Shown: positions 1 to 64,000 of the stretch, piece after piece
Layout of the letters: every line of letters starts with the position of its first letter
How positions within the stretch are numbered: position 1 is the first letter of the stretch
Origin: Bremerella volcania
GTDB lineage: Bacteria; Planctomycetota; Planctomycetia; Pirellulales; Pirellulaceae
NCBI RefSeq assembly: GCF_007748115.1
Contig: NZ_CP036289.1
Coordinates: forward strand, 6,200,001 to 6,264,000
Direction: 5' to 3'
DNA length: 64,000 nt
Position numbers and translations under genes: made by a program
The notes under the pieces: model-generated
What the model saw: only the letters and a program-made list of their open reading frames with translations
Told to the model about the DNA's origin: nothing
Database searches by the model: none

Positions 1-203
1 TTCTTTGGCAGGATGTAGAGATAAAAAATGATTCCCACCATGATCAATCCAAGAATCAATCCGCCCAGAAGGGGCGATGGGAATGGCAATTCACCAAAGT
101 AGGCCAGCACGGTCACAGATTTACTCAAGGCGGTGGGAAGAATAGCAACACCCTGATCGTAGCGAATCGAAAGCAGCAATCGCAACCAGAGAAGCCGTTT
201 TCG
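1..203 (-). CDS. Fragment of a putative membrane protein (runs off the window start)
   Basis: An open frame on the minus strand runs from a stop at 204-206 to the left edge. It encodes a hydrophobic stretch including LLGGLILGLIMVGIIFYLYI, which reads as a membrane span. There is no ATG near the beginning of the frame; a GTG at 116 or a TTG further upstream are possible starts, so the true N-terminus is unknown. It follows the 912-residue secreted protein closely on the same strand and may be its downstream operon partner. Too little is visible to name a family. Confidence 0.4.
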
Positions 204-216
204 CTAACGCGATGTC

Positions 217-2955
217 CTACGGTTGGTAGGTTTGAAAGCGATCACCCGCTTCGGCACCAAAGCCGGGTGCAATCTCCGGCCCGCGCGTCGCCTCGTAAGT
301 CGAGACCGTAATGTCATCCAGAAAGACTTGGCCGACGTCGGCCAGTTCAACCGTCAGATTGAACGTGTCGGAATCGCCGGTGGCCCGCATCAAACTGAAT
401 TCGGTCCACTCGGTCGCATCGGTCATATGGATCCCCAGTTCTCGACCGCCGAGCGTGTCGTGAATCAGCACACCGCCGGTCTCAGAAGACAACGGCTGTG
501 GAATGCGAATCCATCCGCGGATGAGCACCAGCCGACCTGGCGGAACCTGGACCATTGCGCTGCGAACCGCGATCGGCGCTTGTTCCGGTCGCGCATACAG
601 CCCTTGCTGATCTGGCGAGACTCGAAGCGAAAGGGAATAGTTCCCAGCGTGCGGCCGTTGCGGCGATAGCTCGACGGCCGACTCGAAACCTGGCTGAGGC
701 GAACGAACCTGAATCCATCCGCTGGATAGCAGAAAGGTAAGGTCTTCCATATCGCCTGCCGGCAGCGTGTTCGGCCCAGGACGAAGATAATTCAAGTTGC
801 CTTGCAGTCGCGAAGCAAATGGCACCAGGTCGTGCGAGATCAGCGTCGGGTTGGTCAGCGGAAACGTATACTGCGATGCCCATTGAGCCCACTGTTGCCG
901 CTGCACAGAGGCTACTTTTCGCTCGGCCTGGGTCACGTAGCGATAGGCCGTTTGCAAGTTGTACTCTTCGTACAGCGTGCGGGCCTGGCGAATGTCAGCC
1001 CATGCAGAATCAATGTTGCGGCGGATCGCCGGCGACTCGGAAGGTGACTCGAGTGCCGCTTGGACGCTGCGAGCCAACTCGAACTCGTGATTCACGGCCT
1101 CCATTCGCAGGCGGACGATCTCGGTACGGTGCTCATCACTGCGGCGACGCATCTCACGAATGACACGTGGGTCTTGCGTCAAGAAGACAAGTGAGACATG
1201 TTCGCTGGCATCCAGCTGAATCTGCATGTCCCCCAGCCCACGACTATGATTGACCGGGTGAATGCCGCTGTCGCCGATGCGATACGCTTCCGATGCCATC
1301 GGCACACCTCGTACTCGGACGTTCACCGGGCGATCGGGCAGGGGATCGACAACGAACTGATCTTCCGGCCCAGTTCTCACGGCGATCAACAGAATGGCCG
1401 TATCGGTGGCCAACATCGAGACATGCACGTTGGGGTCACTGGAAATCGCTCCATTACGCGGACTTCCTTGGGCAATCCAAGGATAGATGAGTTCAATACG
1501 GCGGTTGATGACGTCGAGTGCCGTCCTTCTGGCGAAGTCTACCGGGTGATCTTCATTGAGCGGCGTGTTGCTTTCGAACACGATACCTCGCACACCGTTG
1601 GCGATCGCCAGAAACGCGGCCTTTTCCAGCTGATACGGCTGGAACCCCATGGGCACGCGCGACTCCTGGGCGAGATACGAAACTTGCCGCTGGGTGGCAG
1701 GACTGAACTGCGTCGGTATCACGGCCCAACGAGTCGCACTGGGCGAGGCAAACAGGCCCCACGACTGCGTCCATTTGGCATAATCGTCGAGCGACTGAGA
1801 TGTGCCCAGCGGCGAGCGACGGGTCGCGATGATCTCGCTGTGCTGACTGTAGTCATGAACTCGATTCGGCGCGATGGCCAAGACGGGACGGGGCTTCTGT
1901 CCGTCGAGAAGCCGTAAATCGGCGGCTCGAATGGCAAAGTCGGAGAAGGCATCTTGGCCTGAGGTGATCGGCAGTTCCCAAGCAAGAACCGCCGATTGTT
2001 CGGCCGGGCTGCGCGTCTCGGGCGGCGAACTGACGCTCCACATGTTGTAACGCAGCAACTCTCGCTGAAGCTGTGGCGAAGGGGCACGGCTCGTTCGGAT
2101 GGCGTTGAAACCAAGGCCTCGCAGCAGTGATAAGGGTTCACCGTTGTAGTCGATGACTCGCGGGACCGCGGCGTGATCGTTCAACTCGATGACCTGACCA
2201 TTGGAAGCCGATTCGCTGCGGGGTGGTGCCAATTGCACATTCGCGCCGGTCGTCCCGGGCAAACTTCCCATGCCGCGAAGTCCGCTGGGGTTGGTCACTC
2301 TTTGCGTCACCGTATTGACGTTTTGAACATTCAGCAGACCTTCCACTTCCAGGTCATCAATCTGCACACGTATGAGTCCTGGTCCGGTGTAGACGTTCAG
2401 CAAGACCATGTCGACATATGCTTCCCGCGGATCGAACTGCGGGCCATGTTCGCTGCGCAGCGCGGTGACCTGGTCGTTGACTTGCTGGTCGATATTGCGG
2501 ATGCCGATCTGGTTCCACTGGTCAGGCTGTCCGGCTCGGTCCCCGAGAATGCGCGTCGTGATCGGCTGTCCCGTGCGGGGATCGCGACTCCGCGGAAAGA
2601 CAACCTGCGCGGCAAACTGAATGCCTGATCGATCCGACTTGATCCAGACAGACAGCGAAAGATCCGGGACAACGCGTGCCGGAGTGATGGGGTGGCCGTA
2701 ATAGGCGTACGAACCCTGCGAAAATCGCAGCGCAATCAATTCACTACTGGCCCCAAGATGCGAGTTGCCGACAATCCGCTTATGGTCGAGCCGACTTGCT
2801 GGGGCATCGCCCTCGAGCGGCTTCCAAGTTGTTGTCGCCGATTCGAAGTCTTCGATCACCGCCGCCAGCGCGCAGCAAGGGAGGGTCGTGATGCTCAAAA
2901 GCAACACGAGCAGCAAACGGAGAAAAAAACTGGTTTGTCGGCGGGGCGCTTTCAC
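217..2955 (-). CDS. Large secreted protein with lectin-like ends and a possible glycosidase-like core
   Basis: This is a 912-residue exported protein. Residues 1-31 form a clear signal peptide (basic MKAPRR, then a leucine-rich core ending ALA). The part after it begins IEDFESATTTW and reads like a beta-sandwich carbohydrate-binding domain. The middle (about 270-560) looks like an alpha/beta barrel of the kind seen in glycoside hydrolases, but no catalytic pair can be assigned. A helical stretch follows (about 600-700), and the last 150 residues again look like a jelly-roll module. The start is a GTG, with AAGGA about 11 bases upstream. The family is not recognised with certainty; the glycosidase idea is an inference from overall character only. 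Confidence 0.8.
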   Translation of the reverse strand: MKAPRRQTSFFLRLLLVLLLSITTLPCCALAAVIEDFESATTTWKPLEGDAPASRLDHKRIVGNSHLGASSELIALRFSQGSYAYYGHPITPARVVPDLSLSVWIKSDRSGIQFAAQVVFPRSRDPRTGQPITTRILGDRAGQPDQWNQIGIRNIDQQVNDQVTALRSEHGPQFDPREAYVDMVLLNVYTGPGLIRVQIDDLEVEGLLNVQNVNTVTQRVTNPSGLRGMGSLPGTTGANVQLAPPRSESASNGQVIELNDHAAVPRVIDYNGEPLSLLRGLGFNAIRTSRAPSPQLQRELLRYNMWSVSSPPETRSPAEQSAVLAWELPITSGQDAFSDFAIRAADLRLLDGQKPRPVLAIAPNRVHDYSQHSEIIATRRSPLGTSQSLDDYAKWTQSWGLFASPSATRWAVIPTQFSPATQRQVSYLAQESRVPMGFQPYQLEKAAFLAIANGVRGIVFESNTPLNEDHPVDFARRTALDVINRRIELIYPWIAQGSPRNGAISSDPNVHVSMLATDTAILLIAVRTGPEDQFVVDPLPDRPVNVRVRGVPMASEAYRIGDSGIHPVNHSRGLGDMQIQLDASEHVSLVFLTQDPRVIREMRRRSDEHRTEIVRLRMEAVNHEFELARSVQAALESPSESPAIRRNIDSAWADIRQARTLYEEYNLQTAYRYVTQAERKVASVQRQQWAQWASQYTFPLTNPTLISHDLVPFASRLQGNLNYLRPGPNTLPAGDMEDLTFLLSSGWIQVRSPQPGFESAVELSPQRPHAGNYSLSLRVSPDQQGLYARPEQAPIAVRSAMVQVPPGRLVLIRGWIRIPQPLSSETGGVLIHDTLGGRELGIHMTDATEWTEFSLMRATGDSDTFNLTVELADVGQVFLDDITVSTYEATRGPEIAPGFGAEAGDRFQTYQP

Positions 2956-3149
2956 GCCGAGTGTTTCCTTACTGCAACGGCATGTTTCTTCAGTCGTAAG
3001 TCGTGCTTGTACCTAGATTTAGAAACCATTTCCAGATCAATCGCGTGGTGAAAATACCACATGTCGGAATGCTTCCACTTTTCACGAATAATCGTAAGCT
3101 GTTTGGCAATTGCAACTTAGGTCGTTTAGCATAAATGCATGCACGCATG

Positions 3150-3165
3150 TGGCACGGGGGCTGCA
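3150..3165 (+). promoter_or_regulatory. Sigma-54 (-24/-12) promoter
   Basis: TGGCAC-GGGGG-CTGCA matches the RpoN consensus TGGCAC-N5-TTGCW at all but one base. The invariant GG (3151-3152) and GC (3163-3164) are separated by exactly 10 bases. It lies 45 bases before the start codon of the small gene at 3210. A sigma-54 activator is encoded at 53597-54982, but a link between the two is not shown. Confidence 0.65.
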
Positions 3166-3209
3166 AATAATCGTGTCAGAAGCGAACAACCCAATTGCGG
3201 AGAAACCAC

Positions 3210-3524
3210 ATGAGCCAAGCCAACCAACGAGTCGACGACCAAGCTGCCGCCCAAGAAGAACTGCCCAAGGACCTGGTCGAGTTGGCGATCATGATTGCCA
3301 AGCTGCCGGAAGAGCACCGACAAGAGTTGGAACCAGCCGTCAACAAAGTGATCGAGAACAGCCGACGCCGCCGTCGCATCTACACTTTGGTGCAAGAAGC
3401 GTTGAGCCAATTGCGTCTGGATATGAAGTACCTGATGTTCGACCTGGAAGCGACTCGACGCGAACGCGATCAATACAAAGCCGACTCCAACGACGGCGGC
3501 GACGAGAACCCAGGCGAATTCTAA
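3210..3524 (+). CDS. Small helical, charged protein of unknown function
   Basis: This 104-residue soluble protein begins MSQANQRVDD. It is rich in Glu, Arg and Leu and predicted to be nearly all helix, with a basic patch (SRRRRR) in the middle and an acidic tail. The ATG at 3210 has GGAG seven bases upstream; an upstream in-frame TTG has no such site. It has its own sigma-54-type promoter and a strong hairpin terminator, so it is probably a single-gene unit. No enzyme motif is visible. It could be a nucleic-acid- or protein-binding accessory protein, but this is a guess. Confidence 0.8.
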   Translation: MSQANQRVDDQAAAQEELPKDLVELAIMIAKLPEEHRQELEPAVNKVIENSRRRRRIYTLVQEALSQLRLDMKYLMFDLEATRRERDQYKADSNDGGDENPGEF

Positions 3525-3559
3525 ACCACGGGCAATTGCCCCCTCGATAAACCTATCAG

Positions 3560-3610
3560 CGCGTGGCAACACCTACCCCGGCGGGAGCAATGTGTTGCCA
3601 CGCGTTCTTT
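3560..3610 (+). terminator. Strong intrinsic terminator hairpin
   Basis: CGCGTGGCAACAC (3560-3572) pairs perfectly over 13 bp with GTGTTGCCACGCG (3592-3604). The loop is 19 bases and the stem is followed by TTCTTTT. It closes the small gene ending at 3524. Confidence 0.7.
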
Positions 3611-3776
3611 TGCCCTCCTCCAGTTCCCAACCTAAAAGAGCGATCGAGCCAACATTTTGTTGCAACGCGTCTGTTTTTGTCGGTACACTTAACTAATGGC
3701 TGTTGGGACAACTATTTCCTGCCCGCAGTCCTGCCTGGCAAAACATTTCCCCCCCGCAAACGTTGAGGAGTTCCCT

Positions 3777-4334
3777 ATGAAGTCGGTTCTATCCGTCTTT
3801 GCTGCGTTGGCCTTGCTGGCCGCATTCTCTGTGTCGGCCGTGGCCTCTGAAGATGTCCTGAAAGGCGAAGTCAAAACGCTGGAAGGCAAGAAGGTCGACT
3901 TGTCCGAGTACAAGGGCAAGGTTCTGTTGATCGTGAACGTCGCCAGCAAGTGCGGCAAGACGCCCCAGTACGAACCCCTTCAAGCGTTGTACGAACAATA
4001 CGGTGATCAAGGCTTTGCGGTCCTCGGCTTCCCTTGCAATCAGTTTGGCAAACAGGAACCTGGCACCGCTTCGCAGATTCGAGAGTTCTGCACCGAGAAG
4101 TACGACGTGACCTTTCCGATGTTCGAGAAGATCGAAGTCAACGGAGAAGGCACCGCGCCGCTGTACACCAAGTTGAAGAGCTTTGAATCCGATCCTGGCG
4201 ACGTGAAGTGGAATTTCGAGAAGTTCCTGATCGGTAAGAATGGTGAAGTGATCCAGCGTTTCCGTACCCGTGTCGAACCAGACGACAAGACGGTCATCGA
4301 AGCGATCGAGACCGAATTGAAGAAGGAAAATTAA
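3777..4334 (+). CDS. Exported thiol-type glutathione peroxidase
   Basis: This 185-residue protein of the GPx family reduces peroxides with a thiol donor, probably thioredoxin. Residues 1-24 form a signal peptide ending AVASE, so it acts outside the cytoplasm. The family signature NVASKCGKTPQY carries peroxidatic Cys59 in place of selenocysteine. FPCNQFG supplies Gln89, and WNF supplies Trp145/Asn146. Cys105 (EFCTEKY) sits 46 residues after Cys59, the spacing of the resolving cysteine in yeast Gpx3, which supports a two-Cys, thioredoxin-linked mechanism. GAGGAG precedes the ATG at 3777. A terminator follows, so it appears monocistronic. Confidence 0.93.
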   Translation: MKSVLSVFAALALLAAFSVSAVASEDVLKGEVKTLEGKKVDLSEYKGKVLLIVNVASKCGKTPQYEPLQALYEQYGDQGFAVLGFPCNQFGKQEPGTASQIREFCTEKYDVTFPMFEKIEVNGEGTAPLYTKLKSFESDPGDVKWNFEKFLIGKNGEVIQRFRTRVEPDDKTVIEAIETELKKEN

Positions 4335-4375
4335 GCGTCGCAATCCCTCTGGGTGCGTGCTAGTCAAATCATAAG

Positions 4376-4404
4376 AGCCGCTGGCCTAGGTCGGCGGCTT
4401 TTTT
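4376..4404 (+). terminator. Intrinsic terminator after glutathione peroxidase
   Basis: AGCCGC (4376-4381) pairs with GCGGCT (4394-4399), followed by a run of T residues to 4404. It lies 42 bases after the glutathione peroxidase stop codon. Confidence 0.75.
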
Positions 4405-4488
4405 CCATTCAGGCCCACAGCGGCCAACTTTGTGATAATAATAGGGACGTTCCCCATTTCATTCTCTCCCGCTGCAAGGCCGAACGTT

Positions 4489-4989
4489 TTGCCTGAATCC
4501 ATCCTTCAACAGCAGTTGAAAAAGGAACAGCCATTCGAGTCTCTCGAATTGGAGACCTTTCTCAACCTGCTTCGCACGCACAACATGATCGCGGCCGCGC
4601 CCGGCCGTTTGATGAAACGGCACGGCCTATCCAGCGCGCAGTACAACATTCTGAAGATCCTGGACTCACATCACGGCGAAGGCCTGCCGTGCCTGGAAAT
4701 CGTTCAGCAAATGGTGACCCGTGTTCCCGATATCACTCGTCTGGTCGATCGTCTGGCCGAAGCTGAACTGGTCGAGCGCAATCGGAGCGAGAGCGACCGC
4801 CGAGTCGTGATGATCACCATCACCCCCAAAGGGCGCAAGCTGGTGGAAACGATTCGCCAGCCGCTGCTGGAAATCCACAAACAAAACCTCGGGCACATGA
4901 CCGAAGAAGAGCTTTCGCAGTTGAATCAACTTTTGGTGAAAGCTCGCATCCGAGCCGAAGCAACACCCCTTTGTGATGGGTCGGAGTAA
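4489..4989 (+). CDS. MarR-family transcriptional regulator
   Basis: A winged-helix DNA-binding regulator of about 166 residues. The MarR layout is clear: an N-terminal dimerisation helix, a recognition region (LSSAQYNILKIL), a helix-turn-helix with VTRVPDITRLVDRL, and the wing NRSESDRRVVMITITPKG. The MarR hallmark Asp-Arg-Arg is present. The frame is open upstream to a GTG at 4432. The TTG at 4489, with AAGG upstream, fits the usual family N-terminus better. It lies 70 bases before the asparagine synthetase and may be co-transcribed with it. The ligand and target operon are unknown. Confidence 0.88.
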   Translation: MPESILQQQLKKEQPFESLELETFLNLLRTHNMIAAAPGRLMKRHGLSSAQYNILKILDSHHGEGLPCLEIVQQMVTRVPDITRLVDRLAEAELVERNRSESDRRVVMITITPKGRKLVETIRQPLLEIHKQNLGHMTEEELSQLNQLLVKARIRAEATPLCDGSE

Positions 4990-5059
4990 GGAGAAGGAAT
5001 CTACTGGCGGCTTTTCCCTCTTCTCTCCTGTCGAACTAGGCACTAAGAACCAAATAACC

Positions 5060-6976
5060 ATGTGTGGCATTGCCGGGGCATTTTGGGTCGATCCACAGCA
5101 CGAAGTGAGCGAAGAGGTGCTGCGCCGCATGACCGACTCGCTGGCTCATCGCGGCCCTGACGACTCAGGGATCTATCACCGCTTCCCACACGAACATGGC
5201 CCCTATGGCACCGTGCCAGGAGTGGGCCTTGGCCATCGCCGGCTTTCGATCATCGACCTGGCTGGCGGCCATCAGCCACTGGCCAATGAAGACGAAACCG
5301 TATGGACCGCGTTCAACGGCGAGATCTTCAATTTCCATTCGCTCAGGGCTCGCCTGGAAGGGGCAGGGCACACGTTCCGCACGCACTGCGATACCGAGGT
5401 GATCGTTCACCTTTTCGAGGATGAAGGGGTCGACGCGTTTTCCCACTTCAATGGAATGTTCGCCATAGCCGTTTGGGACCAGCGTCACCGGCGTATCGTC
5501 CTGGGTCGCGATCGCCTGGGACAGAAACCGCTCTACTACTGCGTGCATGGCGACCGGCTTCTCTTCGGAAGCGAACTCAAGGCTCTCCTGCAAGTGCCGG
5601 GACTGCCACGCGAAATTGACCCTGGCGCGATCGATGCCTACCTTACGTATCAATATGTGCCCCATCCGCGAACGATCTTCCGAGGGATTCACAAGCTACC
5701 GCCAGGCTGTTATCTGACCTTCGATGGAAAGAACCTCGAGATCGCCAGTTATTGGAATCCCGATTTCAGCCGCGAAATGGCCATCAGCCTGGACGACGCC
5801 AAGGCCGAACTCATCCGGCTCTTCACCGATTCGGTCAAGCTTCGCCTGCAAGCCGATGTCCCGCTGGGGGCGTTTCTATCCGGCGGAATCGATTCTTCAC
5901 TGGTCGTCGCCACGATGAAACAGCTCACCGATCAGCCGGTGAAGACGTTTTCCATTGGCTTTCCGCAGAAGGAATATGACGAGACCAGCTATGCACGACA
6001 AGTCGCCGAGCACCTGGGGACGGAGCACCATGAGTTTCAGGTGACGCCTGATGCGCTCGAGATGTTACCGAAACTCATTCATCACTACGATGAACCGTTC
6101 GCCGATAGTTCCGCGATTCCAACATGGTATGTTTCGCAAATGACTCGCGAGCACGTCACGGTGGCTCTCAGCGGCGACGGAGGGGACGAACTCTTCGCGG
6201 GTTACGATCGCTACAAAGCCGTGCGTCTGGCGGCGGCGGTCGATATGTTTGGTCCGGTCGGACGCTTCGGATCCAAGCTCGGCATGAAACTCTTACCGGC
6301 CGGTGGTCCCCAGAAATCAAGGCTGCGACGGGCACGACGTTTTGCCGAGGCGATCGCGATGTCTCCGGGCCGACGGTACCTGGACTGGATCAGCATCTTC
6401 AATGAAACACGTCGCGGTGAGTTATATGATGATGGCTTCGTCGAAAGGCTTCCCGATACCGACCCTTATGCCTTTCTTTACTCGGCCTGGAAACGCTCCG
6501 GCAAACGGGACGCCCTGACGGCCGCTTCGTTGGCCGATCTCACGACTTACCTGCCGTGCGATCTGAATACTAAAGTCGACATCGCCTCGATGGCTCATGC
6601 CCTGGAATGCCGGCAACCGTTCTTGGATTACCGCCTGGCCGAGTTTGCGATTCGATTGCCGTCGAAGTGGAAGTGGCGGATGGGTCGCGGAAAGTTTCTT
6701 CTGAAGCACGCGTTCGGAGACAAGCTGCCGGAAGTCATTTGGAAACGTCGCAAGATGGGCTTCGGTGTGCCGCTTAACACATGGTTCCGCGGACAGTTGA
6801 AAGAACTACTACACGATACGCTTACAAGTGAAACGACCAAGAGCCGTGGGTATTTCCGTCAGGACACCATCGAGACACTCTTGCGGGAACACGATACGAA
6901 CCAGTTCGACCATAGTGCCCGGCTGTGGGCACTGTTGGTGCTAGAGCTTTGGCATCGCGAGTGGGTTGACCCTTAG
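5060..6976 (+). CDS. asnB: Asparagine synthase (glutamine-hydrolysing)
   Basis: This 638-residue class II amidotransferase makes asparagine, or a similar amide, from aspartate, glutamine and ATP. The start is fixed by chemistry: the mature enzyme must begin with the Cys of MCGIAG, so the ATG at 5060 is correct although the frame is open further upstream. The N-terminal Ntn-hydrolase half shows LAHRGPDDSG, LGHRRLSIID and NGEIFN. The synthetase half has the PP-loop SGGIDSS at about residues 273-279 and SGDGGDELFAGYDRY. Its length also fits the AsnB-like amidotransferases found in exopolysaccharide loci, so a role in modifying a surface sugar cannot be excluded. The last 4 bases overlap the convergent gene. 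Confidence 0.93.
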   Translation: MCGIAGAFWVDPQHEVSEEVLRRMTDSLAHRGPDDSGIYHRFPHEHGPYGTVPGVGLGHRRLSIIDLAGGHQPLANEDETVWTAFNGEIFNFHSLRARLEGAGHTFRTHCDTEVIVHLFEDEGVDAFSHFNGMFAIAVWDQRHRRIVLGRDRLGQKPLYYCVHGDRLLFGSELKALLQVPGLPREIDPGAIDAYLTYQYVPHPRTIFRGIHKLPPGCYLTFDGKNLEIASYWNPDFSREMAISLDDAKAELIRLFTDSVKLRLQADVPLGAFLSGGIDSSLVVATMKQLTDQPVKTFSIGFPQKEYDETSYARQVAEHLGTEHHEFQVTPDALEMLPKLIHHYDEPFADSSAIPTWYVSQMTREHVTVALSGDGGDELFAGYDRYKAVRLAAAVDMFGPVGRFGSKLGMKLLPAGGPQKSRLRRARRFAEAIAMSPGRRYLDWISIFNETRRGELYDDGFVERLPDTDPYAFLYSAWKRSGKRDALTAASLADLTTYLPCDLNTKVDIASMAHALECRQPFLDYRLAEFAIRLPSKWKWRMGRGKFLLKHAFGDKLPEVIWKRRKMGFGVPLNTWFRGQLKELLHDTLTSETTKSRGYFRQDTIETLLREHDTNQFDHSARLWALLVLELWHREWVDP

Positions 6977-9654
6977 CGGCTGGTTCGCTCCGGTTCGTCG
7001 GCGACGCGGAACAGTTTTCGTTCCTGCATCAGAACGCCTTTGGGCCCCAGCGAAACGGCCAGCCAACCTTCGTGTAGGGCCAGCTGATTGACCTGGAATT
7101 CGGCCAGACGCGGATCGACCTTCGCTCCCGCGGGAAAGAGCGGGATCTCGTGCTTCTTGGATAGCACCTTCAGGAAGACAGCCCGCAGCGCGATTTGATC
7201 GCGAAAGCCCAGGCGTTTCCCCTTCAGAAAGACGGTACTGTCCCGCACAAGCTTGGCATCGAAGTCAACGCTAGTAGGACTATAGAGTGCCGAAACTTCC
7301 AAATCTTCCCAGTGGTTGTCATCGACCGTCAACGAATCGATGCGCAGGGTCAGTTGAGCCTGACCGTCCTTGAACTCGACGCGGATCGGATCGTCTTCCG
7401 AGAACTTAAAGGCCACTTCCGCGGGAAGCTCTTCATCGACATCACTCTGAACGGCGGGGAATCGCGTGCCAATTTCCATCAGGAATTCTTTCGGCGTCAT
7501 CTCGCGGCCCCCCAGACGAAGCTGGCGGATCAAGTTATTCAGACCTGACTGATGCAGTTGAGCACTGAGAACACTGTCGATCGGGCTACTGGGCCGAGGC
7601 GTGTGGGCGGCCAGATGCCGAGGACCAGCGGCGCGAAAACGGCCGGAGATGCTACGGCTGGACGTGCTTAAATCGACCACCGAAGGATCCAGGCCAAGAC
7701 GAACCAGCGGCTGAACGACGTCCACGTACAGCTTGTCTTGCCACTGTTGAACCTTGTCGTTGAGCTGCTCATTCAACTGTGTTTCGGCCTGACGACGAAC
7801 TTTGCGTTCGACTTCCGCTTCGGCAGCGTATTTCTTCTCTTCGGTTTGACCACGCGCGACGCTACGAACCAAGGAACCGATCAAGGGGATTCCGTCATAG
7901 TCGCTTTTCAGGTTATCCACGCTGGTGGTCGTATCGGCTCGAGCCACAGCCGGCGATACCCAGAATCCCTTCGGATTAACAACCACTTGTTTCGCGGCGT
8001 GGTAGCGAGATCGTCCACGATTGAAGATCTTCACCGGCCCGCTATGACTGGTCGTTTGGCTGTCGACGTTCCCCAACACTTCCAGTTGGACTCGCCACTG
8101 CTGATCGTCAGGCACCGGGCGGACGTGCAAACGAGTCACGCTGCGGCTGCGACCCAGCACGCGTGCCCCGAGAATGAAGTCATCCACCCGCGATTCGTCG
8201 GGCTGAAGCTCCGGCATAAAGGCCTGCATGAACTGCTGACTGACTTCAAATCGCGTGTTCGCATTGCGGTACGTGTGATCGATCAGCTGGCCGAATTCGA
8301 CGATCGGCTGCTCGGCATGATGCTGCAGTAAGCTGGATTCCATGGCGATCAGCTTCGCATCGGCGGCCGATTGTTCCTGTTCGTACCGTTCGACGGCTGC
8401 GAGGGTCTTTTCGGGATTGAAGTTGATCCCCAACCATGGCCGCAAAGAATTAGCCAGGTTCACGAAGGGTGCCTGAGCGAGAAGCTGCTTTTGAGCTTCG
8501 TCGAACTCGCCCCCTTCCAGCCGAGCCAAAACCTGGTTGGCTACTTCCTGCATCTGCTGAGGCGAGGCATTCGATTCCATTGCCTGGCGTAGCTGTTTTA
8601 GTTGCAGGTAATCGCTCCAACTGAGCAGTTGACCGCCGTCACGCAAGATCGCTTCAGAATCTTCCAGGTGCTGCTGCAGGTTGCCCAGCGTCGTCGGAGA
8701 AGCGCTCAGCTGAATGCCACTGTGGATAATGTCGTGCGCTGCGTTCCACAGGTCGATCCGCCGCAGCATCGCGTAATAGGTTTGGGTGATGTCGGTGCGC
8801 TGCCAGCCGTAGTCGAGCGTATCGACCATGGAAACGGCTTCGCCGGTGACTTCCGCCAACCGTTTGAGGTGCTGCGAAGCAGGGGCCGTGCCAATGGTCG
8901 ATTCCTCTCGTAGCTTTTGAAGTGCCGTACGGAGGTCGCTGGCCCAGCTCTTGGTTTCGGGATACTCGTCCAATCGCTCAAGCATCGCGTCCAAGTGCGG
9001 CGTCTTTGGCCAACGGTACGTGACCGGACGAGCAGCATCCACTGGGGGCAGAACCTTTGGCGGTTCGAGGGCTGGAAGAACGTCCGCGGCACTCTCTGGC
9101 TCGTCTCCCACGCGATAAATGTTATCACGGTTGCGGGTGTCAGGACGGTAAGCGACCAGCGGCATCCGTTCGAGCTGCGGAAGCTGGCTGGCGACCGGTA
9201 ATTCAATGACAGGATCTCGCCAGGGACTGACTTCCACCGGGGGAAGCGTCTCAATGGTTTGTGGAGCCAGCAGGACTTCCACCGGTTCTTCCAACGGCTG
9301 GGTGACGTCGTTGGGATCTGGTTCAGGCGGAGCTTCGACCGGCAACAACATATCGCGGATCTTTTCGACCGCTTTAGGCAACTGCTGGTGCAGATGCCGT
9401 AGATCCGGCAGTCCATAGCTCGAGCCGGCAGACTGATCGGCTGCGACGGGATCTGACTGTTTGGGACGAACTTGTTCGAGTGGCTGGAACTGCTTCTTCG
9501 CCGGCGGCTCCAACTCCATTTTGAAAAGAGCTGGATCGTCGAATGCCGAGCGAGTTTCCACTTCCGGCGGCGCAGACAACAGGTAAGACGCCTGACTGAG
9601 GATTGCCAGGTGTACCAGTACGAACCAAACTCGCTTTAGCAATTTGGTTTCCAT
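6973..9654 (-). CDS. Large exported protein of unknown function
   Basis: A protein of about 893 residues. The ATG at 9654 (METKLLKRVW) is preceded by AAGG and starts an uncleaved or cleavable signal segment (WFVLVHLAILSQASYLLSA). A frame extension with a TTG start exists upstream but is less likely. A Pro/Glu/Gln-rich region (about 30-200) follows, then a long helical region (200-480) and a mixed region with Arg/Lys-rich segments to the end. No enzyme motif was recognised. The size and style are typical of planctomycete-specific surface or periplasmic proteins. It converges on asnB with a 4-base overlap of stop regions. Confidence 0.8.
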   Translation of the reverse strand: METKLLKRVWFVLVHLAILSQASYLLSAPPEVETRSAFDDPALFKMELEPPAKKQFQPLEQVRPKQSDPVAADQSAGSSYGLPDLRHLHQQLPKAVEKIRDMLLPVEAPPEPDPNDVTQPLEEPVEVLLAPQTIETLPPVEVSPWRDPVIELPVASQLPQLERMPLVAYRPDTRNRDNIYRVGDEPESAADVLPALEPPKVLPPVDAARPVTYRWPKTPHLDAMLERLDEYPETKSWASDLRTALQKLREESTIGTAPASQHLKRLAEVTGEAVSMVDTLDYGWQRTDITQTYYAMLRRIDLWNAAHDIIHSGIQLSASPTTLGNLQQHLEDSEAILRDGGQLLSWSDYLQLKQLRQAMESNASPQQMQEVANQVLARLEGGEFDEAQKQLLAQAPFVNLANSLRPWLGINFNPEKTLAAVERYEQEQSAADAKLIAMESSLLQHHAEQPIVEFGQLIDHTYRNANTRFEVSQQFMQAFMPELQPDESRVDDFILGARVLGRSRSVTRLHVRPVPDDQQWRVQLEVLGNVDSQTTSHSGPVKIFNRGRSRYHAAKQVVVNPKGFWVSPAVARADTTTSVDNLKSDYDGIPLIGSLVRSVARGQTEEKKYAAEAEVERKVRRQAETQLNEQLNDKVQQWQDKLYVDVVQPLVRLGLDPSVVDLSTSSRSISGRFRAAGPRHLAAHTPRPSSPIDSVLSAQLHQSGLNNLIRQLRLGGREMTPKEFLMEIGTRFPAVQSDVDEELPAEVAFKFSEDDPIRVEFKDGQAQLTLRIDSLTVDDNHWEDLEVSALYSPTSVDFDAKLVRDSTVFLKGKRLGFRDQIALRAVFLKVLSKKHEIPLFPAGAKVDPRLAEFQVNQLALHEGWLAVSLGPKGVLMQERKLFRVADEPERTSR

Positions 9655-9833
9655 CCGCCTTATGATCGTCACGCTCAAGAAGTTACGCCGGGGGTCTTAA
9701 GGAGCCAGCACTTTCGCAATAAGCCGTCTCTCCCCTACATCGGTCATGACCGGGTCGGAACTCTACTTCAGACGATAAAGATGCACTGCTAGCTGAGTGT
9801 AATTAGCAGTAAGCAGTAGAAGCGGGTGGTTTG

Positions 9834-10487
9834 CTACGAAGCTTCTTCGTCAGACGGCAGCCGATAGATGCCGACATGCGCAGGGGAATAGACCCGGACA
9901 TCCCAGTTCTCGGCATCCGGAAGCTGGGCCCCATCGAACTGATCATCGAACTCGACGATCAGGATGCTTTCCGGGGGTGCGGCCTCAAGTAGGGTTACCA
10001 TCTGCTTCTCCATCTCTTCCCAGCGAGAGACGAAAAAGTCGTACGGTGGGCAAATGAACACGACCCACGGCGTCCGCGCAACTTTGCCCAGTTCCTTTTT
10101 AACCCACATAAACGAGTTATGGGCATAGATGGTGATCAGATCGGTGATCTCCAGGGCCTCGGCATTGTTTCGGATCAGCTTCGAGGTTGGTACATGACGC
10201 TCGATCAGGTGGGCCTGAATCGCTCCGCGGCTGATCGCTTCCAACCCTAGCGCTCCGGTCCCAGCGAAAAGGTCGATCGCGATCTTGCCCTTAATTGAGG
10301 GGCCAATCAGATTGAAGACCGCCTCTCGAACCCGTTCCTTCATCGGGCGGGTTCGAGTGTCGCCGGAATACTCGATCTTCTTATTCTTCAGCCGGCCGCC
10401 AATAATTCGCATCGGGGCGTCGACACTCGGCGGTTGCGTGGCAGCACCGCGAGCGGGTTTCTTCTTCACGGGGCGACGTTTGGCCAT
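9834..10487 (-). CDS. rsmD: RsmD-like 16S rRNA (guanine-N2)-methyltransferase
   Basis: This 217-residue Rossmann methyltransferase of the RsmD family probably methylates G966 of 16S rRNA in the 30S head. The core begins MRIIGGRLKNKK at about residue 26, after a Lys/Arg/Pro-rich extension. The family motif TRTRPMKERVREAVFN (44-59) and the SAM-binding loop DLFAGTGALG (72-81) are intact. The catalytic motif, normally DPPY or NPPY, reads CPPY (146-149). This is odd and could mean altered activity or a lineage-specific variant. A single-gene unit is likely. Confidence 0.9.
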   Translation of the reverse strand: MAKRRPVKKKPARGAATQPPSVDAPMRIIGGRLKNKKIEYSGDTRTRPMKERVREAVFNLIGPSIKGKIAIDLFAGTGALGLEAISRGAIQAHLIERHVPTSKLIRNNAEALEITDLITIYAHNSFMWVKKELGKVARTPWVVFICPPYDFFVSRWEEMEKQMVTLLEAAPPESILIVEFDDQFDGAQLPDAENWDVRVYSPAHVGIYRLPSDEEAS

Positions 10488-10582
10488 TGAAGTCCGGTCG
10501 ATCGGAGGATATTACAAGTTCAGCGAGCACTTATGGTAGCATGGAGCGGCAAGCTGCGCACCCCCACCTGAGACACACTTTT

Positions 10583-10801
10583 ATGAATGACGAACAACGT
10601 GCCGCGATCGAAAAGTGGCGTAAGCGACAGATCTATTGTGTGGCAGTCGGCAATCTGGCGGCGATCATCTTCCTGATGGGAATTGCTTTGGGGAGCAATC
10701 TGATCCTCGGAATTGGCGGCGCCGCGTTTCTCGTCTGCCTGGGTGGAATATTGGTGGGGGGGTATTTCGCCCATCGGATCGCAAATTCGTCTTCGTTGTA
10801 A
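10583..10801 (+). CDS. Small two-span membrane protein
   Basis: A 72-residue protein beginning MNDEQRAAIE. A short charged N-terminus is followed by two closely spaced membrane spans (IYCVAVGNLAAIIFLMGIAL and ILGIGGAAFLVCLGGILVGG), together forming a Gly-rich hairpin. The frame is open upstream but this ATG fits the hydrophobic layout best. The next gene, a lipoprotein, starts 79 bases after its stop. No family was recognised; function unknown. Confidence 0.65.
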   Translation: MNDEQRAAIEKWRKRQIYCVAVGNLAAIIFLMGIALGSNLILGIGGAAFLVCLGGILVGGYFAHRIANSSSL

Positions 10802-10879
10802 ATGCTTGCAAGAGACCTTAAAACGCGCGAAAATAATGTCGTCGGTATTCCAGTCTTTCTGTTCTTAGGCGGTCTTCTC

Positions 10880-11461
10880 ATGTTGCGATATGCAGTTTGT
10901 CTTTCGCTGACGTTCTTTCTGGTTGGCTGCGGAGAGCCCATCGCGAATTTGGACCAGCCAAAAGATGCCAACAATAATGCGGTCGCCAACTCGGAAGCGC
11001 CACCGCCAGAGACAGCCTCGTCCTCACCGATGACCGAACAGGCCACGACCGAGACTCCCTCCGAGGAAAAGCCGCCGGAAGAACCTGCCCCAGAGCCAAA
11101 ACCCAAAAAGGGGGTCATTCACCAGACGACCGATGAAGTGGTTGATGCCAAAGAGTGGTTAAAGAAACAAGGTATCGAGGCCCGTGACGGCAACATCGAA
11201 GGAGTTGATCCATTCAGCCAGGCCGCGTCCGGCTACTTCACGCTGGCAGCCAGGGCAAGCACGCTCGGACTTCAACAACAGGTTCAACATTACAAGGCCC
11301 TTAACGGCAAGTTCCCGTCATATAAAGAGTTCATGCAAATGATGCGTGACAATCGCATCGAGTTCGCCAAGCTACGCTGGTACGAAATTTACGGTTATAA
11401 CGAAGATACCGGCAAGATCCTGGTATTGGTCGATACGGTCGCCAAAGAAGAAGGACCGTAA
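10880..11461 (+). CDS. Putative lipoprotein of unknown function
   Basis: A 193-residue protein. The start at 10880 gives a lipoprotein signal peptide MLRYAVCLSLTFFLVGCGE, with the lipobox LVGC and Cys17 as the lipidated residue. A low-complexity linker rich in Glu, Pro, Ala and Thr (about 25-85) probably spans the periplasm or cell wall. The folded C-terminal part (about 90-193) has a helical YFTLAARASTLGLQQQVQHYKALNGKF-type region resembling the hydrophilic part of pilin-like planctomycete proteins, then LRWYEIYGYNEDTGKILVLVD. No catalytic motif is visible. It sits between a small membrane protein and the TadE-like genes. Confidence 0.75.
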   Translation: MLRYAVCLSLTFFLVGCGEPIANLDQPKDANNNAVANSEAPPPETASSSPMTEQATTETPSEEKPPEEPAPEPKPKKGVIHQTTDEVVDAKEWLKKQGIEARDGNIEGVDPFSQAASGYFTLAARASTLGLQQQVQHYKALNGKFPSYKEFMQMMRDNRIEFAKLRWYEIYGYNEDTGKILVLVDTVAKEEGP

Positions 11462-11698
11462 ATTCGAGAATTCGACGCCGCAGGGTATGATTGGCACTAC
11501 CGCTCACGCCCAGCAGGCACCCTCTCGGCAACGCTTGCCTAAAACTTGCAGATTCTTTCTGCAAATGCCGGATTTGTGAACTAGGTTTTCAATAACAACT
11601 CATCTCGTTCTTCTGATGCATTGAATTAGAAGTCGTGAGCGAGTTGCTACGGAACCTAATCTCTCGCACTATTCCGCACCACAGAAGAGGCCCTCGCC

Positions 11699-12205
11699 AT
11701 GTGGCGAAAGCGTCGCAATTCGCGTCAGGTATCTATTTTTTCGCACAACCGATGTGGGAAAAGAACCGGCGCTACGATTGTGGAAACCGCACTCGTGATG
11801 CCGGTTTTTTTTATGTTCGTCTTTGCGATCATCGAATTCGGCCATGCCACGATGGTCAATAACGTACTAAAGAATGCCACGCGCACCGCGGCTCGCTGGG
11901 GCTCGGCTACCGGTGCCACGACCGCGGAAGTCGAACAATATGCCCGCGAGCGAATGGGCGGAGCGGTCGACCCTTCGATGGTCACCATCCAAATCAAAGA
12001 CGCCAGCCAATTTGACAACGGTGGCGATGCCCCGACGACGTTGGAAGATTTTCAGGCCATGCCTGATATCGAACTTGAAGACGCCGAACCGCGGCAGCTG
12101 TTCATGATTCGCGCCTCCATACCGTATGGCAACGTTTCCTTGATTCCACATCCGTGGCTAGGCAACGTACTGCTGAGCGGCGAAACGTTCACGCGACACG
12201 AGTAA
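11699..12205 (+). CDS. TadE-like minor pilin / pseudopilin
   Basis: A 168-residue TadE-family protein. The segment GATIVETALVMP is the TadE-type processing region: a basic stretch, then Gly, with Glu at position +5 of the mature protein and a hydrophobic helix running to IIEFG. TadE-like proteins are minor pseudopilins exported by Tad-type type IVc pilus systems. It is first in a TadE-TadE-vWA run (11699-14753), with 116 and 92 bases between genes. No Tad ATPase, secretin or prepilin peptidase gene is in the window, so the secretion machinery must lie elsewhere. Confidence 0.87.
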   Translation: MWRKRRNSRQVSIFSHNRCGKRTGATIVETALVMPVFFMFVFAIIEFGHATMVNNVLKNATRTAARWGSATGATTAEVEQYARERMGGAVDPSMVTIQIKDASQFDNGGDAPTTLEDFQAMPDIELEDAEPRQLFMIRASIPYGNVSLIPHPWLGNVLLSGETFTRHE

Positions 12206-12321
12206 CGAATCTCGCGTGCGGCAGCCGATTCCGGTCCCCGCTTCCCCTAGCGGAAGACAGGACAAGCAAAGCAACTTATGCACGTTAGTGCTTTATAAAA
12301 TCCTTTTCCCAACGAAACGCC

Positions 12322-12804
12322 ATGAACCTTTTTCATCGACGACGCGCTCTGACCAATCGCCGCGCGACGGCAACGGTGGAATTCGCCGTGATCGCGCCCG
12401 TTTTCTTGACGCTGATCCTAGGCATGCTGGAAGCCAGCCGGATGTTCGAAACCTATGGCCAGCTGGCACAAGTCGCTCGCGACGGAGCCCGCCTGGGTGC
12501 GATGGATCGTGCCGACTGGGTTGCCAGTGGCATTAAGACGAACGACAAAATCATCTCCGATATTCGCAACAGCCTGGAAGCTTCCGGATACGATCCGGAG
12601 AAGCTTCAGATCTATATCGAACCTGCTGGAAAGCCAGGTGAATCTTTCAACTTAGACGATCCCAACAACGATCTTGACTTATTTCAGGTACGCATCGCTT
12701 TGCCTATGTCTCAGGTAGCAGCGATGCCGGTACCCGACAACTTGGACTACGACCTTTCGACCGCCGTCATCTTCCGCAATACCAGGTCGACGATCGTACA
12801 GTAG
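12322..12804 (+). CDS. TadE-like minor pilin / pseudopilin, second copy
   Basis: A 160-residue paralogue of the upstream TadE-like protein. It begins MNLFHRRRALTNRRATATVEFAVIAPVF: a basic N-terminus, the Val-Glu-Phe signature with Glu at +5 after the likely cleavage site, and one hydrophobic helix. The remainder (about 50-160) is the extracytoplasmic domain with the conserved GQLAQVARDGARLGAM stretch usual for the family. It lies between the other TadE-like gene and the vWA gene, which is the standard TadE/TadF/TadG arrangement. Confidence 0.87.
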   Translation: MNLFHRRRALTNRRATATVEFAVIAPVFLTLILGMLEASRMFETYGQLAQVARDGARLGAMDRADWVASGIKTNDKIISDIRNSLEASGYDPEKLQIYIEPAGKPGESFNLDDPNNDLDLFQVRIALPMSQVAAMPVPDNLDYDLSTAVIFRNTRSTIVQ

Positions 12805-12896
12805 CCCGCATCCTATCGTCTTAGTTTCACCCTTTTCGATCCTGGTTGGCACACCGCCGACAACACTCCCTAGCAGGTTCAGAAAGAAACAGATCC

Positions 12897-14753
12897 ATGG
12901 CCAGCAAAAGCATTCCCCAGACAACTCAGCGGCACAACAGACGCGGCGTGTTCATCGTGCTTGCGGCTTTCGTGATGATCGTGCTGTTCGCTTTCCTCTC
13001 GCTCGGCATCGACTCCGGTCTGATTGCGATGGAGCAGACACGTCTGCAAAACGCGGTCGATGCGGCGGCCTTAGCGGCCTCGCAAGAGATCACGTCGGCC
13101 GTCCAAAGTGCAAGCGAAGGGGGCGATCCCAACTCGATCTCGCTGGAACATGCCCGTGCCATGGCCGCCGATGTTGCTGACCGCAACGGGGTTTACGTCG
13201 ACGCGGATAATGACGTTGTCTTTGGCAAGCGAACCTACAACGAAGGAACCGGCAAGTGGGATATCACCTGGAATGAAGGCCCTTACAACGTGGTCAAAGT
13301 TACCGCTCGCCGCGACCAGGAAGATATGAGCGCACGCGACAGCAAGGTGCCGTTGGCATTCGGCTGGGCAGTGGGAACTCCGACGATTGACCTGCGTGCG
13401 GAGGCTATCGCGTTCGTTGAAGCTCGCGACATGGTCGTGGTGCTCGACTTCTCTGGTTCGATGAACGACGACAGCCGCTACACTTCGATCAGTCGCTTGG
13501 GACAAAGCAACATCGAAGCGAACATGGTCGACATTTTCAATGCGATGAACCCTAACGTCGGCAGCCTGTCGTTTGAACAGGAATATCTGACGATCGTCGG
13601 CGATCCACCGACCAGTTCGGCAGCCCCACAAAACAAGGTGACCTTCAAAGATCGCGAAGTTTACGTCGAGTCGACCAAGAACATCTCGCGGGTTCGCCTG
13701 TACTTTAGCAACGGAAAATCACAATACTTCTATCCCAATAGCAAGACGGGAACGTTCTCGGGAACAGGCTCGAACAACAATCGCCAAATCGACCGGGTCT
13801 ACGTGCGGGCGGGCAACGCTACCGGCAACGGGGAAGAATTCCGCGACACCAACAGCGCCGTGAAGCAGGCGTTTGGCTTGGACAACATCAACTACCCTTA
13901 CAGTCGCGGAAGTTGGGACGAGTTCATCAACTACTGCCGAGACAACGTCCCGAGCGATAGCGGTAATCGCCAGAAGTATGGCAAACTGAACTTCGTCGAT
14001 TACATCCTGACCAATCGCTATCACAACTATGAAACGGAAGACCTTTGGAAGGCACCACACTATCCGTTCCACGCGGTGAAAAACGGGTTTTCTCTGTTCC
14101 TCGACTTCCTGCAAGATCTCGACTTCGGTGACGAAGTGGGGATCGTTTCCTACGATGAGTCCTCTCGCGTCGAGCATACGCTCAACGATGGCGACGCGTA
14201 TGCCAGCTTGAATGGCAACCTGATCTCGGACGACTACGATTCGCTCGATACGATTCAACGCCACAAGCAGGCCGGTCACTATGGCAGTTTCACGGCGATG
14301 GGCTTTGGCGTGGATGAAGCGGATGAGTTGCTTCAAGCTCACGCACGACATGGTGCTCGTCCGACGATCGTGCTGATGACCGACGGTAACGCCAACCGCT
14401 ACAAGAGTGGCTGGAGCTTGCCTTACGACTGGGACTGGGATGACTACACCGACTACGATGGCGACGGCAACGCCGACTACTCCACCAACGACCGCTCGAA
14501 ACAATATGCCATCTGGGAAGCCGTCCAAGCCCACAAGCGTGGCGTGACGATCCACACCATGAGTGTGGGTGCCAGTGCGGACCGTGACGTGATGACGGCT
14601 ATTGCCAATGCGTGTGGCGGCATTCACATCAGCGTTCCTGGCGGCTCGACGATTGCCGAATTGGAATCTCAAATGCTCTCCGCATTTCAGCAAATCGCCG
14701 CCAAGGTTCCGCCACCGCAACTGGTTTACGACCTGAGTCAGGCCGAAGATTAA
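12897..14753 (+). CDS. TadG-like protein with von Willebrand factor A domain
   Basis: A 618-residue membrane-anchored protein. An N-terminal pseudopilin-type helix (RRGVFIVLAAFVMIVLF, residues 16-32) and the QNAVDAAALAAS signature (51-62) mark it as TadG-like. A vWA domain starts at about residue 180 with the metal-binding MIDAS motif DFSGS (184-188) and continues with MTDGNANRY. A long insertion separates these two elements. A calcium-loop-like DYDGDGNADY (519-528) lies just after the MTDG motif. The ATG at 12897 is chosen over an upstream frame extension because it starts just before the basic patch. It is last in the TadE-TadE-TadG unit and probably has an adhesive or pilus-tip role. Confidence 0.87.
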   Translation: MASKSIPQTTQRHNRRGVFIVLAAFVMIVLFAFLSLGIDSGLIAMEQTRLQNAVDAAALAASQEITSAVQSASEGGDPNSISLEHARAMAADVADRNGVYVDADNDVVFGKRTYNEGTGKWDITWNEGPYNVVKVTARRDQEDMSARDSKVPLAFGWAVGTPTIDLRAEAIAFVEARDMVVVLDFSGSMNDDSRYTSISRLGQSNIEANMVDIFNAMNPNVGSLSFEQEYLTIVGDPPTSSAAPQNKVTFKDREVYVESTKNISRVRLYFSNGKSQYFYPNSKTGTFSGTGSNNNRQIDRVYVRAGNATGNGEEFRDTNSAVKQAFGLDNINYPYSRGSWDEFINYCRDNVPSDSGNRQKYGKLNFVDYILTNRYHNYETEDLWKAPHYPFHAVKNGFSLFLDFLQDLDFGDEVGIVSYDESSRVEHTLNDGDAYASLNGNLISDDYDSLDTIQRHKQAGHYGSFTAMGFGVDEADELLQAHARHGARPTIVLMTDGNANRYKSGWSLPYDWDWDDYTDYDGDGNADYSTNDRSKQYAIWEAVQAHKRGVTIHTMSVGASADRDVMTAIANACGGIHISVPGGSTIAELESQMLSAFQQIAAKVPPPQLVYDLSQAED

Positions 14754-14780
14754 CCACGAGGCACACCACGACGTGTCCTG

Positions 14781-14836
14781 CAAGGTGGTTGTCGTTGGGG
14801 TAGTACCTCCTCGGCAGCCACCTTGTGTTGTTTCTT
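14781..14836 (+). terminator. Possible terminator hairpin after the vWA gene
   Basis: CAAGGTGG (14781-14788) pairs with CCACCTTG (14818-14825), followed by the T/G-rich TGTTGTTTCTTG. The loop is long (29 bases) and the T-run is imperfect, so this is only a moderate candidate. Confidence 0.35.
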
Positions 14837-14915
14837 GTCAGGCCAAATGTTCGTTAGAATGAAAGAGGTCAGTCCAAGTTCGACTCACTAGACACCATCG
14901 CGAGAATTACCCGGC

Positions 14916-15404
14916 ATGGCACCTACGGACGATTCGATCCCCATCCAAAACAGTGAAGTCTTTCCCGTTAAACCACCGGTAGTCTGGGTGATGTTTCCCC
15001 GTTGGCCGGAAGATGGTGACGGTTGGATCTTTCCCCAGGATCGCCACAAAGCAGAAGGCCTGATTCCGAGCGATTTCATCTTTCGCCGCGAAGTCACGGA
15101 CGACGACTTCTACCTGATCAGCTACGGCGACGTCCAAATGAAGATACGCCCAGTGATGATGGAAGAAGTCCCTGAGCCAAAATACAAGATGGGTGAGGTC
15201 GTCGAACTGGCCCATCAATTCGATGTCGAGAAGACAACCACCGGCACCATCTATGCGGTTCGCTGGAGCGACTATTACCAGGAACCGCAGTACTATCTCA
15301 TCCGGGGTGATCTCAAGAGCCAGAACCCCTATTTGGCCAAGGATCTACGCCCTTTCGAGCCGCCGAAAGAATTCCACGCGATGCACGAGTACGAGCCGCA
15401 GTAA
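14916..15404 (+). CDS. Conserved-looking soluble protein of unknown function
   Basis: A 162-residue cytoplasmic protein beginning MAPTDDSIPIQ. It has no signal peptide or membrane span and is rich in aromatic and acidic residues (VVWVMFPRWPEDGDGW, SDYYQEPQYYLIRGD). It appears mostly beta. The second half, with VVELAHQF and TTGTIYAVRWSDYY, resembles a small SH3-like barrel. This is an impression only. Its reading frame ends 15 bases before the convergent lipoprotein gene's stop. No family or partner recognised. Confidence 0.75.
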   Translation: MAPTDDSIPIQNSEVFPVKPPVVWVMFPRWPEDGDGWIFPQDRHKAEGLIPSDFIFRREVTDDDFYLISYGDVQMKIRPVMMEEVPEPKYKMGEVVELAHQFDVEKTTTGTIYAVRWSDYYQEPQYYLIRGDLKSQNPYLAKDLRPFEPPKEFHAMHEYEPQ

Positions 15405-15419
15405 AGCGTGTAAAGCGTA

Positions 15420-16364
15420 CTAACGCGTTGTCCCTGCCGGAGCAGAGGCCAACGCTCCGCCACCTGCTTCCACCGAAGAGAAAGTCGCCCAGACGGGTAA
15501 GTGGTCGGAGATTTCCAACGCTTGATCTTCGGTCATCTTAAAGGCAGCCATCAGGTCCAGTACGCCTGCCTGACCGGCGAATTCGGTCGTACGTCGGTGG
15601 TCGAAGACGATGTTGTCGTAGCTCTTGCTCTTGCGCGTGTTGGTGGGCGTTCCCTGGACGGTGGCAAAGATACCCGGAACTTGCCCCAACATGCCTAGGT
15701 GGGTGTAGTCGGTATTCAAGTCACCTAGAAGGATGACATCGTCTTCGTTCGGATTGGCATCGCGGACGACTTCATAAACCTCGCCCAGGGCATCCATCTC
15801 TTCGTCGACCTCGTCCGGGTCGGTATGGATGTTAATCAAGGTGAAGCTAAACGGCTGGACGCCAGGATTTACGCGAGTACGAAACGAGGCGACGTACGGC
15901 TCGCGGTGCAATAAGTCGTGTGGATCGTTGATGGTGAAGTCGCTCTTTTCGATGAATTCGATTTTGGCAGTATTGTATAGGAAGACGTACTGCTCTGTGC
16001 TCGACGTGCGTCCCAAGCGCGGTCCGACGAGCGAGGCCCATTGGGAACCATCGGCGTTGATCATTTCCAGCCAACGGGGGATGACGTCTTGTTCTTTACT
16101 GCGAAGTTCTTGGACTGCCACGATGTCAAACGACTTGACTACTTGAGTCAGTACCTTCATCACATCCGGTTTGTCAATCTTCGATTGTCCAAAGACCTGA
16201 ATGTTGAAACTGGCAAGGCGGATCGAATCTCCTGGCTGCGCTGTCGATGTGGCCGAAGTCTGCACGCCGTCGGGCAACTGCTCGAGAACCTGCTCGACAT
16301 TGCAACCGGTAGCCGCAACAAGACCAACAATAAACGCGAGCGAAGAAAGAATGAGAGCGCGCAC
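15420..16364 (-). CDS. Exported endonuclease/exonuclease/phosphatase (DNase I-fold) lipoprotein
   Basis: A 314-residue member of the EEP superfamily. The GTG at 16364 is the likely start, with a perfect AGGAGG six bases upstream; the ATG at 16382 lies before that site. The start yields a lipoprotein signal ending AATGCN, so Cys is probably lipidated. Family motifs are in order: LASFNIQVFG (Asn), VQELRS (metal-binding Glu), GDLNTDY (Asp/Asn) and the terminal SDHLPVWA (Asp-His). All catalytic residues look intact. Substrate could be extracellular nucleic acid or a phosphoester. No clear operon partner. Confidence 0.9.
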   Translation of the reverse strand: MRALILSSLAFIVGLVAATGCNVEQVLEQLPDGVQTSATSTAQPGDSIRLASFNIQVFGQSKIDKPDVMKVLTQVVKSFDIVAVQELRSKEQDVIPRWLEMINADGSQWASLVGPRLGRTSSTEQYVFLYNTAKIEFIEKSDFTINDPHDLLHREPYVASFRTRVNPGVQPFSFTLINIHTDPDEVDEEMDALGEVYEVVRDANPNEDDVILLGDLNTDYTHLGMLGQVPGIFATVQGTPTNTRKSKSYDNIVFDHRRTTEFAGQAGVLDLMAAFKMTEDQALEISDHLPVWATFSSVEAGGGALASAPAGTTR

Positions 16365-16557
16365 TTGAAGCCTCCTTGCCATGTGCGGTTTCGACTGCCA
16401 GCAGACACCCTGTCATCCATAACAAGGTACCTAGTACAAGCGGGGCAACCTTACCGAAAGGGATTCCCCACTTCCAGGTCAGTCGCTGGCAAGAAAGCAG
16501 AAAAGAAGGCGAGCCGCGGAAAAATTGCTGCTCGCAGTGATAGCACTCTTTGGTCTG

Positions 16558-17043
16558 CTACATGTTGCTCAATGCCTTTGAGGCCAAACGAGCCGTACGG
16601 GCATTTTCACTTTGAGCGGCCTTTTCGAGCGTTGTCTTGATCGATTCATCCACGGCTCCGATCTGGCCAATCGCCCAGATGGCGCGATTACGGACTTCGA
16701 CGGGGGTGTCTTCTTTCTCGATCAGATTTGCCAGGTGCGCCGCTGCCGGAGACGCTTTGGCTTGAAGTCGCCCGACAAGTGTCACGGCCCAATAGGCGGT
16801 CAGTTCAGCTGAAGTCGTTAGCTCGAGCAGTGACTCAAGCTCATCGGCCTCTGGCGGTCCCAACTCTTCCAATGCCGCTTGGCTCCACTGGCTGACCTGT
16901 TCATCCCTATCGCCGCAGCAGCGGCAAAGAGGAACAATCGCGGCCATGGCGATACTTGGATCCTTGGCACAGGCTTCGGCGGCTTTCCGACGTTCTTCCG
17001 TATTGGTCCCCCCCAAAGCCTGGACGGCGTGCGATACTTCCAT
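16558..17043 (-). CDS. HEAT-repeat protein
   Basis: A 161-residue all-helical protein beginning MEVSHAVQAL. It is built of about four HEAT-like repeats of roughly 35 residues. Typical helix-B signatures include AVTLVGRLQAKASPAAAHLANLI and RNRAIWAIGQIGA. Such repeats act as protein-protein interaction scaffolds; phycobilin-lyase-type HEAT proteins are similar in size. No catalytic residues, signal peptide or membrane span are visible. The start ATG has GGGAAAG upstream. Partner unknown. Confidence 0.85.
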   Translation of the reverse strand: MEVSHAVQALGGTNTEERRKAAEACAKDPSIAMAAIVPLCRCCGDRDEQVSQWSQAALEELGPPEADELESLLELTTSAELTAYWAVTLVGRLQAKASPAAAHLANLIEKEDTPVEVRNRAIWAIGQIGAVDESIKTTLEKAAQSENARTARLASKALSNM

Positions 17044-17235
17044 AGGTTTCTTTCCCAGAGTTCAAAGACGAGGAATTTCACGCCCAAGTGGCGGATATTA
17101 CTTCGATTTGGACAAAAACGCGCTGACTCAACCACCCACGCGGGGGTATGATTAAGAGCGGAGGGGCACTCTGTTTCCAAATGATCACGGAAACTAACGT
17201 TAACGAATCATATTCGCGGATCACGGAAGTGAGCT

Positions 17236-17982
17236 ATGAGTTCCCATTTCCTTTCCAACCCGACACCCTCTTCGGATGAACCGAACGGGGCTCATTCCAC
17301 CGCTCCACCTGGTAACGACGTGTCCAAGCTAACACCGTTAAGCCAGGAAGCCCAGGCTAATTTGTGGCGATACATCGATCACCTGGAACGCTGGCGACAG
17401 TCGATTGGCTTCGAGATCCATGATGGTCTCACGCAGCAGATCACCGCGGCACTTCTCTTCCTCGAGGCTTACGATAAAGAGAAGCCTGATTCGACTTCCC
17501 TCGATCGGTGTCGAGCCATCCTCGAAGAGGCACTAGCCGAATCACGACGCTTGATCCAAGGCCTCAATCCCAAGCGTCTTGACGAGGAAGGGATCGAGGC
17601 GGCCCTGCAAGAATTCATCAAATTGCCTTCTCTTTCGACCGCTCAAATCCATGTTGAAATCGATAGGGATCTGCCGCGTCTTGCTCCCTGGCAGCGATCG
17701 TGCCTATTTCGTTTCTTTCAAGAGTCCATTACGAACGCACGAAAACACAGCGAAGCGATCAGGATTGATGTCTCACTCGGCCAACGGGGGCAGAGCCTCA
17801 TTGCTTGCGTTCAAGATGACGGCATAGGCTTTGATGTCGAATCGATCGAACTGACTAGCTATGGACTGACCGGACTGAAACAGAAAGCCGATTTACTGGA
17901 AGGGAAGCTCACGATCGAGAGTGCCCCAAAACATGGTACCAAGATCGAACTCTGCATTCCGGTCGAAGCAATAAACCATTAA
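17236..17982 (+). CDS. Soluble NarL-family sensor histidine kinase
   Basis: A 248-residue cytoplasmic histidine kinase of the HisKA_3/HATPase_c type (NarX/DegS-like). There is no transmembrane sensor; the first 40 residues are a polar, Ser/Pro-rich tail. The phosphoacceptor is His62 in FEIHDGLTQQ. The ATP-binding part has an N-box (ESITNARKHS, Asn167), a G1 box (DDGIGF, 194-199) and YGLTGLKQKADLL as the G2 region. The ATG has GGAAGTGAG upstream. It lies about 100 bases before a SpoIIE-type phosphatase gene on the same strand, so the pair may share a signal path. A NarL-type regulator is encoded at 55474, but a cognate link is only a possibility. Confidence 0.92.
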   Translation: MSSHFLSNPTPSSDEPNGAHSTAPPGNDVSKLTPLSQEAQANLWRYIDHLERWRQSIGFEIHDGLTQQITAALLFLEAYDKEKPDSTSLDRCRAILEEALAESRRLIQGLNPKRLDEEGIEAALQEFIKLPSLSTAQIHVEIDRDLPRLAPWQRSCLFRFFQESITNARKHSEAIRIDVSLGQRGQSLIACVQDDGIGFDVESIELTSYGLTGLKQKADLLEGKLTIESAPKHGTKIELCIPVEAINH

Positions 17983-18081
17983 GAAATCGTGAAGCTCATT
18001 GCCGCATACTGAGCAATCCTCAACAATCGCTAGTAACTGGCAAGCGCAAAATTCGCCAGAGTGGATTGTAACGGCAGCAAC

Positions 18082-19155
18082 ATGGCATTCACCTTCGTTC
18101 TGGGGCTCGCCGCCCTGTTCCAATTGGTCGCAGTCCTGATGGCACTGCGCCTGAACACCATCTACCGACGTCGGTACGCTTGGCTCTTCATTTCTGGGGC
18201 CGGTGTCTTGATGACTCTTTGGATTGGTGCTGGCATCGTCGATACGATTCAGTCCCCGCCCGGCGACATCATCTGGGAGCCGACGTTGTGGGTTCAAACG
18301 TTGGCAACGCTGCTAACGGCAATCCTTTTCTTTGCCGGCATTGCCACGATCGAGCCGCTGTTCAAGGAAAACGAAGCGGCCAGGGCTTTATTGGCAAGCG
18401 AGAATGCGCTGTTGAATCGTGAAGTACAACATAGCCGCGAAGAGATGATGCTGGCGCAGCGCGTTCAATCGAATCTACTCCCCAGGTCTGCACCCCATGT
18501 TCCGGGGCTTGATATCGCGTTTCTATCTCGACCGGCCGAGTGGACCAGCGGCGACTACTTCGATTTCGTGCAACCCGACGACGACACGCTGATCGTCACC
18601 GTGGCCGATGTGTGCGGGCATGGTCTCGGACCAGCCTTGCTGATGACGACTTCGCGTTCTTATTTCCGCGGTATCGCCAGAACACGCAAGCAATGCCAAC
18701 CCATCATCAATACCTGGAACAATGCGATTGCTGAAGACGTCGAGGCCGGCGACTTTATGACGGCGCTGGTGGTTCGACTCGATCTAAGAGAGCAACAGAT
18801 CGAATATCTGGGTGCCGGACAAAACGGTTTACTGATCCAATCCGACGGCTCCTTTGAAGAACTGGAACGAAGCGGCCCACCGCTGGGAGTCATCGACAAT
18901 TTTGAGTATCCCTGTCCTGACCCGATAACGCTCGAATCGGGTCAAATCCTCGTTCTGTGCACCGATGGCATTCATGAAACCGAAGGACAAGACGGATCGC
19001 AATTCGGTACGCACCGCATTGCCGATCTGATTGCGACCCATCGTGATTTGACCGCGGCCCAAATGGTCAAGCGTCTGGACATTGAGGTTCGCAACTTCGC
19101 GGTTGCCGCCAAGGCCCATGACGACCTGACGGCGGTCATCATCAAGATCGCGTAA
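18082..19155 (+). CDS. Membrane-anchored SpoIIE/PP2C-type phosphatase
   Basis: About 357 residues. The N-terminal third has three probable membrane spans (FTFVLGLAALFQLVAVLMAL, AWLFISGAGVLMTLWIGAGI and LATLLTAILFFAGIATI). A coiled-coil linker (about 110-140) leads to the phosphatase domain with SGDYFDF and ADVCGHGLGPALLM, which supply metal-binding Asp residues, and a C-terminal LCTDGIHE and AHDDLTAVIIKI. The family dephosphorylates Ser/Thr in anti-sigma-factor antagonists or similar partners. A GTG at 18061 is an alternative start. It follows the histidine kinase gene. The three ECF sigma pairs of the window do not include an anti-sigma antagonist, so the target is unknown. Confidence 0.88.
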   Translation: MAFTFVLGLAALFQLVAVLMALRLNTIYRRRYAWLFISGAGVLMTLWIGAGIVDTIQSPPGDIIWEPTLWVQTLATLLTAILFFAGIATIEPLFKENEAARALLASENALLNREVQHSREEMMLAQRVQSNLLPRSAPHVPGLDIAFLSRPAEWTSGDYFDFVQPDDDTLIVTVADVCGHGLGPALLMTTSRSYFRGIARTRKQCQPIINTWNNAIAEDVEAGDFMTALVVRLDLREQQIEYLGAGQNGLLIQSDGSFEELERSGPPLGVIDNFEYPCPDPITLESGQILVLCTDGIHETEGQDGSQFGTHRIADLIATHRDLTAAQMVKRLDIEVRNFAVAAKAHDDLTAVIIKIA

Positions 19156-19163
19156 ATCTGTTT

Positions 19164-21230
19164 CTACCTCAACACTTCGAGAAGATTGCTGAAGTTATCT
19201 GTCCACGGTTTTGCGTAAACCATGTGTGGCCCCAAATTCGTCGCTGCGGACTGCATCGTATCGTCCGACAAGAATTGATGGTTCTTCGACGCAATGATCC
19301 ACTGCGACCCAGTCTGCTGCGTAGCGGCATCCGGGGCGGTGGTGATGTAGAGCGTTTCCAAGTCAAACTCATCACACGTTCCGAGCACCACCGGCCGCAG
19401 GTCAAGATGCTTGTTGCTCACATGAATCGCCAGGACGCCCCCTTCAGCCAGGTGCCGCTGATAAATCCGAAATGCTTCCCGCGTCAGTAAGTGCGTCGGA
19501 ATGGCATCGCCACTAAACGCATCGAGTACCAACAGATCGAACTGCTGATCGGGTTCACGTTCCAAAGACAGTCGGGCATCGCCAAGCACCAGGTCATGCT
19601 CGGCCTGGCAATCTTGCAGGAAGGTGAAGTGCTCGTTGGCCATTTCGATGACGTCGTCATTGATCTCGTAGAAGCGATAGTAGTCACCTTCACGAGCGTA
19701 GGCTGCTAGTGTTCCTGCTCCCAGACCAACCACGCCAACGCGTTTCCCGTCCTGTTTGGGCAATCGTGCCAATGCAAGCCCAACGCCCGTGTTTCGGGCG
19801 TAGTACGACGTGGGTTCCCCTCGCTTTGCTTCTGCCTGGTATTGAAAGCCATGCATAATCCGCCCGTGGTACATCGCCAGTATCGACTGACCGTCGTTGG
19901 TAGGAACTTCGCCAATGCTGAGCACGCCGTAAAAGTTTCGTTGCGACTCGAGGTAATGCGACTGGAACGAACGCAATTGCCCCGACAACATCGCCAGCAT
20001 TCCACAGAACAACAGCCCCATCGACCAGAGCGGAATCGATCCGAGGCGCTTCTCGAGCGAACTAACCGTAACGCACAATGCCAAGGCGAAGGCCACGATC
20101 AGGCTGAGCGGCATTTCGTAGTACTGCGAAAAGATGAGTGGACACACAAGCGATACGAACATTCCTCCCAAGGCACCACCACCGGCAATCATCAGGTAGT
20201 AAAGCGTCAAATGTCGCGTCGAAGGCTTTAAGCGAACGAGTTCTCCGTGACAGATCATGCACACGAAGAACATCGCTCCAAAATAGGAAACGGCGACCCA
20301 GCCAATGTCGAGCATACCCCCCAACAATTCCAAAACACTGATCAATACAATGCTGCCGATCGCCATCCACCCCAACCAACCACGTCGGTACCATCCTTCG
20401 CCATCGAAGCAAAAGATAAACGTCAGCAGATATAGACTCAGAGGGACAACCCACAAGAACGGCACCACAGCCATGTCCTGACAGACATGATTAGTCGTGG
20501 CCAAAAGCATCACGCAAGCGAACGCCGGCAGAGCCAACCATGCCGCCAGCGTCTTCCATCCTGGTACCGCTTCGTCCAGAGAATCACCGGGTAACTCACA
20601 AGCTTCTTGGGTGCCAGCTTGATTGCGAACGATGGCAATCGCGATCGGAATCAACAGCAACGCGAATCCGGCATATCCCCAACCCCAAGCTCCCGATTGG
20701 GTCGGCAGCGTCCAATTCGGTTCAACCAGGAAGGGGTAGGTCAGAAGTGCAGCGAGCGAGCCGATGTTGGACAACGCATAAAGTCGGTACGGGGTTTTCC
20801 CGGGAGCCAACTGGCTGAACCAGTGCTGAAGCAGCGGTCCATTGGCGGCCAGCAGAAAGTATGGGAGCCCCAGGTGAGTCACCAACAGAAGCAAGATATA
20901 CCCAGGCGGCCAAACATCGGCCGTCGGCTTCCAGTCATCCCCTGGGGAAATGGGCATGAGCAAAAGAGCGGCAATCATCAGGCCCGCATGAATAATCCCC
21001 TGCCATCGCTTGGGCACATAGGTTGCTAGCAAGTGGGCATACAGGTAGCCAGCGAAAAGAACGACCTGAAAGAACAGCATGCAGGTCGTCCACACGGTTG
21101 GGCTTCCGCCAAACCAGGGAAGGATTGTCTTGCTGATCAGTGGCTGGACTTGGAACAGCAGGAAGGCACTCCACAAGACAGCGAGCGGGAGGATCCACGC
21201 ATAAACGAGATTGTTCTTGTTGTTCGCCAC
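19164..21230 (-). CDS. Polytopic membrane protein fused to a spermidine synthase-like domain
   Basis: About 688 residues. The first two-thirds carry some 10-12 membrane spans (LFQVQPLISKTILPWFGG is a family signature near the first). The C-terminal cytoplasmic third is a Rossmann fold of the spermidine/spermine synthase family, with VGVVGLGAGTLAAYA (SAM or dcSAM loop), FYEINDDV and VLDAFSGDAIPTHLLT. The GTG at 21230 has GGGA about ten bases upstream; a TTG at 21278 is an alternative. Such fused proteins are widespread, but whether they make polyamines is not established. It ends eight bases from the convergent phosphatase gene. Confidence 0.87.
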   Translation of the reverse strand: MANNKNNLVYAWILPLAVLWSAFLLFQVQPLISKTILPWFGGSPTVWTTCMLFFQVVLFAGYLYAHLLATYVPKRWQGIIHAGLMIAALLLMPISPGDDWKPTADVWPPGYILLLLVTHLGLPYFLLAANGPLLQHWFSQLAPGKTPYRLYALSNIGSLAALLTYPFLVEPNWTLPTQSGAWGWGYAGFALLLIPIAIAIVRNQAGTQEACELPGDSLDEAVPGWKTLAAWLALPAFACVMLLATTNHVCQDMAVVPFLWVVPLSLYLLTFIFCFDGEGWYRRGWLGWMAIGSIVLISVLELLGGMLDIGWVAVSYFGAMFFVCMICHGELVRLKPSTRHLTLYYLMIAGGGALGGMFVSLVCPLIFSQYYEMPLSLIVAFALALCVTVSSLEKRLGSIPLWSMGLLFCGMLAMLSGQLRSFQSHYLESQRNFYGVLSIGEVPTNDGQSILAMYHGRIMHGFQYQAEAKRGEPTSYYARNTGVGLALARLPKQDGKRVGVVGLGAGTLAAYAREGDYYRFYEINDDVIEMANEHFTFLQDCQAEHDLVLGDARLSLEREPDQQFDLLVLDAFSGDAIPTHLLTREAFRIYQRHLAEGGVLAIHVSNKHLDLRPVVLGTCDEFDLETLYITTAPDAATQQTGSQWIIASKNHQFLSDDTMQSAATNLGPHMVYAKPWTDNFSNLLEVLR

Positions 21231-21395
21231 AGATAGTTTTCCCGCGTTGGGGACTCCGAGGAAGGCAATCGCCGGCAAATCGGCGCGCAGAACGGCCCTA
21301 AAGCATAGGTCACGAAGAAGGCTGTTTTGCGCGAGCTTATACCCGCCCCCATAATGGACGAGCTGATACTTCGTCTAATGAAAAATTGCCTTCCA

Positions 21396-21638
21396 CTAAG
21401 CAGCGCGCAACGGTTTTCTACAGAATTCTTTCTGTTTTAATCGGCCCAAGCCGATCAATTGTTCTTGGAGATCGCGAAAACATTCCGTTAAAATCTGTGA
21501 TACAGCCTTATCCTTTTCTGCTAGTGTTTCATCTGCGTATTGTGCCTCGATTTCGCGGGTGAAATGGTTCCTTAGGGAGTGTGTTTCAGCCAGATGCCTC
21601 GGCGATCGAGCTAGTTTAACCGGTTCCTGTTGGGCCAC
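21396..21638 (-). CDS. Possible small helical protein
   Basis: An 80-codon frame starting with GTG (MAQQEPVKLA). Its composition (Glu, Lys, Leu, Gln-rich, no membrane span) is plausible for a small soluble helical protein. The ribosome-binding site is poor, and the frame ends with a Cys/Lys/Arg-rich tail. No homologue is recognised. It may be a chance frame in the gap between the membrane protein and the SnoaL-like gene. Confidence 0.3.
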   Translation of the reverse strand: MAQQEPVKLARSPRHLAETHSLRNHFTREIEAQYADETLAEKDKAVSQILTECFRDLQEQLIGLGRLKQKEFCRKPLRAA

Positions 21639-21762
21639 CTAAGAGTCTGTTTAGCCTCACGACTCGCGATTGGACCTCTTCTCGAATCTGTTCTATTCAA
21701 CTTGCTTATTCTCGTAGGCAATAATGTGCTTGAATGCGCTCGCGCATGACAGGGAGATTGTC

Positions 21763-22194
21763 GTGTACGCAACTGCTTCTGTCGAAGCGGATGTCATGAG
21801 TGTGCTGCGCCAGTTCGCAGACGCTTATGCAAGCCGAGATAAAGGGAGACTTTTAGGCCTGTTTTGTTCAGATCGAGATGCTGTGGTCCTGGGAAGTGGA
21901 TGCGACGAGCGAAACGTCGGTTCCGCGGCTATTTGGGGTCAAGTTCGCCGAGACTGGGAACAAACAGATACTCTCCGGATGCGATTTGGATGGAGAAGTG
22001 TTTCGACGATGGGTCAGGTCGCCTGGCTCGCCACCGATTGCTACCTCTATGTTCAAGCCGGATACCGGAAAGCCGAAGTCCCCCTGCGAATTACAGCCGT
22101 CATGATTCAGAATCACCTCGGTTGGCAAATTGCTCAGCTTCATTATTCTTCGCCCATTAGCGTAGGATCTGAAGCTGATACCTGCGTGGAATAG
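21763..22194 (+). CDS. SnoaL/NTF2-like fold protein
   Basis: About 143 residues. The GTG at 21763 has a strong AGGGAG six bases upstream; an ATG at 21724 has none. The sequence fits the SnoaL-like cone fold (SnoaL_3): an N-terminal helix (VMSVLRQFADAYASRDKGRLLGLF), then CSDRDAVVLGSG, followed by beta strands ending with the pattern ITAVMIQNHLGWQIAQLHYS. Members can be enzymes or ligand binders; no catalytic pair can be assigned. A strong terminator follows, so the gene probably stands alone. Confidence 0.78.
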   Translation: MYATASVEADVMSVLRQFADAYASRDKGRLLGLFCSDRDAVVLGSGCDERNVGSAAIWGQVRRDWEQTDTLRMRFGWRSVSTMGQVAWLATDCYLYVQAGYRKAEVPLRITAVMIQNHLGWQIAQLHYSSPISVGSEADTCVE

Positions 22195-22254
22195 CAACCT
22201 ATCTGCCTCTATTTATCTTTTTGACCGATATCCCAGCCATTCCAAACGCAAAAA

Positions 22255-22285
22255 AGCCCCCAGGTTTCCACCTGGGGGCTTTTTC
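22255..22285 (+). terminator. Strong, probably bidirectional intrinsic terminator
   Basis: AGCCCCCAGGT (22255-22265) pairs perfectly with ACCTGGGGGCT (22270-22280) around a 4-base TTCC loop. An A-run precedes the stem and a T-run follows it, so it can stop transcription from either side. It separates the SnoaL-like gene from panD. Confidence 0.9.
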
Positions 22286-22310
22286 CATTCTTGTCATTAT
22301 CCGATATAAT
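22282..22310 (+). promoter_or_regulatory. Housekeeping-type promoter for panD
   Basis: TATAAT (22305-22310) is a perfect -10. TTTCCA (22282-22287) matches the -35 consensus at four of six bases with a 17-base spacer. It lies directly after the terminator and about 100 bases before the panD start. Confidence 0.5.
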
Positions 22311-22413
22311 AAGAGGCTTGGCTTGTGTTAGCCTTGCTGATAGTGGCTTCCCCGAAATTGCCGTTTGCAGAAATACTCTGAGGCATCGGGAACGAACCTA
22401 CGAAAGCATTGGG

Positions 22414-22800
22414 ATGCTACGTACCTTTCTCCGATCAAAAATTCACCGCGCGACTGTAACCCAGGCCGACCTGGACTACGTAGGCAGCGTTACCATCGAT
22501 TCCCACTTGTTGGAAGCGGCTCAGATCTTGCCGCACGAACAGGTCGACGTCCTAAATGTTACCAATGGCCAGCGCCTTACCACCTATGCCATTCCCGGCG
22601 AAGCAGGTTCCGGCGTCATTGGAATTAACGGTGCGGCAGCTCACCTGGTAAGCCCCGGCGACCTGGTCATCATCGTTTGCTATGCGCAGTACACTGCGGA
22701 GGAAATCGAGGGGCACCAACCTCGCGTGATTCTGGTTGACGAAGCCAACCGAATGACCGACTGTATCGTTGAATCGGATTCGATGAACTCTTCTAGCTAA
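22414..22800 (+). CDS. panD: Aspartate 1-decarboxylase
   Basis: A 128-residue pyruvoyl enzyme that decarboxylates aspartate to beta-alanine for pantothenate and coenzyme A synthesis. It begins [29 protein letters not shown]. Self-cleavage between Gly24 and Ser25 (YVGS) generates the pyruvoyl group. [16 protein letters not shown], the conserved strand and turn, is intact, and length matches the family (about 126-130). The ATG at 22414 has GGG just upstream; a long upstream frame extension has no family sequence. It has its own promoter and no other pantothenate gene beside it. Confidence 0.96.
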
Positions 22801-23605
22801 CGGCCGGACTGCTTGTCCGCGACGGTATGAGCTTTTCCCTGTGCCCTATGTCAGGCATGTCCGAGTTGGGCGATAGGTCCATGTCCGACCCTCTGCTAGT
22901 TTTCTCATATCAGATGGCCGTTCGGGGCGGAATAATGAAAGCATGCCTTCACTCGGACAACGCTTGCCTGTCCAATTTGCATCAAACACGCAACATAAAT
23001 GAAGCCGTCGGAGCCTTCCACTGAGGACACCGCAATAGATACTGCGGCAATATGCTTTCCATAGACCTTTCTTTTTAATGCGATTAAGGAGCGAAAACCG
23101 AATCCAGCTGTCGGTTCACCGCATAAACATGAGTCGCAAAGAGCTTCCCCATTGCGGGAATGCCGAAGATGAGCAACATTGCTTGTGTTGGCTGGCGAAC
23201 TGGGCAGAACGTCACCAAAACAATTAAGCTCTTAGCCGGGGCACTAACGCCAATTCCCACAATTGGCTGACGGTAATAGCGAGCACAAGATGTGACTCCA
23301 AGTGCGACAAGACGTCGCTTCCTTCTGTCGGTGCACACCCGCGAGCCGTATGGGGCCGGTACAATGTTTTCGTGAGGCGTAATGCTTCACGACCTATTGG
23401 GGCAGAACATTGGACCGGCTCCTTTTTTGCGTGCATCCGCGTGCTAGCACGCCTTCTTACCAGCAATTTTGCTCATTTCTGACCTGCTCGGAAAAATCTA
23501 TTCCGGCCATGACCTGACGTGTCAGACGGATCGCGATAACTACTACTGCCCAAGGGCAACCAAGTTATTCAGAACCCTAAAGCAATACACAAAAGGATAT
23601 CAATC
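22801..23605. other. 805-base region with no convincing gene
   Basis: No frame here shows family motifs, a good ribosome-binding site and sensible composition together. A short 32-codon frame at 23129-23227 (MSRKELPHCG..., Cys/Trp-rich) was noted but lacks a ribosome-binding site. The stretch could hold a decayed gene or an RNA that cannot be recognised by eye. AAAGGA near 23592 serves the next gene. Confidence 0.6.
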
Positions 23606-23920
23606 ATGGCCAAATACTACGTCGAATCGGGATCGTTACGTTTGATTGTTGATGCCGCTGACGCCCGCCGAGCTGCCCTGTGGGCCGTTCATCGTGCGTT
23701 GGAACATATTCTGCCCAATGAAGAAGAGGAGCTTGATGTGGACAACCTGCCAGAAGTCGAACCAGTCGGCACGATGGTGCTGGGAGACGCGATTCGCCTG
23801 AGCGAACGCGGCTTCGAGAACTTCGACGTCATTCAGTTCGAGACGCTCGAAATCGTCAGCGAGTGGAGCCAACTCATGCTGGCGCTCTCGAACATGGAAA
23901 GCGAGCTGAAGGCCGCCTAA
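23606..23920 (+). CDS. Small acidic protein of unknown function
   Basis: A 104-residue soluble protein beginning MAKYYVESGSLRLIVDAADARRAALWAVHRALEHI. It has a beta strand-helix start, an acidic linker (NEEEELDVDN) and a second half that looks mixed (FDVIQFETLEIVSEWSQLMLAL). AAAGGA precedes the ATG. The fold suggests a regulatory or binding protein rather than an enzyme. It is likely a lineage-specific family; I do not recognise it. Confidence 0.75.
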   Translation: MAKYYVESGSLRLIVDAADARRAALWAVHRALEHILPNEEEELDVDNLPEVEPVGTMVLGDAIRLSERGFENFDVIQFETLEIVSEWSQLMLALSNMESELKAA

Positions 23921-23993
23921 GGACCTTCGGCGAAACGTTCCCCAGAGGAAGCGGCCGACTACCGCTTCCTCAATCCAATGCCGGTACGTGGAC

Positions 23994-24629
23994 CTAGTCC
24001 GTTTCGGGTAGGAGAGGAACGAAACGAACGCCGCCGAAATCATCCTCCACATAACGGTCCTTATCAATCTTACGAATGCGTATTAACTTCTGGGAATCCT
24101 GCACCGGCCCCAACGGCATAACCAGGCGTCCACCAACTACCAACTGTTCAAATAGAGCACTGGGAACTCGGTCTCCACCAGCGGCAACGGCAATCGCGTC
24201 GTAAGGTCCTTCCTCGGGCCAACCCTTCAGCCCATCTCCAAACCGAACGTGAACATTGCCAATGCCCAGCCTTTTGATCGTTTCAGCCGCCGTGATTGCG
24301 AGATCGCCTATGCGCTCGACGGTGAAGACCTCTTTCGCCAAACGCCCCATGACGGCCGCTGCGTAGCCGCTACCGGTCCCCACTTCCAGAACTCGATCGG
24401 TAGGCTGAAGCTCCAAGACCTGGGCCATCAGGGCAACGATCAAAGGCTGGGAGATCGTCTGCTTATGCGTCAGTGGCAACGCCGAATCCACATAGGCATC
24501 GTCGTGGAAAGAGGGCAAGACAAAGTCTTCTCGTGGCACATCATGCATGGCCTGAAGCACGTCCTGATCAGTGATGCCTCGTTCTTTAAGCAGGTTGACC
24601 ATCTCGTCACGTTGCTGATCAAGTTTCAT
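23994..24629 (-). CDS. pcm: Protein-L-isoaspartate O-methyltransferase
   Basis: A 211-residue SAM-dependent repair enzyme that methylates isoaspartyl residues in damaged proteins. The ATG at 24629 (MKLDQQRDEM) has AAGGA upstream; a longer frame extends before it. Conserved features are PREDFVL, AYVDSALPLTHKQTISQPLIVALM (the typical active-site block), VLEVGTGSGYAAAVMG (SAM loop) and the closing GGRLVMPLG. It is about as long as the E. coli enzyme (208). It lies alone between the small acidic protein and the DUF1549/1553 gene. Confidence 0.95.
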   Translation of the reverse strand: MKLDQQRDEMVNLLKERGITDQDVLQAMHDVPREDFVLPSFHDDAYVDSALPLTHKQTISQPLIVALMAQVLELQPTDRVLEVGTGSGYAAAVMGRLAKEVFTVERIGDLAITAAETIKRLGIGNVHVRFGDGLKGWPEEGPYDAIAVAAGGDRVPSALFEQLVVGGRLVMPLGPVQDSQKLIRIRKIDKDRYVEDDFGGVRFVPLLPETD

Positions 24630-24820
24630 GATGCACGGTCCTTTGCGTGTATCCGCGTCACCTTTTTCGGGCAAGAATCTTCTTCTATCGACATGCCCAG
24701 GCGGCAATCAACGCGGTGCTACCCGATCAATTCGAGTCACTTACAAAATAGTGCTATCTATTAGTCTCACGAAAACCGCGAGCCAAGGCAAACGCACAGG
24801 CTAGAGAAAGCTCACTGGAA

Positions 24821-26971
24821 TCAATGATCGAGAATGAACTCGTTACTGTTCAAGAGGGCCCACCAGATATCCTGGAGGGCCGCCGATTCGTTGTTGCGAG
24901 TCTTCAGAATCTCGCTAATTGCGGACAATTCCTGCTTGGTCGGTCGACGTGACAGGGCGGCCAGGAACAAATGCTCGACCTTGTCGTGGGACGACATCTT
25001 CGAGGCCGTAACCTTCTTCAGAACGGCTGCCTGAGCGTCGGTGGCCTGTTTCATCAAGCCGCCATTCATCAACAACAGAGACTGCGTGATTCCACCATCC
25101 AGGGCAGACGTTTCGCTGTCTTCGTCATCCCCCATTTTTTGATTGACCTGACCAAGCCAGCTGTGGCGATCATCGACCGAGGCGATAATGGCGTGACTTC
25201 CTTCGACAGGATTCTTGGCCAGCATTTGCAGCGAATGAAATAGCTGCTCTGCTTCCATCTGTCGCGAGTAATACCGAGCAAACAGTTGCTGACCTGCGTC
25301 CGGATTGTCGGCCAGATTCTCATCGATCTGTCGGCTCGAGAGTCCGTATGGGCGCGAAAGCGTGATCCACCGCATCAAACGCCGAAGATCAAAATTCGAC
25401 TCGGCGAAGTGCTCTGAAAGCTGATCCAACAACTCAGGATGCGACGCCGGATTATGCGGCCCCATGTCATCCACCGGCTGCGTGAAACCAACACCAAAGA
25501 AGTGCTGCCACATGCGATTCACGGCCGCTTTGGGGAATTGATCCGAGTTGACGATCAACTGAGCCAATTCCTGTCGACGGTCGACTTCGGAAACCTTGCC
25601 TGAGCGTGGGATTGTCGTGCCATCCACAAACTGCGGATAAGCGACTTTCAAAAGGCCGTTAGGCTGTTCGTAGTAGACTTCGCCCGAGTCGGAATCGCGG
25701 CTCTTGGTGAAGTCCTGATCGAGGATCGCCAGCTGCCCTGACTGGCGATCTTTGGCTAATTTGGTCTGGCGGAAGAATGCGTTCAGCCCCCAGAACTGCT
25801 GTTGGCTCCAACCGGTGGTTGGATGATTGTGACACTCGGCACACTGTAGCTGTTGGCCGAGAAACGCCGTGCAGGTCTTGGCAGTCGCCAGCTTGGCATC
25901 GCCATCGACCATGCTGACCAGGAAGTTAGTCGCCGGGTTGAAGCTTTCACTTCCAGGACTGGTCGTTCCGGTTGCCGTGAGAAGATCTTGCACCAACAAG
26001 TTATACGGCGTGTTGTTCTCGAACTGCTTGGCCAGGTAGCCTTCCAGCGCGGAGCGATCAATCGGGCTGTCTTCGCTCATCCCGCCGGCACGGCCGACGA
26101 GAATATTCGCGAAACGAGCACTCCAGAACGATGCGAACTCTGCTTCATACTTGTCGCTCGACAAGATCTGATCGACAAGCCACTCACGCTTATCGTCGCG
26201 TCGTTGACTAACGAAGTGTTCGATCTCTTCGACCGTGGGAATACGCCCCAATAGCTGCAAATAGGTCCGACGAACGAACTCGTGATCGGTGGCCGCCGGC
26301 GACGGCTTGACATTCTCAGCTTTCCAGGCGGAAGCGATCGCCTCGTTGATTTGGTCAACGATCTGATCGTCGGAAAGTTCTAAACTTCCACGCGATCGCG
26401 GCTTCACGAATCGAGGAGCCGTCTTCTCGACCAGTGCGGTTGGATCAACCGACTCGAGCACGCCAGGCATTTTCGGGCCAGGTTCCGGCATCGCTTGTGG
26501 AGGGGGAACATCACTCGACTTGGGACCGTTTTGGGAAGCGAGTTGCGGTTGCTCGCCCGTGTCGCGGGCGCCTGCCGACGGGGCCTTGTCCCCGTCGGCG
26601 GCGAGCGGCGTGCCTTGCCCTGGCATGAGCTGCTGATAACTGATGTAGGCCACTCCACTGAGGACGACCAACAGGCAGAGACTAAGTGCAAGTGACCCGA
26701 TAGCGGTCACGAAACGCTGTCGTTGCAGGCGACGCTTGGCCGTGCTTGTTTTTTGAGTTGGAGCTTCGACTTCGGCGGCGCTTTCCGACGATGCTTCAAC
26801 GGCGGAGGTCACCATCGAGAGTGGTGCTTTGGCCTGACCGTTGACTGCGGAAGGGCCGTGGGCGTGTCGCTGCTGGTGAGCCTTAACGATGCGCGCAGTG
26901 AGATCCGGCATCTGCTGCTGGCCCAGCAGTTCCTCAAGGAGAGGATCGATGATCGGATCTTCGTGGTTCAT
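24821..26971 (-). CDS. Membrane-anchored DUF1549/DUF1553 protein with CxxCH motif, paired with an ECF sigma factor
   Basis: A 716-residue protein. Residues 1-86 are predicted cytoplasmic and begin MNHEDPIIDPLLEELLGQQQMPDL, a pattern seen at the start of planctomycete proteins of this type. A membrane span lies at 87-112, followed by a Pro/Ala-rich linker to about 195. DUF1549 follows (about 202-395), with the family CxxCH motif CAECHNHP (377-384), then DUF1553 (about 470-710, with RMWQHFFGVG). The start overlaps the end of the upstream ECF sigma gene by 4 bases (ATGA), so translation is coupled. The cytoplasmic head may act as the anti-sigma part; this is inferred from the arrangement, not from a named domain. 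Confidence 0.87.
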   Translation of the reverse strand: MNHEDPIIDPLLEELLGQQQMPDLTARIVKAHQQRHAHGPSAVNGQAKAPLSMVTSAVEASSESAAEVEAPTQKTSTAKRRLQRQRFVTAIGSLALSLCLLVVLSGVAYISYQQLMPGQGTPLAADGDKAPSAGARDTGEQPQLASQNGPKSSDVPPPQAMPEPGPKMPGVLESVDPTALVEKTAPRFVKPRSRGSLELSDDQIVDQINEAIASAWKAENVKPSPAATDHEFVRRTYLQLLGRIPTVEEIEHFVSQRRDDKREWLVDQILSSDKYEAEFASFWSARFANILVGRAGGMSEDSPIDRSALEGYLAKQFENNTPYNLLVQDLLTATGTTSPGSESFNPATNFLVSMVDGDAKLATAKTCTAFLGQQLQCAECHNHPTTGWSQQQFWGLNAFFRQTKLAKDRQSGQLAILDQDFTKSRDSDSGEVYYEQPNGLLKVAYPQFVDGTTIPRSGKVSEVDRRQELAQLIVNSDQFPKAAVNRMWQHFFGVGFTQPVDDMGPHNPASHPELLDQLSEHFAESNFDLRRLMRWITLSRPYGLSSRQIDENLADNPDAGQQLFARYYSRQMEAEQLFHSLQMLAKNPVEGSHAIIASVDDRHSWLGQVNQKMGDDEDSETSALDGGITQSLLLMNGGLMKQATDAQAAVLKKVTASKMSSHDKVEHLFLAALSRRPTKQELSAISEILKTRNNESAALQDIWWALLNSNEFILDH

Positions 26972-27495
26972 GATTCGTTATTCAATTTGAACTCGATACA
27001 TTCGCGAAGCTGCTGCTTCGCCCGTTGCATCAGGTTTTTCGCTCCATGCTCGCCAATTTGTAGTGCTTCGGCGATTTCTGAACGCGATTTGCGATCTTGA
27101 AATCGCATCTCTAATGCCATCCGGGCTCGCTCGGTGAGGCTATCCAGGCACTCACTGAGCAATCCCAAAAGTTCGTCCGGCTTGCGATCGTCGGTCGCCA
27201 CCCAGAACTGCTCGATGTTCTCGACCGCCTGGATGTTGGTTTGCCGCCCCTCTTTGCGTCGGCGGTCGATCAGCAAGTTTCGAGCAACGGTTCTTAAATA
27301 CCCCCTGGTAGCGGCATCGGTCAGCTGCTCGAACGGCTTCTCAAGGACTTTCAAAAAAGTTTCCTGAGTCAGATCCTCCGCTTCCTGGGGCGAACATCCC
27401 CAGGACCGCAAATAACGCCATACGCTAAGTTGATGTTGTGCAACGAGTTGCGCGACATCAACCGCAGGCGATTCGTGTTGCGGAAGGTCTTTCAT
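26968..27495 (-). CDS. ECF-type RNA polymerase sigma factor
   Basis: A 175-residue group 4 sigma factor. Region 2 shows YLRSWGCSPQEAEDLTQETFLKVLE (the -10 recognition and core-binding block) and RGYLRTVARNLLIDRRR. Region 4 shows a helix-turn-helix in RSEIAEALQIGEHGAKNLMQRAKQQLRE. It is the first gene of a two-gene unit: its stop overlaps the start of the DUF1549/1553 gene. It lies divergent from the thioredoxin-protease gene across a 454-base region, which should hold its promoter. Confidence 0.92.
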   Translation of the reverse strand: MKDLPQHESPAVDVAQLVAQHQLSVWRYLRSWGCSPQEAEDLTQETFLKVLEKPFEQLTDAATRGYLRTVARNLLIDRRRKEGRQTNIQAVENIEQFWVATDDRKPDELLGLLSECLDSLTERARMALEMRFQDRKSRSEIAEALQIGEHGAKNLMQRAKQQLRECIEFKLNNES

Positions 27496-27949
27496 CTAAA
27501 AAAAACGATAGCTGGAGGCGAAAAGTACTCAGAAACGAGCGTCAGTTAAGAGGATTCGTGATGCCCACGGGCAACTGTTCCAGTGTATCTCGAAATGTCG
27601 AGAAAAGTCGCGAAGCGGCCCCTCGATCTGCGAGCGCATCTCATCATTTGGGGGTGCAAAGTTGTGCTGCCACTTGGTGTCCGCGGCTGATAGCACAGGG
27701 AAACTTGAGAGTTTTTCGTCCATCCTGTGCATTTCCGGCAAATTCATCTCGAATTGCCATTGCTGAAAATTCATGATCAAACGACATTGTCCCGGCGCTT
27801 TTCCGACCCCCTTCGACCAGGATGGCCGAACGTGAAAAGCACGAGTCTCTTTCCGAAGCAGACTCGAGGGCCAAGATCCCCGCTGGCCCGCTCGAAGACA
27901 CGAGGCCTAAGATTGGGCCGAGATTGATTTCGCTCCAAGGAGGGATGCG
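27496..27949. other. 454-base divergent promoter region
   Basis: The stretch between the divergent ECF sigma gene and the thioredoxin-protease gene has no convincing coding frame. GGAGG just before 27950 is the ribosome-binding site of the right-hand gene. I could not pick out a clear ECF-type or housekeeping promoter by eye. Confidence 0.6.
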
Positions 27950-29407
27950 ATGAAGGCGGTTACCTCGCTCTTGTTACTGTTCGCGCTCACGGCGCCGCTT
28001 AACGCTGCCGACGCGGTCCTCTACTGCTTTACCGCGGACTGGTGTGTTTATTGTCACCAGATGCAGCCGGTGATCGGACGCATGCAACAGGCCGGCTACC
28101 CAATCCAAGTCGTCAATCGCGATCAGCAACCGCAGATGGCCCAGCAAATGGGTGTTCGCGGATTGCCTTACTTCGTTCTCGTCTCGAACAATCAGATTGT
28201 CGACACGGTCGAAGGTGCAACCTCGTTCGATCGTCTGGCCAAGATGTTCCAGGCGGCTAAACCACAGATGAACGTTGCCCAAGCCGCGCCTCAACTAAAC
28301 GCCGCCACGGGACTAGCTCGTGGTCAGTCGCCGCAATCCTCGATGGCCATGCCTGGTCAGTCTGGCGTTCAGCCCGCGATGTACGGTCAGCCCATGGCAC
28401 AAACGCCTTCGTCCGCCGGTGGTGACATCCACGCCCAAGCGATGCAGGCCAGCGTCAAGCTGAAGGTAAGCGATCCGGATGGGCACTCCTACGGCAGTGG
28501 CACCGTCGTTCATACCCAAGGTAACGAAGCATTGGTACTGACTTGTGCTCACTTGTTCCGCGATTCACAAGGGCAGGGGCCCCTGGAAGTGATTACCTTC
28601 CAACAGTCCGAGTCTGGCACGACGGTGCCAGGTGAAATTCTCGTTTATGATCTCGAGCGTGACGTGGCCCTGGTTGCCATTCGTACCCAATCACCGATCA
28701 AGCCAATGTCGATCGCTCCACCCACGCACCAGATGCAAGTAGGACAGCCCGCATTTAGCGTCGGCTGCGACAATGGGGGACCACGCAACCTTTACCAGAC
28801 ACGTATCAACAGCGTGAATCGCTACGTCGGTCACGACAACGTGCAGGCCGCCGGGGCTCCTTCGGTAGGTCGTAGTGGTGGCGGACTATTCAATGCCCAG
28901 GGCCAACTCGTTGGCGTTTGCAATGCCGCCGATGACGAGGACGACGAAGGAATCTACGCCGCCATACCCACCATCTATACCGTGTTGAACCAAGCGAAAC
29001 TCGCGCATCTGTTCCAGAACAAGCAGAACGCCCGCCCCGTTCAACTGGCCTCGGCATTACAGCCGTCGATGACCAGTCCGTCACGATCGCTTCCCGATGC
29101 CCCGCAAAGCAACTTCCCCTCGAACCCCGCCACGCGCTCGACGCCCAGCGTTTCGTCCGTCTCTGCCTCTACTTCCAGTAGCATCGAAAGCCTGCAGGGG
29201 CTAAGCGATGTTGAACGCGAGATGTTGCATTATCTTCGGGGGCAGAAGGATGGAGCGGAAGTTACGGTCGTGCTTCGCTCGAAAGACAACCCGACGGCTC
29301 AACCGGCAGTATTTACTCTGCCTGGCAGCCCTTCGCCTGAATTCATGCGACAAGCCTCCCAAAACACGGGACGGCCTGGGCCCATCATGCGTGGACAAAG
29401 TCGCTAA
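27950..29407 (+). CDS. Exported thioredoxin-domain/trypsin-like protease fusion
   Basis: A 485-residue exported protein. A signal peptide (1-20, ending LNAA) is followed by a thioredoxin fold with redox motif CVYC (32-35) and cis-proline Pro73 (RGLPYF). A Gln/Ala/Met-rich linker (about 105-160) leads to a chymotrypsin-fold protease with His201 (LTCAHLF), Asp238 (ERDVALVAI) and Ser309 in GRSGGGL, a variant of GDSGGP. All three catalytic residues are present. A Ser/Pro-rich tail ends in an ordered segment (about 420-460). GGAGG precedes the ATG. The combination suggests an extracytoplasmic protein-quality or redox-coupled protease. Confidence 0.88.
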   Translation: MKAVTSLLLLFALTAPLNAADAVLYCFTADWCVYCHQMQPVIGRMQQAGYPIQVVNRDQQPQMAQQMGVRGLPYFVLVSNNQIVDTVEGATSFDRLAKMFQAAKPQMNVAQAAPQLNAATGLARGQSPQSSMAMPGQSGVQPAMYGQPMAQTPSSAGGDIHAQAMQASVKLKVSDPDGHSYGSGTVVHTQGNEALVLTCAHLFRDSQGQGPLEVITFQQSESGTTVPGEILVYDLERDVALVAIRTQSPIKPMSIAPPTHQMQVGQPAFSVGCDNGGPRNLYQTRINSVNRYVGHDNVQAAGAPSVGRSGGGLFNAQGQLVGVCNAADDEDDEGIYAAIPTIYTVLNQAKLAHLFQNKQNARPVQLASALQPSMTSPSRSLPDAPQSNFPSNPATRSTPSVSSVSASTSSSIESLQGLSDVEREMLHYLRGQKDGAEVTVVLRSKDNPTAQPAVFTLPGSPSPEFMRQASQNTGRPGPIMRGQSR

Positions 29408-29595
29408 CAGCGGCTCTTCGCGACGAGTCGCTCTGTAACGGTTAAAGCGAATATCCAGATATCAATCGCCGTAGATCGAATATTGCTGCGGCATTCCGCG
29501 AGCCATCGGCAACAAACGCCAGTTGAAGCGTATGCTTCAGACATGGGGTGATGCTTCCCCCTGGTTTCGACATGGGTTTCGTTAGTGGATAAGCC

Positions 29596-30210
29596 GTGTT
29601 CATCGTTCTGCTGTTTGCCGTTTTGAATCTAGCTGTCGGTTTTGCAGCCGCAGTCTTGTTGGGCTACGGGCCACAGCCTTGGTATGCGTTGTTCCTGCCA
29701 TCCAACCGAGACAATACTGTCCAGATCGACGCGATCGACTCGGACGAAGAAACGGAAGCCGAGAAACCCGACGCCGAGCCGGCATCCACGGCCGTGAATC
29801 AGCCGTTTCCGGAAATGAACGAACCGGAAGACATGCCGCCGGAACCGGAACCTGTGCCAGAAGCAGAGCCGGAAATCGAAGAATCATTCGAGCCTGTCGC
29901 TGAGCAAGCACCGCAATCGCCTGTCAACGAATCGAACGTTACCGGGGACGAAGATAACGAACTCGAAGAGTTTCTGGCCGGACGCAAGGATGAAACGAAA
30001 GGTTTTCAGCAAGACGAGCCGGCGAGTGAGGAATCTGCCGAGATCGCTTCGGCCGATGACATCGAATCGATGTTCGCTGCCTCGCAGGCATCCGACGACG
30101 AGGAATCATCCTCGGAAGATGTGGCCGCCCAAGGGGATTCCGAAGAGGAAGACGAACTGGACGACGAACCACTTGGCCAAGACGACATTGCCGCCTTATT
30201 CAACAGCTAA
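29596..30210 (+). CDS. Acidic membrane-anchored protein of unknown function
   Basis: A 204-residue protein starting with GTG. An N-terminal membrane span (MFIVLLFAVLNLAVGFAAAVLLG, 1-23) precedes a long, very acidic Glu/Pro/Ala-rich region of low complexity, probably disordered, ending with a conserved-looking DDIAALFNS. Compact motifs of the form DDIESMFAA and DDIAALFNS recur in the second half, a possible short binding motif. It ends 17 bases before the convergent helicase gene's stop. No family recognised. Confidence 0.7.
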   Translation: MFIVLLFAVLNLAVGFAAAVLLGYGPQPWYALFLPSNRDNTVQIDAIDSDEETEAEKPDAEPASTAVNQPFPEMNEPEDMPPEPEPVPEAEPEIEESFEPVAEQAPQSPVNESNVTGDEDNELEEFLAGRKDETKGFQQDEPASEESAEIASADDIESMFAASQASDDEESSSEDVAAQGDSEEEDELDDEPLGQDDIAALFNS

Positions 30211-30226
30211 ACCAGCCCATCTCTGG

Positions 30227-33200
30227 TTAGCGAAAGATTTCCTTTTCGTGGAAATCACCTTCTGGGCTCATCCCTTTCTTCAGCGCCTCGCGCATGAGAT
30301 CTTCCCCTTCACCCCGCAAGGCAAACACCGGGAAGCCCGGGCTGACGTAGTGGTTCCAATAGCGTTGGTAAACTTCGACCGTCTCTTTGTTCTTTGCCAG
30401 GGCATTGGGCACGGCGTGCACCATCACGGTCTTGTCTTCACTCTTCTCGAAATATTGCCCGAGCATCTTCGGCAACATGCGTGACAGCCAATTGGTTCGT
30501 ACGAACTTGAGCTTGCGAGGAATAATGTAGCGGGGACGATTCAACGGGCCGAGCGCCTCGTGCAAAGCCGTTACGAACAGACGGCTATCCCCGTCGCTGG
30601 CGTCTTCCAGCAATACACGTACGTAACCACCAGCTCGAGACTTCGCTACGACATCCGGTGGCGACTTAATCAATTTCAGGTCGACCATCGTGCGGGCAAT
30701 TGCCTCGCCAATGGCTTGCACCAGCGACTCACTCGACCAGGGCTCTTTGGTTCCGGCAAACGGAGGAAAACCGCCTGCCTCGCGTGATGACCCTTTAATT
30801 CGCATTTCCAGCGTGTGATTCGGAGTTCCTTCATAGGGAGTTCCGATCTGCCATAAGTCGCGTGTCTCACGTCGCAGCGTCACGCGTGCAAGCATGTCGC
30901 GATTCAAATCACGGACCGAACCTTCCAACAACTCAGGGCGTAAATCGGTCAGAGCTGGGTGGACGTGACCGACCCCCTTCTCGATCACCGAGTCATCGGT
31001 CACGCCAAAAATGTTCTGATGCTTCTTGATGAAGCGGGCATAGTCGTCCAGGCCCTTGCTGAATTCCGGAGCCAGGCAGACGACATCCCAGTTGTCAGCC
31101 AGTTTCTCGGGAACCTGGGGATCCAATCGAAAAGATCTCCCCCGAAGTTGCCGCACCGTCATGCTCGTGGTGACGGTCGTCAGATCGATAAGTACGTTGA
31201 TCTTGTTCGCGTCCCAGCCTTCCCCCAAAAGCCCTCGCGTGCCGACGAGGCACTTCGTCAGACCGCGCTGGAAGAGGTCGGTAATCATCTCGACGTAAAC
31301 GCGAGGGCACCAATCACGACCGCTGCCGGAAACGACGTGAAAACCAACTTCGGCGGCGAACGTCAACGTCGCATCATAGCCGGCGTTGGAGAGCCACTCT
31401 TTGGCCGCGGCCTCGAATTTTTCCGATAGGTCATCATCCACCAGCACGCTCGAACCGGTGACCAGGATTGGATCGAGTTCGTCCAGCCTTGGATCGCTGA
31501 CCAGCACGCGAAACGCGGCGATCGCTCCGCCTGCTTCGCTGCTGAGCAGATGTTCGACCTCGGAGATCGTGGCTGAGGTCTTCTCGAAGTCGGTCACCAC
31601 CACCGCGCGAATCGCATCCCCCAGCGCCGCCATCTCGGCCATGAGAATCGGAACCAGGGCCTTCGCTTTTTCACTGGAATAAGCCAGCACGCGTCCGACC
31701 GGCGAAGCGCATGCCTGGCAGCCGGTTTCCGTGATCTGCACGCCCAGCATTCGCAGACCGGAAATCACTCTCTCGGCCAATGCACGATCCTCGGCGTTGG
31801 CCGAACGTCGCAGCCCATGCCGTACGTAACGATCGAGCACCGGGATAATGACTGGGATCTGCGGCACTTCCTCGATTGGCACTTCCAGTACCACCGGCGG
31901 AACTTCCGCAGGCAACTCGACGTTTCGCGTCTGCAGAAACACGCGGGCAGCGTCCGCAAAATCGGGATCACGACGATGAAAGGAAGACCACGTCTTGAAC
32001 GTGCTGGTTGCGTGTCGGCGTGTTTCGAGCATCTGCAGCAGCCAGGGAACGAGTGCCTTGACCCGAGGTGCCTCGTCGACGACGGCAACTTCCGTCTGCG
32101 GCTTTGGTTCGGGAGGCGTTCCCTGTTCGGCTTCAACTTCCGAAATCAGATCCGCGAAGGGATTATCCTCGTCCTTGTAAACCGCTTCGGTTCCACCCAC
32201 GTGGTGCAACTTCAGTTCGTCTCCTTCCGTCTCATCCCCTTCCGGTTCTTCGACCGGAGCAACTTCCGCGACCGACACTTCGTCTCCGTTGTCGGCCGGT
32301 TTGTTGGTGACTTCCTGCAGAATCTCTTCCAGGTGATCGTCGGCCTGGGCGACGAAGCGCAGCTCGGCCTCGGAAGGGCGGACGAAGTAGACCAGATCCT
32401 GATAAGGAGCGAGAAAGCCATCGCGCACGACCGCCGGCACCGGCACATCATGATCGATAGGCCCGAGGAACTCTTGGTAACGCTCGAAGTCGGCGGGGAT
32501 CTTTCCATCGCCGTCAGGGGGCGTCGCGGTAAGCCCCACGACGATCGGATCGTCGAGGTACTGCATCGCGTCGGAAAGCACGCGTCCCCAGTGCCCCACC
32601 AGGTGATGGCATTCGTCGAGGATGAGCATCCCAACCCCTTCTTCCCGCAGTCGCTGCCAGGTTCGCAGGCACGACTGGTGCAACATTTCAAATGATTCAC
32701 CGGCGAGGCCTGCTTCGTCGCGCACACTCTTGCGATAGGCCGACAGACGCTCGTCGTAGTAGTCGCGATTGTGCTTCTTCAGATCGCGAATCCAAACCTT
32801 CGCTTCGGCCGGATCTTGGGCTTGCCCCTTCGAGATCAGGCGATCTTCCCACAGCGACATAGCCGCATGATCGAGCCCATCGTCACCGCGGCGCGGCAGC
32901 GTGACGGCCTGATAGGTGAGCGAAGTCAGTAACTTCGGCTCGTCTGGGGAGGTGCTGACCAGCATCGACATCGGCCGGTCGGTCTCGAACAGGTCGGTCC
33001 TGGCCGCCCATTGCGATTGAATGGCCGAGTTGGGACTGAGCACCAGCGCCGGCCGCTTGATCATTTCGGCCCAGAGGTAGAGGCCGACGACCGTCTTGCC
33101 TGAGCCTGGCGGAGCGACGATATGCAGTTGCCGCTCCCCCCGCGATAGCTGCTGCTGGGCGACGTCGCGTACCTGAACTTGTGAAGGGCGCAATTGGCCG

Positions 33201-33238
33201 CGGAATCTAATCGACGGAAATGGATCGCTCGGCGTCAT
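30227..33238 (-). CDS. Large SF2 DEAD/DEAH-box helicase
   Basis: A 1003-residue helicase of the type III restriction/UvrB-like superfamily 2. Walker A is GSGKT (45-49), the Walker B motif is DECH (208-211) and motif III is TATP (237-240). Motif VI reads RQLRGRSFRLDP. An acidic, low-complexity insertion (about 300-390, rich in Glu/Asp/Pro) separates the two RecA folds. The C-terminal 250 residues are unassigned. No methylase, nuclease or recognisable defence gene is adjacent, so a role in DNA repair or phage defence cannot be decided. It stands alone on the minus strand. Confidence 0.9.
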   Translation of the reverse strand: MTPSDPFPSIRFRGQLRPSQVQVRDVAQQQLSRGERQLHIVAPPGSGKTVVGLYLWAEMIKRPALVLSPNSAIQSQWAARTDLFETDRPMSMLVSTSPDEPKLLTSLTYQAVTLPRRGDDGLDHAAMSLWEDRLISKGQAQDPAEAKVWIRDLKKHNRDYYDERLSAYRKSVRDEAGLAGESFEMLHQSCLRTWQRLREEGVGMLILDECHHLVGHWGRVLSDAMQYLDDPIVVGLTATPPDGDGKIPADFERYQEFLGPIDHDVPVPAVVRDGFLAPYQDLVYFVRPSEAELRFVAQADDHLEEILQEVTNKPADNGDEVSVAEVAPVEEPEGDETEGDELKLHHVGGTEAVYKDEDNPFADLISEVEAEQGTPPEPKPQTEVAVVDEAPRVKALVPWLLQMLETRRHATSTFKTWSSFHRRDPDFADAARVFLQTRNVELPAEVPPVVLEVPIEEVPQIPVIIPVLDRYVRHGLRRSANAEDRALAERVISGLRMLGVQITETGCQACASPVGRVLAYSSEKAKALVPILMAEMAALGDAIRAVVVTDFEKTSATISEVEHLLSSEAGGAIAAFRVLVSDPRLDELDPILVTGSSVLVDDDLSEKFEAAAKEWLSNAGYDATLTFAAEVGFHVVSGSGRDWCPRVYVEMITDLFQRGLTKCLVGTRGLLGEGWDANKINVLIDLTTVTTSMTVRQLRGRSFRLDPQVPEKLADNWDVVCLAPEFSKGLDDYARFIKKHQNIFGVTDDSVIEKGVGHVHPALTDLRPELLEGSVRDLNRDMLARVTLRRETRDLWQIGTPYEGTPNHTLEMRIKGSSREAGGFPPFAGTKEPWSSESLVQAIGEAIARTMVDLKLIKSPPDVVAKSRAGGYVRVLLEDASDGDSRLFVTALHEALGPLNRPRYIIPRKLKFVRTNWLSRMLPKMLGQYFEKSEDKTVMVHAVPNALAKNKETVEVYQRYWNHYVSPGFPVFALRGEGEDLMREALKKGMSPEGDFHEKEIFR

Positions 33239-33364
33239 ATCGCTTCCGGCCCAAGATGAGAAACACAGGTGACGTGCGCTATTCTCGTGGCTTTGGCTGG
33301 GAAGTTGAAGAGGGCACCGGCAATTGTTCGTTCAAATGAGCATGAATCGGCCGCGCGAGAGGGA

Positions 33365-34082
33365 CTAACTTCCATCGACGGACGTCATACCCTGCACTTG
33401 AGTCTTGCTGGCTTCAGGGAAGAAGTGAACCGAGCCGTCGGCCATCAACGCTTGAACTCCGTTGAAATATTGATCGTCGAAATTCTTCGACGTGAGTGCC
33501 TGGGGGGAGATATCGACCGGCTTGTACCAAGGAACCGGGTTGGTCGTGTCCTCGACCACCATGATGGCGTTGGATGTTCCCACCGTGATTTCCCCGAACG
33601 TACTGGCCTTGTCCATTCCCAACACCGACTTGGGTCCCGTAATGGCAACATACGTGGTGGCATCCCCCTGGCCTTCATTTCCCAGGGCAGGGCTTTCGTA
33701 CACAAACGGCATCATCTTGCAGGCCTGCATGTTGGCCGGGCTGTCCCATGGCTGCGAGAAGTCAGTCGTACTGAGCGTAGATGTGATTCGCTTCGACGAA
33801 CGGCAGGATCAACACCCGCCACGAGTGCATCGGCTGTCCATCTTCATCCGGAATATAAGCAGGCGGCAAGGTACCATAAGTATCGTGGTAGTTATGCAGG
33901 GCGAGCCCAATCACCTTCAGGTTGTTCTGGGACTGCATCCGCTGGGCAGCCATCCGGGCCTGGCCGATCGCCGGCACCAAGAGTGCCACCACGATGCCGG
34001 CACACAGGAGGGCCATCACCCCAAACACAACGACCAAGATGATAATGACGACTTTGGCATCGCCGCGTCGAGAAGCTTTCAT
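33365..34082 (-). pseudogene. DUF1559-like gene broken by a 4-bp tandem duplication
   Basis: The third of a run of three similar genes. The first part (34082 down to 33762) has a membrane span and the family motif [24 protein letters not shown], and stops at TGA after IYAQYD. The rest continues in another frame as FSQPWDS...PANMQACKMMPFVYESP and runs to the usual C-terminal GSVHFF region. At 33760-33767 the + strand reads AGTCAGTC, a perfect tandem repeat of AGTC. Removing one copy restores the frame and gives YDFSQPWDS, matching [10 protein letters not shown] of the neighbour. The intact protein would be about 237 residues. A sequencing error is possible. Confidence 0.85.
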
Positions 34083-34129
34083 GGTGGGGGTCCCTGACAG
34101 AGTCTTAAAACTGGAGTCCTGAAGCTGAA

Positions 34130-34912
34130 TTATTCATAGGCAGACGTTTCGCCTGCCTTGGCAAATTCTTTGCAAAGAAGGCATGCTCGCAGCTGTTGGG
34201 GATCATCTTCAGGCATCCACGTAACCGATGCATCGCCAAACAGCACCGCGTAGTAGGCATGGTCATTCTGGTCGATTGGGGGCCTTTCGATCAACTCAAA
34301 AGGACTGATATCCTCTGGTTTCGTCCAAATCACCGCCTGGTCGATCTGCTCGACGACCATCGCTACGTTACCTAGTTCACAAGGTACTTCGTCAAACGCA
34401 CGTCCTTCTTGGGAAAGCATGAGGGTTCGTTTTCCTTCCGGGTCGACTACCGCCAGGTAGCTCGTCATTCCAGGGTTCTCGGTAGGATCCAAAAAGGGAC
34501 TCTCGAACATATACGGCATTTGCTCGACCAACGGTCGATTCGTCTGGCTGTCCCACGGCTGAGAAAGGTCGAATTGGTCGTAGAGAGCCTGCTGCTCTAG
34601 AAATGGCAGAAGCAGCACTCGCCACGAGTAAAGCGGACGCCCCTCGGCATCGGTCACCACGGCCGGGGGCAAGGTGCCATAGAGGTCGTGATAGTTGTGC
34701 AGAGCGATGCCGATTTCCTTGAGATGGTTCGCCGACCAATCCCGACGGCCACTCGTCTTGGCCATCTTCGCCGCCGGCATGAGCAGCGCGGCCAAGACGA
34801 AGATAATGAGCACCATGACGATCCATTCGACAACCGTGAAATGCCACCACTTCTTGGGCTCCGGCTTACCCGTGTAAGCCTCAGGACTATCGAACGGATT
34901 GGGCTCGTTCAT
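34130..34912 (-). CDS. DUF1559-like pseudopilin-related protein
   Basis: A 260-residue protein with an N-terminal 30-residue soluble tail, one membrane span ([21 protein letters not shown]) and the family block [26 protein letters not shown] second block, [20 protein letters not shown], follows. The end has the GDASVTWM version of the H-x9-DG motif. Unlike typical planctomycete DUF1559 proteins it lacks a basic class III leader before the helix, so it may be an anchored rather than exported form. Its start overlaps the stop of the upstream paralogue by 4 bases (34909-34912). Confidence 0.88.
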
Positions 34913-35688
34913 GATTCATCTTTTCCCGTTCGGCCATCGTCGCAGTAAATCATCCCGATTAACTCGTCGCGGTTCGCCTCGCCAATGAACGTGTAAGACG
35001 CATCCCCCATCAAGACCAGGATACCGTGCATCTCGTTGTCACCGATCTGCGTAAGAGCCAACAGGTGCAGCGGATCAATATCTTCCGGCTTGGTCCACTC
35101 AACCAGGCGGACCGGATCGTCGATTACCAGCGCGCTGAAAGCTAACCCATCGGTAACCTCCCTGAAATTCCGCCCCTTCGTCGGGCGCAGCACGGTTCGC
35201 TCCTCACGGGTGTCGACCACTGCCCGGTAAGGCGTCTTTCCTTTCGCTTCCGCCGAACCTGGATGAAAGGGGCTCTCATAGATACCCGGCATCTTATTGA
35301 GCAGCTTTCGGTTGTGATCACTCGACCAAGGCTCGTCCAGGTGGAACTGCTCGTACAACTTCTTCTCTTCGATAAAGGGGAGAAGCAAAACACGCCACGA
35401 ATAAAGCGGTTCGCCTTGCGCATCCGCCACATAGGCAGGAGGCAGGGTACCGTAGGTATCGTAGTAGTTGTGCATTGCAAGGCCTATCTGCTTCAGGTTA
35501 TTGGCAGAGGCCATTCGACGCGAAGCGGATCTGGGCGTGTACACCGCTGGCACAAGCAAGGCCCAGAGAAACACCAACTCAATCAGCAAGCATCCCCAGT
35601 TCATCATCCGACTAGAGTTCCGCTCCCAGAAACTTTTTGGTGGTAGGGGATCACTTGGTACCTCAAAGGGATGTATCGATTCCGTCAT
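34909..35688 (-). CDS. DUF1559-like pseudopilin-related protein
   Basis: A 259-residue paralogue, first of the run. It has a basic/polar N-terminus ([23 protein letters not shown]), one hydrophobic span ([19 protein letters not shown]), and the block [44 protein letters not shown] follows, and the tail has [10 protein letters not shown] as the H-x9-DG-like motif. Three such proteins in tandem (33365-35688) with 4-base or short spacing form one operon. They may make a multi-subunit surface structure or be serial duplicates that diverged. Confidence 0.88.
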
Positions 35689-35747
35689 CCAAACGATCCA
35701 TCGAAAACAAAAGTCAAATGGGGGGAGATGAGTCTCCCTCGATTGTC

Positions 35748-35903
35748 TCAGCCACCGGCAAGGCTTGCAATCAAATGGCAGGCCTTCCGTATCGCTGGCG
35801 ACATGGAGCGTTTGTACCAGTAGTCCGGCGTCATAATCGGCACACTCGATCCGACCAAACCGACTGCGATAAGAAATCCAATTAGCAAAGGGGTATCAAT
35901 CAT
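35748..35903 (-). CDS. Possible small membrane protein
   Basis: A 51-codon frame ([22 protein letters not shown]...) with one membrane span at the N-terminus and a short basic tail. GGAG abuts the ATG too closely to be a good ribosome-binding site. It would precede the DUF1559-like run by 60 bases on the same strand, so it might be its first gene. Evidence is thin and it may be a chance frame. Confidence 0.3.
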
Positions 35904-36285
35904 CTCCAGCCGCAAGGGATTCGATAACTGTACTGCCTGGGCAAGGTGGGGATCTTCCCGGGTGGTTAAGGTTTGCGAACGTCGTGAGTGAACAAGACGC
36001 ACGTTCACGTACGATAGTTCAGTTGAGAGTCCGCCTCTCTTACCAAAGTGGATGGTACGGCAAGAATCCAGGGAACGCTTCTCCTCTGGACCGGGGTTAA
36101 GTTCTGATGACCCTTTCTTGCACGACCAATAGCTCTTGGTAAGAAAGACGGACTTTCAGCGTTTCTTGGGGATAGTTTTCAGTTTTCATCAGGAAACACG
36201 TCTCACTGCGAACGTGTCGCCCGTAGTTAAAACTCTTCAGCAACAAGGGTTTACGCGAATTGTATCCCTGGGGCAGGGGTCGCGC
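35904..36285. other. Region without a supported gene, upstream of the heme-linked ECF operon
   Basis: No coding frame here has both good composition and a ribosome-binding site. It lies between the DUF1559-like run (leftward) and the ECF sigma gene (rightward) and so probably holds promoters for both. The right-hand end has the TATAAT listed separately. Confidence 0.55.
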
Positions 36286-36291
36286 TATAAT
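36286..36291 (+). promoter_or_regulatory. -10 promoter element upstream of the ECF sigma gene
   Basis: A perfect TATAAT lies 48 bases before the sigma factor ATG. No good -35 is visible at 17 bases; TTGTAT is present with a 20-21 base spacer. This suggests either an activator-dependent promoter or an ECF-type element not recognised by eye. Confidence 0.4.
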
Positions 36292-36338
36292 AGAGGGAAC
36301 TTCCAACTTCCGCTGATTCCCTCCTCCCCCTCCACTTC

Positions 36339-36953
36339 ATGGCTGCTTCGGACATCCCTGAGTTGACTGATGGCGAGATCCTCTCGGCCGTTTTGGCGGG
36401 AGATGCGGATCGGTATGCCGTCATCGTGAAGCGGTATCGCCGTGCCCTGTTGAACCTGGCCTATAGCTACCTGGGGGATTCGCAGTCGGCAGAGGACGCC
36501 GTTCAGGAAGCGTTTCTTAATAGCTTCAAGTGGCTGCATACCTACGACTCGCGATATAGCTTCCGCACGTGGCTGTGGCGAATTCTGCTGAATGTTTGCC
36601 ACCGAATTCGCGAGAAAGGGAAGAAGCTGCCTGTCACTTCGACCAAGCTTCAGGCGGGCCACAGTGACGAGAGCCCCTCACCATTAGAGACGGAAGTTCC
36701 CTGTCAGGTACTCTCTGGACTGATCGACCGAGAACGCCGCGGTCAGGTACTTAAGCTGCTCGATAAGCTGACTCCCATTCAAGCGGAAGCGATTCGCCTG
36801 AGATTCTTTGGCGAAATGAAATTTCAGGAGATCGCCGATGCGCAAGGCATCGGCCTGCCGGCTGCCAAGGCCCGCGTCCGCAATGGATTGCTGCAACTTG
36901 CGAAATTGATCCAGAACACTTGCCAAGAGCTTTCCGAGGAACACGTTCGATGA
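36339..36953 (+). CDS. ECF-type sigma factor with a heme-linked anti-sigma partner
   Basis: A 204-residue group 4 sigma factor. Region 2 is LLNLAYSYLGDSQSAEDAVQEAFLN and FRTWLWRILLNVCHRIREK. Region 4 has LTPIQAEAIRLRFFGEMKFQEIADAQGIGLPAAKARVRNGLLQL, a standard helix-turn-helix. It overlaps the downstream anti-sigma gene by 4 bases (ATGA at 36950-36953), the usual sign of tight co-expression. Its promoter may be autoregulated, but no clear ECF-type element was seen. Regulon unknown. Confidence 0.93.
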   Translation: MAASDIPELTDGEILSAVLAGDADRYAVIVKRYRRALLNLAYSYLGDSQSAEDAVQEAFLNSFKWLHTYDSRYSFRTWLWRILLNVCHRIREKGKKLPVTSTKLQAGHSDESPSPLETEVPCQVLSGLIDRERRGQVLKLLDKLTPIQAEAIRLRFFGEMKFQEIADAQGIGLPAAKARVRNGLLQLAKLIQNTCQELSEEHVR

Positions 36954-37642
36954 TTCAATCGCACCATCTACCAACCTGCGACGACGTGTTCGATGTGCTA
37001 ACCCGGGCTCCTTTTCCCACGGGTGAGCACGAGACGGATATGCCGATCCAACGGCATTTGACGGTTTGCCATAGCTGCCGCGAACTGGCCGAAGCGCTGC
37101 GGCCTGCGACGGAAATGCTAGCCAATGGCCAAGCTGACACAGACGATGACGACTGTTCGCTGCCAGTCTTTCTGGCCGACGATAGCACGCCTAGCCATCG
37201 CTGCATCACCGATCAGGCTGAGCGACCGACTACCGATATCGTGGCTGCCATTCGAGGTCCTCTGATTGCCTTGGCGTTGTGTCTGATGATCGTTTTGGCA
37301 GTCCAAGGGAATTGGTCGCACGGCTCGAGCAACTCGGATAACTCGTCTCCCACTTCCGATAGCCTAGCAACCACCGGTGCTAGTGGCGGAGCGAACCTGA
37401 CCGAGCTGCTTGCTGCCCCGAACATCTGTTCGCTCGTTTCTGTCGACGCGGCGGTGGAGAGTAAGGGGCCCGATGGCGAGCTACTTTCCCATCTTGCCGA
37501 TCATAAGTTCACCGAAACCCATTGCTGCAGCCAGTGCCATCATGCCAGTTCGGACAAGGTCAAGGCTCACAAGCGGGTTTCGCTCAAAGGGCCTCAGATG
37601 TTAGCCTTGGTCAGTCGCTGCCAGCATTGCCATGCACAATAA
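36950..37642 (+). CDS. Putative anti-sigma factor with zinc-binding-type motif, one membrane span and two CxxCH heme motifs
   Basis: A 230-residue protein. The cytoplasmic N-terminus has the anti-sigma zinc-binding-type motif H36LTVC40HSC43, with a further Cys10 in a region like the planctomycete CDDVFDVLTRAPFPTG block. The membrane span is about 101-119 (LIALALCLMIVLAVQG). A Ser-rich linker follows. The predicted periplasmic tail has two CxxCH motifs: CSQCH (193-197) and CQHCH (224-228), the classical covalent heme-c attachment sequence. The topology puts both on the side where c-type hemes are attached. This suggests a diheme sensor that controls the sigma factor; an alternative is a metal- or thiol-based redox sensor. 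Confidence 0.85.
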   Translation: MIQSHHLPTCDDVFDVLTRAPFPTGEHETDMPIQRHLTVCHSCRELAEALRPATEMLANGQADTDDDDCSLPVFLADDSTPSHRCITDQAERPTTDIVAAIRGPLIALALCLMIVLAVQGNWSHGSSNSDNSSPTSDSLATTGASGGANLTELLAAPNICSLVSVDAAVESKGPDGELLSHLADHKFTETHCCSQCHHASSDKVKAHKRVSLKGPQMLALVSRCQHCHAQ

Positions 37643-37684
37643 ACGCAGAGGGGTGGCAATTCTTTCGATAGAGCAAGCGGTCGG

Positions 37685-37948
37685 CTAAGTGCCGCTGGGC
37701 CGATATGCCGGGGCGGGAGTTGACTTCAGGCGACGCTGCATCCACGAGATCGTCAGACCTCCGCAAATGCCAAGCAAAGCACCAGCGACAAGCCCGCCTG
37801 ATTGCCAAATAAGATTGCTGCCCATGAGGACCGCGAGGCCTGTTCCGACAGCCAAGCCAACGCCAGCTCCGATATAAAAGCCGAGCTGAATGGTCTGTTT
37901 CACCGTACTTCGCGGTGGAGCAATAGATGATGAGCCAGTGTCGATCAC
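37685..37948 (-). CDS. Small membrane protein with glycine-zipper spans
   Basis: About 87 residues from the GTG at 37948; a longer frame with a TTG at 38038 also exists. The N-terminus is Ser/Pro-rich, then two closely spaced hydrophobic spans (LGFYIGAGVGLAVGTGLAVL and SGGLVAGALLGICGGLTISW) with GxxxG patterns that pack helices. A basic tail follows. No family or partner recognised; it converges on the diheme anti-sigma gene. Confidence 0.55.
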   Translation of the reverse strand: MIDTGSSSIAPPRSTVKQTIQLGFYIGAGVGLAVGTGLAVLMGSNLIWQSGGLVAGALLGICGGLTISWMQRRLKSTPAPAYRPSGT

Positions 37949-38124
37949 GAGCGACGTTCTGCCTGAATTCTTGAATCTGTACCGGGGAGAATCTGATATC
38001 GTGACGGAAAGATACCAATTCCACAAGAGGGTGGCCAACCTGATTTTAGGGAGCGTAATCGAATCTTAACGCTCCGACAGCCTCTGCGAGACCGATCGGC
38101 CCCGACGCCGTGCCCCCCCAGTGA

Positions 38125-39174
38125 CTAGTCTGCTGGAAGTGCTGGCATTTCCTCAGCGGCTTCTTCAGTGAATGGGTGAGCCATTCCATTGGCGATCACT
38201 GCGTCGTCTTCGTCGACCCCGGCAGCAACCTGACCCTTGTCGTTGAGAAAGTAGTGCTTCATCGAGCTGGGCAAGTCTTCCAGGCTGATGAATTCGACAT
38301 GGCCATCATCAAATAAGATGTTGAATCGCCCATCTTCGTGACCCTGCGGGGCGATTTGCCCGTCTTGAACGACCACGATATCGGAAGCGACCGGATACAG
38401 GGCCCGACCTTTCATCAGTGGAGCTTGTAACTCGCCGTTGCGAAGGCTGCCAAGATTGTAATTGTAGACCGTCGCGAGTCCCTGCTGCAGTCTTTCGACA
38501 TCCGACTCAGGGGCATTCAACAATTGCTCGACGGTTGGCAACTGTTGCGGCTGGGATAGGTTCTGCGAGGCTTCGACGCAGCGAACCACTTCCGGGTGTT
38601 CCAGATAGCCGGCGTTCAATAGACGCGGAGCGTAAGAACCCGCGACCGACAGCGGACCCGTGGAAGCGACCGCAGGGTAGCGTTTTTCCGCGTTGCCGGT
38701 AGCAAACTCTTGCAGTGCCATACCGACCTGGCGGAGATTGTTTTCACATTGAAGTCGTGTTGCCAACATGCGTGAACTGGCCAGTGCCGGGAAGAAGATT
38801 GCTACGGCCGCGACACATGCCCCAACGGCCACCATCATATCCATCATGGTAAAGCGGGGACTGCCGCCGCCAATCGACTCAAAAGGTTGTTTGTCTTTAG
38901 GCGTCGGCGCGTTGGCGTCTTCGGGGGCTGCTGAATCGAGAACCTCGGCAAATAGGCTGGGGTTATCCAGAAGCGCACACGTACGTGTGGCAAGTCCGAC
39001 CGGCGGGGCGGCCTCATCGAGGCCATCGGACAATAAGTTCAGGTGAGTTCGAAGTTGTTCCAGCTCGTCCGCAGTGCGAGGGTCTTCAGCAATTTGCTGC
39101 TCGACCGAGGCCTGCTCATTTTCATCCAGGGCTCCCATTAGGTAGCCCAACCAGTGCTCACGAGTCTTCGTCAT
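38125..39174 (-). CDS. Anti-sigma-like N-terminus fused to a DUF1559-like pseudopilin domain
   Basis: A 349-residue protein. The first 60 residues (HWLGYLMGALDENEQASVEQQIAEDPR) read like the anti-sigma domain of RskA-type factors. A linker follows, then at about residue 105-125 a pilin-like helix with MMDMMVAVGACVAAVAIFFPALASS, and LQCENNLRQVGMALQ as in DUF1559 proteins. The tail has the FDDGHVEFI motif of the H-x9-DG type. The start overlaps the upstream ECF sigma gene by 17 bases. It fits a one-piece anti-sigma/sensor protein whose sensor part is pseudopilin-like, but the cleavage and localisation of this fusion are unknown. Confidence 0.87.
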   Translation of the reverse strand: MTKTREHWLGYLMGALDENEQASVEQQIAEDPRTADELEQLRTHLNLLSDGLDEAAPPVGLATRTCALLDNPSLFAEVLDSAAPEDANAPTPKDKQPFESIGGGSPRFTMMDMMVAVGACVAAVAIFFPALASSRMLATRLQCENNLRQVGMALQEFATGNAEKRYPAVASTGPLSVAGSYAPRLLNAGYLEHPEVVRCVEASQNLSQPQQLPTVEQLLNAPESDVERLQQGLATVYNYNLGSLRNGELQAPLMKGRALYPVASDIVVVQDGQIAPQGHEDGRFNILFDDGHVEFISLEDLPSSMKHYFLNDKGQVAAGVDEDDAVIANGMAHPFTEEAAEEMPALPAD

Positions 39175-39817
39175 CTGAGGTATAAATTTCGTTCCATGCT
39201 TCGGTTAACTTCTGCACTGCAGTATGCAGACGGCTCTTCACCGTACCGACCGGAATCTCCAAGATGTCCGCGGCTTCGCGGTACTTTAAACCTTGGTAGT
39301 AGACCAACACCACGGCGGTCTTCAATGATTCCGGCAGTTGCTGAACGGCATCACGCATCACGCGCTGACGTTCGTAATCGTCCATCTGTGCCATCGGCCC
39401 AGGCTCGGCACTTACCAACAAATCAACCAGCGAGCCGGTCTCTTGCTGTTCGGTGCCGTTGCCAGCGCGGTCCAAGCTAACCATTTTATGGCGCTTCGAC
39501 TTACGCTGAGCGTCGATCGCCTGATTGGTGGCAATCGTGTACAGCCAGGGGCGAAAACGACGTCCTTCCTCGAAGGTATCGCACTTCAGATGCACTTGCA
39601 GAAAGGCAGCCTGAAATACATCCTCCGCCATTTCGGGATCTCCCAAGTACCGCCGCAGGTAGTTGAACAGCTCACGTTCGTAACGCTGCACCAACTTCTG
39701 GAAGTACTCTCGGTTCCCCGAATCTCGGTACGCCAACAGCAAATCCTCATCGGATTTGGGTTGAACGAGCGATGGGTCGGAATAACTCGACGTCATTTCA
39801 AGTGTGGCAGTTGTCAT
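39158..39817 (-). CDS. ECF-type RNA polymerase sigma factor
   Basis: A 219-residue group 4 sigma factor. Region 2 is ELFNYLRRYLGDPEMAEDVFQAAFLQVH and FRPWLYTIATNQAIDAQRK. Region 4 is LPESLKTAVVLVYYQGLKYREAADILEIPVGTVKSRLHTAVQKL, a canonical helix-turn-helix. It begins with an unusual Ser/Thr-rich tail of about 25 residues. Translation is coupled to the anti-sigma/pseudopilin fusion that overlaps its end. Confidence 0.93.
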   Translation of the reverse strand: MTTATLEMTSSYSDPSLVQPKSDEDLLLAYRDSGNREYFQKLVQRYERELFNYLRRYLGDPEMAEDVFQAAFLQVHLKCDTFEEGRRFRPWLYTIATNQAIDAQRKSKRHKMVSLDRAGNGTEQQETGSLVDLLVSAEPGPMAQMDDYERQRVMRDAVQQLPESLKTAVVLVYYQGLKYREAADILEIPVGTVKSRLHTAVQKLTEAWNEIYTSDDEDS

Positions 39818-40056
39818 TTTCTACGAAGGTTCCCAGCAATGGTTCGAAATCCGTTTCCTGATGGGAGCAATCTTCACACAAACCTTGCAAAAGGCTTGTC
39901 GAAGGTGCCTTCCGACCATCGCCGCGATCCGTATTCTAGCACGCTTGCACCCCGGAAGGTGGTTCACGTGGGGAGATGGTCGAGAATTGACAGCCCCATG
40001 ACAGGCTCATAAACTCGATCAACCCCTAATGCAACGCCCGTGCCGAAAGAGAAAAA

Positions 40057-41835
40057 ATGAACGACACCAAATATAAATGGGCCGTTGCTGGCGACGTTAA
40101 CGCCTTCTTTGGCTTGATGTTAGACAACATTGCCGATCTTTTGCTGACAATCGGCTTGCTAGCGGCCGTCTTTAACTTTCCTACAACATTCGCCATTGGA
40201 CACATGGTGCCAGGGACGGCGATTGGGGTACTGGTAGGAGATGTGATCTTCTTCTGGATGGCCATGAATCTGGCGAAAAGGAGTGGCCGTAACGATGTAA
40301 CTGCCATGCCTTTAGGGCTCGATACGCCGAGCACCTTTGGCATGGTGTTTTTCGTTTTGGGGCCATCGTTTCTCCTGGGAGTCCAGGAATTACAACTGAC
40401 AGCAGAAGAGGCTGCTATCCGTACGTGGCATATTGGCATTTGGTCCATTGTCTTGTCCGGAATTTTCAAATCCTTTTTCGCGTTCAGCTCAAGTTGGATT
40501 CGTAAGGTGATTCCGCGAGCAGGGCTCCTCGGTTCGCTCGCGGCGATCGCCCTGGTGCTGATCAGCTTTCTACCGTTCATCGAAGCGTTGCACTTTCCGC
40601 TCGTCGGCATGACGGCCCTATCGATCGTATTGGTCACACTGGTGGCCCAAATACGCCTGCCGTGGAAGATCCCCGGCGCGGCGGCGGCCTTGGTCGTTTC
40701 CGGCGCGATCTATTACCTCATGCATGGGCTTGGGCTACTGGGTGCCACGCCGGAGCCGATGGAGTTTCAACCGACCGATGCGTTGCTTCCGGCCGACTGG
40801 TTAGCCGTGTTCCGCTTCGAGTGGCTGACCTTGGCGAAGTTCAACGAAGCAGCGCAGTACCTGCCCATCGTCATCCCGTTTGCTTTGGCTACCGTCATCG
40901 GCGGGATCGATTGCGTTGAAAGCGCTGCCGCGGCCGGCGACGAATATGACACCAACCGCATCATCGGGGCCGAAGCGATTGCGACGCTGGTTGCTGGCCT
41001 CTGCGGCGGCGTGATCCAAACGACACCCTACATTGGCCACCCCGCCTACAAAGCGATGGGAGGCCGTGCCGCCTACACCCTGGCAACGGCTCTGTTCGTC
41101 GGCGGGGCAGGAGTGCTCGGTTACTTTGGTTTTCTGTACTGGGCGATTCCTAAACCAACCGTCTTTCCGATCCTTGTATTTATCGGGCTCGAGATCACCT
41201 CGCAAAGCTTTCAAGCGACACCCAAACGACACTACCCGGCTGTTTCGATTGCTTGTATCCCGGCCCTTGCGGCGTTGGTGTTGATCTTCGCCGGCGATCT
41301 GCAAGGAACCTACACGGGGCTTTCCTTTCAAATGCAAGGAGAAGTCGCGGCAATGGTCGATGCGGGAGAGATCGATGCCGAGGCGGCGAAAAAACTGAAC
41401 GACCTGACGCTCAAGTTGCGTGATTACAGTCAAGGAAACATCCAGACTCCCCCCGACGAACAGGGACATTCGCATCCTGCTGGGATCGCCGTGAAGATGC
41501 AAACCCTGCAGATGCTGGCTGGCGGATTCATTCTGACGAGCATGCTTTGGGCGGCGATTCTGGCGTATATCATTGACCGCCGCTTATACACGGCGGCGAC
41601 GTTTGCCCTGACGTGTGCCGCGTTCAGCCTCTTCGGCGTGATACACTCGCCGTTTCCAAGTGGTAAGCTGGTACTAGGTTGGCATGTGCCTGACATACCC
41701 AATGCCGCAGCCGGGCAAAGCCCGATTTACATGATGTGGGCCTATGTTTGCATGGCGGTCGTTTTGGCTGTGTGTGCTCTGTGGCAGCACGCCTCACCTC
41801 CGCGCGAAGTCCCCCAGCACGATACAGAAAGTTAG
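40057..41835 (+). CDS. NCS2-type nucleobase permease
   Basis: A 592-residue protein with 12 or more membrane spans. FFGLMLDNIADLLLTIGLL and the conserved TTPYIGHPAYKAMGGRAAYTLATALF fit the xanthine/uracil permease (NCS2/AzgA-like) family. These import purines or pyrimidines with protons. The C-terminal third has an extra hydrophilic loop (about 425-465) before the last spans. Four bases separate its stop from the next gene's ATG, so the methyltransferase gene is probably co-transcribed. Substrate cannot be told from sequence. Confidence 0.85.
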   Translation: MNDTKYKWAVAGDVNAFFGLMLDNIADLLLTIGLLAAVFNFPTTFAIGHMVPGTAIGVLVGDVIFFWMAMNLAKRSGRNDVTAMPLGLDTPSTFGMVFFVLGPSFLLGVQELQLTAEEAAIRTWHIGIWSIVLSGIFKSFFAFSSSWIRKVIPRAGLLGSLAAIALVLISFLPFIEALHFPLVGMTALSIVLVTLVAQIRLPWKIPGAAAALVVSGAIYYLMHGLGLLGATPEPMEFQPTDALLPADWLAVFRFEWLTLAKFNEAAQYLPIVIPFALATVIGGIDCVESAAAAGDEYDTNRIIGAEAIATLVAGLCGGVIQTTPYIGHPAYKAMGGRAAYTLATALFVGGAGVLGYFGFLYWAIPKPTVFPILVFIGLEITSQSFQATPKRHYPAVSIACIPALAALVLIFAGDLQGTYTGLSFQMQGEVAAMVDAGEIDAEAAKKLNDLTLKLRDYSQGNIQTPPDEQGHSHPAGIAVKMQTLQMLAGGFILTSMLWAAILAYIIDRRLYTAATFALTCAAFSLFGVIHSPFPSGKLVLGWHVPDIPNAAAGQSPIYMMWAYVCMAVVLAVCALWQHASPPREVPQHDTES

Positions 41836-41839
41836 ATCC

Positions 41840-42523
41840 ATGCTCGAGCGTATTCTCGAACCCGAAGTGATGGACACGCCGCAGGAAGCCATGATCTACG
41901 ACGAAATGGATCATGCCGCAGTTAACGAGGCATTCGTCACTGATCTGATTGCGTTCCTCGGTATCGAGCCCGACGTCGAGGCCGCCATGATCGACATTTT
42001 CGACGTCGGCACCGGCACTGCCCGCATTCCGATCCTGCTTGCCGAGCGCATCCCCCAGTGTCGCATCATGGGTGCCGACGCATCGATCGCCATGTTGGAC
42101 GTCGCAAGAATCAACATCGACATCGCCGGCCTGCTGGAACGTGTTCAACTGGCACGACTCGACGCCAAACAAACCGACTACGAAGATGGCTTCTTCACCG
42201 GGGTGATGTCCAACTCCATCATTCACCACATCCCCAAGCCCCTTGCCGTGCTGCGAGAAAGCGTCCGGCTGACCGAACCAGGCGGCTGGCTCTTCTTCCG
42301 CGACCTCGTGCGGCCAGAGACCCGCGAGCAAGTGGAACAGTTCGTCGCAACCTACTGCGGCGAGGAGCCAGAGTTCGCCCAGAAGATGTTCGGCGAATCG
42401 CTTCAAGCGGCTCTTTCCCTTTCGGAAATCCGCGAGATGGTTGCCTCGCTGGGATTCGACCCCGAGACGGTCCGGCTAACGTCCGATCGCCACTGGACGT
42501 GGGCAGTCCACAAGCCGGAATAA
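41840..42523 (+). CDS. Class I SAM-dependent methyltransferase
   Basis: A 227-residue protein. The SAM-binding motif I reads IFDVGTGTARIPILLAER. Motif II is IMGADASIAMLDVA, followed by SNSIIHHIP (motif IV-like) and LTEPGGWLFFRDLVRPE. It lacks a signal peptide. The layout matches the Methyltransf_11/25 group; substrate unknown. It follows the permease gene by 4 bases. The small GNAT-like gene begins 186 bases downstream. A role in base or cofactor modification next to a permease is possible but not shown. Confidence 0.87.
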   Translation: MLERILEPEVMDTPQEAMIYDEMDHAAVNEAFVTDLIAFLGIEPDVEAAMIDIFDVGTGTARIPILLAERIPQCRIMGADASIAMLDVARINIDIAGLLERVQLARLDAKQTDYEDGFFTGVMSNSIIHHIPKPLAVLRESVRLTEPGGWLFFRDLVRPETREQVEQFVATYCGEEPEFAQKMFGESLQAALSLSEIREMVASLGFDPETVRLTSDRHWTWAVHKPE

Positions 42524-42708
42524 TCCGCACATTCGGCAGCTTGGCCAGAAGTCGCAAAGCTTCTTCTAAATCCATAGCCGAGAACGATTCGTTCTCTTCC
42601 AGCCGCAAGTACGATCGAATACGTAGTGCGTGGTATTGCGGTTTACGTGGTGATTTTCCAGCGGGAAAGTCGCGAGGATCGCAATGCGTACTTTACCCTG
42701 GAAATCCC

Positions 42709-43917
42709 ATGGCAACCGATTGCCCTTCGCGCGATCCCGTTCAATTATCCGCTTCGTACTCTCGAGAAGTTCTACCACTGCGCGTGGAGATCGTCTCCGA
42801 GGTCGATTCGACGTCGTCGCTCTTCTTGGAGTGGGAACGCCTCGCCGGACAGCGGCTCTTTCTAGCGCCACGCTGGTTACTCACCTGGTGGAAACACTAT
42901 CGCCAAGCTGGAAGCCATTTGCAGATCGTCACCCTGCGCGACGACAACTGCTGGCTGATCGGTCTGGCTCCCTGGTATCGGCGTCACACCTGGTGGAGTG
43001 GCGACGAGATTCAAATGCTAGGCTCGGGGAAAGTTTGTAGCGACTATCTGTCGGTATTGGCCAAACCAGGCGAAAAAGCCCAAGTTGTCGATGCACTTGC
43101 CCAATACCTGCCAAGTCAGTTTGCCTCGGTCGATCGTCTCTTCTTCGAGGGTCTCGACGCGTCGGACTTGGTCATGCACGATCTGGCCAGTGCAATGCAG
43201 GCGAGGCATTACGAAGTCAAGAAACTGCCGCAGTTGGACAGCTACCGACTTACGCTGCCAGCAACGTGGGAAGAGTGGGTTTCGCAACTCTCGCGATCAC
43301 GCCGCCACCGCGTCCGCCAGCTCTGGCGTAATCAGTTTGAAACCGGCAGGGCAACCATTCATATCGCCGACCAGGCAACCCTGCAGCATGGGTTCTCGAT
43401 TTTGGTCAACCTCCATCAAAAGCGCCGCAACCAGATGGGCCAGCGTGGTTGTTTCGCGTCGCAGCGTTTCCATCACTTCCTGGAAGAAGCCGCACGCGAA
43501 CACCTCGAGTCGGGCCAACTGCGTCTACAGTGGATTGAACTCGAAGGACGACCGATTGCGGTCGAACTCGATCTTGAGGAAGGGGACACCCTCTTACATT
43601 ACTGCAGCGGCATCGAGATCGATTGCGATTACGCCCGTCCGGGCTGGCTCGGCATCACGGCTGCAATTCGGCATGCGATTGATTCCGGGAAAGCGACCTT
43701 TGACTTTCTGCGAGGGGACGAAGGTTACAAAAGCCACTGGCGCGGCCAACCAGTCCCGATGATGAACCTGGAATTCACCCCACCCAGGTTTAGCGCAAAA
43801 ATCCGTTCCCAAGTTCGCGGATCGTTACGTTTGGCCAAGCAAAAGGCCAAACGCATTCTGCGAAGATCCGCAAAATCGGAACAAACCGAAGGGCACTCAT
43901 CGGACGAGGGCAAATGA
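42709..43917 (+). CDS. CelD/BcsL-like GNAT acyltransferase
   Basis: A 402-residue protein. From the ATG at 42709 it begins MATDCPSRDP and soon reads SLFLEWERLAGQRLFLAPRWL, the N-terminal signature of the Acetyltransf_6 (CelD/BcsL) family. The C-terminal GNAT-like half has FDFLRGDEGYKSHWR, a block near the acyl-CoA site. Members act in cellulose or exopolysaccharide modification or peptidoglycan bridge formation. No polysaccharide genes are adjacent. The extended upstream frame overlaps the methyltransferase gene and is a shadow. Confidence 0.83.
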   Translation: MATDCPSRDPVQLSASYSREVLPLRVEIVSEVDSTSSLFLEWERLAGQRLFLAPRWLLTWWKHYRQAGSHLQIVTLRDDNCWLIGLAPWYRRHTWWSGDEIQMLGSGKVCSDYLSVLAKPGEKAQVVDALAQYLPSQFASVDRLFFEGLDASDLVMHDLASAMQARHYEVKKLPQLDSYRLTLPATWEEWVSQLSRSRRHRVRQLWRNQFETGRATIHIADQATLQHGFSILVNLHQKRRNQMGQRGCFASQRFHHFLEEAAREHLESGQLRLQWIELEGRPIAVELDLEEGDTLLHYCSGIEIDCDYARPGWLGITAAIRHAIDSGKATFDFLRGDEGYKSHWRGQPVPMMNLEFTPPRFSAKIRSQVRGSLRLAKQKAKRILRRSAKSEQTEGHSSDEGK

Positions 43918-43971
43918 CTCGACAAGAAAGATAGGCTCGACTGCTAGCACTTTCGAATCGAGACACTTGCC

Positions 43972-44271
43972 ATGAAACAAAAGGCCTGGGCTATTCATTT
44001 CATCTACGCCGGCATCTTTCTGCTGCTGGCCGGCGGCCAAATGTACGCCGTCGAATCATTTCAGCTCACGCCGTCGGCAACCAAATTTCTGGCCCACAAT
44101 GTCGGTCCTGGCCCGGATACGCCCCGCGGCGCGCTCAATCACTTGATGGTCAACAGCGGAGCGGATGTCCGGGAAACGATCCGCCCACCAGGCTGGATTG
44201 CCTGGGCCGCATTGAGTGCCGGTGCGGTGATGGCCGCCCATGGTGGACTGCTGATCGCTCGAAAGAAATAA
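43972..44271 (+). CDS. Small membrane protein of unknown function
   Basis: A 99-residue protein beginning MKQKAWAIHFIYAGIFLLLAGGQMYAVESFQL, so one N-terminal span or signal anchor, a hydrophilic middle (about 33-70) and a second span (IAWAALSAGAVMAAHGGLLI) at the C-terminus. It could face outward between the spans. It lies between the acyltransferase and VIT1-like genes on the same strand, with 54 and 70 bases on either side. No family recognised. Confidence 0.7.
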   Translation: MKQKAWAIHFIYAGIFLLLAGGQMYAVESFQLTPSATKFLAHNVGPGPDTPRGALNHLMVNSGADVRETIRPPGWIAWAALSAGAVMAAHGGLLIARKK

Positions 44272-44341
44272 ACGAGCCTCGATCTTCTTCGTATACTGAG
44301 GTTTTCTTTCTCGCACGGCCTCGGCTTGGGAATGCTTGACG

Positions 44342-45106
44342 ATGAAACTTTCGCCCGAAGAACTTGCCCAGCAGCATACCGATGAAGCGATTGCCGCGCG
44401 TATCGCGGGACCATCGGTCGAAGAATTCTCCGGCGACTTCGTCCTGGGCGGGGTCGACGGAACGATCACGACCTTTGCGATCGTGGCAGGGGTAGCCGGT
44501 GCCAGTTATGGCGTGACCGTCGCGATTGTTCTGGGGATTGCCAATCTTCTGGCCGATGGTTTCAGCATGGCCATCAGCAACTACCTGAAGGCACGTAGCG
44601 ATCAGATGCAACTGAAAAAGTACCGTCTGATCGAGAACATCCACATCAAAGAGGTCCCCGATCGCGAGCGGGAAGAGATCCGGCAAATCTTTGCCGCCAA
44701 GGGTTTTGAAGGGGATCTGCTGGAACAGGTCGTTCAAACGATCTGCGAAGACCGCCATCGCTGGGTCGATACCATGTTGGTCGAAGAGTGGGGACTTCGT
44801 CTGCAACCTCCATCCCCTTGGAAATCTGGCCTGGTGACCTTTGCCGGGTTCGTGCTGTGTGGCTCGATTCCACTGCTTCCTTTGCCTCTGATCCATTTCG
44901 GATTGGATGCCTCGACGATCTTTCTTTCCAGCGCCCTACTAACCGGCGTCGGTTTCGCCCTGATTGGCGTGTTCCGCGCTCGCGTGGTGCAGGAAGGCCC
45001 GCTGGCTTCGGTCATCGAGACGGTGGCCACCGGTGGGGTCGCCGCGGCGATTGCCTACGGGGTAGGGGTTGCCTTGGATATGCTGGCTGGCTCCCCTGCG
45101 ATTTGA
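44342..45106 (+). CDS. VIT1/CCC1-family divalent cation transporter
   Basis: A 254-residue membrane protein. VLGGVDGTITTFAIVAGVAGA, the family hallmark at the first span, is followed by IANLLADGFSMAISNYL. A cytoplasmic loop (about 85-145) with REEIRQIFAAKGFEGDLLEQVV and DTMLVEEWGL resembles the metal-binding loop of Ccc1/VIT1. Three more spans close the protein. These transporters move Fe2+ or Mn2+ out of the cytoplasm. The ATG at 44342 is preferred over an upstream TTG. Close upstream of a UspA-hemerythrin-UspA group, which hints at a metal/oxidative stress context. Confidence 0.9.
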   Translation: MKLSPEELAQQHTDEAIAARIAGPSVEEFSGDFVLGGVDGTITTFAIVAGVAGASYGVTVAIVLGIANLLADGFSMAISNYLKARSDQMQLKKYRLIENIHIKEVPDREREEIRQIFAAKGFEGDLLEQVVQTICEDRHRWVDTMLVEEWGLRLQPPSPWKSGLVTFAGFVLCGSIPLLPLPLIHFGLDASTIFLSSALLTGVGFALIGVFRARVVQEGPLASVIETVATGGVAAAIAYGVGVALDMLAGSPAI

Positions 45107-45429
45107 CTGCTGACAGGCAACAAGAAAAGTACCGTAAATATGGATCAACGCGGCACGATCTGTTTGCCAAGGACATCGCCAATCGTGACAATAGATCATC
45201 GACAGGAATGATTCATAAGCCAGCGTAGGCCTGCCCCCATGCCTCTCACACCTCGATAACGCCCCCGCTGGCATCGTGCCGATGCATCTACGTTTTTTTG
45301 ACGCATTTCCGGTTCGATTTACCCCGATTCTGGCAAACTCGAATCTTGTGAAATTCGTAACAAACAATAGAGAGCAAGAGGTTCGACCGTAAGCCGAAAT
45401 CAATTGCCCCATGGAGAAGGAGTCGAGCC
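45107..45429. other. 323-base gap before the UspA-hemerythrin group
   Basis: No convincing gene, RNA or promoter was seen. GGAGAAGGAG (just before 45430) is the ribosome-binding site of the first UspA gene. Confidence 0.55.
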
Positions 45430-45864
45430 ATGAACTTCAAACGTATTCTCTTTCCGACCGATTTTTCTCACTGCGGTGACGCAGCATTGCACTTGGCGAC
45501 TGCTTTGGCACGCGACAGCGGCGCAACGATCATCGTGGCCCATGTCGAAGAGCCACCCACGGTCTATGGCACCGGTGAGATGTATTACGGCATGCTGGAC
45601 CCGTCTCCGGACGATCTGAAAAAGATGCTGCACGAGATCAAACCCAGCGACCCGGAAGTTCCCGTTGAATATCGCTTGATCACTGGCGACCCATCTTCGG
45701 CTGTCGTTCGCCTGGCAGATGAAGAGAACGTCGACCTGATTGTCCTAGGCACTCACGGCCGTACTGGCCTGTTGCATATGTTGATTGGTAGTACCGCCGA
45801 ATCGATCGTGCGGCATGCCAAATGTCCCGTTCTGACGTTCAAACAACCGTCGGAGACGAGCTAA
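45430..45864 (+). CDS. Universal stress protein (UspA family)
   Basis: A 144-residue protein beginning MNFKRILFPTDFSHCG. ATP-binding motif GTHGRTGLLHMLIGS near the end is the G-2x-G-9x-G(S/T) pattern of ATP-binding Usp proteins. The closing VRHAKCPVLTF is typical. It heads a three-gene run (UspA, hemerythrin-like, UspA). Usp proteins help survival under stress and starvation; a precise role is not clear. Confidence 0.93.
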   Translation: MNFKRILFPTDFSHCGDAALHLATALARDSGATIIVAHVEEPPTVYGTGEMYYGMLDPSPDDLKKMLHEIKPSDPEVPVEYRLITGDPSSAVVRLADEENVDLIVLGTHGRTGLLHMLIGSTAESIVRHAKCPVLTFKQPSETS

Positions 45865-45919
45865 ACCTATTTTATTCAATACCCCATTTAATGCCCCCAA
45901 AAAGGGAAGGAGGTGTGCG

Positions 45920-46360
45920 ATGACCAGTGATAGCTATCTAACCGGAGGGAATCGGCCCTTCTACCTGCACTTCGAGTTTGAACACGAAGGGCTCGACTGT
46001 GCGGTCCATGATCTTCAGCGGTGCCTGCACGACACGAAGAAGTCCATCGCCAAAGCTCAACTGTCGAGGCGTCTGACGCAGCTTCGCGACCTGATGACCA
46101 AACACTTTCACGAGGAAGAAGAGGGATGTTTCGACGAGATTTGTGCCCAGCATCCCCACATGTGTCCAGCAACGCGGCAGATGGAACTTTCGCACAAGTT
46201 GCTGCTCTCGCAGTTGGACGGACTTGCTCGCGATCTTGAAGTCCATTCGGTCACCGAAGACTGGAAAGAAGAGTTCGATGCATTTGCGGTCGAAATGAAT
46301 AAGCACAAAGAAGAAGAACAGGCGTTTGTCCGCCGAGGACTTGACCTGCCTGAAGAATAG
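45920..46360 (+). CDS. Hemerythrin-like HHE-domain protein
   Basis: A 146-residue four-helix protein. Candidate metal ligands are His22, His62 and Glu66 (HFHEEE), His92 and His129/Glu132 (HKEEEQ), in the HHE order. AAGGAGG precedes the ATG. The family binds a diiron centre and may sense oxygen, NO or iron. It lies between two UspA genes and downstream of a VIT1-like metal transporter, fitting an iron/oxygen stress role. Confidence 0.87.
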   Translation: MTSDSYLTGGNRPFYLHFEFEHEGLDCAVHDLQRCLHDTKKSIAKAQLSRRLTQLRDLMTKHFHEEEEGCFDEICAQHPHMCPATRQMELSHKLLLSQLDGLARDLEVHSVTEDWKEEFDAFAVEMNKHKEEEQAFVRRGLDLPEE

Positions 46361-46454
46361 GCGTGGCTGTTACGCAGCCTGGCAGTTCGCTACGATGTGT
46401 TCAGCGCCTAGACCAGTAGCAACCTTTGTGTGAAACGAGGAAAGGAAACTTCCC

Positions 46455-46892
46455 GTGACCTGGATTTCAAAAGCTCCGATCGTTGTGCCCTATGACTTCT
46501 CCGCCGATGCTAAAGAAGCGGTTGACATGGCACTTTCCTTGCTGGATTCAAGCGACGGCGTGCATGTGATCCACGTTCTGGGAGAGCTTTCTCCGGCCGA
46601 ACCTGGCGAGGTGTGGGACACGGTGGATGAGAACACCCGCACGCACCACGCCACCCAGGCCATTCGCAAAGAACTTTCCGACGAGAAGTATAAAGATCTG
46701 AAGATCGTCATCGCGTTCGGCGACCCGGGCGAAAAGATCTGCCACTATGCCGAACAGATCGAAGCGAACTCGATTCTGATTCCATCCCACGGGCGATCGT
46801 CGATCATGCGCGTCCTCGTGGGTTCGGTTGCCGATCGAGTGGTTCGTTTGGCCCACTGCCCGGTCATCGTGCTGAAGAAGCCCCGTAAGTAG
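46455..46892 (+). CDS. Universal stress protein (UspA family), second copy
   Basis: A 145-residue paralogue starting with GTG. It begins MTWISKAPIVVPYDFSADAK and ends PSHGRSSIMRVLVGSVADRVV...HCPVIVLK, the ATP-binding G-2x-G-9x-G pattern with Ser in place of Thr/Gly at one position. It is only moderately similar to the first copy, so the two are probably not recent duplicates. GAAAGGAAA precedes the GTG. Confidence 0.92.
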   Translation: MTWISKAPIVVPYDFSADAKEAVDMALSLLDSSDGVHVIHVLGELSPAEPGEVWDTVDENTRTHHATQAIRKELSDEKYKDLKIVIAFGDPGEKICHYAEQIEANSILIPSHGRSSIMRVLVGSVADRVVRLAHCPVIVLKKPRK

Positions 46893-47228
46893 TCCCTACA
46901 AACAGGGCCCTCCGTTTGTGCCAGGGGCTTCATTCTTTCTTCCGAGGCCTCTGAAGTTCTTTCCCAATCAGGCTGTCCGTGCTGAGACGGCCTGTTATCA
47001 CATTGACAACGCATGGGTGATTGGCCCGTATTTCTTACCCAGGCCAATTTACTTTTCCTGGCGTTAAATCTCTGATATTCCTCTACTTACGCCGCTTACT
47101 GAGATTTCTTTTTCCGTTTTGGCATCCCCGCTGCCTTTAGTACTAGCGTTGCCATCAAGTCACCGACGGCAACGAGACAACTCACAACAAGCTTTTTTTT
47201 GATTCAAGCAGATCCGGGGGAAATGGAC
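46893..47228. other. Gap with a possible sigma-54 element
   Basis: Contains TGGCAT-CCCCG-CTGCC at 47120-47135, with the GG-N10-GC spacing of sigma-54 promoters, 93 bases before the secreted-protein gene. The match is weaker than the one at 3150 and the gap has no other feature I can support. Confidence 0.35.
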
Positions 47229-47885
47229 ATGTTGACTAAGACTTTGGTTTGGAGCGGGATTCTGGGCACGGCACTCCTTTCGATGGCATCGACCGCGAAC
47301 GCCGGTTACTTCGATCATCGACATCGCCTGGTAAATGACATCGAACGGCTGCATCACGCAGCCGAAGAGTTCTACCAGGAGGTTCGCTTCCATGAAGGCT
47401 TCACGAGCCTGGCATTTGAAGCGAAGGCCTTGCTGCGTGAAGTCGATCACTTCTGCGATACGGCTCGCCGTGGTGGCAGCCTGACTCATCTTCGCCACGA
47501 CTTTGAAGAAGTCTCGCGTGAGATGCGTCACGTGCAACAAGACTTCCGCCGTGCCTGGCACAGTTGCCATCGTCCAGACCGTCACGTGTTGAGTGCTTGG
47601 GCCGACGTCGAACGAGCGTTTGACCGGGTCTACTACGACTTGTACGAACAGCACTGCGGTTACATCCAATACAGCTGCAGCATCGGTCACGTCCATGGTC
47701 ACGGTCATTACGACAATCACTATAACGATCACCGATATCGTCCTGACTACGGTCACCACCAGCCACAACCACGTCCTTACCCACAGCCAGGCATTCAGAT
47801 TGGCTCGAAGGACGGCAAGATCAACGTCAAGCTTGGCAATGGAGCCCCCGCCTGGGCCCACATGCTGAAGGCTGCGATCAAATAG
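47229..47885 (+). CDS. Secreted helical, His-rich protein
   Basis: A 218-residue secreted protein. The ATG at 47229, with GGGGG 8 bases upstream, gives a signal peptide ending STANA|GY. The mature protein is helical with AWADVERAFDRVYYDLYEQH, a motif shared with the downstream protein (AFDxxYYDLY). A C-terminal His/Pro/Asp-rich region (HVHGHGHYDNHYNDHRYRPDYGHH) could bind metal. The last 30 residues are an ordered beta-like tail. No family named; both proteins belong to a probable secreted family. Confidence 0.8.
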   Translation: MLTKTLVWSGILGTALLSMASTANAGYFDHRHRLVNDIERLHHAAEEFYQEVRFHEGFTSLAFEAKALLREVDHFCDTARRGGSLTHLRHDFEEVSREMRHVQQDFRRAWHSCHRPDRHVLSAWADVERAFDRVYYDLYEQHCGYIQYSCSIGHVHGHGHYDNHYNDHRYRPDYGHHQPQPRPYPQPGIQIGSKDGKINVKLGNGAPAWAHMLKAAIK

Positions 47886-47908
47886 CTGAGGGTGTACTCG
47901 GCGGAAAA

Positions 47909-47942
47909 GCGTGCGATAGCCTGTCGCACGCTTTCTTTTTTC
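47909..47942 (+). terminator. Intrinsic terminator
   Basis: GCGTGCGA (47909-47916) pairs with TCGCACGC (47924-47931) around a 7-base loop, followed by TTTCTTTTTT. It separates two paralogous secreted-protein genes. Confidence 0.85.
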
Positions 47943-48013
47943 TTGGCCGCCAGGAAGTTCTGTTCTTACAATGCATGGAAGAGAAACACTCTGATCCCAT
48001 CGAGGATTTCGTT

Positions 48014-48622
48014 ATGCGAACTTGTATCACGCTTCTGACATTCAGTTGTTTGACGTGTGTCATTGCGACCGACCTTTTTGCTCAAAGCATCTTCATTCGC
48101 CGCGGGAATATGGCGGCCGATGCGCTGGCGCTCGAGCACAAAGTCAAGAAGCTCGCGTCGTACGATACGCAGATGAAGACGCTCAACGCGGCCCTGCAAG
48201 ACCTGGCCGACGAGTCGCAGAAGTTCACGCGCCTGGCGCAGCGGCAGGGAAGCTACTACGCACTGCAGCGCGCGTTCGACCCCGTCATTCAGCGCTACAA
48301 GGTCGTGGAGTACACCATCGACAATGCGTCCGATTGGAAACAAGGCAACCCGCGCATGCAGGACTGGCGAAACCTGCAAGACGCATTCGACCAGACCTAT
48401 TACGACCTCTACGGATATGACCTCCTGGATCCGTACTTCGGCCGCCATCCCGATTTTGCAGCCGTGCCGGTGCAACCGCAGATTCCTTACCGGGTACTGC
48501 ACCCCGAGCGGCCAAGCTGGCAGGCACCCGGCCTCGAAGCGTATCCGGTCGCACCGATACCAAGCGCTGTAATGCCTTTCTCCGGCAGCATTCGCGGCGT
48601 TGGCAATCCGCGGCAGTTCTAG
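48014..48622 (+). CDS. Secreted helical protein related to its upstream neighbour
   Basis: A 202-residue secreted protein. The ATG at 48014 gives MRTCITLLTFSCLTCVIATDLFAQ, a signal peptide. The helical middle has DWRNLQDAFDQTYYDLYGYD, sharing AFDxxYYDLY with the upstream protein. It lacks the His-rich tail and ends in a Pro-rich region. The two genes are separated by a terminator and so are independently expressed. Function unknown. Confidence 0.8.
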   Translation: MRTCITLLTFSCLTCVIATDLFAQSIFIRRGNMAADALALEHKVKKLASYDTQMKTLNAALQDLADESQKFTRLAQRQGSYYALQRAFDPVIQRYKVVEYTIDNASDWKQGNPRMQDWRNLQDAFDQTYYDLYGYDLLDPYFGRHPDFAAVPVQPQIPYRVLHPERPSWQAPGLEAYPVAPIPSAVMPFSGSIRGVGNPRQF

Positions 48623-48634
48623 CGTCAAGAAAAG

Positions 48635-48671
48635 ACAAATGGCTGCTTCCCAGCAGGAAGCAGCCATTTGT
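48635..48671. terminator. Perfect 16-bp hairpin between convergent genes
   Basis: ACAAATGGCTGCTTCC (48635-48650) pairs perfectly with GGAAGCAGCCATTTGT (48656-48671) around a 5-base loop. It lies between a plus-strand and a minus-strand gene. There is no good T-run, so it may act as an mRNA-stabilising hairpin or a factor-aided terminator. Confidence 0.7.
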
Positions 48672-48699
48672 GTAGCTTCAGCTTGGTCGTACGGTTCGA

Positions 48700-48912
48700 T
48701 TAACGACCGTGGCGCCAGTGATGGACGCGGCGGACGTTGTTGCCGTAAAAGTGACCAAAGCGGTTTGGACGCTCGGTGATATCCATCGAACGGATGTGGG
48801 ATCGGTATTCGGCGCGGGTCATGCCGTGTACGTTATTGGCTTGGAAGCCAAACCAAATTGCGGCGACCAGGGCCATGCTGCAGAGAATGTTTTTTCGTGC
48901 TGTTGGAGTCAT
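48700..48912 (-). CDS. Small exported basic protein
   Basis: A 70-residue protein with a signal peptide (MTPTARKNILCSMALVAAIW...) and a short Arg/His-rich mature part containing ERPNRFGHFYGNNVRR. I believe short planctomycete proteins with a similar RPNR-x-GHFYGN-x-VRR motif are common, but cannot confirm it. AAAGG precedes the ATG. Function unknown. Confidence 0.7.
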   Translation of the reverse strand: MTPTARKNILCSMALVAAIWFGFQANNVHGMTRAEYRSHIRSMDITERPNRFGHFYGNNVRRVHHWRHGR

Positions 48913-49058
48913 CGTGAAACCTTTCTATCTATCGATCTTGTCCAGCGACGCGAAAGTCTAGCCTGACATTCGCACAAAGCCAGTCAACCCTGTGCAAATT
49001 CACTGAATTATCCATTCGCCCTACATTGCAAAATCGATACCAGAATCACTCCGACGGC

Positions 49059-50828
49059 TTATTCCGTGTCCAAACGAGCCAATTCAGGTGAAATTGCTTC
49101 TAATTCCATCCGCAAAAAGCGTTTTACCTGGTTGGTTGTTTTCATGTCGATCACTTTTTGAACAACGCGCTCGGCGTGCTCGATCGTCGTCAGAATTGCC
49201 AACTCCTTGATGGTGGGGATAAACGCAGGGCTCATGCTGAAGCTTCTTAGCCCCATCCCCAGAAGCAGGAGAAAAGCACGTGGTTGGCCGGCCATTTCAC
49301 CGCAAAGCGTGACTGGCTTTTTGACCTGGTTACAGGCCTCGATCACGTTCTTGAGCGTCATGACCACGGCCGGCGAAAGGGGCTGACATAGGCCGCTCAC
49401 CTTCGGATTGTCGCGGTCGGCCGCGGTCAAGTACTGCACCAGGTCATTCGACCCAATCGAAACGAAGTCGACCAGTTCCAGCAGGTGATGGATGCAGACC
49501 GCGGCGGCAGGCACTTCGAGCATCATGCCCACTTTGACCTTCCCGCGTGGTACGCCTCGTTCGTCGAGCGACTTCTCGGCCTTGCGAACCAAGTGATTCG
49601 CTTTACGCATCTCCTCGACATTGGTAATCATGGGGAAGAGCATGTTCACTTCCCCGTCGCTTCCCTCTGGCAGTTCGGCCGCACATCGCATGATCGCGCG
49701 TAGCTGCGAGAGGAAAAACTCGGGGTGCTCGAACGAGAGCCGAATGCTTCGCCAACCCATGAAGGGGTTCGCCTCGTTATGGTTGTGCCCCAAGTAGGCG
49801 ACCGTTTTGTCCCCGCCAATATCGAGCGTACGAATCGTTACGTACTTGTGGGGCGACTTCTGCAGAATCTCTTTGTAAACTTCGTACTGCTCGTCTTCGT
49901 CCGGCACATTTTCGTGCGTCAGGTAGAGGTACTCGGTGCGGTACAACCCCACACCGGCGGCTCCCATCGCCGCGGCCGCTTCGACGTCTTTGACGTTGTT
50001 GATATTCGCGAGCAGCTTCAGCGGCATCCCATCGCGCGTGACGGCAGGGTGATGCCGATTGGCGGCCAGTTGATCTTTCAGATGGAAAAACTCGCGTTCC
50101 AGCTTGCGATAAGCGGCCAGTTCTTCCGGCTCGGGATTGATCGAAACGATCCCTTCGCTGCCATTAACGACGACCGTGTCGCCTGTCTTCACTTTGCGCA
50201 GGATCCCCGAGACACCACTTACCGCCGGAATTCCGCGGCTACGGGCAATCAGCGCCGCGTGGCTCGTCTGGCTACCGGCTTGGGTCACGATGCCCCGCAC
50301 GTCCGCTTCCCCCAAAGCGACGGCCTGGGAAGGGAGTAGTTCGTCGGCGACGACGATCAGGGGACCACTCAGCCCCGACTCTTCGGCGTCGTTCAAGACG
50401 TCGGATAGGTATGCACTCAAGCGGACGACCACGTCGCGAATATCGTTCAGACGCTCTTGAAGGTATTCGTCGCCGGTCTTCGAGAAGACTTCCGTGTACT
50501 GCTCCATCAATCGATGCAGCGCCGCCGAAGCGGTCAGGTGCTCTTCGACAATCCAGTGCCGAACTTTATTGGTGAATGCAGGATCGCGCAGAATGGTTTG
50601 GTGGACGGCGAAAATCGCGCCTTCGTTTTTGCCGATCTGCTTCTCGACCTTGGACTGCAGCGCCGCTAAATCGACGGCCGTACGTTCGCAAGCCTGTTCA
50701 TACCGCGCAAGCTCCTTCTGCACTTCGTGCTTTTCCAATCGCTTGCGATCGGGATTCACGAAGATCTCTAAAATGCAGTACGCCACCCCAATCGAAACGC
50801 CTGGGGAGACTGCTAGTCCTTTTTCCAT
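49059..50828 (-). CDS. ptsI: PTS enzyme I (phosphoenolpyruvate-protein phosphotransferase)
   Basis: A 589-residue protein that transfers phosphate from phosphoenolpyruvate to HPr. The active-site His is His190 in GSQTSHAALIAR, close to E. coli His189; the usual GGRTSH is here GSQTSH. The PEP-binding barrel motifs GVGLYRTEYLY, GSNDLVQYL and CGEMAG are present. The ATG at 50828 (MEKGLAVSPG) is chosen; a frame extension lies upstream. No HPr or sugar permease gene is nearby, so its partner is elsewhere or it acts in a regulatory (nitrogen-type) chain. Confidence 0.95.
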   Translation of the reverse strand: MEKGLAVSPGVSIGVAYCILEIFVNPDRKRLEKHEVQKELARYEQACERTAVDLAALQSKVEKQIGKNEGAIFAVHQTILRDPAFTNKVRHWIVEEHLTASAALHRLMEQYTEVFSKTGDEYLQERLNDIRDVVVRLSAYLSDVLNDAEESGLSGPLIVVADELLPSQAVALGEADVRGIVTQAGSQTSHAALIARSRGIPAVSGVSGILRKVKTGDTVVVNGSEGIVSINPEPEELAAYRKLEREFFHLKDQLAANRHHPAVTRDGMPLKLLANINNVKDVEAAAAMGAAGVGLYRTEYLYLTHENVPDEDEQYEVYKEILQKSPHKYVTIRTLDIGGDKTVAYLGHNHNEANPFMGWRSIRLSFEHPEFFLSQLRAIMRCAAELPEGSDGEVNMLFPMITNVEEMRKANHLVRKAEKSLDERGVPRGKVKVGMMLEVPAAAVCIHHLLELVDFVSIGSNDLVQYLTAADRDNPKVSGLCQPLSPAVVMTLKNVIEACNQVKKPVTLCGEMAGQPRAFLLLLGMGLRSFSMSPAFIPTIKELAILTTIEHAERVVQKVIDMKTTNQVKRFLRMELEAISPELARLDTE

Positions 50829-50883
50829 TCCCGACACGATGGTCTCTCTCTGTAAGCCTGTGGGAAGGTCCGCCTGACGGGGT

Positions 50884-50889
50884 ATTATA
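50884..50889 (-). promoter_or_regulatory. -10 element upstream of ptsI
   Basis: TATAAT on the minus strand lies 55 bases before the ptsI ATG. No strong -35 is seen at 17 bases. Confidence 0.4.
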
Positions 50890-51096
50890 GCAGTCCGACC
50901 GTCGATGTGCGGCAGGACCGCAACTAAACAGGACATAAAGGCGCGCAATCCGCTACTGAACCCGTAGTTGGATTTAACGCTTGATTATCTCTACGCAGTA
51001 GATGGGAAAATGATCCCCGACAATCTGTCACACGCGGATGGGGGATGTCTACTGCTTGTTGCGCAAACGGCACTTTCGATTGCGCGGTGACCGCAC

Positions 51097-51127
51097 ATAA
51101 AAAAAGCCCACTGCTTCCAGTGGGCTT
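51097..51127 (-). terminator. Intrinsic terminator of the sucCD operon
   Basis: On the minus strand AAGCCCACTG and CAGTGGGCTT pair over 10 bp around a 4-base loop, followed by a run of T residues to 51097. It lies 24 bases after the sucD stop. Confidence 0.88.
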
Positions 51128-51151
51128 CTTTGTTGAACGCAAGACACAAGC

Positions 51152-52030
51152 TTACTTGTGGTTCTCAATCGCACGCTTGAGCGCGGTACCCATGTCGGCA
51201 GGGCTTTCGGCGATTTCGACGCCGGCAGCTCGCAGGGCGGCGAACTTTTCATCGGCCGTTCCCTTGCCGCCGCTAATGATCGCACCCGCGTGACCCATAC
51301 GCTTGCCAGGAGGGGCCGTACGACCGGCGATGAAAGCGGCGACCGGCTTGGTCACGTTTTCCTTGATGTAGGCGGCGGCTTCTTCTTCGGCCGTACCACC
51401 AATTTCGCCCATCATCATGATCGCTTCGGTATCGCCATCGTTCTGGTACATTTCCAGCAGGTCGATGAACGACGTACCTACGATCGGGTCACCACCCAGG
51501 CCGACGCAGGTCGACTGGCCCAGACCCAGGTTGGTCAGCTGCCAAACGGCTTCGTAGGTCAGCGTACCACTGCGGCTCATCACGCCGACAGGACCCTTCT
51601 TGTGAATATAACCCGGCATGATGCCGATCTTGCATTCTTCCGGCGTAATCACGCCAGGGCAGTTCGGACCGATAAGGACCGACTTGCTCTTCTTGACGGT
51701 TTCGTAAACGGGAACCATGTCGAGGACCGGTACCCCTTCGGTGATCGCACAGATCACTTCGATACCGGCGTCGACCGCTTCCAGAATGGCATCGGCCGTG
51801 AACGGAGGCGGCACGAAGATCATCGTGGCGTTGGCGCCCGTTTCGTTGACCGCTTCTTCCACGGTGTCCCAGACCGGCAGGCCTTCCACCGTTTGGCCCC
51901 CTTTGCCCGGCGTGACGCCGCCGACCATCTTGGTGCCGTATTCCTTGCAGCCCTTGGTATGGAACTCGCCGACCTTACCGGTGATGCCCTGACAAATGAC
52001 TTTGGTGTCTTTGTTGACGAGGATACTCAT
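51152..52030 (-). CDS. sucD: Succinate-CoA ligase (ADP-forming), alpha subunit
   Basis: A 292-residue protein that with SucC interconverts succinyl-CoA and succinate with ATP formation in the citric acid cycle. Phosphohistidine His247 lies in GHAGAI, matching E. coli His246. The CoA-binding N-terminus has [14 protein letters not shown], and [15 protein letters not shown] is intact. It follows sucC in the same orientation (sucC first), separated by 97 bases with an inverted repeat. The terminator after it closes the operon. Confidence 0.97.
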
Positions 52031-52049
52031 AATTAGTTTTCAGTTTTCG

Positions 52050-52114
52050 GTGTTCAGTTTTCAGCAAGATTCCGGGACGCAGCGTCAGTTTTCTTGCGAC
52101 TGAAAACTGAACAC
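52050..52114. repeat. Inverted repeat between sucC and sucD
   Basis: GTGTTCAGTTTTCAG (52050-52064) is repeated inverted as CTGAAAACTGAACAC (52100-52114), with CAAG/CTTG continuing inside. The flanks carry further copies of the unit CAGTTTTC. It could be an mRNA hairpin tuning sucC to sucD levels, or a dispersed repeat. Confidence 0.7.
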
Positions 52115-52127
52115 TTCACACTTGCCG

Positions 52128-53312
52128 CTAAGCGACTGTGGCTACTACCTTCTTCGCAGCATCGGTCAGACCGTCGGCGATGATGATGTCGATACCTGAG
52201 TCAGCCAGCATCTTGCGGCCTTCTTCGACTTCGGTTCCTTCCAAGCGAACCACGAGCGGGACGTTGAAGTCGAGCTTCTTGTAAGCTTCCAAAAGTGCAC
52301 CGGCGATCGTCGTGCAACGCATGATGCCGCCGAAGATATTCACCAGCACGGCCTTCACGTTCTTGTCGTCCAGCAGAATGCTGAACGCCTCGGTCACCTG
52401 ATCGACGTTGGCACCGCCACCGACGTCCAGGAAGTTGGCTGGCTCGCCGCCGTGCAGCTTGATGATGTCCATCGTGCTCATCGCTAGACCGGCGCCGTTG
52501 ACCAGGCAGCCGATGTTGCCGTCGAGCTTCACGTAGCTGAGGCCCGTGTTGCCGGCACGCACTTCGGCAGGCTCCTCTTCGGAAAGGTCACGCAGTTCGG
52601 CCAGATCCTTGTGACGGAACATGGCGTTCTCGTCGAAGGTCATCTTGCAATCCAGGGCGATCATGCCGCCGTCGCCGGTGATGACCAGCGGGTTGATTTC
52701 AGCCAGGGCACAGTCGGTGTCGACGTAAACCTTGCAGAGCCCCTTGATGAACTTCTCAGCGGCGCGGGCAGCCGGACCTTCGATGCCCAGCTTTTTGCAC
52801 AGCTTGCGTATCTGGTAGCTTTGCGGTCCCAGGGCCGGATTGAAATGTTCTTTAAAGATCTTCTCAGGCGTCTCGGCGGCGACTTCTTCGATCTCGGTAC
52901 CACCTTCGCTCGACATCATCAGAACCGGCAGCTTGGCGGCTCGGTCGAGCACGATGCCCAGATACAGTTCGCGAGCGATGTCGCAACCTTCTTCGACCAA
53001 CACCTGGTTGACCTGCTTGCCTTCTGGACCGGTCTGAATCGTGACCAGTTCCTTACCCAGCAGGTTCTTGGCGACGGTGGCGGCTTCTTCGGCCGACTTC
53101 ACCAATTGCACACCGCGCTGGTCGGCGTTGTCCTTCACGGTTCCTTTACCGCGACCACCGGCGTGGATCTGGGCCTTCACCACGGCGATCTTACCACCCA
53201 GTTCGGTGAAAGCGGCACTCGCCTGTTCAGCGGTCTTGGCAACAATGCTGCGGGGTACAGCAACCCCGGCTTGGCGAAGAATTTCCTTCGCCTGGAACTC
53301 ATGAATCTTCAT
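52128..53312 (-). CDS. sucC: Succinate-CoA ligase (ADP-forming), beta subunit
   Basis: A 394-residue protein, the ATP-grasp subunit of succinyl-CoA synthetase. It starts [21 protein letters not shown], the conserved N-terminus, with [11 protein letters not shown] for nucleotide binding. [18 protein letters not shown] and [10 protein letters not shown] complete the family signatures. It is the first gene of the sucC-sucD operon. Confidence 0.97.
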
Positions 53313-53596
53313 CGACTTCTTCCAGATGGAATTCGCAACGGTCGAGCAGGAAAAGCCGGATTATACGACTGCGGGAAAAAGAGGGTCAACCAGAGGGGAA
53401 GCACTAAAACGTCGCAGGAACCCCTGAAAAGGCCCAGATTAAGAGTGTGGGATTAGGCCAACTAATGGGGAAATGTGCGCTTGTGCCAGCGATGGGTACC
53501 CGACTGCACGAGAACTGATAATCGGTGCCCGCTTCCGAGCGAATCGGGCAACCAAAAGTTTTTATCGATAAGAAAACATCTTTACCGAAATCGGCA

Positions 53597-54982
53597 TTAC
53601 ATCCCCGACCGCTGCCCAGCCATTTCTTCCAGGCCAAGCTTTTTCATCTTCTTATACAGCGTCGTGCGGTTGATGCCCAACTGATCGGCCGTTTCATTGC
53701 GGTTCCAGCCGTTTGATTCCAGCACCTCGCGGATAATCTGGCGCTCGGGGCCTTCCAGGGCTTCCTTCAATGAGGTCCCAGTGCTTCGGTTGACCGAGAC
53801 CGGGGCGCCTGAGGCGATCGACGATGGCATGTCGTCTGGCGTGATCTCGTCGTGCTTGCTAAGTAGCACGGCTCGTTCGACCACGTTTTGCAGTTCTCGA
53901 ACGTTGCCCGGCCATTTGTAACGCTGCAAGGCGGCAACTGCTTCGCTTGAGAAACCATGCACGCGGCGGCCGGTGTCTTGGCAAACTTCCGCCAGGAAGT
54001 GATCGGCCAGACGCGGAATATCCGAGATGCGTTCCCGTAGCGGAGGTAGTTCCAGGTTGATGACGTTCACCCGGTAGAACAGGTCCTGACGGAATTCACC
54101 ACGATCGACCAGGTTGGCCAGGTTTTCGTTGGTTGCCAAAACGACACGCGTATCGATCGTTTCAGTTTCCGTTCCGCCCACTGGCTCAAACTGCAGTTCC
54201 TGCAGCACGCGAAGCAGTTTGACCTGCATGCTGAGCGGTGCGGTACCGATTTCGTCGAGGAAGATCGTTCCCTTGTCGGCCGCTTTGAACTTACCGACCT
54301 TATTTCCAGTAGCACCGGTGAACGAACCGGCCACGTGACCGAACAGTTCGCTCTCGAGCAGGTTTTCCGGCAACGCACCACAGGCCACTTCGATGAACGG
54401 TTGGTCGCGGCGATTGCTGCGGCGATGGATGGCCCGAGCCAGCAGCGATTTACCGGTTCCGCTTTCACCGGTGATCAAAACGGTGGCGCGCGTGTCGGCG
54501 ACGCTGTCGACCATGTCGAAAATGCGTAACATTCGGTGATCATGGCCAATAATATTTTCCAGTCCGAATCGCAAATCGAGCTGCTGCTTTAATTGCTGAT
54601 TCTCCTGCATTACCTTTTGTTGCGAGAGTGCCCGCTGGATGGCCATTTCCAGTTCTTCGTCGATCAACGGTTTCGTCAGCAGGTCGAAAGCACCAGCCCT
54701 GAGGGCCTCGATCCCGGTTTCCACGGTTCCGTAACCGGTAATCATGATCACTGTGGTACCCGGGTGATGGGTGTGGCAATGTCGCAACACATCAAAGCCA
54801 TCTTCGTCTCCCAAACGGACATCGGCCAGGATCAGGTCGTACGGGCGATCATCGATCAGGGCGATCGCTTGATTCAGGTTGGAGGCCTGATCGACTGCAT
54901 AACCGATTTCGCGCAGCCAACTTCCCATCGATTCCAAGACATGGCGGTCGTCGTCAATCAGCAGCAGTTGAGCTTGATTCAT
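53597..54982 (-). CDS. NtrC-family sigma-54-dependent response regulator
   Basis: A 461-residue protein. The receiver domain has the acidic pair DDD (10-12) and phosphoacceptor Asp54, then the AAA+ domain with Walker A GESGTGKS (172-179), Walker B GTIFLDE and the sigma-54-contact loop GSFTGA (219-224; normally GAFTGA). The C-terminus has a Fis-type helix-turn-helix (NETADQLGINRTTLYKKM). The ATG at 54982 (MNQAQLLLID) is preferred to an upstream frame. No histidine kinase gene is adjacent. It may activate sigma-54 promoters such as that at 3150. Confidence 0.95.
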   Translation of the reverse strand: MNQAQLLLIDDDRHVLESMGSWLREIGYAVDQASNLNQAIALIDDRPYDLILADVRLGDEDGFDVLRHCHTHHPGTTVIMITGYGTVETGIEALRAGAFDLLTKPLIDEELEMAIQRALSQQKVMQENQQLKQQLDLRFGLENIIGHDHRMLRIFDMVDSVADTRATVLITGESGTGKSLLARAIHRRSNRRDQPFIEVACGALPENLLESELFGHVAGSFTGATGNKVGKFKAADKGTIFLDEIGTAPLSMQVKLLRVLQELQFEPVGGTETETIDTRVVLATNENLANLVDRGEFRQDLFYRVNVINLELPPLRERISDIPRLADHFLAEVCQDTGRRVHGFSSEAVAALQRYKWPGNVRELQNVVERAVLLSKHDEITPDDMPSSIASGAPVSVNRSTGTSLKEALEGPERQIIREVLESNGWNRNETADQLGINRTTLYKKMKKLGLEEMAGQRSGM

Positions 54983-55473
54983 GATGGGAATATCCAGGGA
55001 AAACGTTCTGATTCTATCTCTCAATTGGGGGGAGAGCTTCTGCGAGACAACACGTGTCGCAAATTCTCCACATCTATCTATTTATCTAGGTCACGCATTC
55101 ACCCTGGTCAAAACAATGTGGCAATTTGTAGACACCCCCCGACGTGACCTGATATCCCGCCGTGGAAAAACACACCCTTCGGATAGGCGGCAATTCCCCC
55201 CTTAAAAGTTCTGAAAAGCCCTAGATTTACTACGTCTAGCGGGTGCGGAACATCGCAAAAAGGGGCACATCACGGGCAACCACACTGGTAATGCCTTCAC
55301 TGGGGGTTAATATGGGGACAAGGCAGCGTCGATAAACGCAAGGTTATCGCGGATATGCAGTTAGCGAGATTTTTGGCGTTTTCAAAAAAAGCGTCTGACT
55401 CGCACCGGGTGGGGAATACTGCTCCGAGAAGCCGCTCACATCAACCACCCTCGTTTCAGTGTGAAAGGTTCTT
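54983..55473. other. 491-base divergent regulatory region
   Basis: Lies between the divergent NtrC-type and NarL-type regulator genes. No gene is supported. A short CTAGA/TCTAG dyad is present near 55225, but no promoter could be assigned. Confidence 0.5.
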
Positions 55474-56106
55474 ATGTCCATTAATGTGTTGGTTGTCGAC
55501 GATCATGAAGTCGTTCGCAGCGGCTTAGCGTGTCTCTTCCGAGGTACCGATATTGAAGTCGTCGGGGAAGCTGTTGATGGAAATGATGCCGTAGAGAAGG
55601 CACTCCAGCATAAGCCTGATGTTGTTCTCATGGATATCCGCATGCCGGAAATGGACGGCTTAGCTGCTCTGGAAAAGCTACAGTCCGACGCACCCGGCAC
55701 GCCGGTCGTTATGCTCAGCACTTACGACAACCCAACTTACGTCGCACGTGGCGTTGCTTTGGGCGCAGTCGATTACGTCCTGAAGGGTTCGCCTCGCGAA
55801 ATGATCATTAATGCGATCCACAACGCTGCTAGCGGTGGCAAGCAGCCTGAGGGAAGCGTCATGTCGCGCGTCAAAGGCACCATGGCCAAGCGTCATGATG
55901 CCAAGAACAGCGAGTTCCCTTTAACCAATCGCGAAATGCAAGTGCTTCGGCACCTGGCTCTGGGTCTCAGCAATCGTGAAATTGGTCGCTCGCTAAGCAT
56001 TAGCATCGAAACGGTCAAGGAACACGTGCAGAACATTCTGCGCAAGGTTGACGTCACCGACCGTACCCAGGCCGCAGTCTGGGCCGTACGTCAGGGGCTC
56101 GTCTAA
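55474..56106 (+). CDS. NarL/FixJ-family response regulator
   Basis: A 210-residue two-component regulator. The receiver shows VVDDHEVVR, phosphoacceptor Asp54 (VLMDIRMPEMDG), and Lys (LKGSPRE). The C-terminal LuxR-type helix-turn-helix has LTNREMQVLRHLALGLSNREIGRSLSISIETVKEHVQNILRKV. It is the likely type of partner for the NarX-type histidine kinase at 17236, although they are far apart. A terminator follows. Confidence 0.95.
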   Translation: MSINVLVVDDHEVVRSGLACLFRGTDIEVVGEAVDGNDAVEKALQHKPDVVLMDIRMPEMDGLAALEKLQSDAPGTPVVMLSTYDNPTYVARGVALGAVDYVLKGSPREMIINAIHNAASGGKQPEGSVMSRVKGTMAKRHDAKNSEFPLTNREMQVLRHLALGLSNREIGRSLSISIETVKEHVQNILRKVDVTDRTQAAVWAVRQGLV

Positions 56107-56136
56107 CAACCGCCCCGCTTCGTTCGGCTTAAGCCT

Positions 56137-56165
56137 ACCCTGCTGCAATCCCGGCAGGGTTTTTT
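56137..56165 (+). terminator. Intrinsic terminator after the NarL-type regulator
   Basis: ACCCTGC (56137-56143) pairs with GCAGGGT (56154-56160), followed by TTTTTT. It lies 30 bases after the stop codon. Confidence 0.82.
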
Positions 56166-56260
56166 ATGCGCCCTCGGTAAATCCTGGACGCAGGGCCTGA
56201 GGTGAAGTACTGTGCAGATCTTGCCGCGATTCATCTCACCTTCCACCTCCAGGTTTCATC

Positions 56261-57427
56261 ATGCCTGTTCCGCGCACCGCTATAATTGCTATCGTGTTGT
56301 CACTCTTGGGCACGTTAAGCGCAGACGAGCCGTGGAAGCGACATACGATCGATAACACATCACGGGGCGCTGATGGCGTGCGGCCGCAAGACGTCAACGG
56401 CGATGGCCTGCCCGATTTATGCACCGGATGGGAAGAGGGGAGCGTCATCCGGGCATATCTGCATCCAGGTCATGCAAACGTCAAAAAGCCCTGGCCAGCC
56501 GTGACGGTCGGCAAGGTAAAGAGCCCCGAAGATGCCGTCTTCATGGACGTCAACGGCGACGGAACTTTCGATGTGGTCTCGTCGTGCGAGGGAAAGCAGC
56601 AAACGGTCTTCGTGCACCTGGCTCCCACGAACCCAGAAGACTATCTACGGCCAAATGCCTGGAAAACGCAACCGATCGCAGCTTCCGAGAATCAATCGCG
56701 CTGGATGTTCGCGCTCCCCTGGCAGATTGAAAAGGGAAGGGACCCGGAATTGATCGCTGGTTCGAAAGCACCCAATGGCGCGGTGGGCATCTTTCGCCAG
56801 GATGTTGCGGCCACATGGAGTTGGCACAAGCTGACCGATGCCGGCTGGATCATGTCCCTCGTGTCGGAAGACATCAACCAGGACGGCCAGGCCGATCTCC
56901 TCTTTAGCGACCGCAAAGGAAAGCAGCGGGGCGTTTACTGGATCGACCTGTCCCGCGAAAAACGATCGCAGACGCCGAATCTGATCGGTGGAGCCGGCCA
57001 CGAAGTGATGTTCCTCGACGCAGCCGACCTCGATCAGGATGGGCATCGTGACGTGGTGTGCACGACCTATGGCGATACGATCCTATGGCTGCGCCGCACC
57101 GGCAGCGATCCGGTCTTCGAGCAAATCGAAATCCTCATGCCGGCAAACACCGGCACCGGCAAGTCCGTTCGCGTCGCCGACGTCAATCTCGATGGGCAAA
57201 ATAATCTGGTCATCAGCTGTGGCAATTCCGGCAAAAAGCACGGCGTGATGTGGATGCAGAAGAGAGAAGGGGAGTGGATCGCCCACACGATTAGTGGAAC
57301 CGAGGAAGGCATCAAGTTTGATCTTCTTCAGCTGATCGATCTCGATGGAGATGGCGACCTGGATGTGCTGACCTGTGAGGAACGCGACAACCTGGGTGTT
57401 ATCTGGTACGAGAACCCGACGCGTTAA
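56261..57427 (+). CDS. Secreted FG-GAP/VCBS repeat protein
   Basis: A 388-residue secreted beta-propeller protein. The signal peptide is MPVPRTAIIAIVLSLLGTLSA. Calcium-binding FG-GAP motifs of the form DxNxDGxxD recur: DVNGDGLPD (43-51), DVNGDGTFD, DINQDGQAD, DLDQDGHRD, DVNLDGQNN and DLDGDGDLD. About six or seven blades form a propeller, common in planctomycete secreted proteins. Function unknown; such propellers bind ligands or carbohydrates. Converges on the giant Lpt-like gene with a 4-base overlap. Confidence 0.88.
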   Translation: MPVPRTAIIAIVLSLLGTLSADEPWKRHTIDNTSRGADGVRPQDVNGDGLPDLCTGWEEGSVIRAYLHPGHANVKKPWPAVTVGKVKSPEDAVFMDVNGDGTFDVVSSCEGKQQTVFVHLAPTNPEDYLRPNAWKTQPIAASENQSRWMFALPWQIEKGRDPELIAGSKAPNGAVGIFRQDVAATWSWHKLTDAGWIMSLVSEDINQDGQADLLFSDRKGKQRGVYWIDLSREKRSQTPNLIGGAGHEVMFLDAADLDQDGHRDVVCTTYGDTILWLRRTGSDPVFEQIEILMPANTGTGKSVRVADVNLDGQNNLVISCGNSGKKHGVMWMQKREGEWIAHTISGTEEGIKFDLLQLIDLDGDGDLDVLTCEERDNLGVIWYENPTR

Positions 57428-60400
57428 CGCAGGCCGGGGATTTTCGGAATGTTGACGCCACTGGGCCGCTCGCCCGAGACGTCGATCGACTTGCCGTCGT
57501 CGACCTGGAACTTTCTGGTTTCAGGCCAGTACTGAATCTTTCCGGCTGTCAACGTCTGCCGCGAACCGCCGATCCGCTGCTGGTGAATCAATTGCGCCGC
57601 GTTGCGTCCGTTGCCAGTCATCGTCAACAGGTGTTTATCGGTCGAATAGCTGATGCGGTCGGCCCAGGCACTGAACATCTTTCCTTGAACTTCGCTATTG
57701 CCCATCGCCAGGATCTCGCCGCCGCTGAGGCCTGATTGCTTATCATGCTGAACCACGGTCAATTGGTCGCAGCGAAGCGTGACGTCGGTAGCATTCATCG
57801 CGACTGGGTTCTGCAGATCAATCTCGTCGTCCCACGACTTCACAGGGCCATAGTAGGCACGGTCGACCTTGTGGAACGTGACCTCTTTGCGATGCACATT
57901 GCCGCTGATATGACTGACGAAGTCGACACGCAGAAACGTGAGCTGCTTCTCATCGACAGGCTTCATCGGTGCTGGTTGCCCAGGAATCTGAGCGTTGGGA
58001 CTGCCCAACATGACCGTCTTGGCCGTCCCGGGACCTTGCGCCTGAATGTCGCCGGTCTCTTGATTGATGGACAAAGTCTTCCCTTCGAATTGATCCACCG
58101 ACTTGAGAACGCCCAGTTCGACGTTGCGATTGTACAACTGCACGCCCCCGGAACATTCCACGCGTTTGGCGCTCAAGGCCTTGTTGGCGCTGGTATCGGT
58201 AAAGCTGATCGGACGGTTCAAGGTGATCGTCAGGCGAGCCGTGTTCAGATGGCTTTGACGTCCCTGGATTTTGACGGCCCGATCGAACGTGATCTGATCG
58301 TGTTGGGCTTCGAGCCCTCCTTGCCACTGCACGTTGAAGTACTCCGGCACCGCCAGCTTGCGTCCCTGGAAGTCGCGTTCCAAAGGAAACTCGAGCGTGC
58401 CGGGGCCATCGGTCCAGATGCGTCCTTGCAGCTGGTTCACGCGTAGGCGACCACTTCGCATGATCAGACCACGTCCCGAAACAACGGCCGGTTCGCCGGT
58501 AACGTGAATTTCCGCGTTGTTTTCGGTCGCGTTCAACAGCTGCACGACGTTGCCCCGGACCATGAAGGGATCGACCAGACCTTCCCCTTCCGGCATCTCA
58601 GCCATTTGCACTTGTCCCGAGATCTGAGCCGAATCGAGGTACGACTTCTGCCCATCAAAGCGAACGACCAATTGAATCGTTTCGCCGGAGAGACGGAACC
58701 GGGTTGGCTTCTCTGCGGCAGTTTGCGTTTGTCCCGGCTGCTGTTGAGGTGTGCCGCTCATGGGTGTGCCGGGCGCGCCCGGTGCCGGCCCGATTGGCAG
58801 CTTGCCAGGCTCGTTCCCCTGGGCAACTTGGGGCCCGTCGAATTGAAACCATGTCTTGATCTCATTCGTGCGCCCGACCAGTTGGGGCGTATCGATCGAG
58901 ATGCGTCCCGTGCCGTGCAGCCGACTGGGGATGAGCTTCTGTTTCTTTTCCCCTGGCGGGGTCACGTCTTGCAGGAAGACGAACAGCTTGTCGCCAGAGA
59001 TTTGTCCCTTCTTGTCGACCGAAACCGTCGCGTTGCCTTCCACCGCAACGGCATACTCTCCGTTTTGTGGTTCTATCCGAAACTGGTCCTGCCACGAAAG
59101 CCGACTCGTTTCGTTCGGATCTTTGTCGTTCAAGTTGCCGGTGAAGACCCCGGGACCAGCCGACCAGACGCGTCCCAAGTGGCTTGGGTTGTCCCCCAGT
59201 TCATACATCAGGTGAGGCGACTCGCAGCGATACTTATCCTTGGTGAGGATCGCGTTGGGACTTCCTTTGACTTCGATCCGTTTCTTGACCAGGTCATAAA
59301 TCAACTGCCCCCCTTCGGCATTCGCCGAAACGCTGGTGGCCGACAAACGAAACGGATTTCCGACCGCCACCAGGCGCTGCATCTTCAGCTTGGCGGTTTG
59401 CGATTCCGGGTCCCCCTCTTGGTAGGCTGCCGCGGTTTGCTCAAGCGGTGCGGCAGGGGCTTCTTTCTGGAAGTGAACCTCCAAGAGGTCGGCTTCCAGT
59501 TGATCGGTCACGCCGGAAGCAACCAAGCGACGTACTTGGACTTGATCGCGAAAGGTCGCCACCCGGTGCGAACCATCGAAGACGAACGGCCCCAGGCAGC
59601 GGATCTCAACCGGTGCCGAAGCATACATCTGGCTCGATTGCTCGCGCATGCCGGGGATCTCGGCCGCATTGCCTAGCAGCCCGCGACCTTCAGTCGAAAG
59701 GACGATCCGGTCGACATGAACCAGTTCCAGAATGGAAAGGCCTGAGATGTTCGGCCCCTTCTGTTGACCACGATTGGGGCCTTCCTCAAACTGCGCGATC
59801 AGGTGGCGTCCGCTTCCCTGGTGCTTACCCATTTGGAACTGGACGTCTCTTTTGGTTTCAATCCGATTGGAAGCCAGCATCACGTCGGAGGTCAGCACGT
59901 TTAGCGGTTCGTGATGTCCATCGGCACTCTTGCGTGTGATCTGCACGTTGCCCAGCAACTGCCCACCCACCAGGTCACCGATCTTCCCAAATGCCAGGTT
60001 CAGTTCCGAGAACTGCAGAATAGCCTTTTCCGCATTCAAGATGACAACCGGTTTATCCCACTTGTCCTGCTCGGCATCGTTCTCGAAGGCGATGATCGTC
60101 AGCGGTTCCAACTCCAGGCGATTCTCTCCCACTTCGTGAAAGTCTTTCATCAAGAGCATGATGTTGTTGCTCTCGAGAACTTTCGTCGAACCAAGCTGCC
60201 AACTGCGCGGCGAGAAGTAGAGTGCCAGTTTTTGTTTCTGCTGCCCCAGAAAGTCGACGGTAGGGACGGCCGTGGTGTCGTTTTCTTTGATCGTCGGCTC
60301 GATCCAGGGAACAAACGTCATCTGATAAGTGACGGCGATCGCCACCATCACGCCAAATACGACCACGACGTGCACGGCCTGCCCGATGAGCGTTGGGGGG

Positions 60401-60432
60401 TGCCACGTGTCTTGTTGAATGGCTGCCGTCAA
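57424..60432 (-). CDS. Giant LptC/LptA (OstA-like) protein
   Basis: A 1002-residue protein with one N-terminal membrane span (AVHVVVVFGVMVAIAVTY, about 20-38) and a long beta-rich region. It lies directly after kdsD and kdsC, where proteobacteria have lptC and lptA. Segments such as GKTLSINQETGDIQAQGPG, RGRLRVNQLQGRIWTDGPGTLEFP and RVECSGGVQLYNRN read like repeated OstA/LptA-type beta-jellyroll strands. The family normally forms a periplasmic bridge for LPS. Length is about five times that of LptC, so it may join LptC anchor and several LptA modules. The TTG start at 60432 is supported by position and spacing only. Confidence 0.75.
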   Translation of the reverse strand: MTAAIQQDTWHPPTLIGQAVHVVVVFGVMVAIAVTYQMTFVPWIEPTIKENDTTAVPTVDFLGQQKQKLALYFSPRSWQLGSTKVLESNNIMLLMKDFHEVGENRLELEPLTIIAFENDAEQDKWDKPVVILNAEKAILQFSELNLAFGKIGDLVGGQLLGNVQITRKSADGHHEPLNVLTSDVMLASNRIETKRDVQFQMGKHQGSGRHLIAQFEEGPNRGQQKGPNISGLSILELVHVDRIVLSTEGRGLLGNAAEIPGMREQSSQMYASAPVEIRCLGPFVFDGSHRVATFRDQVQVRRLVASGVTDQLEADLLEVHFQKEAPAAPLEQTAAAYQEGDPESQTAKLKMQRLVAVGNPFRLSATSVSANAEGGQLIYDLVKKRIEVKGSPNAILTKDKYRCESPHLMYELGDNPSHLGRVWSAGPGVFTGNLNDKDPNETSRLSWQDQFRIEPQNGEYAVAVEGNATVSVDKKGQISGDKLFVFLQDVTPPGEKKQKLIPSRLHGTGRISIDTPQLVGRTNEIKTWFQFDGPQVAQGNEPGKLPIGPAPGAPGTPMSGTPQQQPGQTQTAAEKPTRFRLSGETIQLVVRFDGQKSYLDSAQISGQVQMAEMPEGEGLVDPFMVRGNVVQLLNATENNAEIHVTGEPAVVSGRGLIMRSGRLRVNQLQGRIWTDGPGTLEFPLERDFQGRKLAVPEYFNVQWQGGLEAQHDQITFDRAVKIQGRQSHLNTARLTITLNRPISFTDTSANKALSAKRVECSGGVQLYNRNVELGVLKSVDQFEGKTLSINQETGDIQAQGPGTAKTVMLGSPNAQIPGQPAPMKPVDEKQLTFLRVDFVSHISGNVHRKEVTFHKVDRAYYGPVKSWDDEIDLQNPVAMNATDVTLRCDQLTVVQHDKQSGLSGGEILAMGNSEVQGKMFSAWADRISYSTDKHLLTMTGNGRNAAQLIHQQRIGGSRQTLTAGKIQYWPETRKFQVDDGKSIDVSGERPSGVNIPKIPGLR

Positions 60433-60447
60433 ATCTCGCTTCCATGC

Positions 60448-60963
60448 TTAATAAGTGTGGATGATGTCGTTCCAGACTTTCTTCGCTTTGAGGATGACCT
60501 CGATCACCTCGCGAATCGCTCCTTTGCCGCCAGGCGTCTTGGTCACGTAGTCGGCGGCTTCCTTTACCTCTTCCACCGCGTCAGCAACCGCAATCCCCAG
60601 ACCTGCCAGACGAATCACTCCGAGATCGATCAAATCGTCTCCGACGAAGGCCAGTTGTTCGGGCTTGAGGTCAAACTTCTTGAGCACCTCTTGAGCCACC
60701 GTCGCTTTGTCGGTGATTCCTTGCCGGACGATGTCCATGCTCAATTCTTGAGCACGCAGACGCACGACCTGGGAATTGCGTCCCGTGATCAAGCCGCATT
60801 TGAAGCCGGCCTGACGCCATAGTTTAAAGCCAAGTCCGTCCCGAATATGGAACTGCTTCGACTCGACTCCTTCGTTGTTCAATATCACGCCGCCGTCGGT
60901 CAGCACGCCGTCGACATCGGTCAACAACAGTTCAACTGCCTGGCATCGCTGTTCCAGATTCAT
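60448..60963 (-). CDS. kdsC: 3-deoxy-D-manno-octulosonate 8-phosphate phosphatase (KdsC)
   Basis: A 171-residue HAD-type phosphatase that removes phosphate from Kdo-8-phosphate in Kdo synthesis. The HAD nucleophile motif is DVDGVLTDG (Asp16 and Asp18), and the closing motif is GDDLIDL. The protein is the usual length (about 170-190). Its start immediately follows the kdsD stop (TAG then ATG), and the Lpt-like gene begins 15 bases after its end, so the three form one operon. Confidence 0.93.
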   Translation of the reverse strand: MNLEQRCQAVELLLTDVDGVLTDGGVILNNEGVESKQFHIRDGLGFKLWRQAGFKCGLITGRNSQVVRLRAQELSMDIVRQGITDKATVAQEVLKKFDLKPEQLAFVGDDLIDLGVIRLAGLGIAVADAVEEVKEAADYVTKTPGGKGAIREVIEVILKAKKVWNDIIHTY

Positions 60964-62046
60964 CTACGCCCCTCGCTCGTCTTGGTTCGGATAACGGATC
61001 TTCAAAGTGGGCCGCACGGCTGGTTCCTCGGCGGCATCGCAGGGAACCTGACCCACCATATCCGTCACATCCAACATACCAAGTGGACGCCCCTGGGCAT
61101 CGATCACCGGCAATTCGCTGATCTTTTCGTTCGCCAGGCGATGCAGAGCTGCCTGAAAGCGGGTGCCAGCGGTCGTTGTCTTGGGACGCGTCGTCATGAC
61201 CGTGGAAATCGACGCGTTGATGTCGACCATGTCATCCCGCTCGAACAAACGGGCCAGGTCGCTATCGGTAAAGATGCCGGACAATCGTCCATCGGCATCG
61301 ATCAACATGACCGCCCCGGTACGACGACCGTGCACGCGAACCTTCTGAAAGACTTCGCGAATCGATAGCTGGTCGGATGCCACACGGCACTGCGCAAGTG
61401 GACGCATCTTTTCTTCCACCAACGCCAACTTGCGACCGAGACTTCCGCCGGGGTGATAACGGGCAAAGTCTTCCGGGCGAAAGCCGCGATGCTCGCTCAC
61501 CGTGATTGCCAGCGCGTCTCCCAGCGCCAGCATCGCCGCCGTGCTGGCTGTTGGGGCGAGATTAAGCGGGCAGGCTTCGATAATGCCACCGAGTTCCAGC
61601 ACCACCGATGCCGCTTTGCCGAGTGTATTTTCCGCTGAAGAGGTCATCGCGATGAGCGTCGCACCGAGACCTTGTAAGATCGGCAGCAACCGCACGACTT
61701 CTTCCGTTTCACCACTTTGCGAAAGCATCAGCACGACGTCTTGTTCACCAACGCGGCCAAGATCGCCATGGATCGCTTCCGCCGGATGCAGGAAATGACT
61801 GCGTGTACCGGTCGAAGCAAACGTCGCCGCCAGCTTCGTCCCGACGTGACCTGCTTTGCCGATCCCACTAACGATCACATCGCCGCGGCAGTTCAAAATC
61901 ATTTCAACAGCGCTGGCAAAACGATCGTCCAGCGACTGGGCCACGCGCAGCATCACGTCGGCTTCGTGCCGAATGGCGGCTTGCCCTTGCTCGATCCAGC
62001 GAGATCGAGGTGCGGCGATCTCGTCCCTGCGAATGAGAGAACTCAT
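60964..62046 (-). CDS. kdsD: D-arabinose 5-phosphate isomerase (KdsD)
   Basis: About 360 residues. It converts ribulose 5-phosphate to arabinose 5-phosphate, the first step toward Kdo. The SIS domain has GIGKAGHVGTKLAATFASTGT and SQSGETEEVV, and the strictly conserved HPGGSLGRKL block is present. Two CBS domains follow (about 240-350). AAGGAAG lies before the ATG at 62046; the longer frame beginning at 62073 has no ribosome-binding site. It is followed with no gap by kdsC. Confidence 0.94.
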   Translation of the reverse strand: MSSLIRRDEIAAPRSRWIEQGQAAIRHEADVMLRVAQSLDDRFASAVEMILNCRGDVIVSGIGKAGHVGTKLAATFASTGTRSHFLHPAEAIHGDLGRVGEQDVVLMLSQSGETEEVVRLLPILQGLGATLIAMTSSAENTLGKAASVVLELGGIIEACPLNLAPTASTAAMLALGDALAITVSEHRGFRPEDFARYHPGGSLGRKLALVEEKMRPLAQCRVASDQLSIREVFQKVRVHGRRTGAVMLIDADGRLSGIFTDSDLARLFERDDMVDINASISTVMTTRPKTTTAGTRFQAALHRLANEKISELPVIDAQGRPLGMLDVTDMVGQVPCDAAEEPAVRPTLKIRYPNQDERGA

Positions 62047-62157
62047 GACACGTGTCTTCCTTGACTTGGTCATTGGTAACGTGGCCTGGGTCTACGGAGA
62101 CAACCCAAGCGGGGCGATTCTACGGCTTTTGCTCAAATGCCTCAACAGAAACCAGGT

Positions 62158-62195
62158 GAGGCGAAATTTGCCTCATTTTGAGACAAGACGTCTCA
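62158..62195. promoter_or_regulatory. Two adjacent dyads upstream of kdsD and the kinase gene
   Basis: GAGGC...GCCTC (62158-62174, around an AAATTT core) and TGAGAC...GTCTCA (62179-62195) lie side by side in the divergent 388-base region between kdsD and the kinase-like gene. They could be operators or hairpins; no regulator is known. The rest of this gap holds no supported gene. Confidence 0.35.
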
Positions 62196-62434
62196 GATCG
62201 ACAGCACGTAAGAAATATTAGTCAAGTTCGATACGAGAATTTTTGCGGTAAGAAGTATAGTGACCATAACAGCTTATATCGAACAGCGCGGTCATCGGGG
62301 CATTTTCTTCGAATCTGGCTTGGGGTTTGCAGTGTTTAACCTTTTGGCAGAAGAGGCGAACTACACGCTGAGCGCGCGCGTCAAAGTAGATTGCGACCCC
62401 CCTCGCATGCCCAACCGATTTGAGGGAACGATCG

Positions 62435-64000
62435 ATGATAGAGCTATCCAAGTTAGGTCCGTTTGCCCTGGAGAACCGCCTCGGCAACGACCCTGACAGT
62501 CATGTATTTCATGGCTTTCATCTCAAACAAAAACGTCAAGCGGTCGTTTGCATTCTGCCTGAACGATACGCTGAAAATCCTCGGGCACGACAACGGCTCG
62601 AGAAGCGTAGTCGTCAGTTGATGAAGTTGAATCATCCCAACATCGTGCGTTATCACGGGGCGGGGATCGATCAGGGGATTCCGTTCTTCGCTCTCGACTT
62701 CGTCGATGGGATCAGCCTTCAGCAGTATCTCGAACAGCACGGTCCCCTTCCGTGGGAAACCGTGGTCGAGATTGGACTGCAGGTATGTGCCGCCCTGGCA
62801 GCATCGCATCACATGAACATTCACCACTTGGATGTTCGACCGGCTCATATTTTGCTTTCCGGTGCCGGATTGACCGATCCACGCAAGCCGCTGACCGTTC
62901 AGCTGACCAGCTTCTGGGCCGACCCACGCTGGCGGCGATCGTCGCTGCTGCTATTCCCGAAAGATCGCCAACAGTACCTTTCGCCTGAGCAGTTTGAAGA
63001 TCCCCAGTACGTCGATGATGCCACCGACATCTTCTCGCTGGGATGCGTCTTCTATGAGATGATCACCGGCAAGCTGCCCTTCAATCCGTTGGCCTCCGGC
63101 GACGAGCGATGGAAACTGCCTGAACGGCCGGCGTCGTTGGAACTCGATTGCCCCGTGTGGCTCGATCGGGTCATCATGCGGATGATCGAAATCATGCCCG
63201 ATCGCCGTCCGCCCGACATCGATTCGGTCGCGGCTGGCCTGCGCGAATCCCAAGACGCGGTGGCTCGCGGCATGAGTGCGATCGAGCATGCCTTGGTCGG
63301 CAACAACGGCCGCGAGAGCATCATCGACATCGGTATCGACCGCAGCGAAGCCGAGAAGCTGCTCCACAAGCCCGTGAGTCACGAACGGGGGTCGTTCTTC
63401 AACAGCCGAATCTTCCTGGGACTAGCATTGATCGTGGTGATCGGAGCACTGGTTTGGTTGCTTCGACCACTTAACGATGCCCAGCTTTACGCACGAGCCG
63501 AACCGTTGATGCTCACCGACGACACGACCAAGTGGCGTGAGGCCGAGACTAATTACATTCAGCCCCTGCTAGAGCGTTACCCTGATAGCGAGTACGCCGA
63601 CGAGGCGCAAAACTGGCTCGACATGATTCAAATGGAACGCGCCGAAGCTCGCCTGGCGATCAGTCTGCGCATGGGTCGCGAGTTCCGCAGCGATGCCGAA
63701 CGCCGCCTGGCGAATGCTCGGGGCTTGGAAGAAAATGGCAATCACCTGGGAGCCTGGCATCAGTATGACATGATTCTGGAAGAACTGCCGGAGACGGTCG
63801 ACAACCGCCCTTATCATTTGATCGCCAAGCGAGAGATCAATCGACTGCAGCACTTGCGAGTCACCGGCAAGGTTCAGAACTCGTCACTCAATGACTTCGT
63901 CCTTCAGGCCGAAGAGATGACCGTTTCAGGCGACGTGAAGAGAGGTCGCGAGATCTTCCGCCGAATCGTTTCGTTGTATCAAGAGTCGCCTGACGGGGCC
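62435..64000 (+). CDS. Membrane-anchored Ser/Thr protein kinase-like protein, probable pseudokinase (runs off the window end)
   Basis: The frame starts at an ATG with GAGGGA upstream and stays open to 64000 (522 codons). Residues 1-270 form a protein-kinase fold. The VAIK lysine position reads VVCI (Cys39), the catalytic loop is HLDVRPAH (131-138, Asp133 kept, Asn to His), and the DFG position is SFW (159-161). YLSPEQF and DIFSLGCVFYEM are normal. Loss of the Lys and DFG Asp makes this a probable pseudokinase. A membrane span follows at about 325-343, then a helical region outside the membrane with tetratricopeptide-like character. The C-terminus is beyond the window. Confidence 0.87.
   Translation, partial: MIELSKLGPFALENRLGNDPDSHVFHGFHLKQKRQAVVCILPERYAENPRARQRLEKRSRQLMKLNHPNIVRYHGAGIDQGIPFFALDFVDGISLQQYLEQHGPLPWETVVEIGLQVCAALAASHHMNIHHLDVRPAHILLSGAGLTDPRKPLTVQLTSFWADPRWRRSSLLLFPKDRQQYLSPEQFEDPQYVDDATDIFSLGCVFYEMITGKLPFNPLASGDERWKLPERPASLELDCPVWLDRVIMRMIEIMPDRRPPDIDSVAAGLRESQDAVARGMSAIEHALVGNNGRESIIDIGIDRSEAEKLLHKPVSHERGSFFNSRIFLGLALIVVIGALVWLLRPLNDAQLYARAEPLMLTDDTTKWREAETNYIQPLLERYPDSEYADEAQNWLDMIQMERAEARLAISLRMGREFRSDAERRLANARGLEENGNHLGAWHQYDMILEELPETVDNRPYHLIAKREINRLQHLRVTGKVQNSSLNDFVLQAEEMTVSGDVKRGREIFRRIVSLYQESPDGA

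Follow-up and report, generated by a model that had tools for sequence, protein, structure and literature searches.

The window, the whole stretch of 64,000 nucleotides analysed here, lies at 6.20-6.26 Mb of the Bremerella volcania genome, which is a single contig of 6.50 Mb. It contains an ECF sigma factor gene followed by an open reading frame for a membrane anti-sigma-like protein with two CxxCH motifs in its C-terminal tail (Table 1). The sigma protein matched the Pfam models Sigma70_r2 (E 1.1e-16) and r4_2 (E 8.8e-9), both over the cut-off, and no Pfam model matched the anti-sigma-like protein at E 1. A sequence-only reading had described an ATGA overlap of the two genes, an anti-sigma motif formed by H36, C40 and C43, one membrane span at about residues 101-119 and the motifs CSQCH (193-197) and CQHCH (224-228) beyond it. 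All of these were borne out: the sigma gene ends at 36953 and the ATG of the downstream frame is at 36950, the translation places the motif residues as described, and the span is found both as a helix (98-120) in the AlphaFold model and by hydropathy. Three cysteines, C10, C160 and C192, had been overlooked.

Table 1. Coordinates of the gene pair and its features in the window. A1 and A2 are two alignments of 27 and 32 proteins.
Feature	Position	Strand	Remarks
Promoter-like element (A-rich, TATCY, 14 bases, GCGCTATAAT)	36259..36291	+	Genus alignment; 5' of sigma gene
ECF sigma factor gene	36339..36953	+	204 aa; Pfam Sigma70_r2 and r4_2
Membrane anti-sigma-like protein, two CxxCH in C-terminal tail	36950..37642	+	230 aa ORF
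Putative zinc anti-sigma core C10, H36, C40, C43	36977..37078	+	Invariant, 27/27 and 32/32
Single transmembrane helix, residues 98-120	37241..37309	+	AlphaFold model; hydropathy
C160, additional outer cysteine and candidate heme ligand	37427..37429	+	Invariant in A1, at least 90% in A2
C192, extra outer cysteine abutting first motif	37523..37525	+	55/57 distinct two-motif proteins
CSQCH 193-197, first candidate heme-c attachment motif	37526..37540	+	Invariant, 27/27 and 32/32
CQHCH 224-228, second candidate heme-c attachment motif, extreme C-terminus	37619..37633	+	Invariant, 27/27 and 32/32

The promoter-like element upstream of the sigma gene was conserved, with a fixed 14-base spacing, in an alignment of 7 of the 9 genus members tried; L007 and L008 were left out, the sigma start not being located by the script. 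With up to 2 mismatches allowed, it was the sole match in the 6.5 Mb genome, and it looks like a sigma-70-type promoter. Neither the genus alignment nor the genome scan gave any sign of autoregulation in this conserved element. A regulon was sought through the promoter motif and none was found; the element has no second copy in the genome and resembles a sigma-70 promoter.

When the neighbourhoods of 34 loci were compared, the anti-sigma cluster spanned all 34, the sigma cluster 31 and the next cluster 9, so that only the sigma and anti-sigma genes recur in most; a 28-locus cluster of reverse-strand frames lying across the pair was antisense noise. PADLOC gave no match to a defence system. Beside the pair, a row of DUF1559-like genes occupies 33365-35688 on the reverse strand, the one at 34130-34912 being confirmed by Pfam, and similar genes also occur near L031, L032 and L033. 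On the other side, also on the reverse strand (38125-39817), a second ECF sigma gene (39158-39817) overlaps the gene of a 349-residue protein that combines an anti-sigma-like N-terminus, a span and a DUF1559 (SBP_bac_10) domain and has no CxxCH. Proteins with similar openings follow ECF paralogues in other genomes (L180, L184, L186, L187, L189 and L192).

The putative anti-sigma domain and the membrane span

As in the zinc anti-sigma factors of the RsrA, ChrR, RslA and RshA types, the gene lies directly 3' of that of an ECF sigma factor. The zinc ligands of RsrA are given in the available text of PMC4960319 as Cys11, His37, Cys41 and Cys44, which is exactly the spacing of C10, H36, C40 and C43 in the window protein. 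The window protein differs from all of these types in the addition of a membrane span and an outer CxxCH tail. In profile comparisons, ChrR was a weak match (E 0.057), ranked behind a designed membrane protein (E 0.0027) that matches the span, while zf-HC2 was found in 4 of 27 members with a best E of 0.018. A Foldseek search with the AlphaFold model returned no significant PDB match, known anti-sigmas included. The zinc domain and span of that model were confident and the tail was of low confidence (blocks 40-72). The best 19-residue hydropathy window was at residue 97 (mean 2.46), the next best having a mean of 1.25.

The window protein is best described, from its sequence, as a putative anti-sigma that probably holds the ECF sigma factor through its cytoplasmic domain. 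The tail is predicted to lie outside the cytoplasm, where the sequence-only reading had put it. By charge balance, this placement stood for 43 of the 57 distinct proteins with at least two CxxCH motifs, 3 were tied and 11 indicated the contrary orientation.

Conservation of the outer motifs and their association with the sigma factor

A protein search found relatives of the anti-sigma-like protein in 38 of 199 family genomes; a profile search did so in 59 of 296 genomes of the order and, mostly as weak N-terminal matches, in 30 of 294 of the phylum. The named relatives belong mostly to planctomycetes, including Blastopirellula marina and Pirellulales MAGs. The 73 distinct close matches, all with a strong N-terminal match, fell into 57 proteins of 194-352 residues with at least two CxxCH (the window protein included) and 16 of 135-159 residues that have none and end after the span; there were no single-CxxCH proteins among them. 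As the two-motif class is defined by the motif itself, the fair count is 57 with at least two and 16 with none, of 73. Six loci (L110-L112, L114, L145 and L147) had no N-terminal match, and matches in G081, G034 and G209 lie outside the counts.

Two alignments were used, A1 with 27 of 30 loci (L021, L022 and L026 left out) and A2 with 31 of 33 loci plus the window protein (L050 and the tail-less L057 left out). Beyond the membrane, the sole invariant residues in A1 were C160, C192, C193, C196, H197, C224, C227 and H228; in A2 the six motif residues were invariant and C160 and C192 reached 90%. Pairwise identity in the tail was 0.15-0.20 across the family, compared with 0.78 and 0.71 at the motifs. 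None of the 57 two-motif proteins had an outer CxxC without the histidine. The motifs were 24 residues apart in 25 of the 57 (range 22-54), and in many members the second lay at the C-terminus or close to it. When the outer residues of the 57 proteins were shuffled, at least two CxxCH appeared in only 2 of 17,100 shuffles, so the motif pair is not due to chance.

Relatives vary in the number of motifs. Those at the class level (family f21) have one CxxCH in the C-terminal part together with one extra cysteine (10/10 distinct proteins), two loci (L023 and L061) encode three CxxCH, and tail-less short forms without CxxCH are found at the 15 loci of f7, one family within the order, and in the lineage L057, which has the same protein as L130. 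Among 85 distinct proteins, 79 had as many extra outer cysteines as CxxCH motifs (0/0 for 16, 1/1 for 10, 2/2 for 52 and 3/3 for 1), the exceptions being L053, L051, L005, L016, L028 and L061. The forms at L115-L130 and L057 are both sigma-less and tail-less, yet their zinc domain is conserved. Similar upstream frames recur in 14 of the tail-less forms, and at L122 these include a peroxiredoxin-like gene.

Loss of the CxxCH motifs from homologues with the same gene order had been named earlier as the result that would speak against a heme-bearing anti-sigma. The motifs survived, and 54 of the 59 distinct proteins with at least two CxxCH had the sigma gene immediately 5' of their own (from an overlap to 100 bases away). 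Of the 85 distinct proteins that were left when 13 weak phylum-level rows (L096-L100, L102, L104-L109 and L113) had been dropped by hand, 54 had at least two motifs and the sigma gene, 10 had one motif and the sigma gene, 5 had two motifs without it, and 16 had neither. Put differently, the sigma gene was just upstream of 64 of the 69 proteins with CxxCH, all 64 proteins with the sigma gene had CxxCH, and in no case did it adjoin a protein without the motif. Eleven of the 13 dropped rows adjoin an ECF gene of another group (39.5-82 bits); none has a CxxCH beyond residue 100, with 8 running off the fetched stretch. These phylum-level matches suggest that, in anti-sigmas of this general type, heme is not needed.

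With profile A4, orthologues of the sigma factor reached 233-278 bits, against 119 bits for the best other ECF protein in 20 genomes. Wherever the tail was absent, the orthologous sigma was absent as well (16/16). In a hand-chosen set of 20 genomes it was present in 4 (233-247 bits) and absent from 16, namely 7 with tail-less proteins, 5 with tailed but sigma-less proteins and 4 others. A search of 20 hand-chosen family genomes at E 1e-50 detected the sigma in 9 of the 10 that have the anti-sigma and in none of the 10 that lack it; in the exception, G004, an adjacent sigma-like frame scored lower with another profile (172.8 bits). Five tailed proteins (L038, L058, L085, L086 and L131) had no orthologous sigma adjoining them or elsewhere in their genomes, indicating that the tail can outlive its sigma factor.

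The tree, built on 84 columns, left 47 of 82 inner branches open and needed three tail changes, and a test on independent pairs found one pair on starred branches and no significance. The association of tail and sigma factor is therefore suggestive and short of statistical proof, as the tree is poorly resolved and the correlation amounts to some three changes on it. As a control, the frames 3' of 20 paralogous ECF genes were inspected, these being the first 20 non-orthologous rows from the sigma profile search of the 20 chosen genomes. Seventeen had an ORF of at least 80 residues, of which 7 run off the fetched stretch, and CxxCH was present in one, a frame without a convincing span. By this sequence comparison, CxxCH is a mark of the present pair and not of the ECF neighbours sampled.

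Probable heme c and the competing explanations of the tail

The sequence pattern makes covalent heme c on the outer tail likely. The histidine after each CxxC is invariant and no outer CxxC lacks it, which fits heme attachment, whereas a zinc knuckle needs no such residue. The single CxxCH of the class-level relatives would suffice for one heme but would be only half a zinc ribbon. A profile of the tail (alignment A3, 52 of 57 tails) gave 14 weak PDB matches to E 1, 12 of which are labelled cytochromes; the best (E 0.0016) was the sum of three repeats, and the alignment of one labelled cystathionine beta-synthase was rich in CxxCH. At E 0.1, 25 of the 52 tails matched Pfam Cytochrome_C7, 14 matched Paired_CXXCH_1 and 2 matched zinc or rubredoxin-like models. 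Such profile matches are weak and, as they lean on CxxCH itself, partly circular. The small multiheme cytochromes of the Cytochrome_C7 and Paired_CXXCH_1 families have closely spaced CxxCH pairs, as in the tail, but the matches are weak and the tail, unlike these proteins, has no conserved distal histidine and forms part of a putative membrane anti-sigma.

A match to a cytochrome c assembly protein was found in the genome (PF01578, 86-88 bits against a cut-off of 29.9) and is compatible with either System I or System II. ResB (PF05140) was detected in neither of the 2 genomes of the genus of the window and in 11 of 12 others, the miss being G019. A CcsA-like heme-attachment gene lies in the genome of the window (L157, G000:C1:1292663-1293232). 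A search of that genome with the tail returned four matches to E 10, which were the window protein itself, L150 (E 0.0013), which has an in-frame stop and no fitting gene, L151 (E 6.0), an NrfH-like cytochrome, and L152 (E 6.8), a 55-residue frame. The NrfH-like protein (G000:C1:3820748-3820945) has four CxxCH and is encoded beside an NrfA match (C1:3819077-3820420), so that the organism probably makes multiheme cytochromes. A link between the pair and ammonifying nitrite reductase was considered and rejected, as strong NrfA matches (E <1e-80) were no commoner with the pair (4 of 10 chosen family genomes) than without it (6 of 10).

An outer site for zinc or another metal, Zn(CCCH) or ribbon-like and either structural or metal-sensing, is a weaker explanation than heme and in our judgement an improbable one. 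An extra cysteine and a CxxCH would supply a CCCH set, C-x2-C pairs 24 residues apart (25/57) resemble ribbons, and there are weak matches to Zn_ribbon_IS1595 (E 3.3) and, in one tail each, to zf-CHY and PknG_rubred. Set against this, the motif histidine is invariant, and an adjacent cysteine and histidine that both bind one zinc are unusual; one-motif relatives exist; helices rather than knuckles are predicted at both motifs, at low AlphaFold confidence; and where c-type cytochromes are made, an outer CxxCH should end up hemylated or oxidised. Less probable still, and indeed very unlikely, is an outer thiol-disulfide sensor with switchable disulfides and no cofactor. The two-motif form has six cysteines and C160 could pair with C192, but a thiol sensor has no need of the motif histidine, which is invariant, the number of cysteines in the one-motif form is odd, and L053 keeps both CxxCH without either extra cysteine.

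A further explanation retains heme c and changes its role. The tail would be a sentinel substrate of cytochrome c maturation: under a shortage of heme or of synthase capacity it would stay unhemylated and be mis-oxidised or cleaved, and the freed sigma factor would turn on genes for heme supply or maturation. According to the available text of PMC8112865, purified CcsBA loads heme onto a 9-mer CXXCH peptide, both thiols and the histidine being required, which means that an unstructured tail could be a substrate. In keeping with a sentinel role, the tail keeps no conserved core, the attachment residues and extra cysteines alone being retained, its AlphaFold confidence is low and, in many members, the second motif is terminal or nearly so. 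Conversely, the role leaves the extra cysteine per motif unexplained, and no maturation genes were linked to the pair in the 34 neighbourhoods. We regard it as unlikely, if less so than the metal site.

Proposed axial ligands, possible signal and significance

If heme c is attached, the histidine of each motif would be the proximal ligand and the sixth ligand would probably be an extra cysteine, one per heme. Bis-histidine ligation, as in the c7 and Paired_CXXCH families, calls for an additional histidine per heme, and none was conserved at 90%; no outer histidine or methionine beyond the CxxCH motifs was conserved in the alignments. A histidine directly follows the first motif in 23 of the 57 two-motif proteins. 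In the one-motif proteins L093 and L101, there is no other histidine or methionine from the span to the end of the motif, leaving cysteine as the sole usual sixth ligand. The count of extra cysteines and the lack of conserved histidine or methionine beyond the motifs make Cys/His ligation plausible. On stereochemical grounds, C192 adjoins C193 and so cannot reach the far side of its own heme; it would instead be a ligand of the second heme or form a pair with C160.

There are precedents for parts of this arrangement. The sCache_heme domain (DUF3365/Tll0287) is described in the accessible parts of a preprint (PMC12889525) as an outer covalent heme c sensor in which CXXCH is 99% conserved and in which part of the family has Cys/His axial ligation. 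The signalling member tested there binds NO; a Cys-ligated member bound NO weakly, and the other tested protein is described as lacking the axial cysteine. By analogy, a cysteine ligand here would favour redox over NO sensing. The tail, as proposed, would share the outer heme c and Cys/His ligation, but sCache_heme is a folded Cache domain with one heme, and it signals through kinases, MCPs and cyclic nucleotide enzymes, the word 'sigma' being absent from the main text of the preprint. No Cache model was among the Pfam matches of the window protein or the tails, and the tail was modelled with low confidence. In the SoxA/TsdA family, a cysteine axial ligand to heme c is established, as far as the available text of PMC4423706 and PMC9562282 goes; these cytochromes are sulfur enzymes, not regulators, and none was named among the 14 PDB matches of the tail profile.

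The preferred reading, held with moderate confidence and based on sequence, is that of a membrane anti-sigma with an outer heme-c tail, probably Cys/His-ligated, that gates an ECF sigma factor. The pair would form a two-gene signalling unit of planctomycetes. The cytoplasmic RsrA-type zinc domain would hold the sigma factor, one helix would span the membrane, and the poorly conserved and probably unstructured outer tail would have its two CxxCH loaded with heme c by the cytochrome c synthase. A change at the heme (in oxidation state, by loss of the cysteine ligand, by binding of NO or another gas, or by absence of the heme) would alter the tail, after which the anti-sigma would be cleaved or rearranged and the sigma factor released. 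A single membrane helix is unlikely to pass electrons to the cytoplasmic zinc site, so the signal would pass by conformation or proteolysis. The sequences establish the gene pair, the positions of the zinc ligands, a predicted span, the conserved outer cysteines and histidines, and the shared presence and absence of tail and sigma factor. Heme attachment, cysteine ligation, anti-sigma action, the signal, regulated proteolysis and the regulon are all points that we infer, as is the sensing of redox, O2, NO or electron flow that the sequence-only reading had proposed; the signal may be redox or a gas, or else heme attachment itself. A more specific form, in which a near-unfolded outer peptide carries one or two Cys/His-ligated c-hemes and its hemylation or ligand state gates the sigma factor, is offered tentatively, at well below an even chance. 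If true, the tail could report the capacity for cytochrome c maturation, or the NO or redox state of the periplasm.

A full-text literature search, with key planctomycete ECF papers beyond its reach, found no heme-c anti-sigma factor among the papers listed. By word search, heme, cytochrome and CXXC are absent from the main text of an anti-sigma classification (PMC7406223), as are heme, haem and cytochrome from the searchable text of an ECF review (PMC8103513).

The pair offers a likely cofactor, a hypothesis on its ligands and eight target residues for mutation; the one-motif, two-motif and tail-less versions provide a natural comparison set. Planctomycetes have many ECF sigma factors, the signals of which are mostly unknown. 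If heme c is confirmed, the pair would join the world of ECF anti-sigmas to that of extracytoplasmic heme sensing, and it points to an unstudied way in which bacteria may read redox, gas or heme supply outside the cytoplasm.
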